NCBI RefSeq assembly: GCF_037154075.1
Contig: NZ_JBANRJ010000001.1
Location: 2,661,501 to 2,725,500 of the forward strand
Length of the DNA stretch: 64,000 nucleotides
Origin: Sphingobium aromaticiconvertens
GTDB lineage: Bacteria > Pseudomonadota > Alphaproteobacteria > Sphingomonadales > Sphingomonadaceae
Reading direction: 5' to 3'
The notes beneath the pieces are model-generated. The model was not told the DNA's origin. It was given only the letters and a program-made list of their open reading frames with translations, and searched no databases. Position numbers and translations under genes: made by a program. This document shows, piece after piece, positions 1-64,000 of this stretch. The number at the start of each line of letters is the position of its first letter. Position 1 is the first letter of the stretch.

Positions 1-2
1 TG

Positions 3-278
3 CCATTCAAGAAGCACAAGCCTGAAGAGATTATCGGCAAGCTGCGTGAAGTTGAGATCGTGCTGGCGCAGGGCGCGAGCACTGCCGAGGCTTGTCGCCG
101 GATCGCAGTTAGCGAGCAGACCTATTATCGCTGGCGCAAGGAATATGGGGGTCTGAAGACCGATCAAGCGCGGCGGATGAAGGACCTGGAGAAGGAGAAC
201 CTGCGGCTGCGCCGGGCGATCTCAGATCTGACCCTGGACAAGCTGATTTTGCAGGAAGCTGCACGGGGAAACTTCTAA
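3..278 (+). CDS. IS3-family transposase OrfA, lacking only the first base of its start codon
   Basis: The frame is open from the first base of the window. Bases 1-2 are TG followed by a codon series beginning PFKKHKPEEIIGKLREVEIV, so the ATG most likely starts one base before the window. The protein has the helix-turn-helix of IS3 OrfA (residues about 20-45, ASTAEACRRIAVSEQTYYRW) followed by a leucine-rich coiled coil (LEKENLRLRRAI). It binds the element ends and is normally fused to OrfB by a -1 frameshift; OrfB follows in a shifted frame at once, as expected. Family call is firm. The subgroup is not determined. Confidence 0.85.
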   Translation, partial: PFKKHKPEEIIGKLREVEIVLAQGASTAEACRRIAVSEQTYYRWRKEYGGLKTDQARRMKDLEKENLRLRRAISDLTLDKLILQEAARGNF

Positions 279-310
279 GCTCTGCGCGGCGGCGATGCTG
301 TATCGATCAT

Positions 311-871
311 GTGCGCCGGGAGCTTCCGGTATCCGAACGACGGATATGCCGGATGCTGGGCCAGCATCGATCGACGCAGCGCAACGTGCCACGCGGGGCA
401 GATGACGAGCAGGCGTTGACCGAGGACATCATCGCGCTGGCAAAGCAATATGGTCGTTACGGCTATCGCCGGGTGACGGCATTGCTGTGCCATGCGGGAT
501 GGACGGTGAATCATAAACGGGTCGAGCGGATTTGGGGGCGTGAGGGGCTCAAGGTCCCGCAACGTCAGCCAAAACGTGGACGCCTGTGGCTCAACGATGG
601 ATCATGCATCCGACTGCGCCCGGAATATCCGGGGCATGTATGGGCTTACGACTTTGTCGAAGGTCGCACGCATGATGGCCGAAAGTTCCGCATCCTGACC
701 ATCATCGATGAGGCCAGCCGGGAGTGCATGGCGCTCATCGTTGCTCGCCAGCTCAAACATGAGGACGTACTGGCAGCTTTGGCGGACCTGTTCATCTCGC
801 GTGGCCCGCCTGCACATATACGATCCGATAATGGGGCCGAGTTCACCGTGTTGATTGCCGTTGAGAAGTGA
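311..871 (+). pseudogene. IS3-family transposase OrfB, 3' truncated by an IS21-family insertion
   Basis: This is the catalytic half of an IS3 transposase. The HTH_21-like segment (residues about 20-75, with YGRYGYRRVTALL) precedes an rve core that keeps the first Asp (HVWAYDFVEG) and the second Asp (RSDNGAEF). The third acidic residue and the C-terminus are missing. From base 849 on, the sequence belongs to the neighbouring IS21 element, which supplies the last residues VLIAVEK and the stop. The GTG at 311 is only the first in-frame start; translation in the intact element would come by frameshift from OrfA. The element cannot transpose by itself. Confidence 0.85.
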
Positions 872-932
872 CCCGGGGTTTTCATCGAGAAGTGACCCAC
901 CTTGCGATTATGTTTCGGATGTCACCGTTGGG

Positions 933-1589
933 TCAAGATGAGGTTTTCTCCTTTCGCGCTGTGGGCTGCTGAGCAGAGCTGTTTTTGAACCGGAAGCTGT
1001 CGTTGCCGGTTTCAAGGATGTGGCAGTGATGGGTCAGCCGATCGAGCAGCGCTGTGGTCATCTTGGCATCACCGAACACGGTGGCCCATTCACTGAAGCT
1101 GAGGTTGGTGGTGATGATGACGCTGGTGCGCTCGTAAAGTTTGCTGAGCAGATGGAACAGCAATGCACCGCCTGAGGCGCTGAACGGCAGATAGCCGAGC
1201 TCATCGAGGATCACGAGATCGGCGTGGGCGAGCCTTCCGGCGACCTGGCCTGCCTTGCCCTGGGCCTTCTCCTGTTCGAGCGCATTAACCAACTCGACGG
1301 TGGAGAAGAACCGCACCCGTTTTCGATGATGCTCGATGGCCTGAACGCCCAGCGCTGTCGCGATGTGGGTCTTGCCGGTGCCGGGGCCGCCGACCAGCAC
1401 GATGTTGTCGGCAACGTCGATAAACTCACAGCGGTGAAGCTGGCGCACCAGCGCTTCGTTGATCTCACTGCTGGCGAAGTCGAAGCCTGCCAGGTCGCGA
1501 TAGGCCGGGAACCGCGCAGCCTTGAGTTGATAGGATACCGATCGCACCTCTCGTTCAGCAGTTGTCATCGGTCGTGCAATTCTCCGCAA
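933..1589 (-). pseudogene. istB: IstB ATPase of the outer IS21 element, 3' part
   Basis: This is the C-terminal three quarters of an IS21 helper ATPase. It has a Walker A ([11 protein letters not shown]), a Walker B ([11 protein letters not shown]) and sensor segment [11 protein letters not shown]. Native sequence runs from base 1562 down to the stop at 933; the first nine or so residues of the open frame come from the inner IS21 element. The missing N-terminus lies at 3910-4067. Joining the two parts across the 5-bp duplication gives an expected IstB sequence (LLKAETA then [19 protein letters not shown]), so the break is due to the insertion alone. Confidence 0.88.
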
Positions 1590-1625
1590 AAGTGGGCTTT
1601 GAAAATTCCCTAGTTGGTGGCCCCT

Positions 1626-1667
1626 TCATCTCATTCTGCCGGGGCTAGCCCCGGCAGAATGAGATGA
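1626..1667. repeat. 42-bp perfect palindrome near the left end of the inner IS21
   Basis: The two 21-base arms meet without a loop at the centre GGGGCTAGCCCC (1641-1652). The arms carry CATTCTGCCGGGG and its complement. The palindrome sits about 60-100 bp inside the element and about 45 bp before istA. It could extrude as a cruciform, or form a hairpin in transcripts entering from outside and so limit read-through into istA. The structure is seen directly; the function is inference. Confidence 0.85.
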
Positions 1668-1712
1668 GCCGACATTGTCCTCATCTCCTTTGCAGACGCG
1701 GAGACGGGGCCG

Positions 1713-2975
1713 ATGATCCGACTTGGAGAATTGATGATGATCCTCGAACTACATCGGCAGGGTGTATCGATATCCGGCATTGCCCGACGCACTGGTCGCG
1801 ATCCCAAGACCATCCGAAAATATATCGAACGGGGCATCGAGGCCCCGGTTTACGGCCCTCGCATGCTGGGTCGACCGAACAAACTGGCACCCTATCTGGA
1901 ATTTTTGCGTGAGCGAGTGACGGCCTTTCCCGATCTGACTGCGGCGCGCCTGACGCGGGAAATCCGTGAGCTGGGATATATGGGCGCCTATACCGCGGTA
2001 AAGCGGTTCCTGGCAGCGATCCGGCCGGAAAACGGGCCTAAGCCCTTTGAGGTTCGGTTCGAGACGCCGCCTGGCGTGCAGGCACAGGTCGACTTTGCCC
2101 GGTTCGTCGTCGAATTTACCGATGAGCCCGGCGTCAGCCGGATCGTCTGGCTGTTCAGCCTGGTGCTGGGACATTCGCGCTTCCTGTTTGCGCGCTACGT
2201 CATGCATCAGGATCTCCAAAGCCTGTTGCGCTGTCATATGCAGGCCTTTGAAGCGCTCGGCGGCGTCCCGATCGAGATCCTCTACGATCGCATGAAAACC
2301 GCTGTGACCGGGGAAGATGATCAGGGCCACATCATCTACAATCGATCATTGCTGGCTCTGGCCGGGCATTATCGCTTCGTGCCGCGCGCCTGCCGTCCCT
2401 ATCGGGCCAAGACCAAGGGAAAGGTCGAGCGGCCATTCAGCTATATCCGCAAGGACTTCTTCCTGGGCCGGAGCTTCCGCAATCTGGACGATCTCAATGT
2501 CCAGCTGATCGACTGGCTCGATACCGTCGCCAACGTCCGTGTCCACGGCACGACGCAGCGGATTATTGCTGAAGCCTTCGCCGCCGAGCAGCCTGAGTTG
2601 CAGCTGCTCCCGGCGGGCCGCTTTGACGCTGTTCTGAAGCTGGAGCGCCGCGTCAGCCACGATGGGATGGTCTCGGTCGGCGGCAATTACTACAGCGTTC
2701 CCGATCGCACCCGGCGCGTCGTCGAAATCCAGCAGTTGCCCGACAAGATCCGGATCGTAGACCTGGGCCAGGTCATTGCCGAGCACCCGGTTCTTGAGGG
2801 GCGCCGGCAGTACAGGATCGATCCTGCGCACCGGACAGGCAGCAGCGGCGCCAAGCGCCGTATCCATGGCAAAGAGGTAATCGCCATCGGTCGTGTAGGC
2901 GAGCATGTCACCGTGCGCTCCCTGGCCATCTATCAAGCGATCGGCAGCCAACTGGCGCGGGGAGAACGGCCATGA
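1713..2975 (+). CDS. istA: IS21-family transposase IstA (inner element)
   Basis: 420 residues, normal for a short-form IstA. An N-terminal helix-turn-helix (residues about 10-40, RQGVSISGIARRTGRDPKTIRKY) precedes the rve integrase core, with VQAQVDFARF holding the first catalytic Asp and KGKVERPFSYIRKDF holding the Glu region. It cuts and joins the element ends together with the ATPase IstB. The stop overlaps the istB start (ATGA), so the two are translationally coupled. No damage is seen. Confidence 0.93.
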   Translation: MIRLGELMMILELHRQGVSISGIARRTGRDPKTIRKYIERGIEAPVYGPRMLGRPNKLAPYLEFLRERVTAFPDLTAARLTREIRELGYMGAYTAVKRFLAAIRPENGPKPFEVRFETPPGVQAQVDFARFVVEFTDEPGVSRIVWLFSLVLGHSRFLFARYVMHQDLQSLLRCHMQAFEALGGVPIEILYDRMKTAVTGEDDQGHIIYNRSLLALAGHYRFVPRACRPYRAKTKGKVERPFSYIRKDFFLGRSFRNLDDLNVQLIDWLDTVANVRVHGTTQRIIAEAFAAEQPELQLLPAGRFDAVLKLERRVSHDGMVSVGGNYYSVPDRTRRVVEIQQLPDKIRIVDLGQVIAEHPVLEGRRQYRIDPAHRTGSSGAKRRIHGKEVIAIGRVGEHVTVRSLAIYQAIGSQLARGERP

Positions 2976-3832
2976 ACCATGGGGGTGCCGCATCCCGCGT
3001 CGATAATATCCGCCGCAGCCTGGTCCATCTCAAAATGCCACGCGCCCTGGAGATGCTCGACGCCACCCTGCGCGGCATAGAGCAGGGCAAAATCGATGGC
3101 ATCGAGGCCATCGACATATTGCTGAACGAAGAACTGTCGCTCCGGGAGAACCGCAGGATCAAGGCAGCCCTGCGCATGGCAAGGCTGCCGATCATCAAGA
3201 CGCTGGACGGATATGACTTCTCCTTCCAGCCATCGCTCGACCGGAACCGCATCCTGGCGCTCGCTGGCCTGGACTTCATCAACCGGGCCGAGGTGGTGCA
3301 TCTGCTGGGCCCGCCCGGTACCGGGAAAAGCCATATCGCCACGGCCCTTGCCGTCGAGGCCGTGAAGGCGGGCAAGAGCGTCTACTTCATCCCGCTCGCC
3401 GATCTGATCGCTTCACTGACCAAGGCTGAACGCGAGGGCACGTTGCGCGAGAAGATCCGCTTCCTATGCCGATCCTCCCTGCTCGTCGTCGACGAGATCG
3501 GGTATCTTCCCGTCACGCCCGGCGGCGGCAATCTCTTCTTCCAGCTCGTCAACGCCCGATACGAAAAGGGTGCCATGATCCTGACATCCAACCGCGGCTT
3601 CGCCGAATGGGGTGATGTCTTTGGCGATCCGGTGGTGGCCACCGCGCTGCTCGACCGCCTTCTTCACCACGCTGTGGTCGTCCAGATCGAGGGCTCCAGC
3701 TATCGCATGCGACAGCACGCCGACCTGCTGCCCGAGCATGCGCGCATGGCACCGTCCATCAACCCACCGCCCTTGCCGAAACGGCGCGGCCGCCCGCCAG
3801 CAAAGGAAAAGCCCGATCTCCATCACGGCTGA
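2972..3832 (+). CDS. istB: IS21-family helper ATPase IstB (inner element)
   Basis: 286 residues of the DnaA/DnaC-like AAA+ family. Walker A is GPPGTGKSHIATAL (residues about 113-126), Walker B LLVVDEIGYLPV, and sensor 1 ILTSNRGFAEW. It assembles on target DNA and stimulates IstA. The basic tail (KRRGRPPAKEK) may bind DNA. The ATG overlaps the istA stop. It differs clearly from the other istB in this window, so the two IS21 elements are different species of the family. Confidence 0.93.
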   Translation: MNHGGAASRVDNIRRSLVHLKMPRALEMLDATLRGIEQGKIDGIEAIDILLNEELSLRENRRIKAALRMARLPIIKTLDGYDFSFQPSLDRNRILALAGLDFINRAEVVHLLGPPGTGKSHIATALAVEAVKAGKSVYFIPLADLIASLTKAEREGTLREKIRFLCRSSLLVVDEIGYLPVTPGGGNLFFQLVNARYEKGAMILTSNRGFAEWGDVFGDPVVATALLDRLLHHAVVVQIEGSSYRMRQHADLLPEHARMAPSINPPPLPKRRGRPPAKEKPDLHHG

Positions 3833-3909
3833 TCACCGACACAAACCCTCCCGCCAAACTAGGGAATTTTAGATGCCCACTTTTGCGGAATCTTCGGTGC
3901 CCGTTGACA

Positions 3910-4067
3910 GCAGTCTCCGCCTTCAGGAGCTGGGACAGGATCGGGATGGCGGCATCGAACGCCGGTGCACCCTGTTCCATGAGATCGGTAACGGCCTGCG
4001 CCATGCCGTGCATCTTGAGGCTGCGCAGCATGACGATAATAGCGCCGCTGGCGGGATCATGACGCAT
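3910..4067 (-). pseudogene. istB: IstB of the outer IS21 element, 5' part
   Basis: This is the N-terminal portion of the interrupted ATPase: MRHDPASGAIIVMLRSLKMH, then an amphipathic segment up to ILSQLLKAETA, after which the reading frame enters the inner IS21. The ATG at 4067 overlaps the istA stop by eleven bases, as is usual for IS21 gene pairs. The remainder of the gene lies at 933-1562. Confidence 0.85.
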
Positions 4068-5589
4068 GGCGGCTCTCCCGACGCAGAGCGTCATAGCGCT
4101 CGACATTGGCCATCGGCTCGCTGACCAGTCTCAGCGCCTGTGGCGCCGTGACCGGCGGCGTTGTCAGCGGCTTGCCGTCGAGCAGACGGTGCAGGAGGTT
4201 GAGGATATGGGTCTTGGTTGGAACGCCCCCCTCCAACGCCATCGTGACGGCCGTCAGCACGGTCTGCTCGTCATGATGCAGCACCAGGGCCAGGATCTCG
4301 ACCATCTCCCTGTCACCGCCAGGAGACCGCAACAGATGCCGCTGCAGCCGCTGGAAGGGATCAGGCAGTTCAAGGAACGGCGCCCCATTGCGCAGGGCAC
4401 CTGGCTTGCGCTGCACCACCGCCAGATAATGGCGCCAGTCATAGACGGTGCGCCCCGGCCCATCGTGGGATCGTTCGATGATACGCTGGTGTTCGCACAG
4501 CAACTGTCCCTCGGCGACCACCAGGAAGCGGTCGGGATAGACGCGCAGGCTGACGGGGCGGTTGGCGAACGACGCCGGCACGCTGTAGCGGTTGCGCTCG
4601 AGATGGACGAGGCAGGTCGGTGAGACCCGCTTGCCATACTCGACAAAGCCATCGAACGCCCTGCCTGTCGGCATCAGGCTCGCCACCTCATCCGCCCAGG
4701 CATCAGCGACAGACCCGGGCTCGATTCCGTGCGGAATATCCTGCCATAGCGCCTTGCAGCGCTCCTCCAGCCAGATGTTCAAAGCGTCGAGGCTCTGAGT
4801 CTGGGGGACAGGCTGCCACAGGCGATGCCGTGCATCCTGCACGTTCTTCTCGACCTGGCCCTTCTCCCACCCAGCGGCCGGATTACAGAACTCGGCCTCG
4901 AACAGATAATGGCTCACCATCGTCAGGAAGCGGGCGTTGACGGTCCGGCTCTTGCCGCGCCCGACCTTGTCGACGGCAGTCCTCATGTTGTCGTAGATGC
5001 CGCGTCGCGGCACGCCGCCCAGCACGCGGAACGCATGATTATGGGCGTCGAACAGCATCTCGTGGGTCTGCAGTAGATAGGCCCGCACAAAGAAGGCGCG
5101 ACTGTAGCTGAGCTTGAAGTGCGCGACCTGCAGCTTGGTGCGCACGCCATCGATGATCGCCCAGTCCTCGCTCCAGTCGAACTGGAACGCCTCACCCGGT
5201 GCGAAGGACAACGGCACGAAGGTGCCTCTGCCGCTCATCTGCTGCTGGCGGCGATAATCATCACGCCAGTCCCGGGCAAAGGCCGCGACACGGCCATAGG
5301 AACCGTCAAAGCCGAGGCTCACCAGATCGGCATACAACTGCTTGACCGTGCGCTTCTGCTTGCGCGGACGGCCCATCTCCCGCCTCAGCCAGGCTGTCAG
5401 CCGCTCGACGAACGGGTCCAGCTTGCTCGGTCGCTCCGGCACCTTGAACTGCGGCTCGATCGTGTCCGACCGCAGATATTTACGAACGGTGTTGCGGGAA
5501 AGACCGGTGCGCCTGGCTATCTCCCGGATCGATAGATGATCGCGGTAATGCCACCGCCGGATAACGCTCAATAATGCCATGTCCAACAC
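4057..5589 (-). CDS. istA: IS21-family transposase IstA (outer element)
   Basis: 510 residues, a long-form IstA. The N-terminal HTH (HLSIREIARRTGLSRNTVRKYL) is followed by the rve core, with FQFDWSEDWAIIDG carrying the first Asp, YDNMRTAV, and the Glu segment WEKGQVEKNVQDARHRLW. The frame is intact although its partner istB is split, so the element could move only if IstB is supplied elsewhere. The second IstA in the window is unlike it in length and sequence. Confidence 0.93.
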   Translation of the reverse strand: MLDMALLSVIRRWHYRDHLSIREIARRTGLSRNTVRKYLRSDTIEPQFKVPERPSKLDPFVERLTAWLRREMGRPRKQKRTVKQLYADLVSLGFDGSYGRVAAFARDWRDDYRRQQQMSGRGTFVPLSFAPGEAFQFDWSEDWAIIDGVRTKLQVAHFKLSYSRAFFVRAYLLQTHEMLFDAHNHAFRVLGGVPRRGIYDNMRTAVDKVGRGKSRTVNARFLTMVSHYLFEAEFCNPAAGWEKGQVEKNVQDARHRLWQPVPQTQSLDALNIWLEERCKALWQDIPHGIEPGSVADAWADEVASLMPTGRAFDGFVEYGKRVSPTCLVHLERNRYSVPASFANRPVSLRVYPDRFLVVAEGQLLCEHQRIIERSHDGPGRTVYDWRHYLAVVQRKPGALRNGAPFLELPDPFQRLQRHLLRSPGGDREMVEILALVLHHDEQTVLTAVTMALEGGVPTKTHILNLLHRLLDGKPLTTPPVTAPQALRLVSEPMANVERYDALRRESRHAS

Positions 5590-5670
5590 TCCATGGTCCC
5601 CCGCTCGTCAAAGCCAGGGACGTGTTCAAACATGGGTCACTTCTCAGTGGAAATTACTGGCTTCCCCGGG

Positions 5671-6078
5671 TCACTTCTCAACGGCAATCAACACCTCGTG
5701 ACTTTCATCGGGCACCCATACAGCGGTAAGCTCGCCAGCGCGCAGCAACCTCGCCAGACCGATTGCGTCGCGTCGATTCGTCTTCACCTGATCACCCGGC
5801 CGGCGCGGGATGAGCGATGGCGCGACCACGATGCAGTCGAACCCCATCGACCTCAGCAATCGGTGAAGACCGTAACCCGTGGGCCCTGCCTCATAGCAGA
5901 AGGTAACCGACTCGTGCCTGGCCGCCAGTCGCTTTACCCATCGTCGCGTGCTCGCCTCGTCAGTATCGAACTCGCCCAGATATCTCACGTCGCCTTGCCT
6001 TCCGCCGTCCGCGATCGCGACCGCGTTGCGCAGTTTCGCTACATCGATGCCGACAAAAACCTCCGCTGAATGTTCCAT
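5671..6078 (-). pseudogene. IS110-family transposase, N-terminal DEDD domain only
   Basis: The protein starts MEHSAEVFVGIDVAKLRNAVAIA, with the Asp of VGIDVAK typical of the IS110 DEDD (RuvC-like) catalytic domain. It continues to FCYEAGPTGYGLHRLL and KTNRRDAIGLARLLRAGEL. Native sequence ends at base 5694; the last residues VLIAVEK come from the IS21 end, and the C-terminal serine domain is gone. The ATG at 6078 has GGAGG seven bases upstream and is preferred over the start at 6120. A different IS110-type C-terminal scrap lies at about 41.9-42.0 kb. Confidence 0.85.
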
Positions 6079-6179
6079 GATCGTCCTCCGAGATGGCGAT
6101 GGACTCGGCCCTCCGAGCAACCCTCGCCATCAGAGTGTAAGCGTCGGGTCGCTCTCAGTCGCTCAGCGGACATACGGTC

Positions 6180-6374
6180 TTACGCTGTTCGATAACCTGC
6201 CGGATTTGCAATCCAACGAGCCACTTCGGAGGCATGCCAACCCGATGCGTTGTCACTGATCGGCAATTGTCTTGGAAATGTGCCTTTTGCGATTTTTCGG
6301 TAAACGGTGGCCCGGCTTAGACCTGTCCGTCGCAGGACTTCCGCGATCCTGAGGATACGCTCGTCACTTTCCAT
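6180..6374 (-). CDS. AlpA-like helix-turn-helix regulator
   Basis: 64 residues: MESDERILRIAEVLRRTGLSR then ATVYRKIAKGTFPRQL. This is the winged-helix MerR-like fold of AlpA/prophage excision-type regulators, with a recognition helix at RATVYRKI. AlpA proteins control integrases or plasmid functions. Here it sits about 570 bp from iteron-like repeats, in keeping with a plasmid maintenance region. I chose the ATG at 6374 because the domain begins there. Target unknown. Confidence 0.7.
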   Translation of the reverse strand: MESDERILRIAEVLRRTGLSRATVYRKIAKGTFPRQLPISDNASGWHASEVARWIANPAGYRTA

Positions 6375-7220
6375 TTGGCACGACCTCAAAGGGTCTGCCC
6401 GCCACGTGCATGTTATGATCGAAAGTTGCCGCCTTTGCAACTGGGGGCCCCCCAAGCACCGCAGAGCTTTCGAGTTGAACGCGCTAAGACGCTCCCCAAG
6501 TCGATCATATTTCGAACTTCTTCAAGCATCCCACAGTAAAAACAAGACAATTAGTCGCGATCTATCGCTCCGCATTCAAGAATGCAGGGGTCCTGGAGTA
6601 TTGATCCTGTCCCCATCACGGGCACGGGGCATCCTTCAGGCGGCCTCACCGTTGCGAGCGGTCGCCTGTCATCATCATCATTTGCTCCGACCGTGCGCCT
6701 CAGACATTGGAATTCCGTGTTCATTGGCGCGCAGGTTCAAGAACCCTGAAAGGGCATGTAGCACTGCGTGCTTGCTGGTCCGTTCATTCAATAGCCCAGG
6801 CGCCGAGCCAAAAACCTCCTTCATCATGTTTCGATCATGGTACCGGGTCGAAGGGTTCATCGCTCCGTTGCGAGTGTGTAGCGCCTTCGACCCTCGTTTG
6901 ATCAAGCCTAAGATGATTCGATCCCAGTGATGGTGCAAGGGGGAAGGCGCTGTATAGCCGGTGGAGGCACTGTAGTTCCGATTTCGGCACAACAGTACCG
7001 ATTTTGACAATTTTAACAGCCACGCAGCGGCATCTGCGCCTTTGGTGACCGCGCTATGCTCGCGACTCGCATCCACATGCTGGAGAACCACGTCGCATGG
7101 TGGAGTTGGACTTGCAGCAAGTTGGATACCAAACATTTCTCGCTGAACGTCGCTATGCTGCTTGCGACCGGGACAACGGCCTTATCGCTGCCCAATTCGG
7201 GAGCATCTGAGAAGCACCGC
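6375..7220. other. 846-bp stretch without a convincing gene; contains iteron-like repeats
   Basis: Several overlapping open frames exist on both strands, but none shows a recognisable domain, and codon use is unlike the surrounding genes. The only clear structure is the 20-bp-period repeat at 6946-7001. It may be the remains of a plasmid replication region whose initiator gene has been lost or moved; a repA gene is present at 18.2 kb. Confidence 0.5.
6946..7001. repeat. Iteron-like array, three units with a 20-bp period
   Basis: Units start at 6946 (GGCGCTGTATAGCCGG), 6966 (GGCACTGTAGTTCCGA) and 6986 (GGCACAACAGTACCGA). Each is itself a degenerate palindrome. The same unit with the same 20-bp period recurs four times at 61022-61097. 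Evenly spaced sites on one face of the helix are typical of binding sites for a plasmid replication initiator. Binding by the RepA encoded at 18.2 kb is inference. Confidence 0.7.
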
Positions 7221-8309
7221 TCAGGCGTGTGAAGGTCTTTGAAGCGGGTTCGGCTCCGCCTGTTCCCAGGCAATTTGGGCCAGTTCCGGGAAGACCGCTG
7301 CACGATCTCTTGCCTGGGCCGAAGCGGCAGTACCTCGGATACACCGGCCCTTTATTCCATGAAAGATCGCCGCCATCCGGAAAAAGTTGAATGCGAGATA
7401 GAATTGATAGTGCGGCATCGTCTTACGTCCCGCACGACCACAATAAGAATCCAGATAGTCCTGTTCCGAAGGGATATTAAGCGCGGCAAGGTCCGCCCCG
7501 CGCAGGCCGGCGACTATGTGAGGCGGCATTCGATACATCATCGCGTGATATGCGAAATCCGCTCCTGGATGACCGAGCGTGGAAAGCTCCCAATCCAGCA
7601 CCGCCAGAACTCTGGGTTCGGTCGGGTGGAAGATCATGTTGTCGCAGCGGAAGTCTCCGTGAACGAGGGCCGTGACGTCGCCTTCGTCCGGGATGGCACC
7701 CGGCAGCCATTCGATTAACTTGTCCATGTTCGGATCGCGGCCGGCATCGCTGTCTTCGAGATACTGCTTCGTCCACCGTCCGATCTGGCGGGAAAAATAG
7801 TTACCCGATCGGCCATAGTCGCCCAACCCCACGCCATTAAAATCGACACTGTGCAGCTTGGCCAGCGTTGTATTCATGGCTTCAAAGTAGTGCGGCCGGT
7901 CTTCCCGGCTGACCTCAGGGAACGTTGTGTCCCAGAAGATGCGGCCTTGGACCATGTCCATGACATAGAACCACGTTCCGAGAACCGATTCATCGACACA
8001 CAAACCATGAATGTGCGGAACGGGAAACTCGACGCTCCCCAGCGCGGATATCACCTTCGCCTCGCGCTCGATCGCATGGGCACCCTTCAACAACTGACCC
8101 GGCGGCTTACGCCGCAGGACATAGTCGTGTAATGGCGTCTTCAGCATGTAGGTCGGATTGGATTGGCCGCCCTTGAACTGCGCGATGGAGAGCGGACCGG
8201 TGAAGCCCGCTACGTTCGCCGTCATCCATGCCTGGAGCGCCCCAGCATCTATCGCAAAGCCCTGCCTGACTGCGGTCGTACCGACATTTTCCCAAATGTC
8301 CGCACTCAT
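7221..8309 (-). CDS. APH-like kinase, probable hydroxyacyl-CoA kinase (ACAD10/11 N-domain or LvaA type)
   Basis: About 362 residues of the aminoglycoside/choline kinase fold. The nucleotide loop region is GGQSNPTYML, the catalytic loop HGDFRCDNMIFHP (Asp and Asn) and the metal-binding LDWELSTLG. In human ACAD10/11 this domain is fused to an acyl-CoA dehydrogenase, and in the Pseudomonas levulinate pathway the separate kinase LvaA phosphorylates 4-hydroxyacyl-CoA. Here the ATG at 8309 overlaps the stop of an acyl-CoA dehydrogenase (ATGA), so the pair is coupled. Antibiotic resistance is unlikely from the context. The substrate is not known. Confidence 0.85.
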   Translation of the reverse strand: MSADIWENVGTTAVRQGFAIDAGALQAWMTANVAGFTGPLSIAQFKGGQSNPTYMLKTPLHDYVLRRKPPGQLLKGAHAIEREAKVISALGSVEFPVPHIHGLCVDESVLGTWFYVMDMVQGRIFWDTTFPEVSREDRPHYFEAMNTTLAKLHSVDFNGVGLGDYGRSGNYFSRQIGRWTKQYLEDSDAGRDPNMDKLIEWLPGAIPDEGDVTALVHGDFRCDNMIFHPTEPRVLAVLDWELSTLGHPGADFAYHAMMYRMPPHIVAGLRGADLAALNIPSEQDYLDSYCGRAGRKTMPHYQFYLAFNFFRMAAIFHGIKGRCIRGTAASAQARDRAAVFPELAQIAWEQAEPNPLQRPSHA

Positions 8310-9481
8310 AGTGAGAGCGCCTCCTTCATTTCGCGCTTGATCCGCTTCGCCAACGACCATTTGTGAACCTCAGTGGGGCCGTCATAAATGCGAAATGCGC
8401 GGACCTCGCGGAAGACCTGCTCGACGATCGTGTCCTTCGTCACGCCGGTACCACCCATCACCTGTACGCATTTGTCGGCGATCCGCATCAGCGCCTCCGA
8501 AACAGCGACCTTGGCCATCGAGCTTTCCGACGTACCGAGAGAGCCAGAATCGAGCACGCCCGCCGCCCAGTCGATCATCAGTTCGCACTGCTTGATGTCG
8601 ATGCGGTTCTCGGCGAGCATGAAGCCTACACCTTCGTGATCTATCAGCGGCTTTCCGAAAGCCATGCGACGACAGGCATATGAACTGGCGATCTCCTGAG
8701 CGCGGATGCAAGCACCCAGCCACCGCATACAATGCGACAAGCGTGCCGGAGACAGGCGAACCTGAGCATATTTGAAACCTTCCCCTGCCGCGCCAAGCAT
8801 CTGGTCGGCGGGCACGCGCAGATTGTCGATCGCAACGATGGCGTGGCCGCCGGGCATGGAACTGTCGATCGTATCGAGGACTCGCTCGATACGGATCGCC
8901 GGGTCGGGAAGGTCGACCAGAAACATGCAGGCACCGACGTCAGCCTTCGCCATCACGATACCGACTTTCGCACCCCCGGCCCCGGTGATGAAGGCCTTGC
9001 GCCCGTTGATCACCCAGTGGTTACCATCGTGCAGGCAAATCGTCTGCATCATCGAGGGGTCGGACCCGGCTCCTCCGTCCTCGGCGGGCTCGGTCATGAA
9101 AAAGGCGGAACGCGCCGAGCCGGAAACCAGTGGAGCGAGAAAACGCTGCTTCTGTTCCGCATTGGCGACGTGGCCAAGCAGATACATGTTACCTTCGTCC
9201 GGCGCCATTGTGTTGCAGGCGAGCGGGCCCAGAGGAGAAAGACCCGAGCGAATAAGGACGAGCGCTGTCTCACGCTGGGAGAGATGCGAACCGTCAGCAA
9301 GGATGTGGGGGGTGAGCACGCGCGCTTCGCGGGCCAGCGCCCGCAATTCTGCGACGAGACCGTCCGATGGCCCATGGACTGTGCAACGGGGATCTTTTTC
9401 ATAGGGGATGACCGCATCACGAACGAAATGTTCTACGGCGTTGGCTATTTCAACGGCTCTGCCGGTAACGGTCACGTGCAA
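8306..9481 (-). CDS. Acyl-CoA dehydrogenase, ACAD11-like
   Basis: 391 residues covering the complete ACAD fold: an N-terminal helical domain, the beta domain with FMTEPAEDGGAGSDP and WVINGRKAFITGAG, and the C-terminal helical FAD-binding domain ending VMGGTGVTKDTIVEQVFREVRAF and YDGPTEVHKWSLAKR. Members that accompany an APH-like kinase act on phosphorylated hydroxyacyl-CoA and remove phosphate to give the enoyl-CoA. That role is inferred from the coupled kinase at 7221-8309. It is the fifth gene of the minus-strand operon. Confidence 0.9.
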   Translation of the reverse strand: MHVTVTGRAVEIANAVEHFVRDAVIPYEKDPRCTVHGPSDGLVAELRALAREARVLTPHILADGSHLSQRETALVLIRSGLSPLGPLACNTMAPDEGNMYLLGHVANAEQKQRFLAPLVSGSARSAFFMTEPAEDGGAGSDPSMMQTICLHDGNHWVINGRKAFITGAGGAKVGIVMAKADVGACMFLVDLPDPAIRIERVLDTIDSSMPGGHAIVAIDNLRVPADQMLGAAGEGFKYAQVRLSPARLSHCMRWLGACIRAQEIASSYACRRMAFGKPLIDHEGVGFMLAENRIDIKQCELMIDWAAGVLDSGSLGTSESSMAKVAVSEALMRIADKCVQVMGGTGVTKDTIVEQVFREVRAFRIYDGPTEVHKWSLAKRIKREMKEALSL

Positions 9482-9530
9482 TCTCCGGGTTCGTTAATGC
9501 ATATGAGTGATGGACGCCCTACAGCGTTTT

Positions 9531-10301
9531 CTAAAGACTGCTGACCAGATGGCCGCCATCGATCGTCAGCACCGATCCAGTCATATAGGCCGAGGCGCCC
9601 GAAGCCAGCATGAGCAGCGGAGCGTCAAGATCGGCCAGACGTCCGAGCCGACGCTGCGGAATGCGCTTCATCATCGCCTTGCCCGGATCGCTTTGCCAGA
9701 ACTCGTCGTTCAGTTCTGTGGAGACATAACCCGGAGCAATGGCGTTGACCCTTATGCCATGCCGCGCCCACTCAAGCGCCAGCACCTTGGTCATCTGGAT
9801 CACTCCCGCCTTTGACACCGCATAGGGCAAAACCATGCCGGCCTGGCGCAACCCCAGAATAGAAGCGATGTTGATGATCTCCCCGCCCCGGCCGTGCGCC
9901 CGAAAGGCGCGCGCGGCGGCCTGCGCCATCAGGAAGCAGCCTTTCAGGTTGGTGTCGATAACTGCGTCCCAGTCATCTTCGGTCTGTTCAAGAGCAGGGC
10001 CCTCACGGACGATGCCCGCATTGTTCACCAGGATATCGAGTTTGGCCAATGAAGGGGAAATCGCCTCAATGCTGGCAAAGTCGGTCACATCAAACGCAAC
10101 AGATTCCGCAGAACCTCCTGAAGCATTGATACGACTTGCGAGTTCGGCCAGTGCTCCCTCGCGTCGGGCTGCGATTACGACATGCGCGCCGGCATTGGCC
10201 AGCACGCCCGCGAAATGCGCGCCAAGACCGCTTGATGCGCCAGTCACCAGCGCCACCTTCCCGGTTAATGGTTTGTTCTCCGACATATTTATCTGGTCCA
10301 T
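9531..10301 (-). CDS. Short-chain dehydrogenase/reductase
   Basis: 256 residues of classical SDR type: TGASSGLGAHFA cofactor loop, NNAG motif (ILVNNAGI), catalytic YAVSKAG and a C-terminal GSVLTIDGGHLVSSL. The Arg in AARREGALAEL after beta-2 suggests NADP(H) use. It lies in the minus-strand operon between two acyl-CoA genes, so an alcohol/ketone step on a CoA-bound chain is likely. The substrate cannot be read from the sequence. The start at MDQINMSENK may instead be the second Met six residues later. Confidence 0.88.
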   Translation of the reverse strand: MDQINMSENKPLTGKVALVTGASSGLGAHFAGVLANAGAHVVIAARREGALAELASRINASGGSAESVAFDVTDFASIEAISPSLAKLDILVNNAGIVREGPALEQTEDDWDAVIDTNLKGCFLMAQAAARAFRAHGRGGEIINIASILGLRQAGMVLPYAVSKAGVIQMTKVLALEWARHGIRVNAIAPGYVSTELNDEFWQSDPGKAMMKRIPQRRLGRLADLDAPLLMLASGASAYMTGSVLTIDGGHLVSSL

Positions 10302-10315
10302 CTGTTCAATGCTGC

Positions 10316-11077
10316 CTATCGCGCAGCCATGCGAATGGCGCCATCCAGCCGGATCGTTTCCCCGTTCAGCATGGGATTGGCCAGAATGCTATCGACCAGC
10401 ATGGCATATTCTTCAGGCTTTCCGAGCCGGCTGGGATGCGGAACCTGCTGGGCCAGCGAGTCCTGCGCAGCCTGTGGCAAGCCTGCCAACAATGATGTCC
10501 AGAAGATTCCCGGCGCAATGGTCATTACGCGTATCTGCCACCGACCGAATTCGCGGGCGAGCGGCAGCGTCATGCCCACCACGCCTCCCTTTGATGCGGC
10601 ATAGGCGGCTTGGCCGATTTGCCCGTCAAAAGCAGCGACAGAGGCCGTGTTAACGATTACGCCCCGTTCCTCACCAATGGCCTTCGTTTGCTGCAATCGG
10701 GCGGCGAACCGGGACGCTACAAGGAATGTGCCGACCAGATTGATTTCTACTGCCTTGCGGAAGCTATCCATCGGGTGCGGAACAAACTCTCGACCAACGG
10801 CTTTTATTGCAGGAGCGATTCCAGCGCAATTGACCAGAATCCGGGCCGTCCCATGCGCCGCTTCGGCGGCGTCGAGACCCGCAGTGACGCTGCCTTCGTC
10901 GGTCACATCGACTGGTTGAAACAAACCGCCAATTTCTCGTGCGATTGTTTCGCCTTCCAATGGATTCAGATCGAAAATGGAGACTTTTGCGCCCTTCGCG
11001 GCAAGCAACCTAGCAGTCGCCGCCCCAAGCCCTGATGCGCCGCCGGTGATGATGGCGGCTTGTAAATCGATGTTCAT
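10316..11077 (-). CDS. SDR, 3-hydroxyacyl-CoA dehydrogenase type II-like (HSD17B10-like)
   Basis: 253 residues. The protein opens MNIDLQAAIITGGASGLGAA and has IFDLNPLEGE (Asp after beta-2, hence NAD), VDVTDEGSV, ILVNCAGIAPAIK and the catalytic YAASKGG. This pattern is that of HSD17B10/FadB2-type SDRs that oxidise 3-hydroxyacyl-CoA. With the thiolase ten bases upstream it would complete a beta-oxidation cycle. No matching enoyl-CoA hydratase is present in the operon. Confidence 0.85.
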   Translation of the reverse strand: MNIDLQAAIITGGASGLGAATARLLAAKGAKVSIFDLNPLEGETIAREIGGLFQPVDVTDEGSVTAGLDAAEAAHGTARILVNCAGIAPAIKAVGREFVPHPMDSFRKAVEINLVGTFLVASRFAARLQQTKAIGEERGVIVNTASVAAFDGQIGQAAYAASKGGVVGMTLPLAREFGRWQIRVMTIAPGIFWTSLLAGLPQAAQDSLAQQVPHPSRLGKPEEYAMLVDSILANPMLNGETIRLDGAIRMAAR

Positions 11078-11086
11078 GGGCTTTCC

Positions 11087-12268
11087 CTAAACCAACTCTA
11101 CCGCGACGGCGGTCGCTTCGCCGCCCCCGATGCAAAGTGCGGCAACGCCCTTCTTCAGGTTCCGTGCCTTAAGTGCTGCGATCAATGTGACGATAATACG
11201 TGCGCCGCTGGAACCGATCGGGTGGCCAAGTGCAGTGGCACCACCATTGACGTTGATCTTGTGGTGCGGAATGGCGAGGTCATGCATCGCGATCATGGCG
11301 ACAGCGGCAAAAGCCTCGTTGACCTCGAACAGGTCAACTTCGTCTATCGACCATCCTGCCTTATCCAGTACCTTGCGGATCGCGAAAACGGGGGCGGTCG
11401 TGAACAAGGCGGGTGCATGGGCATGGGCGGCGGTGGCGACGAGGCGGGCTTCTTGCTTGAGATGCAGTTCCTGCGCAACGCTTGCGCGCGTCAACACCAG
11501 CGCAGCGGCACCGTCCGAAATGGACGCCGAACTGGCGGCCGTGATAGTGCCGTCCTTTGCGAAGGCCGGCTTGAGACTAGGTATCTTATCCGGTTTTGCT
11601 TTACCCGGCTGTTCATCCTGAGTGACGATTGTTTCCCCGCCACGAACCGTGATAGCGACCGATACAACCTCGTCTGTAAAAGCAGCGCTGGTAATCGCAT
11701 TGTTGGCTCGTGTGAGGCTCTCTATCGCATAAGCGTCCATAGCTTCGCGTGTGAATTGATAGTCCTCCGCTGTAAGTTGCGCAAAGGCGCCCATTGCCTT
11801 GCCCTTCTCGTAAGCGTCTTCCAGGCCATCCATCATCATGGTATCGATGATCCGGTCATGACCAATACGAGCGCCCCCGCGATGTTTGGGAAGCGCGTAG
11901 GGGGCATTGGTCATACTTTCCATGCCACCGGCGATCACAACGTCCGCGCCACCGGAAGCCAGCGCCTCGGCCGCCATGATCGTGGCCTGCATCCCAGAGC
12001 CGCACATCTTGTTGATCGTAGTGGCTTCAATGGATTCCGGCAGGTTTGCACCCAGCGCCGCCTGTCGTGCTGGTGCCTGGCCAAGCCCTGCCGGGAGGAC
12101 GCAGCCCATATAGATGCGGTCGATGGCATCCAGGGGGCAACCGGAACGCTCGACCGCCGCCTTGACTGCGATTGAACCCAACCGGGTGGCGGTGACGCCG
12201 GAGAGCGCGCCTTGAAAGCCCCCCATCGGTGTTCGTGCATAGGGGGAGATGATAATCGGATCGGTCAT
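11087..12268 (-). CDS. Acetyl-CoA acyltransferase (thiolase)
   Basis: 393 residues, the normal thiolase length. The nucleophilic Cys is in TINKMCGSGMQA, the second His in VNEAFAA, the GHP segment is GGATALGHPIGSSGARI, and the active-site Cys is in the C-terminal CIGGGEATAV. It cleaves 3-oxoacyl-CoA (or condenses acetyl-CoA). The ATG at 12268 has AGGAG just upstream and replaces the longer frame to 12334. It is the second gene of the minus-strand operon, and context favours degradation. Confidence 0.93.
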   Translation of the reverse strand: MTDPIIISPYARTPMGGFQGALSGVTATRLGSIAVKAAVERSGCPLDAIDRIYMGCVLPAGLGQAPARQAALGANLPESIEATTINKMCGSGMQATIMAAEALASGGADVVIAGGMESMTNAPYALPKHRGGARIGHDRIIDTMMMDGLEDAYEKGKAMGAFAQLTAEDYQFTREAMDAYAIESLTRANNAITSAAFTDEVVSVAITVRGGETIVTQDEQPGKAKPDKIPSLKPAFAKDGTITAASSASISDGAAALVLTRASVAQELHLKQEARLVATAAHAHAPALFTTAPVFAIRKVLDKAGWSIDEVDLFEVNEAFAAVAMIAMHDLAIPHHKINVNGGATALGHPIGSSGARIIVTLIAALKARNLKKGVAALCIGGGEATAVAVELV

Positions 12269-12368
12269 GAGAACTCCTATAGTGCGCGGACGACGACCAT
12301 GTGCCTTTGGCGGACACATGCGCAAACCGGACATGCCCGCACGTTATGAAGCGCCGTACCCAGTTCCC

Positions 12369-12608
12369 TTATTTATTCGGGATCGTCCCGGTAGGTTTCC
12401 GAAACAGGAAGCCCAGCAGGAACAGGACAAGTTTCCAGTTAAGCAGCGAAACGATTTTTCGCGCTTCTTCCGGCCTGACCACAGCGGTCATCGGCATGCT
12501 GCCCATGATCTTTCCCTTGATCACAAGATTGCCATCCTTGGCTTCAAGGGTGGCTATCTCCATGAGGTTGCTTTTATCCGGGGCATAAATATTGATCGAT
12601 TTCTTCAT
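12369..12608 (-). CDS. Small conserved-looking protein of unknown function
   Basis: 79 residues: MKKSINIYAPDKSNLMEIAT, a short beta-rich segment (GNLVIKGKIMGSMPMTAVV), PEEARKIVSLLNWK, and a hydrophobic C-terminal helix (LVLFLLGFLF). The tail could be a membrane anchor. It is the first gene of the minus-strand operon, 100 bp upstream of the thiolase. I do not recognise the family. Context alone ties it to the acyl-CoA genes. Confidence 0.6.
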   Translation of the reverse strand: MKKSINIYAPDKSNLMEIATLEAKDGNLVIKGKIMGSMPMTAVVRPEEARKIVSLLNWKLVLFLLGFLFRKPTGTIPNK

Positions 12609-12885
12609 CTATTGCTCCGTTTATGCAGCGTTTCAAAGCTGCGGATAGGCAGGGGTTTCAAACTTGGCTCCAGCCCAGCCTATAGTGTTGGCGGGATCTC
12701 CGACGTGTACGTATTTCGCAAACACGTTGTTCACGGCCCCTTCGATTGTTTCCATCATCCCGCAAAAATGCAAGGAAGCCGACTGACTTCAGATGCCCCC
12801 GGGCGATGGGCACGCATCTGACGAACAACAAATGGACTGATGGCTTGCTTCGCTGTGGCCGCGGTCGATTGGGAGATGGGCAGGG

Positions 12886-14466
12886 ATGAACGCAGATTTC
12901 GATGTCGTCGTGGCTGGCGCAGGACACAACTCGCTGGTGGCGGCAGCCTATCTTGCTGCGGCCGGAATGAAGGTGCTGGTGTTGGAGCGCAATGCCTGGA
13001 TCGGCGGCGGCGCGGTTACGCGCGAAGTGACGGTTCCCGGCTTCCGGCACGATCTGCATTCCACCGCCCATATCATGATCCAGTCAAATCCACTGATCAA
13101 TCGAGACGAACTGGGTCTGATCGGCAAATTCGGGCTGGAATATATCCGACCGGAAATCTCATTCGCCTCGGTCTTCGACGATGGATCGGTGGTCCTGACC
13201 TATCACGATCTGGACAAAACCTGCGAATCGCTGGCGAAAATCTCGCCGCGCGATGCCGAAAGCTATCGGCGCCACGTCGAAAAGATGAAGTCGATCCTTC
13301 CGATGTTCGTTTCCGGCCTTCATGCGCCCCCGCTGCCCTTCGGCACCACCATTGGCCTGCTTGAACAGAGCGAGCAGGGCCGCGAACTCATCGGGATCAT
13401 GAACAAGAGCGCGATGGACATCGTCAACGAGCTTTTCGAGAACGAGATTCTGAAGGTTCATTTTGCGAAATTCTCGTCAGAGGCGATGTCCGGGCCTGAG
13501 GAGAAGGGCACAGGTCTGGTCTTCAACCTGATTGTCGGCATGTCGCACAGTTATCACGGGGGGCTTCCGGTAGGCGGCAGTGTGGCGCTTCCCGAGGCGC
13601 TGGTGCGCTGTATCGAACATCATGGCGGCGCACTGCGTACCGAAGCCGAAATGGTTCGGGTCATCGTCGAAGGCGGCCAGGCGGTTGGCGTCGAACTGAA
13701 GGACGGAGAAGAGATTCGTGCCAAGCGCGCGGTGATCGCCTGCATCCATCCACACACGCTTGATCAGTTCGTGGCCGGCGTGGACCCAACCGTCGTGGCC
13801 GATGCCAAGCGCACGCATCATGGCGGCTATAGTTCGATGAACACGCATTATGCCCTGCACGAGGCGCCTCGCTACACCGCACTTGAAGGCTTGCCTGACC
13901 CGATGGTCGTCGAATGCCTTCCGGCCAAGCTCGACACCTTCCGTCAGGAATTCGACGATCTGCGGTATAATCGCAGGCCAGCGCACCCCAGTCTGGTCTG
14001 CGCCACGCACACCAATTTCGACAAGTCGCGCGCGCCGGAAGGCAAGGCAACGCTCTATAAATATTCTTTCATGCCCTATGATCTGAACGACGGCGGCAGC
14101 GCCGCATGGGATGACGTGAAAGAGGAGGCGGCCGACCGCCTGCTTGATTTCTTCCGCAAGTTCACGACCAACATGTCGAGCGACAACATCATTGCTCGCC
14201 ATGTCGATTCACCCCTGGATTACGAGCGTTCCACGCCCAGCTTCCGCCGTGGCGATGTGAGCGGTATTGGGCGCTATCTCTACCAGTTTCTTGGCCGCAG
14301 ACCCACCCCGGCGCTGTCGCAATATGCTGTGCCAGGTGTGGAGAAACTCTATCTTTCCGGCCCGTTCATGCATCCCGGCGGCGGCGTAATCGGCGGCGGG
14401 CGCGCGACAGCCATAAAAATCATGGGCGACCTTGGCATGGATTTCGACAGGTTGTTCGTCGAATAG
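12886..14466 (+). CDS. FAD-dependent oxidoreductase of the phytoene desaturase/carotenoid isomerase type
   Basis: 526 residues. An N-terminal Rossmann FAD motif (VVVAGAGHNSLVAAAYLAAAG then VLVLERNAWIGGGA, residues 7-40) and a C-terminal FAD-closing motif (YLSGPFMHPGGGVIGGGRATAIKIM) frame a large substrate domain. The family includes carotene desaturases, isomerases and poorly known flavoproteins in catabolic clusters. It is divergent from the minus-strand operon and upstream of a quinone oxidoreductase and a ring-cleavage dioxygenase. No carotenoid genes are near, so a catabolic redox role is more likely. The exact reaction is unknown. Confidence 0.85.
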   Translation: MNADFDVVVAGAGHNSLVAAAYLAAAGMKVLVLERNAWIGGGAVTREVTVPGFRHDLHSTAHIMIQSNPLINRDELGLIGKFGLEYIRPEISFASVFDDGSVVLTYHDLDKTCESLAKISPRDAESYRRHVEKMKSILPMFVSGLHAPPLPFGTTIGLLEQSEQGRELIGIMNKSAMDIVNELFENEILKVHFAKFSSEAMSGPEEKGTGLVFNLIVGMSHSYHGGLPVGGSVALPEALVRCIEHHGGALRTEAEMVRVIVEGGQAVGVELKDGEEIRAKRAVIACIHPHTLDQFVAGVDPTVVADAKRTHHGGYSSMNTHYALHEAPRYTALEGLPDPMVVECLPAKLDTFRQEFDDLRYNRRPAHPSLVCATHTNFDKSRAPEGKATLYKYSFMPYDLNDGGSAAWDDVKEEAADRLLDFFRKFTTNMSSDNIIARHVDSPLDYERSTPSFRRGDVSGIGRYLYQFLGRRPTPALSQYAVPGVEKLYLSGPFMHPGGGVIGGGRATAIKIMGDLGMDFDRLFVE

Positions 14467-14623
14467 CTGGAAGGCGATTCTCGCTGCCAGTCCTGGGGTG
14501 CTTTTGTGATACCCGAGGCAGCTCGTACCTTAACGTTGTTGTGCCTGGTGGGACGGTGATCAGCTTCGGTCCTCGCCGGTGTTGTATTGGCGCGGCCGTC
14601 GCGGCGAACGAGGGGGTTGGAAA

Positions 14624-15598
14624 TTGCTGACGCGCGTGATCCGAGTTCACGAATGTGGCGGCCCCGAGGTGCTGCGCTACGAAACGGTTGAAGTTCCACC
14701 GCCATCGGCTGGCCAGGTGTTGGTTCGCAATTGCGCGATCGGGCTTAACTTCATCGATGCCTATTTTCGCATCGGGCGCTATCGGGCCGTCCTTCCCTTC
14801 ATACCGGGCCTGGAGGGGGCGGGCATCGTCGAGGAAATCGGGCCGGGTGTGGAAGGCATCAGCGTGGGGGACCGGGTTGGCTACATCGACCCGCTTGGCG
14901 CCTATGCCGAGTTTCTGTTGAGGCCAGCCGCGCGTCTGATCAAATTGCCTGACTCGGTTGATCTACGTGACGCTGCCGCAATGCTGCTCAAAGGTATGAC
15001 GGCAGAATATCTGCTCAATCGCACCTACCCGGTCCGGGCGGGTGAGGTGGTTTTGATCCACGCCGCTGCGGGAGGGGTTGGGCAGATCCTGTGCCAATGG
15101 GCCAAACATCTCGGCGCAGAGGTGATCGGCACTGTCGGATCAGCCGCCAAGAAGGATCTGGCACAGCGTGCGGGATGCGATCACATAATCGTGATGAGCG
15201 AAGAAGAGTTCGCTCCGCGCGTTCGGGAAATCACCGCAGGCAAGGGCGTGCCGGTTGTGTACGATGGAATCGGTGCAACGAGTTTTCGAGGTTCGCTCGA
15301 TTGCCTTTCACCGTTCGGGACGATGGTATCTTTCGGCAATGCATCGGGACCGATCCCGCCCTTTGATGTGCAGGTTCTTGCCAACAAGGGTTCGCTTTTC
15401 CTCACCCGGCCGGGGCTGGCAAGCTACACCGCCTCGCGCGATGATTTGGAGGCAAGCACTGCTCGGCTGTTTTCGGTCATCGAGCAAGGCGCGGTCAGGA
15501 TCGAAATCGGGGAATGTTATCCGCTGGCCGAAGCCGCAAGGGCACACGCAGATCTCGAAGCGCGACGTTTGACCGGATCAAACATTCTTCTTCCCTGA
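14624..15598 (+). CDS. Quinone oxidoreductase-like zinc-independent MDR protein
   Basis: About 324 residues: a GroES-like N-domain (MLTRVIRVHECGGPEVLRYE, GLNFIDAYFRIGRY) and a Rossmann domain with HAAAGGVGQILCQWAK for NADPH, followed by the QOR hallmark YDGIGATSFRGSLDCLSPFG. Zinc ligands are absent. It reduces quinones or alpha,beta-unsaturated ketones with NADPH. I prefer TTG 14624 because AGGGGG lies eight bases upstream and the product then starts like known QORs; GTG 14579 would add 15 unusual residues. Confidence 0.87.
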   Translation: MLTRVIRVHECGGPEVLRYETVEVPPPSAGQVLVRNCAIGLNFIDAYFRIGRYRAVLPFIPGLEGAGIVEEIGPGVEGISVGDRVGYIDPLGAYAEFLLRPAARLIKLPDSVDLRDAAAMLLKGMTAEYLLNRTYPVRAGEVVLIHAAAGGVGQILCQWAKHLGAEVIGTVGSAAKKDLAQRAGCDHIIVMSEEEFAPRVREITAGKGVPVVYDGIGATSFRGSLDCLSPFGTMVSFGNASGPIPPFDVQVLANKGSLFLTRPGLASYTASRDDLEASTARLFSVIEQGAVRIEIGECYPLAEAARAHADLEARRLTGSNILLP

Positions 15599-15798
15599 AT
15601 CGCGAACGAGGTTTCCGCTCGCAAGCCAAGCCGTATCGGAAGAGCAGCGACCACCTGTGAACCGGAGCATTGCGATCCTTTGCAGGCATTGTTCATGAGG
15701 TGAACGGCCGGCGGTATTGGCTTGCGGACCATCGACAAAGGACCGAACCTTGCATGCCGATCGCGGCTTGTGCGGCGGCGAAAGTTGCAGGAAATGTC

Positions 15799-16665
15799 AT
15801 GACATTGTCGCTGATATGCGCCTCCCACACCCCGATGTTGAGCAGAGTTCCTATTGATCCGGGCCAGTCTGCCCGGGTGCGCGCCGGTTTCGATGCCTTG
15901 TCCCTGCATGTTCAGGAATTCGATCCCGAGATTATCATCCAGTTCTCGCCAGATCATTTTCAGGGGTTTTTCCATCGCCTGATGCCAAATTTCTGTGTGG
16001 GCCTTGCTGCCCGGTCAGCAGAAGACTGGGATATCGGTCCAGGCGAACTTGATGTCCCCGTCGATGCCGCAAAGGCGCTGGTGGGCTGGCTGCAGGACCA
16101 TGATTTTGATGTGGCGACGTCGCGCAACATGATTGTGGATCACGGCTTCTTGCAGATGTGGCAGGAAATGCGCGGCAAGTTTACCGACCTTCCGATTATT
16201 CCGATCTTCGTCAATTGTGCTGCTCCGCCACTGCCCCGCTATCGGCGGATGCGCATGCTTGGGGAGGCGGTTGGTCAATTTGCCCAGTCAACCGGCAAGC
16301 GGGTGTTGGTGGTGGCGTCGGGCGGCCTGTCTCACGATCCGCCGGTCCCCAATGTCGAACAAGTTCCGGCAGCGGTTGCGGAAAGGTTGATAAACGGCGG
16401 AGGACGCAACGCCGATGAAAAGGTCGCGCGGGAGGCGCATCTGACTGAATTCGGTGTTCTGGCCGCCAAGGGGGAGGGGCCGTGCGCACCGCTTAACCCC
16501 GCGTGGGACCGGGCATTTCTGGAAATCTTGCAAGGGGGCGATATTTCCCGCTGTGACGCCTTCGATGAGGACGCGGTGCGCGCAGCCGCTGGCCGCGCCG
16601 CAAACGAGGTCCTGTGCTGGGTAGCTGCAGCATGTCCGCCGTCAGCACCAATGGCACAGATTTGA
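15799..16665 (+). CDS. MhpB-type extradiol dioxygenase (LigB family), C-terminus lost to an IS
   Basis: Class III extradiol dioxygenase. It shows CASHTPM, SPDHF, catalytic-type His115 (MIVDHGF) and His179 (SGGLSH), the same numbering as E. coli MhpB, which cleaves 2,3-dihydroxyphenylpropionate. Native sequence stops after codon 278 at base 16632 (NEVLCWVAAA). The IS3 copy then supplies CPPSAPMAQI and a stop, so about 35 C-terminal residues are lost against the usual ~314. The missing part forms the end of the fold, so activity is doubtful. The ATG at 15799 is preceded by AGGAA. A homologue lies at 39.1 kb. Confidence 0.88.
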   Translation: MTLSLICASHTPMLSRVPIDPGQSARVRAGFDALSLHVQEFDPEIIIQFSPDHFQGFFHRLMPNFCVGLAARSAEDWDIGPGELDVPVDAAKALVGWLQDHDFDVATSRNMIVDHGFLQMWQEMRGKFTDLPIIPIFVNCAAPPLPRYRRMRMLGEAVGQFAQSTGKRVLVVASGGLSHDPPVPNVEQVPAAVAERLINGGGRNADEKVAREAHLTEFGVLAAKGEGPCAPLNPAWDRAFLEILQGGDISRCDAFDEDAVRAAAGRAANEVLCWVAAACPPSAPMAQI

Positions 16666-16676
16666 GGTTGTAAATT

Positions 16677-16737
16677 AAGGAGGGTTTGGGCTTCGTCGTA
16701 GTGACGAAGGAACGAAGATGAAGCCCAAACCCTCCTT
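16677..16737. repeat. 18-bp inverted repeat straddling the IS3 orfA start, with a nested 7-bp hairpin
   Basis: The arms AAGGAGGGTTTGGGCTTC (16677-16694) and its complement (16720-16737) enclose a 25-base loop. The right arm begins at the last base of the orfA ATG (16718-16720). Within the region CTTCGTC (16691-16697) can also pair with GACGAAG (16703-16709), which is incompatible with the long stem. The ribosome site AGGAGGG is inside the left arm. This looks like protection against external transcripts or a translational switch; function is inferred. The same structure is at 54982-55042. Confidence 0.8.
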
Positions 16738-17104
16738 GAAAAATTCGCCGACAAAGGCCCCTGCTGAGCGTGTTGTGAAGGATATCCGGCGGCAGACCCG
16801 GCGCCATTTCTCAGCCGAAGACAAGATCCGTATTGTGCTGGACGGTCTGCGCGGCGAGGACAGCATCGCCGAGTTGTGCCGCAAGGAAGGCATTGCCCAA
16901 AGCCTGTATTACACCTGGTCGAAGGAGTTCATGGAAGCGGGCAAGCGGCGCCTGGCCGGTGACACCGCCCGTGCTGCGACCACTGGCGAGGTGCAGGATC
17001 TGCGCCGCGAGGCCCGTGCCCTGAAGGAATGCGTGGCCGACCTGACGCTGGAAAACCGCCTGCTTAAAAAAAGCATGATCGCGGATGGGGGCGACGACGA
17101 ATGA
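16718..17104 (+). CDS. IS3-family transposase OrfA (copy 1)
   Basis: 128 residues. The HTH spans about residues 30-65 (RHFSAEDKIRIVLDGLRG, CRKEGIAQSLYYTWSKEF) and a C-terminal leucine-rich segment (LRREARALKECVADLTLENRLLKKS) suits multimerisation. It recognises the element ends. Its stop overlaps the orfB start (ATGA). The ORF is intact and its translation equals that of copy 2. Confidence 0.93.
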   Translation: MKPKPSLKNSPTKAPAERVVKDIRRQTRRHFSAEDKIRIVLDGLRGEDSIAELCRKEGIAQSLYYTWSKEFMEAGKRRLAGDTARAATTGEVQDLRREARALKECVADLTLENRLLKKSMIADGGDDE

Positions 17105-18081
17105 GGTATCCCGCATCCGAAAAGCTCGAGATCATCCGGATCGTCGAGCAGTCGCACCTGCCCGCCAAGCACACGCTGGACAAACTCGGCATCCCCCGCC
17201 GGACGTTCTACCGCTGGTACGATCGCTTCGTCGAAGGCGGGCCGGAGGCGCTGGAAGATCGGCCATCGGCGCCGAGTCGGGTGTGGAACCGCATCGGCGA
17301 CGATATCCAGGGCCAGATCGTCGAGATGGCGCTGGATTACAGCGAGCTGTCACCGCGCGAACTGGCGGTGCGCTTCACCGACGAGAAGCGCTACTTCGTG
17401 TCGGAGGCCACCGTTTACCGCCTGTTGAAGGCCCACGATCTGATTACCAGTCCGGCCTATGTGGTGATCAAGGCCGCCGATCGCTTCCATACCCAGACCA
17501 CGCGTCCGAACGAGATGTGGCAGACCGATTTTACCTACTTCAAGATCATCGGGTGGGGCTGGATGTACCTGTCGACCGTGCTCGACGACTTCTCGCGCTA
17601 CATTATCGCCTGGAAACTGTGCACCAACATGCGCGCCGAGGATGTCACCGACACGCTGGACCTGGCCCTTAAGGCTTCCGGCTGCGACAGCGCCACCGTG
17701 CTGCACAAGCCCAGGCTGCTCAGCGATAACGGCCCCAGCTACATCGCGGGCGAACTGGCGGAATACATCGATGCCCAGAAGATGAGCCATGTACGCGGCG
17801 CTCCGATGCACCCCCAGACCCAAGGCAAGATCGAGCGCTGGCACCAAACCCTGAAAAACCGCATCCTGCTGGAAAACTACTTCCTGCCCGGCGACCTTGA
17901 GGCCCAGATCGAGGCCTTCGTCGAGCATTACAACAACCAGCGTTACCACGAGAGCCTGAACAACGTGACGCCCGCCGACGCCTACCTCGGCAGGGCTCCC
18001 GCCATCATCAAACAGCGCGAAAGGATCAAGCGAAAGACCATCGAATATCGGCGCTTGCAACACCGCAGGCTCGCCGCTTAA
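17101..18081 (+). CDS. IS3-family transposase OrfB (copy 1)
   Basis: 326 residues. An N-terminal HTH (PAKHTLDKLGIPRRTFYRWYDRF) and HTH_21-like segment precede the rve core. The acidic triad is visible as MWQTDFTYFK (Asp), LLSDNGPSY (Asp) and QGKIERWHQTLKNRI (Glu, 35 residues later). It catalyses strand transfer of the element. Intact, so the element may be active. Confidence 0.93.
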   Translation: MRYPASEKLEIIRIVEQSHLPAKHTLDKLGIPRRTFYRWYDRFVEGGPEALEDRPSAPSRVWNRIGDDIQGQIVEMALDYSELSPRELAVRFTDEKRYFVSEATVYRLLKAHDLITSPAYVVIKAADRFHTQTTRPNEMWQTDFTYFKIIGWGWMYLSTVLDDFSRYIIAWKLCTNMRAEDVTDTLDLALKASGCDSATVLHKPRLLSDNGPSYIAGELAEYIDAQKMSHVRGAPMHPQTQGKIERWHQTLKNRILLENYFLPGDLEAQIEAFVEHYNNQRYHESLNNVTPADAYLGRAPAIIKQRERIKRKTIEYRRLQHRRLAA

Positions 18082-18154
18082 CATCAACCCCAAGACGAGG
18101 CCCGCACTCCGCTAATTTACGACGCGACGTGTGCCAAATGTTCTGACGACGGAC

Positions 18155-18985
18155 ATGGCGCGCGCGCGACTGGCAGCGCGTTCCGCGATTGAGCGCAAAC
18201 AGGTCGAAATCGTCGGAGCGATGCAGACAAGGGCCTCCGGGTCCGATCTGGTTCACGCGCTGCCATTCGTCACGACCTTGCCCCACCGGGCCGTAGACGC
18301 GCCGTGGATCGAGCGCACAGCTTTTGACGGTACGATTTGCCAATGGCAGCAAAGGGCCGCAAACCCTGAAACCAAACTGCCAGCCGGCCCGCGTGCCAGG
18401 GTGCTTTATATCCATCTGATTAGCGAAGCGCTTCGCGGCGAGGACCGGATTCGCTCGGATCTGGTAAGCATGTACAAATGGTCGCATTCGCTAACGAAAT
18501 GTTCGTCGGGAGGTCGGACCTATGCCGATGTCCGGCAATTGCTGGCACACGTCGCCGCAGTGGATTTACGGCTGATCACTCCGCCCGGATGCTCGCGGGG
18601 AGGCGTCGAACATGTCCTGGAATGGCCATTAGAGGTCAGACCTGACGATCCAGTGTGGGATCGTGTTCGCGGTGAATTCCGCAATCGATTCGGCACGTTA
18701 ACGATTCCGTTAAGGCGTTCAGCCGTGCTGGCGCTTAGCCGAAATGGACTTGCTCTCGACTTCTACGTCTGGCTGGCAAGCACTCTACCAGCAATCCACG
18801 CCCCCGCGCTAGTCCCGTGGGAACATACTTGGGCCTGGTTTGGCTCGTCCTACCGTCGGCTGGGCCACTGGAAATCGTCGGCGCGTTTACCCTTGGCAAT
18901 GGCGCTTGCGGCCTATCCGCAGGCTAGATTGACACTGGGCGATGACGGTATCCTGCTGCACCCCTCGGCCGCTACAATCACTTAG
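18155..18985 (+). CDS. repA: Plasmid replication initiator of the RepA_C type, 5' edge at the IS
   Basis: 276 residues from an ATG whose first base is the last base of the IS. The hallmarks of RepA_C initiators are present: PAGPRARVLYIHLISEAL, RTYADVRQLLAHVAAVDLRL, SRNGLALDFYVWLASTL (residues about 200), WFGSSY and the final ALAAYPQARLTLGDDGILLHPS. Family members bind iterons to open the origin. The IS may have removed a few N-terminal residues and the natural promoter; expression from the IS is possible. Two iteron arrays occur elsewhere in the window but none is adjacent. Confidence 0.75.
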   Translation: MARARLAARSAIERKQVEIVGAMQTRASGSDLVHALPFVTTLPHRAVDAPWIERTAFDGTICQWQQRAANPETKLPAGPRARVLYIHLISEALRGEDRIRSDLVSMYKWSHSLTKCSSGGRTYADVRQLLAHVAAVDLRLITPPGCSRGGVEHVLEWPLEVRPDDPVWDRVRGEFRNRFGTLTIPLRRSAVLALSRNGLALDFYVWLASTLPAIHAPALVPWEHTWAWFGSSYRRLGHWKSSARLPLAMALAAYPQARLTLGDDGILLHPSAATIT

Positions 18986-19245
18986 AGACATCTGCGGCCG
19001 GACGGAGCCGTCGCAAGACTCCAGTATTCCCGTAGTGCTTCCTTTCCGGCAGACCGATTTCCCTAGGCACGCGGGGAAGACACCCAGCGGCCCGGGGAGT
19101 GGGACCGATACAAAATGTGTCGGCTGATGGTTTGCGACATGTGAGCAAGCCATTGGATTCCTAACTCATTTGGCCAAGTTCGCCATTCCGCCGAGAAGCG
19201 GAACGACGAGACAGCGGCTCGATCTTGGGGATGGAGGGGATATTG

Positions 19246-21735
19246 ATGAAACAATCTTACCGATCAGGCACCGTGTCCGCCGTTGGACGCATCGCTCATC
19301 GCACAAGGCGTTCCAGCTTATGGACAACCAGCGCAGTTCTGAGTCTTGCTGTCGCCTTTTCTGCGACCGCTCAAACCGTTCCCGAGGGCAGCGCCACCCG
19401 CGATGCGGCAACTCTGGGCTCGATCGGTGACATCGTGGTGACTGCACGGCGGGTCGAGGAGAAACTCCAGGACGTGCCGGTTTCCATATCCGCGGTGAGC
19501 GGTAATACACTGGTCGCGCGCGGAGTGGCAAACCTTGCGGAGATTGGCAGCGCGGTTCCCGGCGTGTTTACTGCTCCGGGTTCATCTCGCGGTGCCAGCG
19601 CCCCGATTTTCGCCATTCGCGGCCAGATCAACCGTGAACCGAGCGCCACCACTGATCCTTCGGTCGGTATTTACTTCGCAGAACTTCCCTGGGCGCGGGC
19701 GATGGGCGTGAACGCTGGACTCGTAGATATCAGTTCGGTTCAGGTGCTTAAAGGACCACAAGGGACGCTGTTTGGTCGAAATGCGACCGCTGGCGCGATC
19801 CTCATTACACCCACCGCGCCGACCGACGATTTCGAAGGTTACCTGAAATTTGGTGGCGGAAATTACGCTCAGGTGCGTGGTGAGGTTGTGCTCAATGTGC
19901 CGCTCAGCGAGCAAGTTGCATTACGTGTGGTCGGTTCCCATGAGGAACGAGCCGGCTATCTCCACGATGCATTCAGCGGAGCTGAGGCCAATGATCTCAA
20001 CAATGACAACCTTCGGGCCCAGTTGCGCATAAGGTCGGGCGGCTTAACCTCCACCTTCATCGGGACCTATTTCAATGCCACAGGCAATGGAGAAGGAGCA
20101 CGACTGGCGAAGATCGCGCCCGCGCCATCATCACCGCAGGTCGCCGGGGTTTATGCGCAACTGCCCGCCGCGCTGGCCGCGACAAATGCGCTTGGCCGAT
20201 ACGAATTCTTGACTTCGTTCAATCAGCAGACGGCCAATATACTTATCGGAGGCGTGCCGTCGGTGTTCCTGACACAGCAGGACCAGAACCAGTCGGCTTA
20301 TGGGATCCAGAACAATACGGAGATTGAACTGGGATCGAGCGGTTTAGGTAACCTCGCCTTGAAAAATATTATCGGCTACCGCGTGGTCGATGGATCGCAA
20401 ACTTTTGAAACCATTCCAGCGCCTTTCCTGGGAGTCCAGGCAGCGACCGAGCAGAACATTCGCCAGTTTTCAGAGGAATTGCAGCTTCAGGGGAAAGGTG
20501 ATGGGTTCAACTTTGTTACTGGCCTGTTCTATTTCCGTGAGAAAGGCAACGAACTAACCACCCAGTATGCTGTGGCTCCGACTTTCTCAATTTCCGATAT
20601 TGATATCAAAAACACTTCCTATTCTGCGTTCGCCCATGTCGGCATCGATCTGGCCGAAAACCTGACCTTCACTGCGGGCGCGCGGATTACGCACGACAAA
20701 CGAGCTGTGACCTATCACAGCCGTCGTCAGACAACGCCGGGAGTCAGCGCCAATCCGATGTACGCCTGCCCACTCCAGCCAGCGGCTGGAGTGGGCAATG
20801 GCAGCGCGTGCAATCTTCCTGTGTCGATCGCGTTTACCGAACCGACCTGGGATGTGGGTATCAGTTACCATCCCGCCCCGTCCTCGCTCATCTACGCCTC
20901 GGTCGCCCGCGGCTATCGGTCAGGTGGTTTCAGCGGGAGTGCGACAAATGTACTGCAGCTTCAGGCGTTTCAGCCCGAAAGCAATATCACTTATGAAGTG
21001 GGCACGAAAAACGATTTCAAATTGGGGCAGACCCCGTTGCGGTTCAATCTCGCCGGTTATTATACCGACTATCGCGACGTTCAGCGGACGGTCAACGCGA
21101 TTACGCTTGCCGGCAATACCAACACGACAATCAACGCGGCTAAGGCGCACATTTGGGGCGTCGAAGCCGAAGTGGTCTGGCGGCCGGTGGACATCCTGAC
21201 GCTGACTGCGGGTTATGCTTACACCGATCCCAAATACGATAAGTTCAGTGATCTCTATCGCGAGCCTACCAATGGCGTGAACTACGTGGTCGATGTCTCC
21301 GATTCCCAGTTCATCCTGATATCCAAGAACACAATTAACCTCTCTGCCAACCTCCAGATTCCTATTGAGGAACGGTTTGGTTCTTTGTCCCTCACGTCAA
21401 GCTACAATTATCGTTCGGGATTTTACACCACGAACGACATCAATACTGCCCGATGCCAGGTTCCGGGCGATCCAAATCCTGCCGCAGTCTATGTCAGTTG
21501 CTACAACCACGCCGGACGACTTCCTGGTTACGGCTTGATCGATTTTCGGTTGGACTGGAAGGATTTCCTTGGTGGGTCCGCAGATGTTGCCTTTGTCGCC
21601 AAGAATGTTGCGAATAAATACTATTTTCACAACGCGCTCAACGCACTCAACAATGTTGGCAGTTTCGCGGTCCAGGTTGGGCCGCCGCGCATGATGAGCG
21701 TCGAGGTGCGGGTGCCATTCGGAGCAATGCGCTAA
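19246..21735 (+). CDS. TonB-dependent outer-membrane receptor
   Basis: About 829 residues. The signal peptide (SLWTTSAVLSLAVAFSATAQ) is followed by a TonB box-like GDIVVTARRVEEKLQDVPVSI, the plug with VLKGPQGTLFGRNATAGAI, and a 22-strand-type barrel ending VEVRVPFGAMR. It takes up a substrate across the outer membrane with energy from TonB. GGAGGGG lies before the ATG at 19246. It sits just upstream of a Rieske oxygenase and an MFS permease, so import of an organic growth substrate is more likely than iron. An in-gene palindrome is noted separately. Confidence 0.93.
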   Translation: MKQSYRSGTVSAVGRIAHRTRRSSLWTTSAVLSLAVAFSATAQTVPEGSATRDAATLGSIGDIVVTARRVEEKLQDVPVSISAVSGNTLVARGVANLAEIGSAVPGVFTAPGSSRGASAPIFAIRGQINREPSATTDPSVGIYFAELPWARAMGVNAGLVDISSVQVLKGPQGTLFGRNATAGAILITPTAPTDDFEGYLKFGGGNYAQVRGEVVLNVPLSEQVALRVVGSHEERAGYLHDAFSGAEANDLNNDNLRAQLRIRSGGLTSTFIGTYFNATGNGEGARLAKIAPAPSSPQVAGVYAQLPAALAATNALGRYEFLTSFNQQTANILIGGVPSVFLTQQDQNQSAYGIQNNTEIELGSSGLGNLALKNIIGYRVVDGSQTFETIPAPFLGVQAATEQNIRQFSEELQLQGKGDGFNFVTGLFYFREKGNELTTQYAVAPTFSISDIDIKNTSYSAFAHVGIDLAENLTFTAGARITHDKRAVTYHSRRQTTPGVSANPMYACPLQPAAGVGNGSACNLPVSIAFTEPTWDVGISYHPAPSSLIYASVARGYRSGGFSGSATNVLQLQAFQPESNITYEVGTKNDFKLGQTPLRFNLAGYYTDYRDVQRTVNAITLAGNTNTTINAAKAHIWGVEAEVVWRPVDILTLTAGYAYTDPKYDKFSDLYREPTNGVNYVVDVSDSQFILISKNTINLSANLQIPIEERFGSLSLTSSYNYRSGFYTTNDINTARCQVPGDPNPAAVYVSCYNHAGRLPGYGLIDFRLDWKDFLGGSADVAFVAKNVANKYYFHNALNALNNVGSFAVQVGPPRMMSVEVRVPFGAMR
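20768..20796. repeat. 13-bp-arm hairpin inside the TonB receptor gene
   Basis: GCCCACTCCAGCC (20768-20780) and GGCTGGAGTGGGC (20784-20796) are separated by three bases. The segment encodes CPLQPAAGVGNG within a predicted extracellular loop that is bounded by two cysteines. The perfect pairing inside coding sequence is unusual and may be a captured palindromic element. Confidence 0.75.
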
Positions 21736-21785
21736 AATCCCGATTCCGCCAACTGGTGACGGATCGCTCAAGACAGGAGGCTAAT

Positions 21786-23009
21786 GTGCTGACCGAAAGT
21801 GAAAACAAGATGCTGACCGAGGTCGGACCTGCCACGCCGATGGGGGCGTTCATGCGCGAGTACTGGGTCCCGATTATGCGGTCGGGCCGGGTAGTAGCCG
21901 GAGCACCACCACTGCGCTGGACGATCCTTGGGGAACCCTTGGTGGTGTTCCGGTCACCGGGCGGTGCGGTTGGTGTGATGGACGAGGCGTGTCCGCACCG
22001 CGGTGCTTCGATGGCATTAGCGCGCAACGAGGAATGCGGGCTGCGCTGCATCTATCATGGCTGGCAAGTCAATGCCGCCGGCATGCTTGTGGATGCCCCA
22101 ACCTATCCCGCTTCGGTCGAGGTTGGCCATATCAAGACCAGATCCCATCCTGTGCGGGAAAGCCAGGGAATGATCTGGACCTGGTTGGGGAAGGGTGAAC
22201 CGCCGCAGTTTCCCAGCCTCGCTTTCACCGGGCTACCCGACGATCACGTCCTGGCGACCACGGCGGTGCTCAACTGCAACTGGCTTCATCCGCTTGAAAC
22301 ATTGTGGGACGTGTTCCATTCCCAAATCCTGCACAACAAGACCAACCGTTCGTCGGCGCGGGCAAAGGACTATTTTTCCGCCTCCGGTCGTAAGTCAGGC
22401 GACTTGGAATTTGACTATCCCACGATGCGGGCCTCCCGCACGTCCTATGGCTTCACATACACCAATAGCGATGCTGCGAAGGAAACCAATTTCCACTTCG
22501 TCGCCCCGTTCATCCAGTTCCACACATCAACCCCAGGCGTAAAGGATGATCGCGTGCTGCAGATCAGCGTGCCGATCGACGACGATCACACCCTGTTGTG
22601 GCTGATTTTCTATAATCGTTTCGCTCCACTGCGGACCGGAGGCATTGGTGAGACGATGCGCTCGCTGCCCGATCTTGACGATTTCCTGCACGGCATGGGT
22701 GAGCGTGGACCTGACAATCTATGGGGACAGGATCGCGCTGCGATGGAACGCGGTGAAAGCTTCGCCGGGATTGTCGGTATGGACCGGATGACGATTCTGG
22801 CGGAGGATGTCTGCGTGATCGAGAGTCAGGGCCGGCTCGACCGAACCCGCGAGATGCTGACTCCGATCGATCGCGCCGTGGTCGAGGGGCGGGCCACCTT
22901 GCTCGACGCGGTTCGGGCGCATCAGCGCGGCGAGCCGCCGATTGGGCGCGACGAAGATCTATCTGAGGTCGAGGCACTTTTTGTGTCCCGTCTCCAGGAA
23001 GCAGGCTGA
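21786..23009 (+). CDS. Rieske non-haem iron oxygenase, alpha subunit (phthalate 4,5-dioxygenase/demethylase type)
   Basis: About 407 residues. The Rieske cluster ligands are CPHRG and CIYHGW (residues about 70-92). The catalytic domain has NWLHPLETLWDVFHSQILH, which fits the bridging Asp and two His of the mononuclear iron. Members hydroxylate or O-demethylate aromatics and need a separate ferredoxin reductase, which is not in this window. GTG 21786 is chosen because GGAGG is five bases upstream and the product then starts like the family; ATG/GTG at 21756 is less likely. The MFS gene follows after eight bases. Confidence 0.9.
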   Translation: MLTESENKMLTEVGPATPMGAFMREYWVPIMRSGRVVAGAPPLRWTILGEPLVVFRSPGGAVGVMDEACPHRGASMALARNEECGLRCIYHGWQVNAAGMLVDAPTYPASVEVGHIKTRSHPVRESQGMIWTWLGKGEPPQFPSLAFTGLPDDHVLATTAVLNCNWLHPLETLWDVFHSQILHNKTNRSSARAKDYFSASGRKSGDLEFDYPTMRASRTSYGFTYTNSDAAKETNFHFVAPFIQFHTSTPGVKDDRVLQISVPIDDDHTLLWLIFYNRFAPLRTGGIGETMRSLPDLDDFLHGMGERGPDNLWGQDRAAMERGESFAGIVGMDRMTILAEDVCVIESQGRLDRTREMLTPIDRAVVEGRATLLDAVRAHQRGEPPIGRDEDLSEVEALFVSRLQEAG

Positions 23010-23016
23010 CCCGATC

Positions 23017-24306
23017 GTGACCACAATAGAGCCAGAACGCACAGCGTCGGAGCACCGCGTATGCAGAATGCGATCATGGGCGGTCATTGTGACGATGCTC
23101 CTCAGCGTCAGCATCACCATCGGTGGGATCGCCGGCTTCGGCATTTTCCTGAAACCGTTGCTCGAATATTTCGGTGGCGGACGCGCGCAGATCACCGCAA
23201 TCGCTACTGTTGGGCTGTTCGCTTCGGCCGGCGCGGCGCTTTTTACGGGATGGCTGCTCGATCGGATTGATCTCAAGTTGGTGGTGCTGGCGGGTCTGCT
23301 CCAAACCGGATTAGGCTATCTTATTGCTGCCCAGGCCGATCACTATTGGATGGTCCTGGTTGCTTATGTGTTTTTGGGATCGGGTGCCTCGTTTGCGGGG
23401 CTGATCCCGCTGACGATCATCGCCAACAATTGGTTCGTGGAAAAAAAGCGCGCTTTCGCTTTCTCGGTGGGCGTAGTCGGCGTCGCGGCGGGGCCTCTGG
23501 GGGTCAACTATCTGGTCACCTATTGTCTCGAATATCTGAACTGGCGATGGGGTTATGGGATACTCGCCGCTATTAGCTTCTTGGTTGTGGTTCCGCTTGT
23601 GGTTCTGTTCGTGCAAGCAGCCCCGCTCGATAAAATCCTATCGCCGAACCAATCAGGCGGTCGCCCGGATCTTGCCACCACCTTACCGGGCCTCAGCCTC
23701 CGTGAGGCGCTCAAGGGACGTGCGTTCTGGCTGCTTGCGCTGATTTTCGCTGCCTATGGCGTCATCTCGACAGCGGTATCGTTTCACTTGATTGCGCTGC
23801 TGACCGATCGCGGCTTTTCGCTGGAAGGTGCAGCCACAGGTTTTTCGGCGATGCTGATCTGCGCCATATTGGGCAAACCGCTGTTCGGGGCGCTCGCCGA
23901 CCGGTTTGGTGCCCGTTTGATGCTGGCCGCTGGGCTGACCCTGCTGGCTCTTGGGCTTTTAGGCCTCTCAATGGGCCTCCCGTTCTTTGCCACGGTGGTT
24001 TCGACCTCGCTGTTCGGCTTTGGTGCGGCGTCGGCCCCAGTGTTAGTGCCAATGCTGCAGGTCGAAGCGTTTGGCGGCCGTCGGCTGGGCTCGTTGACCA
24101 GCTATATCCATACAACACAACTGGTCGCCGGCGCGATCGGGGGCCCGTTGGCCGGCGCTGTCTTCGATGCCTATGGCAGTTATTTGCCCATTTATTTGCC
24201 GCTGATCGGCTGCGCTGCGCTTTGCGTTTCCGCGCCAATCGGGTTGACCCGTTTCACTGAGCTTGCGGACAAGCAGCAGGATGCTGATCCCATCCCGGTG
24301 ATATGA
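23017..24306 (+). CDS. MFS transporter (monocarboxylate/oxalate antiporter-like)
   Basis: About 429 residues with 12 hydrophobic segments. GIAGFGIFLKPLLEYFGGGRAQ in the first loop and GWLLDRIDLK after TM2 are typical of the OFA/MCT-like MFS group. GTG 23017 lies eight bases after the Rieske gene stop and is co-transcribed with it. It probably carries an organic acid across the inner membrane, perhaps the Rieske substrate. Substrate unknown. Confidence 0.87.
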   Translation: MTTIEPERTASEHRVCRMRSWAVIVTMLLSVSITIGGIAGFGIFLKPLLEYFGGGRAQITAIATVGLFASAGAALFTGWLLDRIDLKLVVLAGLLQTGLGYLIAAQADHYWMVLVAYVFLGSGASFAGLIPLTIIANNWFVEKKRAFAFSVGVVGVAAGPLGVNYLVTYCLEYLNWRWGYGILAAISFLVVVPLVVLFVQAAPLDKILSPNQSGGRPDLATTLPGLSLREALKGRAFWLLALIFAAYGVISTAVSFHLIALLTDRGFSLEGAATGFSAMLICAILGKPLFGALADRFGARLMLAAGLTLLALGLLGLSMGLPFFATVVSTSLFGFGAASAPVLVPMLQVEAFGGRRLGSLTSYIHTTQLVAGAIGGPLAGAVFDAYGSYLPIYLPLIGCAALCVSAPIGLTRFTELADKQQDADPIPVI

Positions 24307-24340
24307 CGGCCGGCAGCCGACTAAGCGTAAGGGGAGGCAT

Positions 24341-24535
24341 TCGAAAAGTGGCTTGACCCGCTTTGGCTGTCTGTATATTGGAATATTCGTCAGAATATAA
24401 TCAGGCAACCGGATGCAAGCCATGCTCCAGGCTGGCATGCCTGAAGTATTCGTTGAGGGAGGCCAGAATCAAACTCGGCATGTTCATAATGCCAGTCCAT
24501 TCTCTGGATCCCAGCTATCGCGAGATGAATGATGC
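24341..24535 (+). promoter_or_regulatory. Duplicated promoter plus decayed gene start, driving the second TonB receptor
   Basis: About 195 bp closely matches the reverse complement of about 32840-33035, the upstream region and first codons of the luciferase-like gene. It keeps TTGACC (24353-24358) and TATATT (24374-24379) with a 15-bp spacer, and the dyad ATATTGGAATAT (24375-24386). The copied gene start has ATC (24468-24470) instead of ATG and ends after some 30 codons (KLGMFIMPVHSL). I infer that the receptor gene has gained the same regulated promoter as the monooxygenase gene. Confidence 0.75.
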
Positions 24536-26235
24536 AGCAAAGAAGCATCAGTGAAGATGCGCTGAAACAGATTGAAAATTATAATCTTAGGGGAGAGAAC
24601 CATGTCAACGAAGCAATTTCGTATTCGAATTCTTAATGATCGCTCGGCGAAAAAATGCCTGTTGCGAGCATCGACCGCCGCCCTGCTGCTACCGATGATG
24701 CCGACATCAACATATGCTCAGGTCGGATCGGCGGGCGAACTGACAAAGGCATCCCCCGCCAGCCAGAGTAGCAGCCAACTTGGAGACATTGTCGTCACCG
24801 CGCGGAAGCAATCGGAGCGGTTGCAAACCAGCCCGGTCGCCATCACTGCCGTTACTGCGGAAGCGATCGCCAGGAATCAGATCGCATCGGTGTCCGACCT
24901 GCAGAAAATCGCGCCTAGCATAACGATGGCGACGGGTGGTTCGGGTGGCGCCGGCCTGGTGTATGTATCCATTCGCGGTCAAGTCGCCAACGAGGCCAAC
25001 TCTGCGTCGGATCCCGCTGTCGCCACTTATGTCGACGGCGTGTATTTCGCCCGACCGACCGCCGGGAATCTGGGTTTTCTTGACGTAGCTCAGATCGAAG
25101 TTCTGCGCGGTCCTCAAGGAACCCTGTTTGGACGCAACACAACGGGCGGCGCGGTGACCATTACCACGGTCCAGCCGACTGGTCAGTTTGAAGGTTACGT
25201 GAAGGGCGACTTGGGTAATTTCTCGTCAAGAAAGATCGAAGGTGCCGTAACTGTACCGATTCAGGGTGATCAGTTGGCTGTTCGCATCGCAGCGCAATAT
25301 GGTTCGCATGACGGCTATTTCAACAATCCCCTGACAGGCAAGGGAGTTCAGGATTTGGATGGCGGCTGGGCTGCGCGGATGACGATGAAATGGGCACCGG
25401 AAAATATCCCGCTCACTCTGACTCTGTCGGCGGATACTTCCGGCTTTGACGATCACGGCCAGCCGGTTGCGGTGGCCGGAATTAACACGGCGCTCCGCCC
25501 ATTTGGGCCAGGCGGGCCAAGCATTGGTGACATCTTCGCGGGGGCTGGATTTAACCCGGCAAACTATATCTACAGGAAGGGTGTGAATTTTGGCCTGAGC
25601 CCCACTTTGCCCAGTACCGGTATTGCCGAGATCGATATTCCCAGGGACCGGGGGCGGCAATCGGGCGTCTCCGCGACGGTGAGTTTTGATGTCGGTTCGT
25701 GGAATATAAAATCAATCAGCTCATGGCGGAATAACAACACATATAACAGCTTTGATTTCGACGGAACGCCATTAAGGCTACTTGCGACAGGAAATCGGTT
25801 TCTTCAGGATCAATACAGCGAAGAATTGCAAGTTAACAAGAATTTCGGTAGTTTAGGTATAATTGGTGGATTGTACTATTTCAAAGAAAATGGAATGGAG
25901 CAGTCCATGGTTGAAGTATTTGGGGCTGTTGGCAATCCACCTTCTTTGAACAAGGCTGATTTCAAGTCTATTTCCAAGGGGGCTTTCATCCAGGCGAACT
26001 ACTCATTCACCGAGAAGTTGCGCGGAACAGCTGGTTATCGCCATACATGGGACACGCGCAGCATTGTGCGCCGGAATATCAACGTCCTGGCCGATCCCAC
26101 CAGTTGTACTGACACCATCCCGCTTACGGCCGCAGGGTGTTTTCAACCGTTGAGCGCAACCTTCGATTATCCCGCCTGGACGGTTAGCCTGGATTACAAG
26201 GCAACGGAAAACGCATTCCTCTATATCAAATCTAG

Positions 26236-27078
26236 GGTCAGGACTCATTGATTGATCCAGAATATAACGGTCGCGGCGATGCAGATGGCGGACATGAAGG
26301 TATGGGCGCAACGATCGTAGCGCGTGTGGATGCGCCGCCAGTCCTTGATCCTGCCGAACATATTCTCGACTTTGTGCCGCTGTCTATAGAGCGCCGTGTC
26401 GTGTGGAATGGGCACTTTCCGGTTCCCCTTTGACGGGATGCAGGCCGTGATCTTGCGGTCGGCCAGTGCCGCGCGGAACCAGTCGGCGTCATAGCCCTTG
26501 TCGCCCAGCAGGACCTTTGCCTTCGGGAAGGCATCGATCATCAGTGCAGCGCCCTTATAATCGCTCATCTGCCCTTCACTGAGCAGCATGATGAGCGGTC
26601 GGCCTTTGCCATCGCATACGGCATGTAGCTTGGAGTTCAGGCCGCCTTTGGTGCGTCCGATACGTCGGGGAACATCCCCTTTTTAAGCAGGCTTGCCGCC
26701 GTCCGGTGTGCTTTCAGGTGGGTTGCATCGATCATCAACTGGTCGGGCTTGCCGCCCTTTGCTGCCAAGCCAGCGAAGATTTTGTTGAACACGCCGAGCC
26801 TGCTCCAGCGGATGAAACGATTGTAGATCGTCTTGTGTGGGCCATACTCCTTGGGCGCGTCGCGCCACATCAGCCCGTGCTTGATGACGTAAATGATCCC
26901 AGACACTATCCGCCGATCATCCACTCTTGGCACCCCATGAGACAAGGGAAAATACGGCTCGATCCGGCGCATCTGCGCCTCACTCAGCAGAAACGGAACA
27001 TCCATCGGCAGCGCCTCCTAACGCTGCTATTGAATCAACCCATCACCCAATGCGCAAGCAATTTAACAGGTCCTGACC
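26236..27078. mobile_element. IS5-family element (843 bp) inside a TonB receptor gene
   Basis: The ends are GGTCAGGAC at 26236 and GTCCTGACC ending at 27078. The 4-bp duplication CTAG is at 26232-26235 and 27079-27082; YTAR targets of 4 bp are usual for the IS5 group. It carries a transposase in two frames on the minus strand. Confidence 0.93.
26245..27005 (-). CDS. IS5-family transposase, two overlapping frames
   Basis: The first frame (27005-26637) holds MDVPFLLSEAQMRRIEPYFP, the DUF4096-like domain and the first catalytic Asp in QLMIDATHLKAHRTA. The second (to 26245) holds GDKGYDADWFR (second Asp) and RHKVENMFGRIKDWRRIHTRYDR (Glu in the Y-R-E signature). The frame changes near AAAAAGGGG at about 26680, so a programmed frameshift is likely, as in other IS5 members. 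The element therefore may be functional. Confidence 0.88.
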
Positions 27079-27904
27079 CTAGCAGAGCTTCGCGGGCAGG
27101 TGGGCTGAATACACGTGCGGCGCCTTTCGATCGGCGCTCGTTCCAGCCGGAAGAAGTTACCGACATCGAGGTTGGCGCCAAGGTCGATCTGTTCGACAGG
27201 CGTCTACGCGCCAATGTCGCTGCCTTCGCATCCAAAACCAAGGGTGCCCAACGCGTGATTGTTGCCCCGATCAATAATAATCCGAGTCAATATCTACAAA
27301 ATGCCGGCAACGTGAATTCAAAAGGCCTGGAGCTCGAAATAACCGCACTCCCCTGGCAGGGAATGAAAGTAACCGGCGGGGCCGCATACTTGGATTCCTC
27401 GTATGAGGCAGGTACTTTTGTGGAAAATCGTGGCACTGTCTTGGCGCCACTGTTGGTCGATCGCAGTAACGAACCTGTTCCGCAGGCACCCAAATGGGCG
27501 TTGAACGTGGGGGCGACGCAAGACTGGCAGTTGGGCTTTGGTGTGGCTTCAATTCACGTGGACTATTCCTGGATTGACAAAAAGGTGATCTTTTATTCCA
27601 CGCCGACGCCTGGATCCTCGGCCGCTGTTGTAAATGATGTTGCAATAGCCAATCGTCTGGCCACACTCGACAGCCGTGGTTTGCTAAACGGACGGATTTC
27701 ACTTGCCCTCAAAAATGGCGTCGAAGTTTCACTTTGGGCACGCAATCTGACTAAAAAGGAATATTTTACCTACGCTTTCGATGTTTACAATGCGTTGGGC
27801 CTTACCACTGTCGACCAAGGTGATCCCCGAACCTTCGGCGCAGGGGTTAAATACAGTTTTTGAGCGTTTTTCAGCTTTATTGCTTTCAAGATCATAGCTG
27901 AATG

Positions 27905-27942
27905 CCGGCTCCAAGTCTCGATTTGCCGAGACTTGGAGCCGG
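27905..27942. terminator. 16-bp perfect hairpin after the TonB receptor gene
   Basis: CCGGCTCCAAGTCTCG (27905-27920) pairs fully with CGAGACTTGGAGCCGG (27927-27942) across a six-base loop. It is 41 bp past the receptor stop and before the SDR gene at 27974. No T-run follows, so it is either a weak or Rho-assisted terminator or an mRNA-stabilising stem. Confidence 0.65.
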
Positions 27943-27973
27943 GCAACAAGGCAATGGAATGAGGAGATGCGGT

Positions 27974-28753
27974 GTGGGTGAAAGATTCAGCGGCAAGGTC
28001 GCACTGGTGACGGCGGCCGCGTCCGGTATTGGCGAGGCAACGGCGGAGGCTTTTGCAAGCGAAGGCGCGCGATTGATGATAGCGGACATCGATATCGGTG
28101 GCGGTGAACGTGTGGCCGAACGCCTGAGGGCGACGGGAGCCGAAGCGCATTTTCTGCGCGCGGATGGCTCGTCGGAAGAGGATGTGGAACAGCTTGTCCG
28201 GAGGACGGTCGAGTTATTCGGGGCACTTGATGTTGCCGCAAATATTGTTGGCGGCGCGTTCGGCGATGCGCCGTGGCCAGAACTGCACACCAAGAGCGTT
28301 GAAGGCTGGGATGGCACTCTGGCCATTTCGCTCCGCAGTACGTTCTTGGCATTGAAGCACGAGATCGCTTACATGATCGAACATGGCGGCGGCACTATTG
28401 TGAACGTTTCGTCACTCGCTGGCATGCTTTATGTGCCTGAAGGAGGACCAGCCTACGCGGCCGCCAAGGCAGGTGTGATCCAACTCACGAAGTTCGCGGC
28501 GCTCAACTATGCCGACCGGGGCGTGCGCGTGAATTGCATCGCCCCCGGCGTGACGATCACCAAAGGCCTGGAAAACGGTGTGGGCGCGGAGGCGGCAAAG
28601 ATCATGGCCGAGCGGATGATCGAGGGGCATGCGATCAAGCGGCCGATAAGGGCCAGCGAACAGGCAGAGGCCATCCTGTGGCTGGCATCCGATGCGACGC
28701 AAATGATGACAGGACAGGTAATCGCCGTCGATGGTGGCTGGTCGGCGCGGTAG
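27974..28753 (+). CDS. Short-chain dehydrogenase/reductase
   Basis: About 259 residues of classical SDR. TAAASGIGEATA forms the cofactor loop, IADIDIGGGE the NAD-type Asp, and NIVGG replaces the usual NNAG. Catalytic YAAAKAG and the final GQVIAVDGGWSAR complete the fold. GTG 27974 has GAGGAGA upstream. It stands before a second SDR on the same strand (gap 120 bp). Steps such as cis-diol dehydrogenation or alcohol oxidation would fit the catabolic context; the substrate is unknown. Confidence 0.85.
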   Translation: MGERFSGKVALVTAAASGIGEATAEAFASEGARLMIADIDIGGGERVAERLRATGAEAHFLRADGSSEEDVEQLVRRTVELFGALDVAANIVGGAFGDAPWPELHTKSVEGWDGTLAISLRSTFLALKHEIAYMIEHGGGTIVNVSSLAGMLYVPEGGPAYAAAKAGVIQLTKFAALNYADRGVRVNCIAPGVTITKGLENGVGAEAAKIMAERMIEGHAIKRPIRASEQAEAILWLASDATQMMTGQVIAVDGGWSAR

Positions 28754-28873
28754 GCGCCGTATTCTCGTACTCGATCTGGCAAGCAATGTTTGATCGGGTA
28801 GGACGGTGATCATGTCGTTCATCGTACGAACCTGTCGGCTGGTAATTTCAACTTCGATAACAGGGAAGATGTT

Positions 28874-29644
28874 ATGGCGAGTGCTATGGATGATTTCGCG
28901 GGTAAGGTAGTGCTGGTTACCGGCGGCGCGAGCGGAATAGGCCTCGCGGCGACGAAGATCTTCGCGGGCCGTGGTGCTGCGGTCGGGATCGCCGATATCG
29001 ATGTGGCGGGCGGACGAGCCGCCGCTGCGGCCATTAATGAATCGGGTGGCCGTGCATTGTTCGTCGAAACCGATGTGACCGACGAACCGGCGGTCGCGCA
29101 TCTTGTGGATACGGTCGTCTCCGAACTGGGCGGGTTGCATTGCGCGTTCAACAATGCGGCCTATGGTGGCAGGATGGTCCCTTTCGAGCAATCGACACTG
29201 GCCGAATGGAACCGTGTTATGACGATCACGCTGACATCGGTCTACTTGTGCATGAAACACGAGATTTCGCATATGTTGAGCGCTGGCGGCGGCGCGATCG
29301 TCAACACCTCATCGGGCGCGGGCATCGTGGGGTGTCCGCGCTTCGAAGCCTATTCGGCCGCCAAGCACGGGGTTCTGGGGCTCACCAAATCGGCCGCTAT
29401 GGAATTTGCACGCAGCAATATCCGCATAAACGCAATTTGCCCCGGGCATACGGACACGCCGATGCAAGCCCAGCTTACAGACGGCGATCCAGAGCTGAAA
29501 GAATGGATCATGAGCACCACCACCACCGGGCGCATGGCTAACCCGGCCGAGGTTGCTGCTGCCGCAGTCTGGCTTTGCTCAAAGGAAGCTTCCTTCGTAT
29601 CGGGCGATAGCATGATGGTCGATATGGGCATCGTCTGCCGCTAA
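28874..29644 (+). CDS. Short-chain dehydrogenase/reductase
   Basis: 256 residues: TGGASGIGLAAT, IADIDVAGGRAA, FNNAAYGGRM, catalytic YSAAKHG and GDSMMVDMGIVCR at the end. It resembles generic glucose-1-dehydrogenase-like SDRs that populate catabolic clusters, and NAD is the likely cofactor given the Asp after beta-2. It is the last plus-strand gene before a converging hydrolase on the minus strand (gap 88 bp). Confidence 0.87.
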   Translation: MASAMDDFAGKVVLVTGGASGIGLAATKIFAGRGAAVGIADIDVAGGRAAAAAINESGGRALFVETDVTDEPAVAHLVDTVVSELGGLHCAFNNAAYGGRMVPFEQSTLAEWNRVMTITLTSVYLCMKHEISHMLSAGGGAIVNTSSGAGIVGCPRFEAYSAAKHGVLGLTKSAAMEFARSNIRINAICPGHTDTPMQAQLTDGDPELKEWIMSTTTTGRMANPAEVAAAAVWLCSKEASFVSGDSMMVDMGIVCR

Positions 29645-29732
29645 AGACCACTCACCATTTGTGCTGCGGCGGTCCCGGATAGACCGGCTGCGCGATTTTC
29701 GCGCAGCCGCATAGCCTACAAAGCGGCAGTTG

Positions 29733-30614
29733 CTATCCGCCTTTAAGAAAAGCAACCGACAGTCGGTTGAACGTTTCGGGGTCCTCGAATTGCGGCCAGT
29801 GGCCGACACCCTCCATTTCAACATATGAAGCGTCTGGAATGAGTTTCGAGACAATTCGTGCCGTGTCGAGATATTCGTCAGAATCCGCCAGCGACCCGAC
29901 AACGAGCGCCGGCGCGACAATCGCTCGCCAGCCGTCATCCTGGATCAGGTTCTTCTGGCGGATATCCGGATTTTGCAGCACGAGCACGTTCTGCATAGCT
30001 TCGGCTGCCCCTGGCATGCTGTACAGCGCCTGCCTCAAGCCTATCAAATCGTCGATCCGTGCCTCTTCGCGTGCCAGCAGGCGCGAAAAAATTCCCTTGA
30101 TCCGTTCCCAACTGGGATCGGCCGCGCTACCCCCGCGATCCTTTTTTATTTGGGCGCGGTTTGCGGCGGTGGAGAAATAGCCGGCTGCCGACAGCAATAC
30201 CAGTTTCTCAACCCTTTCCGGAGCTGCGATGGCTATAGCCGCAGCAACCCAGGACCCTAAAGACACGCCGATGATCGAGGCCTTTTCCAGGTTGAGCGCG
30301 CTCATGAAATTGAGCACATGTTCAACATAAGTCGCAATCTCGTAGGGATGTGCCGGTTTGTCGGAAAGTCCTGAACCTACAAAGTCGAGTGCGTAACAAT
30401 CGTAGTGCTCGGCGTGAGCTGCAAGGTTGGCGCAAAAGGATTCCCAATGCCCGCCGGTACCATGCAACATGATGACGGCGGGGGCGCTGCGGCGCCCAGC
30501 GTGGGCATAACGGGTACGCACAGCCCCAGCCTTGATGTAGCGTTGCTCAAAATCCAGACCATGCAAATGGGTCCAGATACTTTGATAGGGGGCGTTGTTG
30601 GGTGCATCACGCAT
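29733..30614 (-). CDS. Alpha/beta hydrolase, meta-cleavage product hydrolase-like
   Basis: 293 residues. The oxyanion region is LHGTGGHWESF, the nucleophile GVSLGSWVA (Ser), the acid probably in VVGSLADSDEYLD and the His in GVGHWPQFEDPE. MhpC/BphD-type hydrolases split the C-C bond of the ring-fission product. The elbow GVSLGS differs from the usual GNSMGG of that group, so an esterase is possible. The ATG at 30614 matches the hydrolase N-terminus and drops 50 spurious residues. A second hydrolase is 238 bp upstream. Confidence 0.85.
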   Translation of the reverse strand: MRDAPNNAPYQSIWTHLHGLDFEQRYIKAGAVRTRYAHAGRRSAPAVIMLHGTGGHWESFCANLAAHAEHYDCYALDFVGSGLSDKPAHPYEIATYVEHVLNFMSALNLEKASIIGVSLGSWVAAAIAIAAPERVEKLVLLSAAGYFSTAANRAQIKKDRGGSAADPSWERIKGIFSRLLAREEARIDDLIGLRQALYSMPGAAEAMQNVLVLQNPDIRQKNLIQDDGWRAIVAPALVVGSLADSDEYLDTARIVSKLIPDASYVEMEGVGHWPQFEDPETFNRLSVAFLKGG

Positions 30615-30852
30615 TGAACATATCCTCTTCGATGTCTTATTCAATTTGGTGACATGGCAAAAGCGGGCACCCAGTGGCTGAATTCGGCGTTCTTCGGCGC
30701 ATTCCAAGGGCACTAGTAAGTAATAATCTCGCAATCCGGAATGCCCAACTGCGGGCCATCGCAAAACTTCAATCCATGCATGGGATCGGTTGGCGCGACT
30801 GTCGACAGGGGATGGTCTGGTTCGCCGACCGTCCCTTGCGAAGATTGGAAAA

Positions 30853-31674
30853 TCAAGAGGCCAGGAAGTCTCCGATCAAGCGATTGAAACGATCCTTTTT
30901 TTCGATCTGAGTCCAATGACCGCACTCGCCAAAGATGTGCAGCTCCGATTGCCTGATGAGATGATTGAGTTTTACGCTATTCGACAAGGGGATGACCTTG
31001 TCGTCCCGCCCGTGTACGATCAGTGTGGGATGGGGGATTTTTGCGATATCAGCTTCTGAAGTTGCCAATCCGGAAATTTGCTTCTGTCTGGGTTCAGGGA
31101 AAAGCCGGGCGTAGCTTTCCTGGAAGCCTGGCCGCATACTTGCCTGATATCGGGAATTTACCAGATCGTCGGTTACCAAGGCGCTGTTATAGGCAAATAT
31201 GCCGATAAGACGACGCATATTTTCCATGGAAGGTGTGTATCCCCACACCTGATCGAGTCCCCAGGTGAGGTCGAAATTCGTCCCTACTGCCCCCATCAGT
31301 ACGAGTTTGTCCACCCGGTCGGGGTGCCGTGCCGCCAATGCAAGACTGAGCGCGCCGCCAAACGAATTTCCCACCAAATGCGTTTTTTCGATCCCCAGCG
31401 CATCGAGGAAAGAAACCATGTGGTGGGTCCAGAAATCGAGGCCATATTTGCCGTCGACAGGACGCTCGGTATAGCCAAAACCGGGGATGTCAGGAGCAAT
31501 CACCCGGTGATTTTCGGCAAGGGCAGGCATGGTCAATCGCCAATTTGCATAGCCGGTCACACCAGGACCGGAGCCATGAATCATCAGTACCGGCTGACCC
31601 TTCCCCTGTTCAAGGAAATTGGTGGCGAGGCCCGCAGCCTGGACAGATTGCCCGATTTCAGGATTTTCGTTCAT
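30853..31674 (-). CDS. Meta-cleavage product hydrolase (MhpC/BphD/HsaD type)
   Basis: 273 residues. It has HGSGPGVTGYANWR (oxyanion loop), LVGNSFGGALSLALA (nucleophilic Ser), VHGRDDKVIPL (Asp) and FGECGHWTQIEKKDRFN (His). All are hallmarks of vinylogous C-C bond hydrolases acting after extradiol ring cleavage. With the MhpB-type dioxygenases and the HsaA-like hydroxylase nearby, it probably hydrolyses the ring-fission product. Which substrate is not readable. Confidence 0.9.
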   Translation of the reverse strand: MNENPEIGQSVQAAGLATNFLEQGKGQPVLMIHGSGPGVTGYANWRLTMPALAENHRVIAPDIPGFGYTERPVDGKYGLDFWTHHMVSFLDALGIEKTHLVGNSFGGALSLALAARHPDRVDKLVLMGAVGTNFDLTWGLDQVWGYTPSMENMRRLIGIFAYNSALVTDDLVNSRYQASMRPGFQESYARLFPEPRQKQISGLATSEADIAKIPHPTLIVHGRDDKVIPLSNSVKLNHLIRQSELHIFGECGHWTQIEKKDRFNRLIGDFLAS

Positions 31675-31823
31675 TTCCGAAGAGTTTCCGTTCCTCTATC
31701 GACCATCCGGCTGCCCGGCGGTCATTGTGCCACTACGTTCCTTGCTATTGAAGGCCGGGCATGAGCCCGCCCTAATGACGCATTGCATTTTCAGTGGTTC
31801 ACCTTAAGCGGATTCGCGTGCGG

Positions 31824-32909
31824 TTACGCATTGACGGCAGGTAAGACTTTCTCTGCCAACAGTTCATACGAACGGCGCCACAAGGCTTCGTCATCCCATT
31901 CATGAAACGCCATCAGCAGCGTACCGAACGGGCCAACTTCGTCGCGGAACGCCGAGATTTTTTCAGCGACCACGTCTGGCGTGCCGGCGATCACCATGGA
32001 ATCGAGGCAGGTCTGCAACGACACATCGTCTTCTTCGGAACTCTCTGTGGGGAGAAGGGCCTGAATGCGCCCGCGACCTGTCCTACGCAACAATGTCACC
32101 ATGTAATCATAATAGTGGCTGATGGAGTTATTGCGATCCGCCAGAAAGGCGTTCGCCTGTTCCATTGTATCCGTAACAAGGATCGACCTGCACACACGCC
32201 AGGTCGAGGGATCCGCTGTGCGACCTTCGGCTTCGATGGCCTTGCTGTGAACATCCCAATGCGAACGGATGACCCATGGCGCATTGAAGTTTGCGGAAAT
32301 CAGATTCCACCCCTTGGTGCCGGCCAGCGCGGCTGTACCGGAATGTGGGCTCATCGCCGAAATGCAAAAGGCAGGGAAGGGATCCTGCAACGGTTTCGGA
32401 ATAATGCCGATACCCAGATCCGGGTGGACGGCCTTCTGCAGGTCGTGATTCCAGTATTCGCCTTTCAAATGGAACGGCGCCTGGTTGGATTGCCAGATCT
32501 GTTGCACCATTTCGGCGCATTCGATCATCATCGCGTTCCGATCCTTGGGCATTGTATCGAAAATTTCCAGATCGGAACCCAGCCCACCGGGGCCGATGCC
32601 CATGATAAAGCGGCCACCCGACATGTTGTCGAACATGGCCACATCGGCAGCGACGCGTACGGGGTTGTGCTGGGGCAGGTTCAAAACACCCGGACACAGC
32701 TTCATGTTCTTCGTGACGGGAATGAGGGAAGACATGAATTGCAGTGTGTTCGAAATCGGTTCCACCTTTGCGGTGTAATGCTCGCCGACCCAAAGCTCCT
32801 CGAAACCGCATGCATCGGCATGGATCGCAGCCTGCGTATCCATATCATACATCTCTCGATAGCTACGATCGAGAGAATGGAATGGCATCATGAACATGCC
32901 GAGTTTCAT
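31824..32909 (-). CDS. Luciferase-like flavin monooxygenase (LLM class)
   Basis: 361 residues starting MKLGMFMMPFHSLDRSYREM. The TIM-barrel signatures of the bacterial luciferase family are visible: CGFEELWVGEHYT, NPVRVAADVAMFDNMSGGRFIMGIGPGG and WNLISANFN. The family uses FMNH2 or F420 for oxygen insertion or C-C cleavage. ATG 32909 is chosen because GGGAGG is six bases upstream. It lies under a promoter whose copy also precedes a TonB receptor at 24.6 kb. Likely a catabolic monooxygenase; a reductase partner is not in the window. Confidence 0.9.
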   Translation of the reverse strand: MKLGMFMMPFHSLDRSYREMYDMDTQAAIHADACGFEELWVGEHYTAKVEPISNTLQFMSSLIPVTKNMKLCPGVLNLPQHNPVRVAADVAMFDNMSGGRFIMGIGPGGLGSDLEIFDTMPKDRNAMMIECAEMVQQIWQSNQAPFHLKGEYWNHDLQKAVHPDLGIGIIPKPLQDPFPAFCISAMSPHSGTAALAGTKGWNLISANFNAPWVIRSHWDVHSKAIEAEGRTADPSTWRVCRSILVTDTMEQANAFLADRNNSISHYYDYMVTLLRRTGRGRIQALLPTESSEEDDVSLQTCLDSMVIAGTPDVVAEKISAFRDEVGPFGTLLMAFHEWDDEALWRRSYELLAEKVLPAVNA

Positions 32910-33035
32910 TCTGGCCTCCCTCAAGGAACACTTCAGGCAAGCCAGCCTGCAGCGAGTCTTCCACCTGTTTGTTGATTGGATTTTGAAGAATATTCCAATA
33001 TACAGACAACCAGAACGGGTCAAGCCACTTTTCGA
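32910..33035 (-). promoter_or_regulatory. Promoter and dyad upstream of the luciferase-like gene
   Basis: Read on the minus strand: TTGACC (33023-33018), a 15-bp spacer, TATATT, and the dyad ATATTGGAATAT (33001-32990). The region continues to the strong ribosome site GGGAGG. Almost the same sequence is at 24341-24535. A dyad overlapping the -10 suits an operator, perhaps for one of the two IclR proteins encoded next door; this is inference. Confidence 0.65.
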
Positions 33036-33059
33036 GCGCGTTCCCTGGATGGTGCTTAC

Positions 33060-33245
33060 ACTCAACGACGCATTTGGGTGCGGCGACGAGGCTGAGGAAG
33101 CCAGCAAAGTTTCTGGCGAGTTTGTCGTACCGTGTTGCGATGCGCCGGAAGTGGTTGATCTTGCTGAAGCAGCGTTCGATCAGATTGCGGTCCTTGTAGA
33201 TTGTGGCGTCGAAGCTGCGCCATTTGGCGGTTGTCGTTCGGCGCG
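33060..33245 (-). pseudogene. IS5-type transposase C-terminal remnant
   Basis: The minus strand reads RTTTAKWRSFDATIYKDRNL, then IERCFSKINHFRRIATRYDKLARNFAGFLSLVAA. This is the final Y-R-E region of an IS5-type transposase. No ends or start are present. It is a scrap left of a second scrap of another family on the opposite strand. Confidence 0.75.
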
Positions 33246-33300
33246 GAACGGCAGGTTTTGCTCCTGCCGCCGCGATGGCGACAAGGGTGCGTTGGCCTTC

Positions 33301-33411
33301 ACCAACATACTGCTGCGCGAAGGGATTGCCATCAGCATGGACGGCAGGGTCGCATGGTGCGACAATGTCGTTGTCGAGCGTCTGTGGTGCCCGGTAAAAT
33401 ACGGGGAGGTT
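33301..33411 (+). pseudogene. IS3-type OrfB remnant
   Basis: The plus strand reads GIAISMDGRVAWCDNVVVER, then LWCPVKYGEV. This matches the DDE-glutamate region of IS3 transposases (usual form DGRGRWMDNVFVERLWRSVKYEEV). Only about 37 codons survive. Together with the preceding IS5 scrap it makes a 350-bp IS graveyard upstream of the luciferase-like gene promoter. Confidence 0.7.
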
Positions 33412-33451
33412 ATTCGTTGCCAATCCCTGCGCAGAACAATCCGGCCACCTC

Positions 33452-34261
33452 TCATTCTGTCACGGTAAGCGCAATCGTATCGGGATCTAGATGGTCGAAT
33501 GGCAATATGTCCTCGACGGACTCCTTCGCGGCGACGCTATCGATCCTAGCTACTGTGTCTTGAAATCTACGCAGTTCACCGGGCTTCATGTTGTCGCCGC
33601 TGAATATTGCTCCCTCAATGGTGACCGAGGCGATGCCCTTGCCGCCATAGCAAACCGGGAACGCCAGGGCGACCGGACCTTCTGCATACCCTCGCGCGTC
33701 CGTATCATAGCCTTTTTCGGCTATCTCTCGCAAATTGCGGATCAATCGCAATCCGCTTGACGAGGTCTCATTTTTGCCCCGCCAACGCAGGAAATGCCGG
33801 ACGTCGCTCTCGGGCATGTGCGCAAGGATGACGCGCGCGCTGGCGCTTTGATCCAGAAATTGCACCTCGCCCAGTTCAGGAAAACTGATGATTTCATTTG
33901 TCCCAGGAATCGTCTGAATCCGGACAGCATACCATCCCAATCTTATGTTCAACGTGACAGTCTCGCCCGTCATGAAGGCCAGTTGCTGCAAGTAGGGAAG
34001 GCTAAGGTCTCTGATCTTCTGGCGCATGTAAAAGGCGTGGCGTACACGCTGGGCAATATCGCCGATCATATATGTCGCCGAAGACTGGTAGCGTGCAGCA
34101 TAGCCCACGCTCAAAAGTGTAGTTAGCCCGCGATGGGTTGTGCTTGGCGGCAACCCAAGTTCTTGACTTACATCCTTTACGCCCAGCGGCCGAGACGCTT
34201 CACTCAACATTTTGAGAATGTCGAAAATGTGCTGCGAAGAGGTATTGATTTTGCTAGTCAT
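33452..34261 (-). CDS. IclR-family transcriptional regulator
   Basis: 269 residues. An N-terminal winged helix (HIFDILKMLSEASRPLGVKDVSQELGLPPSTTHRGLTTL) precedes the IclR ligand domain (LPYLQQLAFMTGETVTLNIR to ALAFPVCYGGKGIASVTIEG). IclR members often control aromatic catabolism. ATG 34261 is used because the domain starts there and it overlaps the stop of the upstream IclR gene by eight bases. The two paralogues therefore are co-transcribed. Candidate operators are the dyads at 24375, 32990 and 37209. Confidence 0.9.
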   Translation of the reverse strand: MTSKINTSSQHIFDILKMLSEASRPLGVKDVSQELGLPPSTTHRGLTTLLSVGYAARYQSSATYMIGDIAQRVRHAFYMRQKIRDLSLPYLQQLAFMTGETVTLNIRLGWYAVRIQTIPGTNEIISFPELGEVQFLDQSASARVILAHMPESDVRHFLRWRGKNETSSSGLRLIRNLREIAEKGYDTDARGYAEGPVALAFPVCYGGKGIASVTIEGAIFSGDNMKPGELRRFQDTVARIDSVAAKESVEDILPFDHLDPDTIALTVTE

Positions 34262-35123
34262 GGGGGCGGTCACCACGCCAGAATGCAATGTGGGCAGGGA
34301 ACTGCCGGAGAGCGAGATTCGCACGCTGGATAATCAGCTTCATTTCCGGTAGCAGATTGTTCATCCGTTCCAAGGTAAAGCGTGAGGCTGGACCGCCCAC
34401 GGTTAGCGATGCGTGAGGCCGTCCCAATGCGTCATGGACCACAAAGGCCGCGAAATTGGACAACTTTAGACCTGGCAAGGTCTCGCCCCGGGAGAAACCG
34501 AAACCCTCTTCTCGAATGCGCTTGATTTCGTCCCACAGAATTTCGGGAGTGGCGGCAATTGCCTCGGGAAAGTCGCTGAACGTAACAGCATCGATATAGT
34601 CCTGGATTTCAGCGTCGGTGAGTGCCGCCAGCATGGTGCGCCCGGTGATAGTGATATGCAACGGCAGCGGTCGACCGCGCTGCACATGCGTTACACGAGG
34701 TCCCTTTGCCTCGATACCGTCGATGTTGAAGCGATTATACCCCGCGAAGATGGACAAAAAGACGCTTTCGGACGTCAGGATGTGTAACTCTTGAAGAAAG
34801 CGGTGACAGATCGAACGGATGTCCGGTTCTGGATTCTCGTGTCCACGCAGATTGAGCACGCCATAGCCGATATCATATTTGTTGCCTACCCGGTCGCGAA
34901 CGACATAGCCCTGCTCGACCAACGTAGTCAGCGCGCGGAAAACCATATTCCGGCTCATACCGAGTTGGGTACACAGTGTTTTGATCTCAGAAGGGCTATT
35001 TCGTTCCGCGAGAGCAGAAAGCACCAGCAATACGCGCATGGCGGCTTTGTTGATATTGGCAGGGCTATTCTGCTCGGCTTCCGGGTCTTCGCCTCTCGAA
35101 TCGACTATTTTCCGCCCCCCCAT
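34254..35123 (-). CDS. IclR-family transcriptional regulator
   Basis: 289 residues with the HTH at AAMRVLLVLSALAERNSPSEIKTLCTQLGMSRNMVFRALTTL and an effector domain containing TSESVFLSIF and AAFVVHDALGRPHASLTVGG. Its identity with the downstream IclR is low, so this is not a recent duplication. It heads the two-gene regulator unit; the SDR at 35211 is 87 bp upstream on the same strand. Possibly each protein senses a different pathway intermediate. Confidence 0.9.
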   Translation of the reverse strand: MGGRKIVDSRGEDPEAEQNSPANINKAAMRVLLVLSALAERNSPSEIKTLCTQLGMSRNMVFRALTTLVEQGYVVRDRVGNKYDIGYGVLNLRGHENPEPDIRSICHRFLQELHILTSESVFLSIFAGYNRFNIDGIEAKGPRVTHVQRGRPLPLHITITGRTMLAALTDAEIQDYIDAVTFSDFPEAIAATPEILWDEIKRIREEGFGFSRGETLPGLKLSNFAAFVVHDALGRPHASLTVGGPASRFTLERMNNLLPEMKLIIQRANLALRQFPAHIAFWRGDRPHD

Positions 35124-35210
35124 GGCCTACGCGGCACCAACTCCGGCACAATCTGCTTTTGCAGCGTGCATAGAAATGCCTAAACCAACCAGGAATATGC
35201 GTCAACTTGG

Positions 35211-35957
35211 CTATTTTGCCGTAAAGCCGGCATCTGCAACGAGCGTATGCCCCGTTACATAACTCGACTGGGACGACAACAGCCATGCGATCACATTGGC
35301 GATCTCCTCGGGTGCGGCCAGCCGCCCCAAAGGAATTTCCGGCCCCTTTAGTCGTTCAAGCTCCGCATGTCCGCCAGGAAGCATATTTGAAGTCATCGGT
35401 GTAGCGGTAAAACCTGGAGCCACCGCGTTAACCCGAATGCGCTTGGGCGCGCCCTCGATGGCGGCAACCCGGGTCAGGCCGATCACCGCGTGCTTGCTCG
35501 ACGTATAAGCGGCAGTGTTTACGCTTCCGACCACGCCTAGCATTGAGGAGGCATTGACAATGGCTCCACCATGCTCGCGCATCGCACGCATCTGCGCCTT
35601 GAGACAAAGAAACACGCCGGTCACGTTCACATCCATGATAGCTCGCCAGGTCTTCAAACTGAGGTCGGCCAGCGACTCGCCGTTCTGGCGCATGCCTGCG
35701 CCGTTGAATGCACAATCCAGGCCACCAAACCGATCCACGATTTCGTCAACGGCTCTTGAAACTGCATCTTCGTCGGTCACATTTAAGCTTAGAACCAATG
35801 CCTTCGCGCCGACGTTTCGCACCAGCTCGGCGGTTTCGCTTGCATCGGCCGCATTCAAATCGACGATTGCGACATTCGAACCTTTTGCAGCGAACTCAAG
35901 CGCGACAGCGCGCCCGATGCCCAGTCCGCCTCCCGTGACCATTACCGTTTCAGGCAC
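35211..35957 (-). CDS. Short-chain dehydrogenase/reductase
   Basis: 248 residues: TGGGLGIGRAVA cofactor loop, VDLNAADASE (Asp, NAD type), FNGAGMRQNG in place of NNAG, catalytic YTSSKHAVIG and VTGHTLVADAGFTAK at the end. The gene lies between the HsaA-like monooxygenase (61 bp upstream) and the IclR pair, all on the minus strand, so one transcript from the 37.2-kb promoter is likely. Substrate unknown. Confidence 0.88.
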   Translation of the reverse strand: MPETVMVTGGGLGIGRAVALEFAAKGSNVAIVDLNAADASETAELVRNVGAKALVLSLNVTDEDAVSRAVDEIVDRFGGLDCAFNGAGMRQNGESLADLSLKTWRAIMDVNVTGVFLCLKAQMRAMREHGGAIVNASSMLGVVGSVNTAAYTSSKHAVIGLTRVAAIEGAPKRIRVNAVAPGFTATPMTSNMLPGGHAELERLKGPEIPLGRLAAPEEIANVIAWLLSSQSSYVTGHTLVADAGFTAK

Positions 35958-36018
35958 TGCATCTTCTCCTTCTCAAAAAGCACAGGGTCGAAAACACGGT
36001 GCGGACCCTGCTATTACG

Positions 36019-37182
36019 TCAGATCATCGGATCTGTGGGTTCCAAACCGAACAACTGCCTGCCGAAGATTTCAGCGGAATTGTCCCAGTTAAGTCCAAAA
36101 TGGCTGCTGATGGTGATCATGTCACGATTGGCGCGCTGGATTGGGTGGTCATCGTTAACCCCGTGAGCGCCAAGCATACGCGTCAACCGGTCGATCGCCC
36201 GACGGCACAGTTCGGGGGCATAGGCCGTATTGCGCTTGCTCAAAGCCTTGTCGTCACGACTTGCCAAAGCATCGTTTCGGACAAGTGCCGCAGCGACTTC
36301 GGCGCTTAATAGTAGCAGACTTTCGGCCGCATCCACTTCTACCGACGATTGGGCATAAATCAGTTGCCGCGTCAGTTGCTGCTGCTTGGCTGCGCTATTT
36401 TTCGCATCCTGGGCGAAATAGGCCAATGCGCCTCTGGCAATGCCAATCGCAGGTGCGGCCACGGCAAATGGAAACAATGTTGCAAATGGCAGGGAGTAGA
36501 GTGCCCCGGGATGATCCGCCGTTCGCTCACCCCGCAGACTCGCAAGGCTGATCGAGTGCTCGGCGGGCACGAACAAGGACCCGATCTTGACGTCATTACT
36601 GCCGGTGCCGCGCATCCCTACCGCCTGCCAGACATCCACAATTTCGACTTCGCCTGTCGGGCAAGCAAAAATCCGCATGTCAATGCTGCCATCTTCACGT
36701 TTGCATGGCGCGCGCACGATGACCCAGTCGCTCGCGTCGATGCCGCTTGAGAATTGCCATGTTCCGGAAAGCAGGTAGCCGCCATCAGTGGCCGTGCACG
36801 AGCAGTCAGCATAGGAAAACGCAGTTGCAATGCGAGCATCGGGATTGTTTCCCCACACCGCTTCCTGCGCCGCGGCGGGAAACGTTCCCAGCATCCAGGC
36901 GTGCACGGCAATACCGCCCTGCACCCAGGCGGTCGAGGCACAGACGCTTCCCAGCAATGTCGAGATCTCTAGTTGCAACGGACCGTAAGGCAGTTCCAAA
37001 CCGCCAAAGCGCGAAGGCTGATACAATCTGAACAAGCCGGCATTAGCCAGTTCATCGATGCTTTCTTGTGGAATCTTGCGAAGATTTTCCGTCTGCGCGA
37101 CGCGCGCGCCGATGTTGCCGAGCAGCCCACTCACCTTTTCCACAATCACCCGGGTGTCCTCGAACGTGGGCTGAAGCATCAT
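36019..37182 (-). CDS. HsaA/acyl-CoA dehydrogenase-type flavin monooxygenase (group D)
   Basis: 387 residues of the ACAD-like oxygenase fold. RKIPQESIDELANAGLFRLYQPSRFGG opens the N-domain, LSGTWQFSSGIDASDWVIV marks the beta domain and MLGAHGVNDDHPIQRANRDMITISSHFGLNWD the C-terminal region. HsaA and relatives ortho-hydroxylate phenols to catechols with FADH2 from a partner reductase; none is encoded nearby. The product would suit the MhpB-type extradiol dioxygenases. A dyad lies 27 bp upstream of the start. Confidence 0.87.
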   Translation of the reverse strand: MMLQPTFEDTRVIVEKVSGLLGNIGARVAQTENLRKIPQESIDELANAGLFRLYQPSRFGGLELPYGPLQLEISTLLGSVCASTAWVQGGIAVHAWMLGTFPAAAQEAVWGNNPDARIATAFSYADCSCTATDGGYLLSGTWQFSSGIDASDWVIVRAPCKREDGSIDMRIFACPTGEVEIVDVWQAVGMRGTGSNDVKIGSLFVPAEHSISLASLRGERTADHPGALYSLPFATLFPFAVAAPAIGIARGALAYFAQDAKNSAAKQQQLTRQLIYAQSSVEVDAAESLLLLSAEVAAALVRNDALASRDDKALSKRNTAYAPELCRRAIDRLTRMLGAHGVNDDHPIQRANRDMITISSHFGLNWDNSAEIFGRQLFGLEPTDPMI

Positions 37183-37208
37183 TTTCCTTTCAAATTTATC
37201 GTCTGGAT

Positions 37209-37226
37209 TATGGAATACATTTCATA
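37209..37226 (-). promoter_or_regulatory. IclR-box-like dyad upstream of the HsaA-like gene
   Basis: TATGGAATACATTTCATA has 8-base arms with one mismatch about a two-base centre. It resembles the E. coli IclR box as I recall it (TGGAAATNATTTCCA). It lies 27-44 bp before the ATG at 37182. Two IclR genes are downstream on the same strand. Assignment as operator is inference. Confidence 0.5.
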
Positions 37227-37298
37227 TATAGGGCATGTAATCAACTCAATTCGTCACCAAGCTTAGCGCAGAAAGCAATTTGCCATGAGGGAGTGTGC

Positions 37299-37457
37299 AT
37301 GGGGAAATTCGACAATTCCATGAGCAAGCATGGATCGGAATCCAAAGGGGAAACCGGCATACCGCCTGTTCGCACAAGTGAGGGGCCGAAATTTGCGAGC
37401 AAGGCGAAAAAATTGCACGCCGAACGAGCCATCTGCCGGTTTAATGCGATTATGTGA
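37299..37457 (+). CDS. Possible small protein with a strong ribosome site
   Basis: 52 codons: MGKFDNSMSKHGSESKGETG, then a lysine-rich middle and ...CRFNAIM. AGGGAG lies five bases before the ATG. I do not recognise the sequence. It occupies the 384-bp gap between divergent oxygenase genes; the rest of the gap holds the dyad at 37209 and about 110 bp of leader before the FAD monooxygenase. It may be a chance frame. Confidence 0.3.
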   Translation: MGKFDNSMSKHGSESKGETGIPPVRTSEGPKFASKAKKLHAERAICRFNAIM

Positions 37458-37565
37458 AGTTTTGTGTCGTGTGGCGCGTAAGCCGATTTGGATGTGGGCT
37501 GAGCGATTGCGATTGAATGAAGAACAGGTCAGCGAACAGGACCTGAAACGGGTTAGGATTACGGT

Positions 37566-38729
37566 ATGAAGGATGCACATTTTCTGGTAGTGGGCGCAGG
37601 AATCGGCGGGTTGACGGCGGCGGCGGCGCTGCAGCGCGCGGGCGCTCGCGTTACCGTGTTTGAACAGGCGCCGGAACTGAAGGAGATCGGCGCCGGCGTC
37701 ATCATTACGCCACAGGCGATGCATGCCTTCGATTATTTAGGTATCGCAGACCGGGTAGCGGCCGAGGCTGGTCCAGCTGAGTGCTATCATTCACAAGATT
37801 ATGCTACAGGTGAAATTCTGCTTCGTGGGCCTTCTTCGGAAGAGTTCCGGACCCGTTTTGGCGCAGGCTTCCATCAATGCCACCGCGCCGATCTGCATTC
37901 GGCCCTTGCCGATGCAGCGGCGGCTGGAGGCAATTACACACTCCATCTGGGCCACCGCTTCGTCGGCGCGACCCAGGAGGGAGGGCGCGTGACCGCCACC
38001 TTCGCCAACGGCTTGCGCTATGAAGCCGACGCCCTGATCGGGTGCGACGGCAATGCATCGCTAGTGCGGACATCGACCTTTGGCAGCGAGCCCGTCAAAT
38101 ATACCGAACAGGTCGCCTATCGCGCGGTGCTTGACTTCGATCGCGTGCCCAAAGCGCTGCTCGACGCGCCCTACAGCTATTTTGTGGGACCGGGCCGGAT
38201 GCTGCTGTTCTATCCGCTGCGTAACAGGAAACTGATGAACGTAATCGGCATCGCGCACGAACCCGATTGGCAGGAAGAGGGCTGGATCATTCCCGCTACG
38301 CGGGATGAATTTGTTCGACTCTATCAGGATTTTCACCCCGCTGTGCTCGCGCTGCTCGGCGCGCTGCCCGAGGATGCGATCTTCAAATGGGCGCTACGCG
38401 ACCGCGAGCCTCTGTCCGCCTGGACACAGGGGCGCATCACGATGCTGGGCGACGCTGCCCATCCGATGACGCCGTTCCTGGGCCAGGGAGCGTGTCTGGC
38501 GATCGAGGACGGTATCGTGCTCGCCCGGGCTGTCGATCAGGCGTCCACCGTGGGGGAGGCTTTTGCGCTTTACGAAGGCGCGCGCAAGCAGCGCACGACG
38601 ACCGTTCAGCTTGCATCGCGCGATCGTGGCAGAGATTTACAGGGCCGCAAGACCGGAAAGGCGGGCCCGGGCCAGAATGCCGAGAGCATGGGCCTGTTCG
38701 CATATAATCCTGCAACCGTGCCACTTTAG
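37566..38729 (+). CDS. FAD-dependent aromatic hydroxylase (salicylate/3-hydroxybenzoate hydroxylase-like, group A)
   Basis: 387 residues. FAD motif VVGAGIGGLTAAAALQRAGARVTVFEQ (residues 7-33), the DG region ALIGCDGNASLVR and the second FAD contact GRITMLGDAAHPMTPFLGQGACLAIED define class A flavoprotein hydroxylases. They use NAD(P)H and O2 to hydroxylate phenolic acids. It is the gene upstream of the second extradiol dioxygenase, so it may make its catechol substrate. Regiochemistry is unknown. Confidence 0.88.
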   Translation: MKDAHFLVVGAGIGGLTAAAALQRAGARVTVFEQAPELKEIGAGVIITPQAMHAFDYLGIADRVAAEAGPAECYHSQDYATGEILLRGPSSEEFRTRFGAGFHQCHRADLHSALADAAAAGGNYTLHLGHRFVGATQEGGRVTATFANGLRYEADALIGCDGNASLVRTSTFGSEPVKYTEQVAYRAVLDFDRVPKALLDAPYSYFVGPGRMLLFYPLRNRKLMNVIGIAHEPDWQEEGWIIPATRDEFVRLYQDFHPAVLALLGALPEDAIFKWALRDREPLSAWTQGRITMLGDAAHPMTPFLGQGACLAIEDGIVLARAVDQASTVGEAFALYEGARKQRTTTVQLASRDRGRDLQGRKTGKAGPGQNAESMGLFAYNPATVPL

Positions 38730-39082
38730 GGCCACATGCGGACTGGTGCAGACATGCTCAAGATCAAAACCGCCGATACCTGCCATCCCAAGAATCCTCC
38801 TACTCCCGTCTGTTCGAGGAAACGCGGCTGCGGATTCTCAAGCGGCATCTGGGTGAGCTTGTCGCGGCGCCCACCCCGGAAACCAGCACTATCAACCAGC
38901 TTGTTCAGATATGGGCCTATCATCACCATGCCCACCGCTCCGCACCGCGTGCCGCGCTATGGGCTGATCCAGATTGACTGAACCCGAGCGAAGAACACGT
39001 CCGCCATGCTTCAGAAACAGGAATCGGTTTTGCTGGCGCCGATAGGTTTTTCTCCGCTGCAATAGACCTTGGGAGACACAAG
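38730..39082. other. 353-bp gap with an open, start-less frame
   Basis: From about 38757 to 38980 one plus-strand frame stays open and reads SYSRLFEETRLRILKRHLGE, then LVAAPTPETSTINQLVQIWA and YHHHAHRSAPRAALWADPD before a TGA. Its codon use looks coding, but there is no ATG, so it may be the 3' end of a lost gene. A frame beginning ATG at 38736 overlaps it and looks like noise. The remaining 100 bp lead to the dioxygenase start. Confidence 0.35.
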
Positions 39083-39818
39083 ATGGATATGGCCTTGGCC
39101 TGCGCCTCGCATACGCCTATGTTGCTTGAAGAGGCATATTCTGATGCCGCGACCTGCGCAAAGGTCAGCGATTCATATGATCAGCTAGCGCGCTTTGTTC
39201 GCGATTTTGCGCCTGAGCAAGTAATCCAGTTCTCGCCTGATCATTATCACGGCTTTCACTATGATAATATGCCGAGCTTCTGCATTGGCGCGGCAGCGCG
39301 CTCCTATGGCGACTGGAACACAGCGACGGGCGCGCTTCGTGTCGATGAGGACTTCGCGCTGGACATGCTCGATGCGGTGCGCGCTGCTAACATCGATGCT
39401 GCCGTTTCGTTCGACATGATCGTCGATCATGGCTTTGTGCAGATATGGGAAGCAATGTTGGGCGGGTTCGATGTCTATCCGATCGTCCCGGTGTTCGTGA
39501 ACGCGATCGCCTATCCGTTGCCGACCTATCGCCGCGCGCGATTGCTGGGTGAGGCGGTGGGACGGTTTGCCCAGCTTTCAGGGCGGCGCGTGCTTTTCGT
39601 TGCTTCGGGGGGGCTAAGCCATGATCCCGTGATTCCGATGATCCGCGGCGCTCCGCCCGAAGTGCGCGATCGCCTGATCGGACGAACCGCGTTCACACCC
39701 GAACAGCAGGCGCACCGCGAGATCCAGGGGCGCGAAGCCGCTCGTCTGGCCATGACGGGCGAGGGACCCTCGCGGCCGCTCAACCCCGAATGGGACCGCG
39801 CGCTGCTTGAAACACTAG

Positions 39819-41464
39819 CCTCTCTTATTCACGACGCTCGGTTTCGGGCCCGCTCTGGGCATTTGCTGCGGCTGGCTGTATTGCGCGGACGACCGGCATC
39901 GCTGGCGTTTGTTTCACCGCATTCGGATTGATGGGCTTTTCGGGTTGAAGGGCTGGGCTCGGAGTTCTGCGGCGCTGCCGCATGGGCTACGTCGGCGCAG
40001 GCTTCAGCCGGAGAACGAGGGCGCGGAACAGGTCGGCATCCGGACAGGCGGAAGCGAAGGCAATGCGGATGCGGCTAGCACTTTCTACGACGCGCGCAGC
40101 GACCTTGAGCAGCCGCAGGCGCAAGGTGGTAAACTCCGCGCTTGCCAGAGCAGCGGTCCTGGGCATCGCCTGCTGGATGCGCCATAGCAGCCAGTATGCG
40201 GCAGTGTGCAGTATCAGGCGCATCTGATTGGCATTGGCCGAGCGGCACGAGGTTCGGTCGCTGGCGAGCTGGGACTTGTGGCGCTTGATCAGGTTCTCGG
40301 CCTGACCACGCGCGCAGTAGAGCGTGTCGTAGATGTGCTCGGCCGATCCTGTTGCCAACGAGGTGACGACATAGCGGATGTCCATGCCCAGCGTGCTGGC
40401 CTCGATCCGTGCAACGACGCGACGCTGGCACTTCCAGGTCTTTGCCCCATAGCGGGTCTCGGCATAGTTGCGCAGGACGGGACACTGACGCTGGGCGCGC
40501 TTGACCGCGCAGGCATCGGCGACCGCAACAATGGCGGGATCGGCGCGCAGCGCTGAATTGGTGGGCAGGCCGAACACGTAATCGACGCGGGCCGCATCGC
40601 AGTAGGCCATGACCTCGGGTCGACCATAGTGCCCGTCGCCGCGGATAGTGATGTGGGTATCGGGCCAATTACGGCGCAGGTGACGCACCAGGCGTCGGAT
40701 GTGCCCCGCCGCCTCCTTTCCAGAAGGCGTCTTGCCTGTGCGCAGCAGCATGGCCACCGGCCTGCCGGTCGCGGTGTCGTAGATATGGATCGGTAGGAAG
40801 CAGCGCTCCCCATGATGCCCGTTCCAGAACGAGAGCTGTTGATAGCCATGCACGACGTCGCACGTGTCGTCGATATCCAGCGTGACCGCTGTCGGAGGGG
40901 CGGGATAGCTGGCGCAGTAGATGTCGATCATCGCGGCCATCATGCTGGCCAGTTCGCGCGTAGTCGGTGCATTTTCCCACCGGCTCATCGTCGGTTGGCT
41001 GGCCAGCCCCGCGCCCGATTCCGGCAGCTTGCCGAGCGCCAGGCGGAAGCCTGGATCGTCGCGCAGAGCATCGAGATCATCGGCATCCTCATAGCCGCAC
41101 GCAATCGCGAACACACGGGCACGCAGAATGTCATCCAGGCGATGGATCACCCGCGCTGGATCGCGCGGATCGGCAATACAAGCCGCCAGGCGCTGGCAAA
41201 TCCCCATCGCGCGCTCGGCCTGTGCAAGCAGTAGAACACCGCCATCCGAGGTAAGCCGGCCACCGTCGAACGCAGCTGTGATTTTCTTGCGGCCGACTGC
41301 TGGGAATCCAAATGAGCTTGCGATATCATCGTTCATGGCGGGTGTGGCCCGTGGCATTTTCTGCCCTGCGGCAGGTTCGGCTTAGACACCCAGTTCCTAA
41401 TTCAGATCAGAGGCTTACGCCACTCCCGCCAACCCTTCAGGACACTTTTGGTGAATAAGGCGGG
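39819..41464. mobile_element. IS1380-family element (1646 bp) inside an extradiol dioxygenase gene
   Basis: The ends CCTCTCTTATTCAC (39819) and GTGAATAAGGCGGG (ending 41464) are imperfect inverted repeats. CTAG is duplicated at 39815-39818 and 41465-41468. Size and the single long transposase gene fit IS1380. Confidence 0.9.
39987..41357 (-). CDS. IS1380-family transposase
   Basis: 456 residues. FDGGRLTSDGGVLLLAQAER near the start, TLDIDDTCDVVHGYQQ (first Asp), IRGDGHYGRPEVMAYCD (second Asp) and a late YCARGQAENLIKRHKSQLASDRTSC (Glu region) are diagnostic of IS1380. It is a DDE enzyme of the element. The true start may be the Met at 41336 (MNDDIASSFGFPAVG). The frame is complete. Confidence 0.93.
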   Translation of the reverse strand: MPRATPAMNDDIASSFGFPAVGRKKITAAFDGGRLTSDGGVLLLAQAERAMGICQRLAACIADPRDPARVIHRLDDILRARVFAIACGYEDADDLDALRDDPGFRLALGKLPESGAGLASQPTMSRWENAPTTRELASMMAAMIDIYCASYPAPPTAVTLDIDDTCDVVHGYQQLSFWNGHHGERCFLPIHIYDTATGRPVAMLLRTGKTPSGKEAAGHIRRLVRHLRRNWPDTHITIRGDGHYGRPEVMAYCDAARVDYVFGLPTNSALRADPAIVAVADACAVKRAQRQCPVLRNYAETRYGAKTWKCQRRVVARIEASTLGMDIRYVVTSLATGSAEHIYDTLYCARGQAENLIKRHKSQLASDRTSCRSANANQMRLILHTAAYWLLWRIQQAMPRTAALASAEFTTLRLRLLKVAARVVESASRIRIAFASACPDADLFRALVLRLKPAPT

Positions 41465-41902
41465 CTAGCGCGCGCCGACTGGGCGACCACCGACAGCTTC
41501 ACGGCCGAAAGCGTAGACGCCGTAGCGGGCGCCGGCGGCAACGAGATATTGTGCTGGGTTGCGGCAACCGCTGCACTCGCTACCGCCGGATCGTTTGTTG
41601 TCGTTCAGAAGGATTATATCGATGTTCCCGGCTGGATCGCGGGCATGGCGCATTTCGCCGCGCGACGGGCATGAGGCTCCTATCGGATAATTCACTTATA
41701 CCCGGAAGCTTACGGTCGGCAATGTCAGCGATTTGAGGGCCACGCGGGCGCTCTTATAACGTGCAAGCCGCATGCTTTGGATGGCCCTGATGAAGTCCGC
41801 AGGCTGGCTCCCTAATCACGTCATCGCGCTCGAATCGCTGCGGCGCCCTGGGTTTTGCCGACCCCCGGTCTGACCGGTTTGTCATCGCTACTCAGCTACC
41901 CC

Positions 41903-42030
41903 TACGCCATCCTGCCGCCGGCGTCACCCGGCAGCGGGGACGGCGGGAACGTGGTTGCTGCCGCGTAGACTTCTTTGCGCGACATCACTGCCCAAGCGAT
42001 GCGCGCTGTTTTGTTGGCGAGTGCAGCCTT
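41903..42030 (-). pseudogene. IS110-family transposase C-terminal remnant
   Basis: The minus strand reads AKAALANKTARIAWAVMSRK, then EVYAAATTFPPSPLPGDAGG, RMA and a stop. ALANKxARIAWA is the typical C-terminal end of IS110 transposases. The rest of the gene is missing. It might be from the same family as the N-terminal scrap at 5.7-6.1 kb but need not be the same element. Confidence 0.7.
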
Positions 42031-42456
42031 GGCGCATCATGTCTCTCGGCCTGCGACAGTGGGCTCATGGGTTCTGATTAATGCGCTTTGGTATAAGTGA
42101 TTCAAATACTTATGGGTATCGCAATCCTGACGGGAGGGATACCGGATAGCTGAAGATACTCGAAGGGCTGGGTGACGCGGAGCACGATTATCGTGAAGAT
42201 GCGCCAGAAACCCTCGGCGAGGCATACGACGCCAACGGGCAGCCCAATATCACCTTCATCGAAGCCAAGCTTGCGGCTTTCGCGAATAAGTGGGCTCCTC
42301 GCGTCAATGCCACCTTCCGTAGGCGCTTACCAATGTTGTCCCGATTTTGCTTTGCTCTGATGTGGAATGGTGGCACCTACGCACGATGTTACGTCGCTGC
42401 GGAAATGCTTGGCACTCCCATCCAAGCCAGCCACAATCATATTTTTGCTACCCAAA
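42031..42456. other. Gap with an unassigned open frame and no recognised gene
   Basis: After an IS110 scrap, a plus-strand frame is open from about 42150 to 42484 (KILEGLGDAEHDYREDAPET, then LGEAYDANGQPNITFIEAKL, and on) but lacks an ATG and overlaps the 3' end of the Lrp gene. I see no family match. Its first part reads like genuine coding sequence of a broken gene. The stretch from 41675 to 41902 shows nothing. Confidence 0.35.
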
Positions 42457-42909
42457 TCAGATCGGCAAAGCAGTCGTCATTTTGACACATCCTAGCGCAA
42501 ATCGCGAATTCACGGCGGCAACGCCCGGGAGATGAAGTAGTACCTTTTTCAGGAAGGTTTCATATGTCTCAATACTTTGCGTGACGATCCTGGCCATATA
42601 ATCACTTTCGCCGCTCACCGAGAAGCATTCAACGATTTCAGGTTGCCGCGCCACTGCTGCTTCCAGCGCTAGCAGCGTCTCCTCATCATGTTGTCGGAGG
42701 CGTATCTCGGCGAAGACATTGACTGCCAGCCCCAGCGCCTTCGCATTTAGCAAAATGACCTTGCCGGCGATAACGCCATCGGCTTCCAGTTTCTTGATGC
42801 GCCGCCAGCAGGGCGTGTTCGATAACCCCACCCGCTCAGCGATTTCGCCAGTTGAAAGGTCCGGTTGGTCCTGCATAGCGGCAAGAATGTTTCGATCGAT
42901 TCGGTCCAC
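42457..42909 (-). CDS. bkdR: Lrp/AsnC-family regulator of the bkd operon
   Basis: 150 residues. N-terminal HTH: MDRIDRNILAAMQDQPDLST then GEIAERVGLSNTPCWRRIKKLEADGVI. The C-terminal RAM domain includes EIRLRQHDEETLLALEAAV, CFSVSGESDYMARIV and LPGVAAVNSRFALGCVK. It is divergent from the 2-oxoacid dehydrogenase operon, the same layout as BkdR in Pseudomonas, which activates bkd in response to branched-chain amino acids. That role is inferred from position. Confidence 0.9.
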   Translation of the reverse strand: MDRIDRNILAAMQDQPDLSTGEIAERVGLSNTPCWRRIKKLEADGVIAGKVILLNAKALGLAVNVFAEIRLRQHDEETLLALEAAVARQPEIVECFSVSGESDYMARIVTQSIETYETFLKKVLLHLPGVAAVNSRFALGCVKMTTALPI

Positions 42910-43035
42910 GAAAGCAAAATCCTAAAATATTTAAAAAAGCGACGTGACGATTGCGCGATATACGCAATTTTTCGCGATTCAGAAATATAAATACCCGTCA
43001 TACGCACCTATTATAGCGGTCCAGACGGAGTGTAT
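42910..43035. promoter_or_regulatory. AT-rich divergent control region between bkdR and the bkd operon
   Basis: The 126 bp are notably AT-rich for this DNA (runs such as AAAATATTTAAAAAAG and AGAAATATAAATACC). ATTGCGCGATATACGCAAT (42950-42968) forms a near-perfect dyad, as would suit an Lrp-type dimer. TATAAA near 42987 is a candidate -10 for the plus-strand operon. GGAG sits five bases before the E1alpha ATG at 43036. Confidence 0.55.
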
Positions 43036-44259
43036 ATGACCGATAATGCCGTTCCTTTGCGCCTGCACATTCCGCAACCCGTTGCCCGACCCGGCGATGC
43101 CTCACGGTTCGACTATTTGAGCTTCGTTCCTGGAGCCGCGGTACAGCGGCCCGAATTCGACACGCCCGAGCCCGAGTTGAGAGAGTTTCCTTATGGCCTT
43201 ATTCGCGTCATTGGCGAGGACAATGCTGCCTGGGACCCTGGTCTTGATCCGGAGATGATGCGGTCTGGATTGCGGGCGATGCTACAGACCCGCCTGTTCG
43301 AGGATCGAATGTTCCGCGCCCATCGTCAGGGCAAGACCAGTTTCTTCATGAAATCGACGGGCGAAGAGGCCATTGGTGTTGCGCAATCCCTGGCTCTGGC
43401 ACCTGGAGACATGTGCTTCCCGACTTATCGGGTACAGGGGTGGCTCATTGCGCGGGACTATCCGCTCGAAGACATGATCAATCAGATCTATTCGAACGAA
43501 AAGGACCCTTTGAAAGGTCGACAGCTTCCAATTTTGTATTCCGCGCGCGACTATGGCTTTTATTCGCTATCAGGCAATGTCGGCAGCCGGTTTGGCCATG
43601 CAGTTGGTTGGGCCATGGCCTCCGCCTATAAGGGCGCATGCCATATCGCTTTGGGCTATATTGGCGAAGGAACGACAGCCGAAGGCGATTTCCACGAGGC
43701 TTTGACCTTTGCCAGCGTATACCGTGCTCCCGCGATCCTCGTGATCACCAACAATCAGTGGGCGATCTCGAGTTTCGCGGGGATCGCGGGTGCTGAGCAG
43801 ACAACCTTTGCGGCCAAGGCGCTCGCTTATGGCCTCCCGGGGCTGCGCGTTGACGGTAATGATTTTCTTGCGGTCTGGGCTGCAACGAAATGGGCAGCTG
43901 ATCGCGCCCGGGCCAATCTCGGCGCGACCGTGATAGAGTTTGTGACCTATCGCGTCGCAGGGCACTCCACGTCGGACGATCCAACCAAATACCGGCCAGC
44001 AGACGAGCCTTCCCACTGGCCGCTGGGCGATCCGATCGAGCGCCTCAAGGTGCACCTGATCGATGTGGGTGAATGGTCTGAAGAACGGCATGCGCAACTT
44101 GAATCCGAGCTGACCGAGACACTGCGCGCTGCCCAGCGTGCGGCCGAGGCGATCGGGACGTTGGGGAAATCCAAGCCGAGCGTTGCCGAGATGTTTGAGG
44201 GCGTCTTCAAGGAACTTGACTGGCGCGCAATCGAACAGCGCCGCGAGATTGGAATCTGA
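43036..44259 (+). CDS. bkdA1: Branched-chain 2-oxoacid dehydrogenase E1 alpha subunit
   Basis: 407 residues. The thiamine diphosphate motif runs GYIGEGTTAEGDFHEALTFA to ITNNQWAIS, and the phosphorylation-loop-like YRVAGHSTSDDPTKYR is present. RQGKTSFFMKSTGEEAIGVAQSLAL is typical of BCKDH E1alpha. With E1beta it decarboxylates 2-oxoisovalerate and related acids and acylates the E2 lipoyl group. ATG 43036 is preferred over GTG 43030 because of spacing to GGAG. First gene of a four-gene operon. Confidence 0.95.
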   Translation: MTDNAVPLRLHIPQPVARPGDASRFDYLSFVPGAAVQRPEFDTPEPELREFPYGLIRVIGEDNAAWDPGLDPEMMRSGLRAMLQTRLFEDRMFRAHRQGKTSFFMKSTGEEAIGVAQSLALAPGDMCFPTYRVQGWLIARDYPLEDMINQIYSNEKDPLKGRQLPILYSARDYGFYSLSGNVGSRFGHAVGWAMASAYKGACHIALGYIGEGTTAEGDFHEALTFASVYRAPAILVITNNQWAISSFAGIAGAEQTTFAAKALAYGLPGLRVDGNDFLAVWAATKWAADRARANLGATVIEFVTYRVAGHSTSDDPTKYRPADEPSHWPLGDPIERLKVHLIDVGEWSEERHAQLESELTETLRAAQRAAEAIGTLGKSKPSVAEMFEGVFKELDWRAIEQRREIGI

Positions 44260-44260
44260 C

Positions 44261-45277
44261 ATGGCGACGATGACCATGATCCAGGCGCTAAACTCGGCGC
44301 TCGATGTAAAGCTGGGCGATGACCCTGACACGCTGATCTTCGGCCAGGATGTCGGCTATTTCGGCGGTGTCTTCCGTGTCACCGACGGATTGCAAAAAAA
44401 GCACGGTATGCAACGATGCTTCGATGCTCCCATCAGCGAGGGAGGCATAATTGCCACGGCGATCGGCATGGGTGCCTATGGCCTTCGGCCTGTCCCCGAA
44501 ATCCAGTTTGCCGACTATATCCTACCCGCGTTCGACCAACTCGTCAGCGAAGCGGCGCGGCTGCGCTATCGCTCGAACGGAGAATTCTGGGCGCCGATTA
44601 CGGTCCGCAGTCCATATGGCGGGGGCATCTTCGGCGGACAAACGCACAGTCAGAGTCCTGAAGCGATCTTCGCACACATCACCGGCCTGAAGACGGTGAT
44701 CCCGTCCAATCCCTTCGACGCCAAAGGGCTGTTAATCGCCGCGATCGAAGACGACGATCCCGTGATCTTCCTTGAACCCAAAAGGTTGTATAATGGTCCG
44801 TTCGACGGGAGGCATGATCAGGCGCTCAAGACCTGGGCAGGTGATCCGACAGCTGAGGTGCCCGAAGGGCATTACACTGTCCCGCTGGGCAAGGCCGCGA
44901 TCGTTAGGCAAGGAAGCGAAGCGACGATTCTTGCCTACGGCACGATGGTACATGTCGCCAAAGCCGGGATTGCCGACAGCGGCGTCGATGCCGAGCTGAT
45001 AGATTTGCGTTCCATCGTGCCGCTCGATGTGGACACAATCGTCGCATCCGTCACCAAAACCGGCCGCTGTGTGATCCTGCACGAGGCGTCTCGCTTTGGA
45101 GGGTTCGGCGGCGAACTGGCCGCTTTGGTGCAGGAGCGATGCTTCTGGGCGCTAAAGAGCCCCATCGAACGCGTCGCCGGGTGGGACACGCCGTATCCAC
45201 ACGCGTTCGAATGGGACTATTTCCCCGGCCCTGGACGTCTGGCGAAAGCGCTTAAGCGTACAATGGAGAATCACTGA
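44261..45277 (+). CDS. bkdA2: Branched-chain 2-oxoacid dehydrogenase E1 beta subunit
   Basis: 338 residues starting MATMTMIQALNSALDVKLGDD. It shows FGQDVGYFGGVFRVTDGLQKKHG, APISEGGIIATAIGMGAYGLRPVPEIQFADYILPAFDQL, SPYGGGIFGGQTHSQSPEA and the C-terminal transketolase domain. Together with E1alpha it forms the thiamine diphosphate site. One base separates it from the bkdA1 stop, and its own stop overlaps the E2 start. Confidence 0.95.
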   Translation: MATMTMIQALNSALDVKLGDDPDTLIFGQDVGYFGGVFRVTDGLQKKHGMQRCFDAPISEGGIIATAIGMGAYGLRPVPEIQFADYILPAFDQLVSEAARLRYRSNGEFWAPITVRSPYGGGIFGGQTHSQSPEAIFAHITGLKTVIPSNPFDAKGLLIAAIEDDDPVIFLEPKRLYNGPFDGRHDQALKTWAGDPTAEVPEGHYTVPLGKAAIVRQGSEATILAYGTMVHVAKAGIADSGVDAELIDLRSIVPLDVDTIVASVTKTGRCVILHEASRFGGFGGELAALVQERCFWALKSPIERVAGWDTPYPHAFEWDYFPGPGRLAKALKRTMENH

Positions 45278-46569
45278 TGGGCCGTTATCTGTTCCGGCTC
45301 CCTGACGTTGGCGAAGGGGTTGCCGAAGCCGAGATCGTCGTATGGCATGTTAAGCCTGGAGATACGGTCAAGGAAGACCAGAGTCTGGTTGATGTCATGA
45401 CCGACAAGGCGACCGTTGACATGACTTCGCCGGTCGATGGGACCGTTACGGCAATTCACGGCGACATTGGCTCGATGCTGCCCGTTGGTTCGGTGCTGAT
45501 TGAACTTGAAGTTGATGGGGTCGGCAATGCTGCGGCAATCACTGAAGAGTTGACGGCTCTGGCACCGAGCGTTTTGGCCGAGCTGAACCCACCGGTAACC
45601 GATCCTCCTCCTGCTCTTCCTCCTTCTCCAGCAAAGGGAGAAGGCCGTGCACTGCCGCGTCGTCCTGCAGTCGCTACTTTTGCCACGCGCGCGGAAGGCG
45701 ACGTGCCGCTTGCGTCGCCGGCCACACGCGCAAGGGCTTTCGAACGCGGGGTTGCCTTGCAGTTTGTGCCTGGGACCGGACCGGGCGGGCGCATCACCGC
45801 AGACGATCTCGATGCATATCTGAAAAGTGACGGAGCGATATCCCTCGACGATGCACGTTACATCGCACGCGAAGGCGTACAGGAAACCAAAATCATCGGC
45901 CTGCGGCGGAAAATCGCAGAAAAGATGCAGGAGGCCAAGCGTCGTATCCCTCACATCGCCTATGTCGAGGAAACCGACGTCACCGAACTCGAAAAGCTTC
46001 GGCAGGACCTCAACGCGCACCGAAAGCCTGACCAACCCAAGCTTACGTTGCTACCCTTTTTCATGCTGGCGCTCGTCCGGGCGCTACCCGACTTTCCACA
46101 TATAAATGCGCGATACGACGACGATGCCGGCATACTGCACCGCTATGATGGTATTCATATTGGCATCGCAACACAAACGCCGGGCGGCCTCATGGTTCCG
46201 GTGGTGCGTCATGCGGAGGCGCACGATCTTTGGAACCTCGCGCGGGAAGTGGCGCGGGTCAGCGCCGCCGCGCGCGATGGCACCGCCGCACGGGAAGATC
46301 TCAGTGGTTCGACGATCACGGTCACCAGTCTGGGAACGCTTGGCGGAATTACGACGACGCCGGTGATAAACCATCCCGAGGTGGCAATTATCGGCCCGAA
46401 CAAAATCGTCCAGCGACCGGTGATAGAAGGCAGCTTCGTGACTGTGCGCAAGATGATGAACCTGTCCTCATCGTTCGATCATCGTATCGTCGATGGCTAT
46501 GACGCCGCTCTGTTTGTGCAGCGGTTGAAGCGGTTGATCGAGCACCCTGCGCTCCTCTTCATGGAATGA
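45277..46569 (+). CDS. bkdB: Branched-chain 2-oxoacid dehydrogenase E2 (dihydrolipoyl acyltransferase)
   Basis: 430 residues. The lipoyl domain (residues 1-80) has the lipoylated Lys in VMTDKATVDM. A Pro-rich linker contains PPALPPSPAKGEGR, coded by a palindromic repeat. The E3/E1-binding domain is LASPATRARAFERGVALQFVPGTGPGGRITADDLDAY. The catalytic domain ends with SSSFDHRIVDGYDAALF, holding the active-site His and Asp. It transfers the acyl group to CoA. The ATG overlaps the E1beta stop by one base. Confidence 0.95.
   Translation: MGRYLFRLPDVGEGVAEAEIVVWHVKPGDTVKEDQSLVDVMTDKATVDMTSPVDGTVTAIHGDIGSMLPVGSVLIELEVDGVGNAAAITEELTALAPSVLAELNPPVTDPPPALPPSPAKGEGRALPRRPAVATFATRAEGDVPLASPATRARAFERGVALQFVPGTGPGGRITADDLDAYLKSDGAISLDDARYIAREGVQETKIIGLRRKIAEKMQEAKRRIPHIAYVEETDVTELEKLRQDLNAHRKPDQPKLTLLPFFMLALVRALPDFPHINARYDDDAGILHRYDGIHIGIATQTPGGLMVPVVRHAEAHDLWNLAREVARVSAAARDGTAAREDLSGSTITVTSLGTLGGITTTPVINHPEVAIIGPNKIVQRPVIEGSFVTVRKMMNLSSSFDHRIVDGYDAALFVQRLKRLIEHPALLFME
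45622..45644. repeat. In-frame palindromic repeat in the E2 linker
   Basis: CCTTCTCC (45622-45629) pairs with GGAGAAGG (45637-45644) across seven bases. It encodes PSPAKGEGR within the flexible Pro/Ala linker. The pattern resembles the short GGGAGAAGG-type intergenic palindromes common in alphaproteobacteria, inserted in a place where extra residues are tolerated. Identification with a known repeat class is inferred. Confidence 0.6.
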
Positions 46570-46573
46570 TGCA

Positions 46574-47971
46574 ATGACCACATCCTTTTCTCCCAAAGTG
46601 CTTGTCGTTGGCGGCGGTCCGGGCGGCTATGTAGCGGCAATCAGGGCCGGACAGCTTGGGATCGATACCATTCTGGTTGAAGCCGACAGGCTGGGCGGCA
46701 CCTGTCTCATCAGGGGATGCATCCCGTCGAAGGCGCTGATCCAGGCCGCCTCGTTTCATGCCGAAATCACCGAGGCTGCGCGCACGCCCCGTTTTGGTAT
46801 TGGGCTCACAGCGGCACCCACGCTTGATTTTGGCGTGACGGTTGCTTGGAAAGAGAGCGTGGTCGATCAACTGAGCGGCGGCGTTGACGGATTGCTGCGT
46901 AAAGCGAAGGTCAAGGTGATTACCGGCCATGCCGTTTTTTCAGACGCCAAGACATGCACGGTCGAAACGGCTGAGGGTGTCGTCACGATCCGCCCCGAGC
47001 ATGTTGTCCTGGCGACGGGTTCGCTTCCGGTTGACCTCCCATTCCTGCCTTTTGGGGGCAAGGTGATTTCATCGACGGAAGCGCTATCGCTCCCGCGCGT
47101 CCCCCGATCGCTCGTCGTCGTCGGCGCTGGTTATATCGGCCTTGAACTCGGCATCGCCTTCCGAAAACTTGGCGCACAGGTGGCGATCGTTGAAGTAGCT
47201 GACCGCATTCTGCCGCTTTATGATGCCAAGCTCACCGCCCCGGTCCTTCGCTGGTTGAAAGTGCATGATGTAGCGTTGTATCTTGAGGCACGCGCGGTGG
47301 GCGAAGAAGGGCAGGGGCTCGCGATCGAGACTATCTCGGGTGAACGGAAAATATTACCGGCCGACCAGATACTTGTCACCGTTGGCCGCAGGCCCAACGT
47401 GGCGGGCTGGGGGCTGGAGGCAATGAATATTGCCATGAACGGCCCCTTCGTTCGTGTCGATGACCGATGCGCGACATCGACCACGAATGTGTGGGCAATA
47501 GGCGATCTGGTTGGTGAACCCATGCTGGCGCACAAGGCATCAGCGCAGGGAGAATGTGTGGCCGAGATCATCGCGGGCAAGATGCGGCGGTTCGCGCCAC
47601 GCGCTATTCCTGCGGTCTGCTTCACCGAGCCGGAGATCGTAAGTGTCGGACTGTTGCCGCATGAGGTTCCCGCAGGGGTCGAGTCGACCATCGGACAGTT
47701 CCCGTTTCTTGCCAATGGTCGCGCACTGTCGATGGAAGCAGGTAGCGGTGGAGGCTTCGTCCGCATCGTTGCGCGCAAAGCGGATCACCGTATCTTGGGC
47801 CTGCAGGCCGTTGGGGCTCACATTTCCGAATTTGCCGGAGAGTTCGCAACTCTGATCGAGATGGGGGCGGTCTTGGAGGATGTGGCCGGGATCATTCACG
47901 CGCATCCCACGTTGGGTGAAGCCATTCATGAAAGCGCGCTCGCCGCACTGGGACACCCTCTCCACATTTAG
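46574..47971 (+). CDS. lpdA: Dihydrolipoyl dehydrogenase (E3)
   Basis: 465 residues. FAD motif VVGGGPGGYVAAIRAGQLG, redox-active disulfide GGTCLIRGCIPSKAL, NAD motif VVVGAGYIGLELGIAFRKLGA, second FAD contact WAIGDLVGEPMLAHKASAQG and the catalytic HAHPTLGEAIHE. It reoxidises the E2 lipoyl group with NAD+. Four bases after E2, so it belongs to the same operon and is a dedicated E3. Confidence 0.95.
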   Translation: MTTSFSPKVLVVGGGPGGYVAAIRAGQLGIDTILVEADRLGGTCLIRGCIPSKALIQAASFHAEITEAARTPRFGIGLTAAPTLDFGVTVAWKESVVDQLSGGVDGLLRKAKVKVITGHAVFSDAKTCTVETAEGVVTIRPEHVVLATGSLPVDLPFLPFGGKVISSTEALSLPRVPRSLVVVGAGYIGLELGIAFRKLGAQVAIVEVADRILPLYDAKLTAPVLRWLKVHDVALYLEARAVGEEGQGLAIETISGERKILPADQILVTVGRRPNVAGWGLEAMNIAMNGPFVRVDDRCATSTTNVWAIGDLVGEPMLAHKASAQGECVAEIIAGKMRRFAPRAIPAVCFTEPEIVSVGLLPHEVPAGVESTIGQFPFLANGRALSMEAGSGGGFVRIVARKADHRILGLQAVGAHISEFAGEFATLIEMGAVLEDVAGIIHAHPTLGEAIHESALAALGHPLHI

Positions 47972-48098
47972 GGCTATGACTCCTTTTTATATAGGCTGCA
48001 GGATTTCGCCGCTCCGATTTGCTTGCCGACGATGGCGTATATTGACGTCCCCGAGAGAAAATTACATGCATTCTATCTACATTCTGTGAAGTGTTGAG

Positions 48099-48569
48099 AT
48101 GGAATTTTATTCGAGCTCGAGTTTTAATACTCAGCAATCATTGGGATATGTCCTTCGCCGCCTACACCAGGCGAGTGCAGCAGATCTTGAGCCGATTTTC
48201 GCAGAAGAGTGTATGACGGGCACACAATGGTCTGCCTTGATGTCGATTTCATCCGGTCACAGTACCACCTGTTCTGAGCTTGCCAGGGATCTCAGTTACA
48301 ATGGTGGCGCGATGACCCGCTTGGTCGACACGATGGAGGAATGCGGCTGGATCGTGCGCCGACGCGATACTTCCGATCGCCGCGTGGTCAAGCTTGCGCT
48401 GACGGCTACGGGCCATGAACTCGCCGCAAAATGCAAAGAGAAGGTTATTGCACGCTGGAACCAGCGATTGGAAGGATGGGATCGTGAGAAGGTTACGACG
48501 TTGGTTTCGCAACTCCAGGCATTACTGGAAATAGTGGAAACGGTAGGCGGCAAAGGTACACGCCCATGA
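48099..48569 (+). CDS. MarR-family transcriptional regulator
   Basis: 156 residues. Winged helix: CMTGTQWSALMSISSGHSTT, CSELARDLSYNGGAMTRLVDTMEECGWIVRRRDTSDRRVVKLALT, with the DxRxxxLxLT wing motif. Members repress efflux or aromatic degradation genes and release DNA on phenolic ligands. It lies 127 bp after lpdA and 125 bp before a TetR gene; its target is not evident. Confidence 0.9.
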   Translation: MEFYSSSSFNTQQSLGYVLRRLHQASAADLEPIFAEECMTGTQWSALMSISSGHSTTCSELARDLSYNGGAMTRLVDTMEECGWIVRRRDTSDRRVVKLALTATGHELAAKCKEKVIARWNQRLEGWDREKVTTLVSQLQALLEIVETVGGKGTRP

Positions 48570-48694
48570 TCGGGAAGTTGATGTAGGCGGATGCGTCATC
48601 CTGACAGCATACCGGCTTCACCACCCAATTTTCGCCTGAACCGGCCAGGCGAACGAATGGCAATGAGTTAGGAGTTGGGGGTGATAGAGAGCCA

Positions 48695-49318
48695 ATGGTT
48701 GGGAGAACGCTGAACACGGAGACCGTTGGATATCGTGGGCCGGACGACCACGCTGTGCGACTGAAGGTCATGACAACCGCAAAAAGTCATTTCTCGCGTT
48801 ATGGCTATCACAAGACAACTGTCTCGGACATCGCCAGAGTTATTGGTTTTTCCAAGGCTTATATTTACAAATATTTTGATTCTAAACAGGCGATCGGACA
48901 CGCGATTTGCTCGCAGGTACTCGGTATTTGTTTGGAACAAACACTGGCTGCGATCAAGGATGGCGCAGATGCTGCCGATCGCCTGAGGAGCTTCTTCGAT
49001 ACCATATGCGTCGCGAGCGCCACATTTTTACTGAATGACCCGAAACTGTATGAGCTTGCAGCACTTTCAGCGCTTGAAAAATGGCCCTGCTACACCGGCT
49101 ATCGTGCTGCATTGGGGAAAGCTTTGGGCGAGATCATCCTGCAAGGGCGCGAAGCCCGCGAATTCGAGCGCAAGACACCGTTTGATGAGACGATCAGTGG
49201 CATCATGCAAGCCATGGAAATTTTCTACAATCCGCTGATGCGCCAGTCTAACTCTGGTATGCTTCAGAGTCATCCGAGGGAGGTGGTCAATCTGGTGTTG
49301 CGTAGTCTCGCGCCGTGA
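48695..49318 (+). CDS. TetR-family transcriptional regulator
   Basis: 207 residues. The HTH is VMTTAKSHFSRYGYHKTTVSDIARVIGFSKAYIYKYFDSKQAIGHAI (about residues 25-72). The C-terminal ligand domain is helical (LLNDPKLYELAALSALEKWP). TetR proteins often govern nearby efflux pumps; the MFS gene at 49.7 kb converges on it and is a candidate target. Start may be the GTG-free ATG at 48695; nothing upstream contradicts it. Confidence 0.88.
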   Translation: MVGRTLNTETVGYRGPDDHAVRLKVMTTAKSHFSRYGYHKTTVSDIARVIGFSKAYIYKYFDSKQAIGHAICSQVLGICLEQTLAAIKDGADAADRLRSFFDTICVASATFLLNDPKLYELAALSALEKWPCYTGYRAALGKALGEIILQGREAREFERKTPFDETISGIMQAMEIFYNPLMRQSNSGMLQSHPREVVNLVLRSLAP

Positions 49319-49337
49319 ATTCGATCATTGGACGAAT

Positions 49338-49655
49338 ATGCAATTTTTTGGTCGTCTGTATTGGGGTTGGTCCGATATCTGCGAACTCTTGTACAATCAG
49401 GCTGTGTCGGCGCTCGCGCCGATGGCCGACCTCGATAAACGGACAGTTTCGGTCGGGCACAACGTGATAGATTTCACCGAATCGCACGAAGTTATTATTG
49501 CTGACCCAGCGCTTGCGATGGAGGATCGCATTTATGCAATGCTCGGGCAGGCTTTGCAGCCCGACCCCGTCTTGGCGAAAGGCTTCGGCCACAAAACGAG
49601 GGTCATTTCATGCACTCGCACATCGGCGATCGGGTCGAGCCAAATGATGGATTGA
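49338..49655 (+). CDS. Uncertain open frame of unknown function
   Basis: 105 codons (MQFFGRLYWGWSDICELLYN, then QAVSALAPMADLDKRTVSVG and on) filling the 340 bp between the TetR and MFS genes. No clear ribosome site and no recognised domain. The minus strand also carries an open frame here. It could be a gene remnant; treat as doubtful. Confidence 0.25.
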   Translation: MQFFGRLYWGWSDICELLYNQAVSALAPMADLDKRTVSVGHNVIDFTESHEVIIADPALAMEDRIYAMLGQALQPDPVLAKGFGHKTRVISCTRTSAIGSSQMMD

Positions 49656-49658
49656 AAG

Positions 49659-50990
49659 TTATCCTGCCAGTTCGGCAACTCGCGCGCAGCGTCCTGCCAA
49701 CATGAAGAACCAAGGCGCAACTGCGAGCAACGAGATCGTCGCGAGGATCGCGGGCTGGATAGAATTACCTGTACCCACAGCGTCACTGATAGCACCGGTG
49801 AGGAAAGGAAACAGCCCGCTGCCGATCAGGATCACTAGAAGCTTGCTCGTTGCCATCACCGATCCGCGCATCTGCGGTTTAGCGAGCGACAGTATGAGCG
49901 CATAGCTCGGGCCGTTAAGGAAACCGCCGATGAATGAGAACAGGATTAACGCTGCCAGGGCGACTCCAAGCGCGCTAGACAGCGCCATGACTATGCCCGC
50001 GGCCAGCGCCAGCACAGATGCGACCGCTGGGATCCGCGCGAGCCGCGAGGGCAGACTGCGCGAATAGCGGTCTGCGAAGGGGCCGACCGCAAGTGCCGCG
50101 ACCGTCTGCGACAATCCATAGCCGAGGCCAACCCAAATCGCGGCCCGACTGACTGGTAGTTCGTGAATACGGACGAGGAACGAGGTGAGCCAAAGAACAA
50201 GCGTTGAATTGACGCCGGTCACGATCATATTCCCCAGCAATGCATAGCGTAAAGCCGGATCCCGGACGATAGTGTGCATTACCTCGACCAGACGCGGAGC
50301 CTTCGCATTGACGCTTTTTACGGCGGAGCCGATATGCGTATCCTGATTCCCGCGCAGCGGCTCGCGGCAGGTAAAGAACAGCAACGCGGCAAACATCAAA
50401 CCGGGAAGGCCGGCCACGAGGAAGACCGCTCGCCATTCGAAATGCATAAGGATCCATCCGCCCAGGACAAAGATGACGAGCTGGCCGGCTGGTGCGCCAG
50501 CATAATAGATATTGATCGCGGTATTGCGCTGATGCAGCGGGAAGCTGTCCGAGATCAGTGAGACGCTCGCGGGCGACGCGACTGATTCTGCTGCACCAAC
50601 GCCCATCCGAGCAAGCACCAACTGGATGAAATTACCTGCTATGGCGCCGGACATTGTCAGCAGGCTCCATATCCCAGTGCTCACAGCCAGTAGCGCCCGT
50701 CGGTCAATACGGTCGATCAGCCAGCCCATTGGCAGCACGAAGGTTGCAAAGGTGATGGAATAGGCCATGCCGCCCAAGGCACCAAGTTGGGCGTCGTTGA
50801 GGTGAAATTCATGCTTCAGCGGTTCGCCGATGACCGAAACCACCGACCGATCGACTGCACCGAAAATGTAGATCAGAAGCAGTATTCCGAGCAAATACCA
50901 GCAATAGAGAGGATGCTCCGGTCGCGACATGCCCGCCCACCTAACGCCTTCCACCGCTTGGCCTGCTTCAAAATCGCGCTCCGGTATCAT
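49659..50990 (-). CDS. MFS transporter (spinster/aromatic acid-type)
   Basis: 443 residues, 12 hydrophobic segments. The first transmembrane region has YIFGAVDRSVVSVIGEPLKHEFHLNDAQLGALGG, and TM2-3 loop GWLIDRIDRRALLAV is the MFS signature. This group moves organic acids or sphingoid-type substrates in sphingomonad catabolic clusters. GGAG lies seven bases before the ATG at 50990; a Met at 50930 (MSRPEHPLYCW) is an alternative. A 261-bp intergenic region without other features separates it from the next MFS gene. Confidence 0.87.
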   Translation of the reverse strand: MIPERDFEAGQAVEGVRWAGMSRPEHPLYCWYLLGILLLIYIFGAVDRSVVSVIGEPLKHEFHLNDAQLGALGGMAYSITFATFVLPMGWLIDRIDRRALLAVSTGIWSLLTMSGAIAGNFIQLVLARMGVGAAESVASPASVSLISDSFPLHQRNTAINIYYAGAPAGQLVIFVLGGWILMHFEWRAVFLVAGLPGLMFAALLFFTCREPLRGNQDTHIGSAVKSVNAKAPRLVEVMHTIVRDPALRYALLGNMIVTGVNSTLVLWLTSFLVRIHELPVSRAAIWVGLGYGLSQTVAALAVGPFADRYSRSLPSRLARIPAVASVLALAAGIVMALSSALGVALAALILFSFIGGFLNGPSYALILSLAKPQMRGSVMATSKLLVILIGSGLFPFLTGAISDAVGTGNSIQPAILATISLLAVAPWFFMLAGRCARVAELAG

Positions 50991-51251
50991 CTTCTGTCTC
51001 CAAGTTAATTTTATGGTTTTGAAATTTCGAAGGAAATTCTGAGATCGAGATTGTCAAAAGATGCTCACCAGACCAAGGCAATCATATCGTTTCGTGAATG
51101 ATTTGGCATGCAGTCTTCGCACAAGACCATCGGCTAACCCGCCGCAAAAAATGTAGTTGGGTCCCAGGCCCGGGCGGTAGGCAACCGCTTCGTCAAGGAT
51201 TGAAAACAAGTTCCGTCAGGCGATGCGATTTTGTGATTTCCGTACATATTG

Positions 51252-52583
51252 CTAGGCTAGCTCCAGCGGCAGGGCGCGACCACGTGTCAACCGCCGCGAT
51301 AGACTCGTTGCCGCACCGAGTCCCCCCACTCCCGTCGCTATGGCAACGGCGAGGAAGGGCTGGTCTGGTGCGAGACTGAAGGCGACTGAGGCGATGCTGG
51401 CGCCAGCTATCTGTCCAAGGTGCCGGGCGACCGCCTGCATACCGGCAGCGGCGCCGGCACGTTCGATAGGCGCGGAGGCGAGTAGGGCATGATTGTTGGG
51501 TGTCTGGAAAAAGCCGAAGCCAAAACCGCAAAGCGCGAGGCACCAGGCGATGTCTGGCAGTGTGGGATGCAGATCCAGGCATAAGATCAAAGCAAGCCCC
51601 GTCGCCATCAGTGCTAGGCCCGCGCCTGCCAGTGTCGCGGTCGCAACCCGGCCCGTCAGCAGACCTGCGAGCGGCGCGGCGCAGGCGACCGCTACCGGCC
51701 AAGTCATCATCAGCGGCCCGATTTCGATCGGCGCTATATGCATTGCGCCTGATAGCAGGAATGGCAACGAGATGAACGCCAGCGTCTGCGCACTGAATGC
51801 CGCGACCGAAGTTATGATCGACAGCAGGAAAAGTCGAGTTCGCAGCAGGTCGATCGGCACCAGTGGGCTTGGCTGATTCAACGCTCGAGCGAACAGAGCA
51901 ATGCCGCAAGCCGAGCCTGCGGCGAAGGTCATAAATAGCAGCATCGGAGCCGCGGACAGATGGACCAGTTCCGTCCCTAGGAACAGCATCCCAAGTGTCC
52001 CAGCATAGAATGCAGCGCTGACCCAGTCATAACTTGAGCAACGGGCATTATCGGGCAGCGATCGTAGGCCGAGTAATAGCGCCAGGCCACATAGTGGAGC
52101 GCTGAGCAGGAAAATCCAGCGCCACGAGGCGATCGCGATTAGCAACGAGGCAACTGAGGGGCCGGCCGCCCCGAAAACGGCGATGATAACAGCGTTGGTG
52201 GCGAAGGCCCGCGCCAATCGATCGTGGGGAAAGATGTGGCGTATCAGCGCGCCGTTGACGCTAACGACGCCAGATAAACCGACTCCCTGCATCATCCGGC
52301 ACATTATCAGCAGGGTCAGGCTTGGCGCCATAAGGCAGCCCAGCGCAGCGACCAAATAGAGCAGCAGTCCGGCGTTGTAGACTCGGCGATAACCAAACCT
52401 TTCGCCGAGCGCGGAGAAAGGCAGGAGCGTCAGCAGTGTGCCCAGCTGATTGGCTTTGACCACCCATATCACGGCTGCTGGCGACGCTTGGAAAGCGGTG
52501 GCGATCGCGGGCAAAGTGACGCTCATTGCCATCACCTCGATGGAAACAGCCATCAACGTAATCCAGACCGTGCTGGCAGCCAT
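51252..52583 (-). CDS. MFS drug/metabolite exporter of the DHA2 (EmrB/QacA) type
   Basis: About 443 residues from MAASTVWITLMAVSIEVMAM, with 13-14 hydrophobic segments. LPFSALGERFGYRRVYNAG is the motif A variant and RMMQGVGLSGVVSVNGALIRHIFP the motif C region. It probably exports toxic compounds or pathway products by proton antiport. The frame is open upstream to 52754 across the end of the TonB receptor gene. I chose Met 52583 because the protein starts there directly before TM1; ribosome site not clear. It follows the receptor gene by about 70 bp. Confidence 0.82.
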   Translation of the reverse strand: MAASTVWITLMAVSIEVMAMSVTLPAIATAFQASPAAVIWVVKANQLGTLLTLLPFSALGERFGYRRVYNAGLLLYLVAALGCLMAPSLTLLIMCRMMQGVGLSGVVSVNGALIRHIFPHDRLARAFATNAVIIAVFGAAGPSVASLLIAIASWRWIFLLSAPLCGLALLLGLRSLPDNARCSSYDWVSAAFYAGTLGMLFLGTELVHLSAAPMLLFMTFAAGSACGIALFARALNQPSPLVPIDLLRTRLFLLSIITSVAAFSAQTLAFISLPFLLSGAMHIAPIEIGPLMMTWPVAVACAAPLAGLLTGRVATATLAGAGLALMATGLALILCLDLHPTLPDIAWCLALCGFGFGFFQTPNNHALLASAPIERAGAAAGMQAVARHLGQIAGASIASVAFSLAPDQPFLAVAIATGVGGLGAATSLSRRLTRGRALPLELA

Positions 52584-52651
52584 GCCCCGCCGCAGGAACG
52601 GCGAGGAATCCTGCGGCAGTGTCGCGGCGCCATCGCAGGATGAGAGATCCC

Positions 52652-54937
52652 TCAGAACCCGGCCTTGATCGCAACGCCCAATCGGCGCTGAGCCCCGATC
52701 GGCGAGGACTGGCATCCTTGGCGGAACACCGTACCATTCACCATGTTGTTGCAATAATATTTGTCGGTCAAATTGTTGATGAAGAGCCTAATGTCGAAAT
52801 TCTCATCATGGGTGATCAGCCCTACGGTGAGGTTCAGCACACCATAGCCGTCCTGGGTAGCCAATGGATCATGGTCGAGCTGGAACCAAGCCTTGCTGCG
52901 ATACTGAAAATCACCGCGAAGATAAAGGTCGAACGGTTGGCCGGGCATTGCGATCGTGTATGTCGCTGCAACATTACCTTTGTATTTCGGTGAGTTGACC
53001 GCCGCTGATCCGTCTACAGACTGCTGACCTCCAACGCAGGGGCGCGCACCGGGCTCATTGACTTGATTGGGATAGCAGCGCTGCGAGAGGTTTCTGATCT
53101 TGGCGTCGAGATAGGAGAAGCCGCCGCTGATGTTCAGCGCTTCCAATGGCTGAGCGTCGAAGTTCAGCTCCAAACCTTTTGCGCGGATATTTCCGGCATT
53201 CTGCACGATATTGGTATTGGTGTTGGGAATCAGTGCTGTCACCTGTACATCCTTGGTGTCGGTCTTGAACAGGGCGACGTTCAAGCGAAGCCGCCGGTCG
53301 AAGAACTCGGTTTTGAAGCCGATTTCGTAATTCTTCGAAATTGATGGCCGGATAAAACTGTTATTGGGGTCCAGTGGCATGGTCGATATTGTGCGCGGTG
53401 CATTACCTTGATCAACGCCCGATCCGACATAGCCCCGGCTGACGGTGGCATAGGCGCGGCTGCGAGGCATGAGTTCATAGCTTAGCCCTGCACGCCCCGC
53501 CCATTGGGTTTCGGACTTGGTCCCTCCAAAATCGAACGACGACTGAAAGGGTATGGTCGGCGCCCACGTTGTTTGGCTGAAATTGCTGTTGAAGCGAACA
53601 GGCAAATTGCTGAAGGCGTCGCGCTTGTAGGTAAAAGACAATTTCTCCCGGCTGCGTCGATAGCCGACGAACATGTCGAGGCCCGCGACTGGATGGAACG
53701 TGATATCTGTGAAGCCTGCAAAAACCTTGTTGCGGTCCGAGGTGTGGGTGATCGGATTGCTGTAATAATAGGGAAAGGCGGCGTCGGCACCGGTCGGCGT
53801 GCCTATCAGCGTCACAAACGCCCGGCCGCGGCCTTCGGCTGATAGAAAAGTTGCATTCTCGCCGAACTCGGTTTCCTTGAGATTGGTATGATAAACGCCG
53901 ACCGTGACGTCGACGAGATCGGATGAATATTCTGCACGGAGCTCCTGCGTGAAATAATGCCAGCGCGTGATCCGGGTCTTTCCACTATCGTTAAATGCCG
54001 GCGTACGCGGACTCGCGTAAGGAAAATTCATCGGATCGAGTACGCTTTGGAAAAAGAGCGGTGCCACTGCATCAAGCGCGGCCTTGCGATAGCTGGTGAG
54101 GGACTTGATGATCAGGCCTTGGCCGGCACGCCAAGTCAGATCAGCGACACCACCGCCGGTCTCCTGCCCATTGGTGTAAGGCTGGAACGTCGCAATCCCA
54201 AAAGGATCACGATACGCCTCCCCCAAGAGCGCGATCTGCCGCGAAGCAATATCGGGAACTGTTGGAAGCTGATAGGCCTGCAGCGGAACGATGACGGAGG
54301 CGGATCCCATTTCGCTGTTGTCGTGTAGATAATCGCCGCTTATCATCAGATCGAGGTCGGAGCCGAGATCGATCGCAAGTTTACCTTGGAAGCCGTAGAC
54401 CTGGTGCTTTCCGGCGTCTTCGGCCCCTTCGGCGTAGTTCTTGATGTAATCGGAATTCCGACGGTGATAGCCAAACAGGCGTAGCCTTATGCCGTCGGTA
54501 ATTGGCGCGTTGATCACGCCCTTCACCAACGTCTCGATATCGCCCTGTTTTCCCGCAATCAGCTCCCCGGCGACATAGCCTTCCAGCATGTTGGTCGGTG
54601 CCTTTCGCACAATGTTGATCACTCCCCCGGTTGCGTTGCGGCCATACAGCGTCCCCTGCGGTCCGCTTAGCACTTCGACTCGTTCTATATCGCCCAGCTC
54701 GCCGGCGAATTCGGCAGTGCGAGCAAGCGGAACTCCATCGACAACCACCGACACCGCTGGTTGGATGCCGATGCGATAGACATAGGATCCGATACCGCGG
54801 ATGTTAAATGTCGCAAATGAGGGGACCGCTCCGGTGGTATAGGTAAGCGCCGGCGATATCGAGGGTAAATCGGAGGCCGCTTTGATATTGCCCCGCTCGA
54901 TCGCGGTGTCTGAAACAACGCTGATCGAAATCGGTAC
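52652..54937 (-). pseudogene. TonB-dependent receptor, 5' end removed by the IS3 copy
   Basis: About 761 codons of receptor remain. The plug begins mid-way (SISVVSDTAIERGNIKAASDLPSISPALTYTTGAVPSFATFNIRGIGS), followed by VLSGPQGTLYGRNATGGVIN and a complete barrel ending RRLGVAIKAGF. The signal peptide, TonB box and first plug strands are absent, cut at base 54937 where the IS begins. It cannot reach the outer membrane as is. The frame stays open to the IS, though the first alternative start is at 54754. Confidence 0.88.
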
Positions 54938-54981
54938 TGTCCGCCGTCAGCACCAATGGCACAGATTTGAGGTTGTAAATT

Positions 54982-55042
54982 AAGGAGGGTTTGGGCTTCG
55001 TCGTAGTGACGAAGGAACGAAGATGAAGCCCAAACCCTCCTT
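54982..55042. repeat. Inverted repeat over the orfA start (copy 2)
   Basis: Same 18-bp arms and nested 7-bp hairpin as at 16677-16737. The right arm starts in the orfA ATG. Confidence 0.8.
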
Positions 55043-55409
55043 GAAAAATTCGCCGACAAAGGCCCCTGCTGAGCGTGTTGTGAAGGATATCCGGCGGCAG
55101 ACCCGGCGCCATTTCTCAGCCGAAGACAAGATCCGTATTGTGCTGGACGGTCTGCGCGGCGAGGACAGCATCGCCGAGTTGTGCCGCAAGGAAGGCATTG
55201 CCCAAAGCCTGTATTACACCTGGTCGAAGGAGTTCATGGAAGCGGGCAAGCGGCGCCTGGCCGGTGACACCGCCCGTGCTGCGACCACTGGCGAGGTGCA
55301 GGATCTGCGCCGCGAGGCCCGTGCCCTGAAGGAATGCGTGGCCGACCTGACGCTGGAAAACCGCCTGCTTAAAAAAAGCATGATCGCGGATGGGGGCGAC
55401 GACGAATGA
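55023..55409 (+). CDS. IS3-family transposase OrfA (copy 2)
   Basis: 128 residues, translation identical to the copy at 16718. HTH and leucine-rich coiled coil intact; stop overlaps orfB. Identity of both copies indicates recent spread or gene conversion. Confidence 0.93.
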   Translation: MKPKPSLKNSPTKAPAERVVKDIRRQTRRHFSAEDKIRIVLDGLRGEDSIAELCRKEGIAQSLYYTWSKEFMEAGKRRLAGDTARAATTGEVQDLRREARALKECVADLTLENRLLKKSMIADGGDDE

Positions 55410-56386
55410 GGTATCCCGCATCCGAAAAGCTCGAGATCATCCGGATCGTCGAGCAGTCGCACCTGCCCGCCAAGCACACGCTGGACAAACTCGGCATCCC
55501 CCGCCGGACGTTCTACCGCTGGTACGATCGCTTCGTCGAAGGCGGGCCGGAGGCGCTGGAAGATCGGCCATCGGCGCCGAGTCGGGTGTGGAACCGCATC
55601 GGCGACGATATCCAGGGCCAGATCGTCGAGATGGCGCTGGATTACAGCGAGCTGTCACCGCGCGAACTGGCGGTGCGCTTCACCGACGAGAAGCGCTACT
55701 TCGTGTCGGAGGCCACCGTTTACCGCCTGTTGAAGGCCCACGATCTGATTACCAGTCCGGCCTATGTGGTGATCAAGGCCGCCGATCGCTTCCATACCCA
55801 GACCACGCGTCCGAACGAGATGTGGCAGACCGATTTTACCTACTTCAAGATCATCGGGTGGGGCTGGATGTACCTGTCGACCGTGCTCGACGACTTCTCG
55901 CGCTACATTATCGCCTGGAAACTGTGCACCAACATGCGCGCCGAGGATGTCACCGACACGCTGGACCTGGCCCTTAAGGCTTCCGGCTGCGACAGCGCCA
56001 CCGTGCTGCACAAGCCCAGGCTGCTCAGCGATAACGGCCCCAGCTACATCGCGGGCGAACTGGCGGAATACATCGATGCCCAGAAGATGAGCCATGTACG
56101 CGGCGCTCCGATGCACCCCCAGACCCAAGGCAAGATCGAGCGCTGGCACCAAACCCTGAAAAACCGCATCCTGCTGGAAAACTACTTCCTGCCCGGCGAC
56201 CTTGAGGCCCAGATCGAGGCCTTCGTCGAGCATTACAACAACCAGCGTTACCACGAGAGCCTGAACAACGTGACGCCCGCCGACGCCTACCTCGGCAGGG
56301 CTCCCGCCATCATCAAACAGCGCGAAAGGATCAAGCGAAAGACCATCGAATATCGGCGCTTGCAACACCGCAGGCTCGCCGCTTAA
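55406..56386 (+). CDS. IS3-family transposase OrfB (copy 2)
   Basis: 326 residues, translation identical to the copy at 17101, with the same acidic triad (MWQTDFTY, LLSDNGPSY, QGKIERWHQ). Intact and potentially active. Confidence 0.93.
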   Translation: MRYPASEKLEIIRIVEQSHLPAKHTLDKLGIPRRTFYRWYDRFVEGGPEALEDRPSAPSRVWNRIGDDIQGQIVEMALDYSELSPRELAVRFTDEKRYFVSEATVYRLLKAHDLITSPAYVVIKAADRFHTQTTRPNEMWQTDFTYFKIIGWGWMYLSTVLDDFSRYIIAWKLCTNMRAEDVTDTLDLALKASGCDSATVLHKPRLLSDNGPSYIAGELAEYIDAQKMSHVRGAPMHPQTQGKIERWHQTLKNRILLENYFLPGDLEAQIEAFVEHYNNQRYHESLNNVTPADAYLGRAPAIIKQRERIKRKTIEYRRLQHRRLAA

Positions 56387-56460
56387 CATCAACCCCAAGA
56401 CGAGGCCCGCACTCCGCTAATTTACGACGCGACGTGTGCCAAATGTTCTGACGACGGACA

Positions 56461-57499
56461 GTTCGCGCCAGCGCAGCGCCCGCACGGGTGACGACCTTGC
56501 CGGAGAGCCCCTTCTTCCCGTCCGTGTCGACGAAGAAACCCTTCACGGCCTGATCGACCACCGAATGCTCATCGAAATCGACGCAGGACAGCGAGACGAG
56601 CTGGATCTCGACACGCTCTTTCGCGAGGCTGCCGGTGGCGTTGCCGACGACGAAGCAGCCCGACAGATTGGCTTTGACATCATTGGGGAGCACGGCTGGC
56701 GCCTGCACGCGGGCGATGATCGGTTCGGGATTGCTGGTCGCGTCCCGGCTGGCCAGCGCGTCGATCCCGGTCAGGAGGCGTGCCCGCATAAAACCAGGCG
56801 GCAAATAAATCGTCCGACTCTTTTTTTCGAATCCGAACCCGCGCCGCCAGCACCGTCCTTGGGCACAATGGGCGTCGTGGCCTGGCCGATCGCGCCGACG
56901 ACTTTCTCGACCGGCGGCGCCGGCGGGGCGGGCGGTCCGGATGGCGGCACCGGCGGGACCGGCAGGCTACCCTCGGCGCTTCCAATTTCCGAAGGTGAGG
57001 GCGGTACCGGCAAATCGGGCGGACTGCCGGGCAGGGCGGGCGGCAAGGGACCACCATCCGCATCGGCGCCCGGCGCCGCATGCGGGATGATCGGTGTCTT
57101 GCCTTCCTCGATCGCGGTGATGCGATCCCCAAGGAGATTTTGCCCGTCGAGCACCTTCTTGAGGTCGCCGCGCAGCTTCAGCTCCAAACTGTCGCCACGC
57201 AGTCCCGCACCCATGTCGAGCTTGGATGTGGTCGGCGCGGTCGCGACCGGCGTGTCGGCACCGCTTGCCGAATAGAGCCCATAGCCCAGGACACTGATCG
57301 CGGCGGCGACGCCGAACTGCTGCGCGCGAAGTTTCTGGCGCGAGCTCAACGCATCCCAGCGCGCGCGAAAATCGATGAGCTTCGCGGCGGTTTCCGGCTC
57401 GCCATGCTCCCCGGCCGCCTGTTCCGCGAGGCGGGCCTGATAGCGGCTCGCCTCGATCGGAGCGCCCTGGCTCTGCGGATCGTCCCGTTCGCCGCTCAT
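56461..57499 (-). pseudogene. traB: F-type conjugation protein TraB, frameshifted and 3' truncated
   Basis: TraB is the VirB10-like inner-to-outer membrane bridge of the F-type secretion system. From ATG 57499 the protein has a cytoplasmic N-terminus, a membrane segment (FGVAAAISVLGYGLYSA), a coiled coil (LELKLRGDLKKVLDGQNLLG) and a long Pro-rich spacer. A run of seven T (56821-56827, A on the coding strand) shifts the frame. Adding one base would continue into SRTIYLPPGFMRARLLTGIDALASRD, the start of the TrbI-like domain, which runs to the IS at 56460. The rest of the domain is missing. ATG overlaps the traK stop. Confidence 0.87.
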
Positions 57500-58284
57500 T
57501 GCACCGCTCCCCGGCGCACAACGACCAGACGAGCGGTGTCGCCGGCATGGAGGTCGGTATGATCCAGCGTGACCGCGAAGATGTTCGCGCCAAGCGCAGA
57601 GACGAGGAAGGCCCGTTCGTCGAGCCGCGTTTCGGCGGACACGCGAACCAGATATTCGCTGGCGGAGAGGCCGGCGCCGTCGATCGCGATCCTGCGGCGT
57701 TCGTGCAGCGAGGCCGCAGGCAGCGACGCGAGGACGAAATCCCGAGCGGCCGGCGCCACCTCGGAGAAACTCTCGGGCACGCGGTCCTGCAGCAGGGAAA
57801 GCGTGATCGAGACCGCGCGCTCCTCCTCGACCAGGGGGCCGAGAAGATCGGCATTGGCCCGCGCGCGCTGTGCAGCGCCCGGCGCCAGGATCACGGTCTG
57901 GGCGGGAATATCCGAAGGCTCGGCATAGAGCGGATAGACCGCACCATTGCAGTTGATAAAAAACTCGGACGCCGCTGTTGCATAGGTCCGGGTGGGAACG
58001 CCCTCGCTGTCCACCTCCTTCACCAAGAACTTGATCCACGCGTCCGAACCGCTGCGTTCGACGGCGATCGCCTTCTCGGCGGAGAATTTGACATCCTCGA
58101 TTTCGCCGCCCTGGCAGACGACATGATTGATGTCGCGGTTGGAAAGGCGGATGCTGCTGGTCTGGTCGGGCAAGGCCGTGATCGACTGGGCCTGCGCCTG
58201 GGCCGAGATGGCGGCGGCGAAAGCCAGGATCGCAGCTGCCTGGACGCAGACGCGCGTTGGGGTGGCCGGATCACCGATCGGCAT
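57496..58284 (-). CDS. traK: F-type conjugation protein TraK (VirB9/secretin-like)
   Basis: About 262 residues. The signal peptide (QAAAILAFAAAISAQAQAQS) precedes SITALPDQTSSIRLSNRDINHVVC, the TraK N-domain, and the C-terminal beta domain with YLVRVSAETRLDERAFLVSALG. It forms the outer-membrane part of the transfer channel with TraV and TraB. Met 58284 is preferred to 58299 because AGGAG lies seven bases before it. The gene overlaps traE and traB. Confidence 0.9.
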   Translation of the reverse strand: MPIGDPATPTRVCVQAAAILAFAAAISAQAQAQSITALPDQTSSIRLSNRDINHVVCQGGEIEDVKFSAEKAIAVERSGSDAWIKFLVKEVDSEGVPTRTYATAASEFFINCNGAVYPLYAEPSDIPAQTVILAPGAAQRARANADLLGPLVEEERAVSITLSLLQDRVPESFSEVAPAARDFVLASLPAASLHERRRIAIDGAGLSASEYLVRVSAETRLDERAFLVSALGANIFAVTLDHTDLHAGDTARLVVVRRGAVQ

Positions 58285-58906
58285 CGAAATTCTCCTCATG
58301 CAACGAGGTCAGCCAGAAGCGGCCATTCTCGATGGTGAAGCCGATCCGCAGATTCCCGCGGAACTTGCGGATGACGCCGCCGATCACGCGCACCTTTTCG
58401 ACAGGCACGAGGATGTCGGCGTTGGTGGTCATCACCGGCTGGTCGGGGCGGATATAGGTGGCGATCGACAGTGTCGGATTGTCCGAAAGCTCGTCGAGAA
58501 TGCCGTTCAGGCTGTCACGCAGGGCATTATAGGCTGACGGATGGGCGATCCCCAGCAGCTCCTGGAACTGCCGATCCGCCGAATAGGCCGAATAGGTACC
58601 CGCAAGGCTCACGATGTTGCGGGTCATCATCCGCAGATATTCGGGCGACGGGCTGTTCCCGGTGACGTAGAGATCGCCACCCGCACCAAAGGGCACGACA
58701 ACCGTTCGCTGGTTCTGGTTGGACGTGTAGATGACGATGCCGAGCACCGCGGTCACGCCGAACAGGCCGATGATCGCGAATTTGAGGAGCCGGTTCTCTT
58801 CGAACAGGTTCGCCGACCCTTGAAGGTAGCGGTGAATTCCCCAGCTCGCGGGCTTCCCCAGCAGCGGGTCGGCCTGCGACTTCGCCCAAGCTTTCAGAAA
58901 TGCCAT
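58271..58906 (-). CDS. traE: F-type conjugation protein TraE (VirB5/VirB8-like position)
   Basis: 211 residues. A short cytoplasmic start, one transmembrane helix (LLKFAIIGLFGVTAVLGIVIY, residues about 40-60) and a periplasmic domain (SPEYLRMMTRNIVSLAGTYSAYSADRQFQELLGIAHPSAY) are as in TraE of F-like systems. It is needed for pilus assembly. It lies between traL (8-bp gap) and traK (overlap). Confidence 0.9.
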   Translation of the reverse strand: MAFLKAWAKSQADPLLGKPASWGIHRYLQGSANLFEENRLLKFAIIGLFGVTAVLGIVIYTSNQNQRTVVVPFGAGGDLYVTGNSPSPEYLRMMTRNIVSLAGTYSAYSADRQFQELLGIAHPSAYNALRDSLNGILDELSDNPTLSIATYIRPDQPVMTTNADILVPVEKVRVIGGVIRKFRGNLRIGFTIENGRFWLTSLHEENFDADR

Positions 58907-58914
58907 GGCTCACC

Positions 58915-59181
58915 TCACTCGTAGAAGCGGGTCTGGGTCGGACCCGGATAGTGACGGAAGCGAAGCAGGCCCCAGCGCCAGGCGAGATGCGGGATGAACC
59001 CGCGCGGCTTCGTGCGCTTCCAGGGAATGAAAAGGAGAAGAGCGCCGATGAGCATCCACCCGATCACTCCGCCCACGATGACCGCGACGAAGATGGTCGA
59101 CATGACCAATATGAACTCGTCGGAGGCGAACCAGAGGATCTGGACGGGCCGATGGAGATATTGGGGCAGACGTTCATCCAA
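58915..59181 (-). CDS. traL: F-type conjugation protein TraL (VirB3-like)
   Basis: 88 residues: MDERLPQYLHRPVQILWFAS, two joined hydrophobic helices (FILVMSTIFVAVIVGGVIGWMLIGALLLFIPW) and a basic tail ending FRHYPGPTQTRFYE. That is the TraL plan of an inner-membrane protein for pilus assembly. Standard order pilin-L-E-K-B is kept. Confidence 0.9.
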   Translation of the reverse strand: MDERLPQYLHRPVQILWFASDEFILVMSTIFVAVIVGGVIGWMLIGALLLFIPWKRTKPRGFIPHLAWRWGLLRFRHYPGPTQTRFYE

Positions 59182-59301
59182 CGCTCTTCTCCTCCTGCTT
59201 CACAGACACCCCGGCCGAGCCGGGTGTCGGTTCCCGAGCCCCAAGGGGCGGGCTCGGCTGGGAGACCCGGGCGGGCGCGAGCCCGCGCCCGGGCCAAAGG
59301 C

Positions 59302-59616
59302 TCAGATCACCATCCCGAAGGTCTGGAGGATCGTGTCCGATTTGATGAGGCAGACCGCGGCGACGATCGTTGGGATGCCGATCATCACGTTCGAAAACAG
59401 CCGCGATACGCCGAAGAGGAAGGCCGCGACGCCGGCGACAAAGCCCAACGGGCCCTTGACGCCCTTGTTCACGACGATGTCGTAGATGTCGTAGCCGAGG
59501 TCGCCAACGGCCGGCGCCGTGAACGCGTGTGCGCCACCGCTCATCGCCGCGAACAACGCCAAAGGGACGCCGATATTCGCGACCGAGACAGCCTGCTTAC
59601 CGATTTTCCTGATCAT
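59302..59616 (-). CDS. traA: Conjugative pilin-like protein (TraA position)
   Basis: 104 residues. A signal peptide (VANIGVPLALFAAMSGGAHA) is followed by a short mature part with two hydrophobic helices (GPLGFVAGVAAFLFGVSRLF; MIGIPTIVAAVCLI), like F-type pilins. Its position immediately before traL supports this. Sequence alone is too short for full certainty. Confidence 0.75.
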   Translation of the reverse strand: MIRKIGKQAVSVANIGVPLALFAAMSGGAHAFTAPAVGDLGYDIYDIVVNKGVKGPLGFVAGVAAFLFGVSRLFSNVMIGIPTIVAAVCLIKSDTILQTFGMVI

Positions 59617-59807
59617 CTTCCTATCACTCCGCTTGTCGGGGAGCCGTCCGGAACCGTGCTTGGCCGCTCAACGAGAGATCGGTGGCGGCCGGCGGCGGCG
59701 TTGGACGGCCCCCCAGGGGAGCTCGCAGCCGTCGGCATTCCGGTCCGCGCGGCCCCCGTTGGAGAGGCTCTGCGTGGCCGCCAGAAATCACATGTGGTTC
59801 GATGCCG

Positions 59808-60590
59808 TCAGTGGCTCGGCCCCTTGCCAGGCTTCTGCTGGTCGAGGAACTCTTCGAGCTCGCCCTGCTGAAAGCCCGAGATGAGCTTGCCATCAGCGAT
59901 CAGCGTCGGTGTGCCGCTGATTCCGATCTTTCGGACAACCTCGGCATCGGCCTCGACCTTCGTTCGGCCGGCCATGCATTTATGAAGCTGCTTGGGAGCG
60001 GCGCCGGCGTAGATCGCCTTGAATTCGGCCAGCTTGTCCGGCGAGCAAAGGATATGCTCCGCCTTGGCCGCAGCCTCCGGGTGGATGCCACTCACGAAAT
60101 AGACCAGCCGCCGGACGGGCTTGCCTTCGGCTTCCTTCACCGCCCAGAACTTCTCGAGCGCGCGGCAATAGGGGCAGTCGGGATCGGTGAACTCGATCAC
60201 CGTTGGAGCGGTCTCCGGCCCGATGACGAGCGCTTTTGCCGGATCGATGTCGCCAAGCTTCTTCCGGGCGCCCGCATCCTGGGCAAGCGCGGTCAGATTG
60301 ACTCCGTTCTTGTCATAGACTGCGGCGAACAGGATATGCTCGCTCTCCGGCGCATAATAGATGACCTTGCCGCCAGCGATCGCCTGATAGATCGGACCCT
60401 TTACGGGCGAGGGCCCGAAATCGTCGAACCGCAGGTTGGTGAACGTCTGGTGGAGCTGCTCCTCGGCCGCCTTGGCGGCCTTGCTGAGAGTTTCCGACGG
60501 GTTGTCGGAAGGTTGCGCCAGCGACGAGCCTGGAAGACTGCTCGCGAGGATCGCCGCAAGCGACAGAGACAAGATCGAGCTGCTCTTCAT
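59808..60590 (-). CDS. dsbC: DsbC-type periplasmic thioredoxin-fold isomerase of the transfer operon
   Basis: 260 residues. Signal peptide (SILSLSLAAILASSLPGSSLAQ), an N-terminal dimerisation domain and a thioredoxin fold with the active site FTDPDCPYCRALEKFW and cis-Pro loop GISGTPTLIADG. It probably isomerises disulfides in TraK/TraV-type proteins or the pilus assembly proteins. ATG overlaps the upstream small gene (ATGA). A 191-bp gap without gene separates it from the pilin. Confidence 0.9.
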   Translation of the reverse strand: MKSSSILSLSLAAILASSLPGSSLAQPSDNPSETLSKAAKAAEEQLHQTFTNLRFDDFGPSPVKGPIYQAIAGGKVIYYAPESEHILFAAVYDKNGVNLTALAQDAGARKKLGDIDPAKALVIGPETAPTVIEFTDPDCPYCRALEKFWAVKEAEGKPVRRLVYFVSGIHPEAAAKAEHILCSPDKLAEFKAIYAGAAPKQLHKCMAGRTKVEADAEVVRKIGISGTPTLIADGKLISGFQQGELEEFLDQQKPGKGPSH

Positions 60591-60862
60591 GGCCGCACAC
60601 TCCCCGGCTGCGACGCAGGCCGGACCAGGATGGTCCTCTCGATGTGAACCGCACTTCCAATTGGTACGAGACCCGGTTGGAGCCGGTTGTCATCGAACTG
60701 CGGAAGAGTCACGATCGCAAAGCCGCCATCGTGAGGCCTGACCTCGGCGCGCTGCGGCGTTACATCGGCGCGGATCTCTACAGCCGGCCGATGAGCCGCG
60801 GTGTTTCCGGCCAGAAGCATGGCTGCAGCGATGGCGCCCGTTCGTTTGGAGGCATGAAACAT
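60587..60862 (-). CDS. Small secreted protein at the head of the transfer operon
   Basis: 91 residues: MFHASKRTGAIAAAMLLAGN, a likely signal peptide, then a short beta-rich part (PHDGGFAIVTLPQFDDNRLQPGLVPIGSAVHIERTILVRP). The stop overlaps the dsbC start (ATGA), strong support for translation and coupling. I do not recognise the family; a periplasmic role in transfer is inferred from context. Iteron repeats lie 160-235 bp upstream. Confidence 0.65.
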   Translation of the reverse strand: MFHASKRTGAIAAAMLLAGNTAAHRPAVEIRADVTPQRAEVRPHDGGFAIVTLPQFDDNRLQPGLVPIGSAVHIERTILVRPASQPGSVRP

Positions 60863-61021
60863 AACGCGCAATACTCCCTGTTCGAAGAACCGCTCTCGCG
60901 GCGCTCCGTTGTCGATGTGCGGTTCAGGCTTGGAGCTTGGGCATGTCGGGCCACGCTCGCCGCACCCCATCGGGCTGAGCAACGTGATGACCGAACGCTC
61001 CCACGATCGACAAGAGGGCAG

Positions 61022-61097
61022 GGCACTACAGAGCCGGTCGGGGTACTGTGGAGCCGAAATCGGCACTACAGAGCCGGTAGCGGCACTCAAGTGCCGA
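61022..61097. repeat. Iteron-like array, four units with an exact 20-bp period
   Basis: Units start at 61022, 61042, 61062 and 61082: GGCACTACAGAGCCGG, GGTACTGTGGAGCCGA, GGCACTACAGAGCCGG, GGCACTCAAGTGCCGA. Two are identical. The consensus equals that of the array at 6946-7001. It lies between the divergent transfer operon and the 61.2-kb gene. It is probably an initiator- or regulator-binding array; a replication origin is possible. Confidence 0.8.
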
Positions 61098-61196
61098 AAA
61101 ATCTCATTGCGGGCGGTTCACATGGTGCCCACTTCGCCGCAACCATCGTCTTAGCAGAAGGACAAGAGGCGATTCGCTGATCGGGGAATCAGTGCG

Positions 61197-61595
61197 ATGC
61201 AGACATCGAGAACGTACAAATTGTTGCTCTCCGATCAGGGAATAGACCTGTTTCTCGGCTGTCATTGCCGATTGGCCCATCTCGTCCGCGCGTTCATTCC
61301 CTACGGTGTAACGTTAGCGGCCGCAGTTACTTTTCTGGAAAGCCTGGATCCAAGCGAGATAGCCGCCGAAGTCGAGACAAGAAAGTTCGTTCGCAGCTGT
61401 GGGACTCAGGTCCACTTTGTCGGATCGTCGGCCCGACTCACGGAGTCTATGTCGAAAATCAAGGAAAAACTGAGCAATTCGAGCGAGTTCGGATCGCTTC
61501 CCTCCGTGGGAAAGCTCTACGTCGTTGCGCTGATTTCGCTGGAAGCCGCAGAGGATCGACAACTGATGGATGCCTATCACAGGGCCGTACGGTAA
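61197..61595 (+). CDS. Hypothetical protein
   Basis: 132 residues: MQTSRTYKLLLSDQGIDLFL and on to a helical end SLEAAEDRQLMDAYHRAVR. No transmembrane segment or known motif is apparent. A clear ribosome site is missing, but the frame is long and uninterrupted and precedes two regulators on the same strand. A role in regulation of the neighbouring lasso peptide locus cannot be shown. Confidence 0.45.
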   Translation: MQTSRTYKLLLSDQGIDLFLGCHCRLAHLVRAFIPYGVTLAAAVTFLESLDPSEIAAEVETRKFVRSCGTQVHFVGSSARLTESMSKIKEKLSNSSEFGSLPSVGKLYVVALISLEAAEDRQLMDAYHRAVR

Positions 61596-61778
61596 CGGCT
61601 TTTGCGTGGGGGCGCCCGGCCGATGCACCATTTTCCAGGGGATATGAATGGTTAAACTCGGTCCGCTTTCTCTCTCATTTTGGGAATTGTTGGATTTGAC
61701 CGGCTGCGTACAACGCACCAGCTTCCTCATCGTCGGGTCACGCATGGGAGCTTTTGGGCGTTTCAGGGAGTCCTGGAC

Positions 61779-62195
61779 ATGCCCCTTCAAAGCAATACCG
61801 GACTGCGTGATCCAGAGCTGCTGGAGCAGATCAAGCTGCTGTCCGGCAAAGCCATCGAGGAGCGGCGCAGACATGCACGCACGACGCAGGAACAACTGGC
61901 CCGGCGCACCGGGATCGGCACTCGGTGGATTCGGGAGATCGAAGCCGGTAATCCCAGATCATCGATCGATCATCACATAAAATGCGCGACAGCGCTCGGA
62001 CTCCCAATCTCTTATCTGCTCATTCCCCTGCTCTTCATGGAGAAAGAGATGAACTTCCCTGTTGCATTCCTCGTGGATAATTTCGCCGGCCTCCAGGAAC
62101 GTGCCATCAAGTGTATCGGCGACTTCTATATAGAGACGCTCGCGCGTCAGGTCCGCCCCGATCGTGACATGACCCAAGCCCAGCCTGGTGCCTGA
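61779..62195 (+). CDS. XRE-family helix-turn-helix regulator
   Basis: 138 residues. The Cro/CI-type HTH is KAIEERRRHARTTQEQLARRTGIGTRWIREIEAGNPRSSIDHHIKCATALGLPI (residues about 20-75). The tail is unique. ATG 61779 has CAGGGAG upstream. The next gene, a GntR regulator, starts nine bases after its stop, so both are in one unit upstream of the lasso peptide genes. Confidence 0.8.
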   Translation: MPLQSNTGLRDPELLEQIKLLSGKAIEERRRHARTTQEQLARRTGIGTRWIREIEAGNPRSSIDHHIKCATALGLPISYLLIPLLFMEKEMNFPVAFLVDNFAGLQERAIKCIGDFYIETLARQVRPDRDMTQAQPGA

Positions 62196-62204
62196 GGCTC
62201 TTGC

Positions 62205-62852
62205 GTGTCGCCCGAACCCGTCACTGCGGAGCGGACATATCAACGTCTAAAGCTCGATATCATGTCAGGGCGCTTCCGGCCCGGTGCTCTCGTTGTTTCC
62301 CAGATGGTTGCGGAGGAGTTTGGCACCAGTATTTCCCCGGTTCGTGATTCCATGCAACGCTTGGTCGGCGAACGCCTGCTTGGCCATCACGAGGGCGGAG
62401 GCTTTGAAATTCCCGCGGTGACCGCCGAAGGCCTTCGCGATCTTCATATCTGGCATGGTCAGGTAGTCCGCCTTGCCGTCAAGGAGGGTAAGCCCGCCGC
62501 ATTGCCGCAAAATTTGCTCGCGGGACTCGAGGAACTCGATCCCGAGGATTCTTACCGGATCGTGCAGAAGACGACGGATCTGTTCCAGCAGCTAGGAAAA
62601 GCATCCACCAACTCTGAACATGGCCCGACGATTGCCGCAATCAGCGACCGGCTGTTTGCGTTTCGACTCCACGAGCATGGGTTGAAGGATCGCAAGGCAG
62701 AGCTGATCAGGATCTGGAATGTGATCGTTTCGGGTCAGGATTCGACCGCGCGTGAGGTCCTATGGGCCTACCATCGGCGACGAATCCGCCGCGTCGATAC
62801 CCTGTTACGTGCCTTCTACGCTGCCAAAGGCGCGCAAAACCAACGGTTATGA
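62205..62852 (+). CDS. GntR-family transcriptional regulator
   Basis: 215 residues. Winged HTH: YQRLKLDIMSGRFRPGALVVSQMVAEEFGTSISPVRDSMQRLVGERLLGHHEGGGFEIP. The C-terminal helical domain is FCD-like but short of the usual metal ligands. GTG 62205 has GAGG eight bases upstream. GntR genes are known close to proteobacterial lasso peptide clusters; a control role here is plausible, by position only. Confidence 0.82.
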   Translation: MSPEPVTAERTYQRLKLDIMSGRFRPGALVVSQMVAEEFGTSISPVRDSMQRLVGERLLGHHEGGGFEIPAVTAEGLRDLHIWHGQVVRLAVKEGKPAALPQNLLAGLEELDPEDSYRIVQKTTDLFQQLGKASTNSEHGPTIAAISDRLFAFRLHEHGLKDRKAELIRIWNVIVSGQDSTAREVLWAYHRRRIRRVDTLLRAFYAAKGAQNQRL

Positions 62853-62973
62853 CGTTATGCCCGGACATCCGCCTTATTTGCTCCCAAGATGAGCACTTAT
62901 AAGCTCGGGTATATGCGTCCTCACCGGTAGCCTCTCCCCTGTCGCAACACTGCGGCAATTCATGGAGGTTGAT

Positions 62974-63108
62974 ATGGAACGCGAAGAAATGACGACCGAC
63001 GCCGATTTCATCGATCTGGGCCAAGCCAGCCAGCTCACCGAAGGCAACGGCGACAATGGCGGAGACACGAACGGGAAGCAGCTGCTGGGCGGGCTCTCCG
63101 ACGACTAA
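62974..63108 (+). CDS. Lasso peptide precursor (A protein)
   Basis: 44 residues with GGAGG six bases upstream. The leader (residues 1-23) has FIDLGQASQLTE, with the obligatory Thr at position -2. The predicted core is 21 residues, G24 to D44: G-N-G-D-N-G-G-D, then TNGKQLLGGLSDD. Gly1 and Asp8 of the core are placed for an eight-residue macrolactam ring. No other acidic residue falls at ring position 7-9. The B gene follows. The leader end resembles that of microcin J25 (QLTKG). The core recalls, from memory, syanodin I of Sphingobium (21 residues, Asp8, ending DD), but is not the same. Confidence 0.85.
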   Translation: MEREEMTTDADFIDLGQASQLTEGNGDNGGDTNGKQLLGGLSDD

Positions 63109-63173
63109 CGACGATGGTGCGCGGTCGTGAGGTCGCGCACCACTTCGTGGGAGATGAGCCTGTGGGATTTGCC

Positions 63174-63827
63174 ATGTCTCAGACGGTCAGCTTCGCACTG
63201 GTCGATGACCAACCGGTGTTCCTGGATCTGGCCAATGACAGGTATCTGCGCCTGAACCAGACTCAGGAACGCGCATTCCTGTCCCTGCTGTCCGATCGTC
63301 TCCACCAACAGAAGCATGGCCAGGCGATCGCCCAATTAGTGGCAGGAGGCCTTCTTCTTCCGGTCGGTTCTCATGAGAAACCGATGGCTTGCGCGGCATT
63401 GCCTTTACCATCCTCAAGCCTTTTAGAAGGCCCACTGCCAGGGGCAGGCTTAGGGCTGATCGCAAGTGCCCTGCTTCAGCTGCGTAGAACGAGAGGCGAC
63501 CTCAGACGCGAGTCCTTGCACGCCGTGATCGAGCGCCTGCGGCACAAGAAGAGCAGGGGCTTTGGCCTAGATGCGGACGCAGCTCGCCTTCTAGCCATCG
63601 TGGCGGCCTTCGAACGGACAAAACTTTACCTCTCTTCCTACCGTCAATGCTTGCCGCGCTCACTGGCGATGGCCATGCACCTTGCGCATGCGGGGATTTC
63701 AGCTGACCTTGTGATCGGCGTCGCCACAAAACCGTTCCGTGCTCATTGCTGGGTTCAGCATGCCGACATCGTCCTGAATGACCGTCTGGAAAGGGTTCGG
63801 AACTTCACTCCGATCCTTGTCGCGTGA
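63174..63827 (+). CDS. Lasso peptide B protein (fused RRE plus transglutaminase-like leader protease)
   Basis: About 217 residues. The N-terminal part (VSFALVDDQPVFLDLANDRYLRL) is the precursor-recognition domain of McjB-type proteins. The C-terminal cysteine protease domain has RQCLPRSLAMAMHL (Cys), FRAHCWVQH (His) and DIVLND (Asp). It removes the leader before cyclisation. I prefer ATG 63174, with GGGA six bases upstream and the usual N-terminus; the frame stays open to ATG 63114, six bases after the precursor stop. Its end overlaps the C gene by four bases (GTGA). Confidence 0.93.
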   Translation: MSQTVSFALVDDQPVFLDLANDRYLRLNQTQERAFLSLLSDRLHQQKHGQAIAQLVAGGLLLPVGSHEKPMACAALPLPSSSLLEGPLPGAGLGLIASALLQLRRTRGDLRRESLHAVIERLRHKKSRGFGLDADAARLLAIVAAFERTKLYLSSYRQCLPRSLAMAMHLAHAGISADLVIGVATKPFRAHCWVQHADIVLNDRLERVRNFTPILVA

Positions 63828-64000
63828 ATGGGGTTCGCTTCATCGCTATAATCCCCGTGGCGGACGACTATGACGCCGATCACGTCGATGCGGTTTTCGC
63901 CGCCGCTCGGGCGGCGCTGGTTGGCGCAAGGACCTTCGAGGCCTACCGGCTTCAAGTCGTCAGTACCGGACCGGCCATCATCGCTCCAAAAGAAGACGCT
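63824..64000 (+). CDS. Lasso peptide C protein (asparagine synthetase-like cyclase), 5' part only
   Basis: 59 codons from GTG 63824 to the window edge: VNGVRFIAIIPVADDYDADH, then VDAVFAAARAALVGARTFEA. The start overlaps the B gene stop, as in other lasso operons. C proteins activate the core Asp with ATP and close the ring. Only the N-terminal glutaminase-like start is visible, so the call rests mainly on position and the typical short opening beta-strand. Confidence 0.75.
   Translation, partial: MNGVRFIAIIPVADDYDADHVDAVFAAARAALVGARTFEAYRLQVVSTGPAIIAPKEDA

What the first reader, a model, noticed from the sequence alone, without database searches (positions are those of the whole stretch)
62974..64000. 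Lasso peptide cluster with a glycine-rich, polar predicted core, cut off by the window end
A 44-codon gene with a strong ribosome site, a Thr at leader position -2, Gly at core 1 and Asp at core 8 is followed by a McjB-type protease with a full Cys-His-Asp set and by the start of a cyclase gene. The order A-B-C with overlaps is that of proteobacterial lasso operons (established). The predicted core has only Leu as a bulky residue and no aromatic plug. Ring residues are mostly Gly, Asn and Asp, which is unusual. The peptide resembles syanodin I from memory but differs at most positions, so it may be an undescribed member.
Basis: partly seen in the sequence, partly recalled or inferred. Interest (0 to 1): 0.88.

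Follow-up and report, generated by a model that had tools for sequence, protein, structure and literature searches.

The report
Lasso peptide operon beside conjugation genes
The window ends in a real operon for a knot-shaped (lasso) peptide, and comparison with relatives shows that in these bacteria such operons mostly sit beside DNA-transfer machinery, and some also beside cell-signalling genes, which suggests a role in DNA transfer for a peptide class whose function is unknown.

Summary
Observation confirmed. Window 62974-64000 holds a lasso operon: precursor A (core GNGDNGGDTNGKQLLGGLSDD, seen once in my set), protease B with Cys-His-Asp, and cyclase C, complete in the genome (587 aa). An isopeptidase follows. 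The TonB receptor is cut to about its last 140 residues beside IS21 copies; no FecI/FecR matched. The core is not unusual in lacking aromatics (52 of 103 related cores lack them). New is the setting. Upstream lie TraB-K-E-L-A and DsbC of an F-type conjugation system, then a TraY-like gene, an XRE and a GntR regulator. Of 119 lasso loci in 94 genomes of the genus (Sphingobium), 72 have conjugation genes within 9.5 kb (59 F-type, 13 P-type; about 3 expected by chance), and 26 have an AHL synthase within 16 kb (about 1 expected). Transfer genes are conserved, the lasso cassette hypervariable, its GntR spaced like one operon with XRE. Plasmid pCHQ1 of UT26S has the same layout. Best reading: the lasso cassette is a swappable module of conjugative elements, most likely a recognition signal tied to transfer; the signal role is inferred. 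The window's own copy is decaying.

The parts
56460..57379 (-). TraB (VirB10-like) remnant: two pieces in different frames, last fifth missing near an IS
   Evidence: tblastn of the intact TraB of L010: residues 49-234 and 233-354 of 449 in two frames
57496..58299 (-). TraK, F-type T4SS
   Evidence: PF06586 96 bits and PF23536 84 bits
58271..58906 (-). TraE, F-type T4SS
   Evidence: PF05309 98 bits; 91% identical to TraE of plasmid pCHQ1
58915..59181 (-). TraL, F-type T4SS
   Evidence: PF07178 32 bits
59302..59616 (-). TraA-like small protein (pilin position)
   Evidence: by position between dsbC and traL only; no Pfam match; relatives in 58 of 119 lasso loci by own HMM
59808..60590 (-). DsbC family protein, first gene of the tra operon here
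   Evidence: PF10411 53 bits
61081..61096 (.). palindrome CGGCACT-CA-AGTGCCG (7-bp arms) in the divergent region between dsbC and the TraY-like gene, candidate operator
   Evidence: read by eye in the sequence, place checked; it is below the 8-bp threshold, so the window is not among their 50 loci. GGCAN..NTGCC occurs in the same stretch in 39 of 59 F-type loci
61197..61595 (+). ORF140, TraY-like (predicted tandem ribbon-helix-helix)
61680..62195 (+). XRE-type HTH regulator (true start probably further in)
   Evidence: PF01381 31 bits
62205..62852 (+). GntR family regulator
   Evidence: PF00392 48 bits; 9 bp after the XRE stop; spacing within 30 bp in 56 of 57 other F-type loci measured
62974..63108 (+). 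lasso precursor A, 44 aa; core GNGDNGGDTNGKQLLGGLSDD, predicted ring Gly1-Asp8
   Evidence: PF24178 and NF033522 above cut-off
63114..63827 (+). lasso B, leader peptidase
   Evidence: PF13471, NF033537
63824..64000 (+). lasso C, cyclase, start only; it runs to L007:4587 (587 aa). Beyond it, outside the window: isopeptidase L007:4614-6791 (-) and TonB receptor fragment L007:6788-7210 (-)
   Evidence: PF00733 97 bits, Peptidase_S9 56 bits; receptor fragment

Best explanation
This is the lasso cassette of a conjugative element. Shown: an intact A-B-C operon with isopeptidase E that by homology makes an 8-residue-ring lasso peptide. In 59 of 119 Sphingobium lasso loci the cassette GntR-A-B-C-E-TonB-FecR-FecI (or what is left of it) lies behind the regulators of an F-type conjugation system in one layout, in 13 more beside a P-type system, and it differs strongly between elements whose transfer genes stay alike. 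Inferred: the peptide is exported, taken back by the element's own TonB receptor, reported through FecR to FecI and opened by the isopeptidase, so that cells carrying the same element recognise one another, and this reading is passed through GntR (spaced like one operon with the tra-side XRE regulator) to control transfer, the lasso cassette itself, or both. In the window's own copy the receptor and sigma/anti-sigma genes and part of the tra operon are lost, so it can at most make the peptide. My confidence by step: lasso operon 0.97; module of conjugative elements 0.95; functional tie to transfer 0.6; signal rather than weapon 0.4.
For: 72 of 119 lasso loci have T4SS genes within about 9.5 kb; about 2.8 expected for random places. 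Two T4SS kinds are involved (59 F, 13 P, none both), and a further slot lies behind TraG on a Sphingomonas panacis plasmid. ICE-like TraE class: 53 of 79 listed within 10 kb of a lasso B, against 3 of 71 of the plasmid-like class. Quick tree of 103 C proteins: at least 7 changes of the F label and 3 of the P label forced by well-supported branches, gains or losses. In 29 F-type loci the mean distance is 0.17-0.29 for TraL, TraE and DsbC but 0.58-0.72 for TonB, FecI, E, C, GntR, FecR and B. XRE-GntR gap: median 7 bp, within 30 bp in 56 of 57, taking the in-frame start nearest the XRE stop. 7 of 8 PLSDB records with this TraE carry lasso B 4-5 kb away, pCHQ1 among them. AHL synthase within 16 kb in 26 of 119, about 1 expected. 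Lasso peptides with isopeptidase are reported to lack antimicrobial activity except astexin-1, and their role is called enigmatic (PMC9266682, passages).
Against: No match to the locus's own tra-side palindrome lies upstream of A in 50 loci tested; an exact shared 13-17 bp word was found in 5 of 58 only, and 3 of 464 mismatched pairings also share 13 bp or more. Core and receptor covary weakly in the F set (partial r 0.16 given B, C and E; GntR 0.28, TraE 0.22) and core-receptor not at all in the all-lasso set (0.03). 47 of 119 lasso loci have no T4SS found within about 9.5 kb, though contig ends cut some of them, and 36 of 66 long enough named tra loci have no lasso B there. Co-resident clusters never share a core (0 of 85 pairs) but only 0.5 is expected. 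RiPP clusters as plain cargo of conjugative elements are known (nisin; PMC12715929, passage). No expression, uptake or transfer data.
Confidence: 0.45

Rival explanations
1. Bacteriocin cargo: the element carries a narrow-spectrum lasso antibiotic that favours cells with the element over close relatives without it, E and the receptor genes giving tolerance.
For: Hypervariable cassette on a conserved backbone fits arms-race selection; PMC9266682 names narrow activity for astexin-1 (passage); bacteriocin clusters on conjugative elements are known, e.g. nisin (PMC12715929, passage).
Against: No gene named as an ABC exporter or immunity protein appears in the nine plasmid loci read, whose gene tables are incomplete; the same review says known isopeptidase-type peptides lack antimicrobial activity except astexin-1.
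Confidence: 0.22
2. Neutral or metabolic cargo: the region behind the tra regulators is an insertion hot spot, and the lasso cassette (perhaps a scavenging or siderophore-like system) sits there with no tie to transfer.
For: In 20 fetched lasso-less tra loci other genes fill the place behind XRE (by eye a relaxase-like protein, serine recombinase, efflux genes); 47 of 119 lasso loci have no T4SS found nearby; the lasso promoter shares no tra-side palindrome.
Against: The XRE-GntR junction is within 30 bp in 56 of 57 F-type loci, the layout is fixed, and docking recurs behind VirB10/TrbI of P-type systems and beside AHL synthases.
Confidence: 0.25
3. Help in use of aromatic pollutants, as proposed for sphingocin.
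For: PMC11006600 reports, from transposon mutants, an involvement of lasso peptides in phenanthrene use by Sphingomonas BPH (abstract start, passages); the window carries genes that by eye look catabolic (ORF list, not tested against families).
Against: In the survey transfer genes and AHL synthases recur as neighbours; catabolic neighbours were not counted here.
Confidence: 0.08

Closest known systems
Lasso locus of plasmid pCHQ1, Sphingobium indicum (japonicum) UT26S (sphingonodin II by recall)
   Same: Same layout on both sides: DsbC-TraL-E-K-B-V-C-W-U-N-TrbC-F-H-G | hypothetical-HTH-GntR-A-B-C, TonB, FecR, FecI; TraE 91% identical. The core read equals the sphingonodin II sequence as I recall it; a review names sphingonodins I and II and UT26 without the sequence (passages).
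   Different: B only 30% identical; pCHQ1 keeps receptor, sigma genes and a long tra operon. No isopeptidase is listed in its gene table, where 2.1 kb between the receptor and C are blank. None of the passages I saw links the two.
Benenodin / subterisin-type isopeptidase lasso clusters
   Same: Precursor models, GntR, B, C, isopeptidase (architecture in PMC9266682, passage)
   Different: Attached to conjugation genes; receptor and FecI/FecR lost in the window; Glu at leader -1.
[quoted passage not shown]
   Same: AHL synthase and phyH beside T4SS genes
   Different: The main text holds no 'lasso', 'GntR' or 'asparagine synth'; here lasso loci lie between such genes or next to them.
RiPP clusters on conjugative elements, e.g. 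nisin ICE, class II lanthipeptides (PMC12715929, passage)
   Same: A peptide cluster carried by a conjugative element
   Different: Other peptide class; that passage does not describe one fixed slot behind tra regulators.
ICEBs1 PhrI and enterococcal pheromone plasmids (recalled)
   Same: Element-encoded peptides that gate conjugation, the proposed mode of action here
   Different: Linear peptides there, here a lasso with isopeptidase and TonB import. From memory only, no comparison made.

Membership tests
Lasso peptide cluster, benenodin family | precursor with Thr at -2, Gly at core 1, Asp/Glu at core 7-9 | tested here: met
   NF033522 37.8 bits (cut-off 33); sequence
Lasso peptide cluster, benenodin family | B protease with Cys-His-Asp | tested here: met
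Lasso peptide cluster, benenodin family | C cyclase of asparagine synthetase type | tested here: met
   PF00733 97 bits, SGGLDSS
Lasso peptide cluster, benenodin family | threaded, dehydrated product | not testable with these tools
   predicted neutral mass 1984.872 for core minus water, if untrimmed
Isopeptidase-type lasso locus | S9-family isopeptidase, convergent after C | tested here: met
   L007:4614-6791, Peptidase_S9 56 bits; GLSDG with the Gly and Ser kept in 86 of 87 aligned E proteins
Isopeptidase-type lasso locus | companion TonB receptor, FecR, FecI (typical, not defining) | tested here: not met
   receptor residues 718-857 of 857 only; no FecR/FecI match in the window or L007. Receptor, FecR and FecI relatives were found in 103, 98 and 97 of 119 loci
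F-type conjugative transfer system | TraL, TraE, TraK, TraB, TraC | tested here: not met
   TraL, E, K present; TraB broken; the genome's two TraC matches lie beside the elements of L008 and L010. Remnant here, long operons in relatives such as pCHQ1
Integrative and conjugative element | attachment-site repeats at a tRNA gene and an integrase | tested here: inconclusive
   27-bp tRNA-Lys 3' sequence occurs exactly twice in the genome, 286 kb apart, on either side of the window; no integrase sought
TraY (for ORF140) | tandem ribbon-helix-helix fold, relaxosome role | tested here: inconclusive

The most novel reading that the evidence does not exclude
Isopeptidase-type lasso peptides of sphingomonads are conjugation pheromones: each element carries a swappable recognition cassette (peptide, receptor, sigma/anti-sigma, isopeptidase, GntR) wired into the tra regulators and in part paired with an AHL system, so that transfer is gated by which elements the neighbours already hold.
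Probability: 0.3. Interest if true: 0.92.

Novelty: new variant of a known kind. Interest (0 to 1): 0.73.

Why it matters
The function of isopeptidase-type lasso peptides is called enigmatic in a 2022 review (PMC9266682, passages). A recurrent docking to conjugation systems, and in about a fifth of loci to AHL synthases, turns that into a testable question in a workable strain: UT26S carries the arrangement on a plasmid typed as conjugative. If the tie is functional, it would be a lasso-based control of gene transfer in a group of bacteria known for spreading pollutant-degradation plasmids (PMC4288048, passage).

Tried and rejected
Rejected: that the aromatic-free core is unusual. Rejected for now: a common operator for tra and lasso A. 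Not significant: avoidance of equal cores within a genome. Weak: core-receptor covariation. Led nowhere: genome-contig scan with the window B alone, no relative; PHROGs and PADLOC for the regulators gave only general HTH matches; PDB sequence search with ORF140 gave only TolC-like rows at E about 1.

Limits of the counts. The chance estimates place loci at random; related genomes are not independent, so they show size of effect, not a probability. The precursor finder favours ATG, a ribosome site, a DLG motif and Thr-x-Gly; of 115 loci with a B it kept 103 and dropped 12 (two other precursor kinds among them), so 'core begins with Gly' is partly by construction. The XRE-GntR gap takes the start codon nearest the XRE stop, which favours small gaps. 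In one search the 78 palindrome matches of the tra region include the 50 source palindromes themselves. The tree is a quick one with several long branches. Listings: of 168 TraE matches 150 were listed and used; of 444 VirB10/TraB matches only the per-genome counts were used. Of 26 lasso-less ICE-like tra loci I fetched 20; one of them, L160, is the other half of the L053 element, whose tra and lasso genes are 16.9 kb apart. The 80 named loci are the best of 132 and overlap the genus set (for example the S. terrigena contig of 85,139 bases is in both), so they are no independent sample. Of 24 plasmid records with a B match I read 9 around that match and pCHQ1 around its TraE.

Papers were seen only as search listings and passages, none as a whole; the library misses most subscription papers, Hegemann 2013 among those I did not find. 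'Not in print' rests only.

Full report
What is in the window. A 44-codon gene at 62974-63108 scores above the cut-offs of two lasso precursor models. B follows after 5 bp and C overlaps B by 4 bp. The window is G000:C1:2661501-2725500 of a 5.45-Mb genome. Beyond the edge C is complete (587 aa) and a 725-aa S9 peptidase of the isopeptidase kind converges on it. Next to that only residues 718-857 of a TonB receptor remain (numbering of the L010 homologue), followed by two IS21-like elements; no FecR or FecI matched in the window or in the 19.5-kb stretch L007. The lasso enzymes keep their catalytic residues, so the operon looks able to make its peptide; the uptake and sensing side is lost.

The core in context. 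I fetched the surroundings of all 119 matches to the lasso B2 model in 94 genomes of the genus (4 in this genome, 115 elsewhere; 56 of 94 genomes have one). The genus is Sphingobium by record: the first contig of G026 has the exact length of the SYK-6 chromosome. My B profile found 115 of the 119 loci, and precursors with a recognisable core were kept for 103 of these 115, 78 different cores. All 103 begin with Gly, partly because the finder favours it; the acceptor is at 8 in 92 and at 9 in 11. 52 of 103 cores have no Phe, Trp or Tyr. The window core occurs once. Its leader ends in Thr-Glu, the only Glu at -1 among 103 (Lys 71, Gln 12, Arg 10, Asn 7, His 1, Leu 1).

The neighbours. The window itself carries TraK, TraE, TraL and a DsbC protein, with a broken TraB, on the minus strand at 56.4-60.6 kb. 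Divergent from them run ORF140, an XRE regulator and a GntR regulator up to the lasso operon. Own profile searches over the 119 loci gave F-type genes in 58, plus the window's own, 59, nearly always in the order TraC-TraB-TraK-TraE-TraL-TraA-DsbC | ORF140-XRE-GntR-(A)-B-C-E-TonB-FecR-FecI as far as the stretch reaches. Another 13 loci have P-type genes (VirB4/5/6/9/10), none has both, and 47 have neither within about 9.5 kb; contig ends cut some of the 47, and one (L053) has its tra genes 16.9 kb away. In 11 of the 13 P-type loci VirB10 reads in the lasso direction ahead of it; in four of them A starts about 530 bp behind VirB10. Random placement would give about 2.8 of 119 near a VirB10/TraB match. 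The genomes are related, so this is a size of effect only.

Which transfer systems. TraE matches fall into two score classes. Of the 79 listed low-scoring (ICE-like) ones 53 lie within 10 kb of a lasso B, median 5.06 kb; of the 71 high-scoring ones 3 do (18 of 168 matches were not listed). Of 26 lasso-less ICE-like loci I fetched 20: 16 still have the XRE gene beside DsbC, 2 have ORF140, none a lasso B or C, though single TonB or FecI matches occur in three. So XRE goes with the transfer side and GntR with the lasso side (GntR is found in 95 of 119 lasso loci). Their junction is tight: median 7 bp, within 30 bp in 56 of 57 loci measured.

Named relatives. A scan with a TraE alignment kept the best 80 of 132 loci, from Sphingobium, Novosphingobium, Sphingomonas, Sphingopyxis and others; it overlaps the genus set. 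Of 66 with at least 6.5 kb on the right side 30 carry lasso B there and 36 do not; 14 were too short. ORF140 is found in 27 of these 30 and in 8 of the 36. Of 8 PLSDB plasmids with this TraE 7 have lasso B 4-5 kb away; the eighth, pDC02, has no B match and none annotated in the stretch read. pCHQ1 of UT26S shows the arrangement and is typed conjugative; an isopeptidase is not in its gene table, which leaves 2.1 kb blank at that place. Its precursor core, GMGSGSTDQNGQPKNLIGGISDD, is sphingonodin II as I remember it; the review I could open names sphingonodins I and II and UT26 but not the sequence (passages). Nine further plasmid lasso loci: one lies behind TraG of a canonical F operon (S. panacis), one behind TrbI of a P-type operon (PP1Y plasmid Lpl), three beside an AHL synthase, four beside neither.

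AHL synthases. PF00765 has 124 listed matches in 70 of 94 genomes. Within 16 kb of a lasso B there is one in 26 of 119 loci, about 1 expected: 12 of 59 F-type and 2 of 13 P-type loci, all at 10-14 kb on the C side of B, beyond where fecI lies, and 12 of the 47 others, 11 of them 2.5-7 kb upstream of B. The window's own copy has none within that range. [quoted passage not shown]

Conserved backbone, changing cassette. In 29 F-type loci with different cores the mean protein distance is 0.17 (TraL), 0.20 (TraE), 0.29 (DsbC), 0.50 (XRE), then 0.58-0.72 for TonB, FecI, E, C, GntR, FecR and B. On a quick tree of 103 C proteins the F label needs 15 changes, at least 7 forced by well-supported branches, and the P label 6, at least 3 forced; changes may be gains or losses. 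Cassettes have thus been docked, or lost, several times. The window's C groups with L058, a cluster without T4SS found nearby.

How it may work. Established knowledge: B and C make the lasso, E opens it, TonB/FecR/FecI sets import and sense a ligand. Inference: on a working element the peptide marks cells that carry the same cassette, and the reading is passed to transfer control. The bacteriocin and cargo readings are not excluded; a nisin cluster on a conjugative element is a known precedent for cargo (PMC12715929, passage). In the window the transfer operon and the sensing side are broken, so this copy is a relic of the arrangement. Of the other three clusters of the genome L010 and L009 have all cassette genes and L008 lacks C.

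Verdict. The finding is real and, as a single peptide, one more member of a known kind. Its neighbourhood is the interesting part.

Noticed in passing
G000:C1:2449416 and 2735321 (L011, L012); tRNA-Lys at L007:12806-12881: Exact 27-bp copy of the tRNA-Lys 3' part 286 kb apart with the window between them: candidate attachment sites of one large integrated element.
   Followed up: partly
L008 6603-9750: Second lasso cluster of the genome has A and B and tra genes beside it, but an IS21 element stands where C would be and no C matched.
   Followed up: partly
L009, L010: Two further lasso clusters with receptor and FecR/FecI, beside P-type and F-type transfer genes; four lasso clusters in one genome with four different cores.
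   Followed up: partly
L074, L082, L084, L091, L126: A different lasso-like kind with short precursors, two in a row in four of the five (...LGSVSRDT-K-AIVQTGEQEEF...); no isopeptidase match in L074, L084, L091, and these three lie 8-9 kb from plasmid-like TraE genes.
   Followed up: no
L112, L122, L132, L145: Another precursor kind (...LGxARxxTRASFSG... or similar) beside GntR, B and C; core residue 1 is not Gly if the usual Thr rule holds.
   Followed up: no
precursors: 101 of 103 cores end in Asp or Glu, mostly in a G-[IL]-x-[DE]-[DE] type tail far from the ring; its role is unknown to me.
   Followed up: no
L128, L130, L142, L143, L144: In these five loci, which lack ORF140, a 13-17 bp word around CGCC[AG]GATCGGCG is shared by the dsbC region and the stretch upstream of lasso A.
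   Followed up: no
window 55023-56386 and 16718-18081: Two copies of one transposase-like gene pair; the right copy stands at the broken end of TraB and may mark the loss of the rest of the tra operon (a guess).
   Followed up: no
L265 6679-9622; ends of L263 and L269: LuxR, AHL synthase, phytanoyl-CoA dioxygenase and GntR form a block joined directly to lasso A in one plasmid; in two others GntR, the dioxygenase and the synthase lie beyond fecI.
   Followed up: partly
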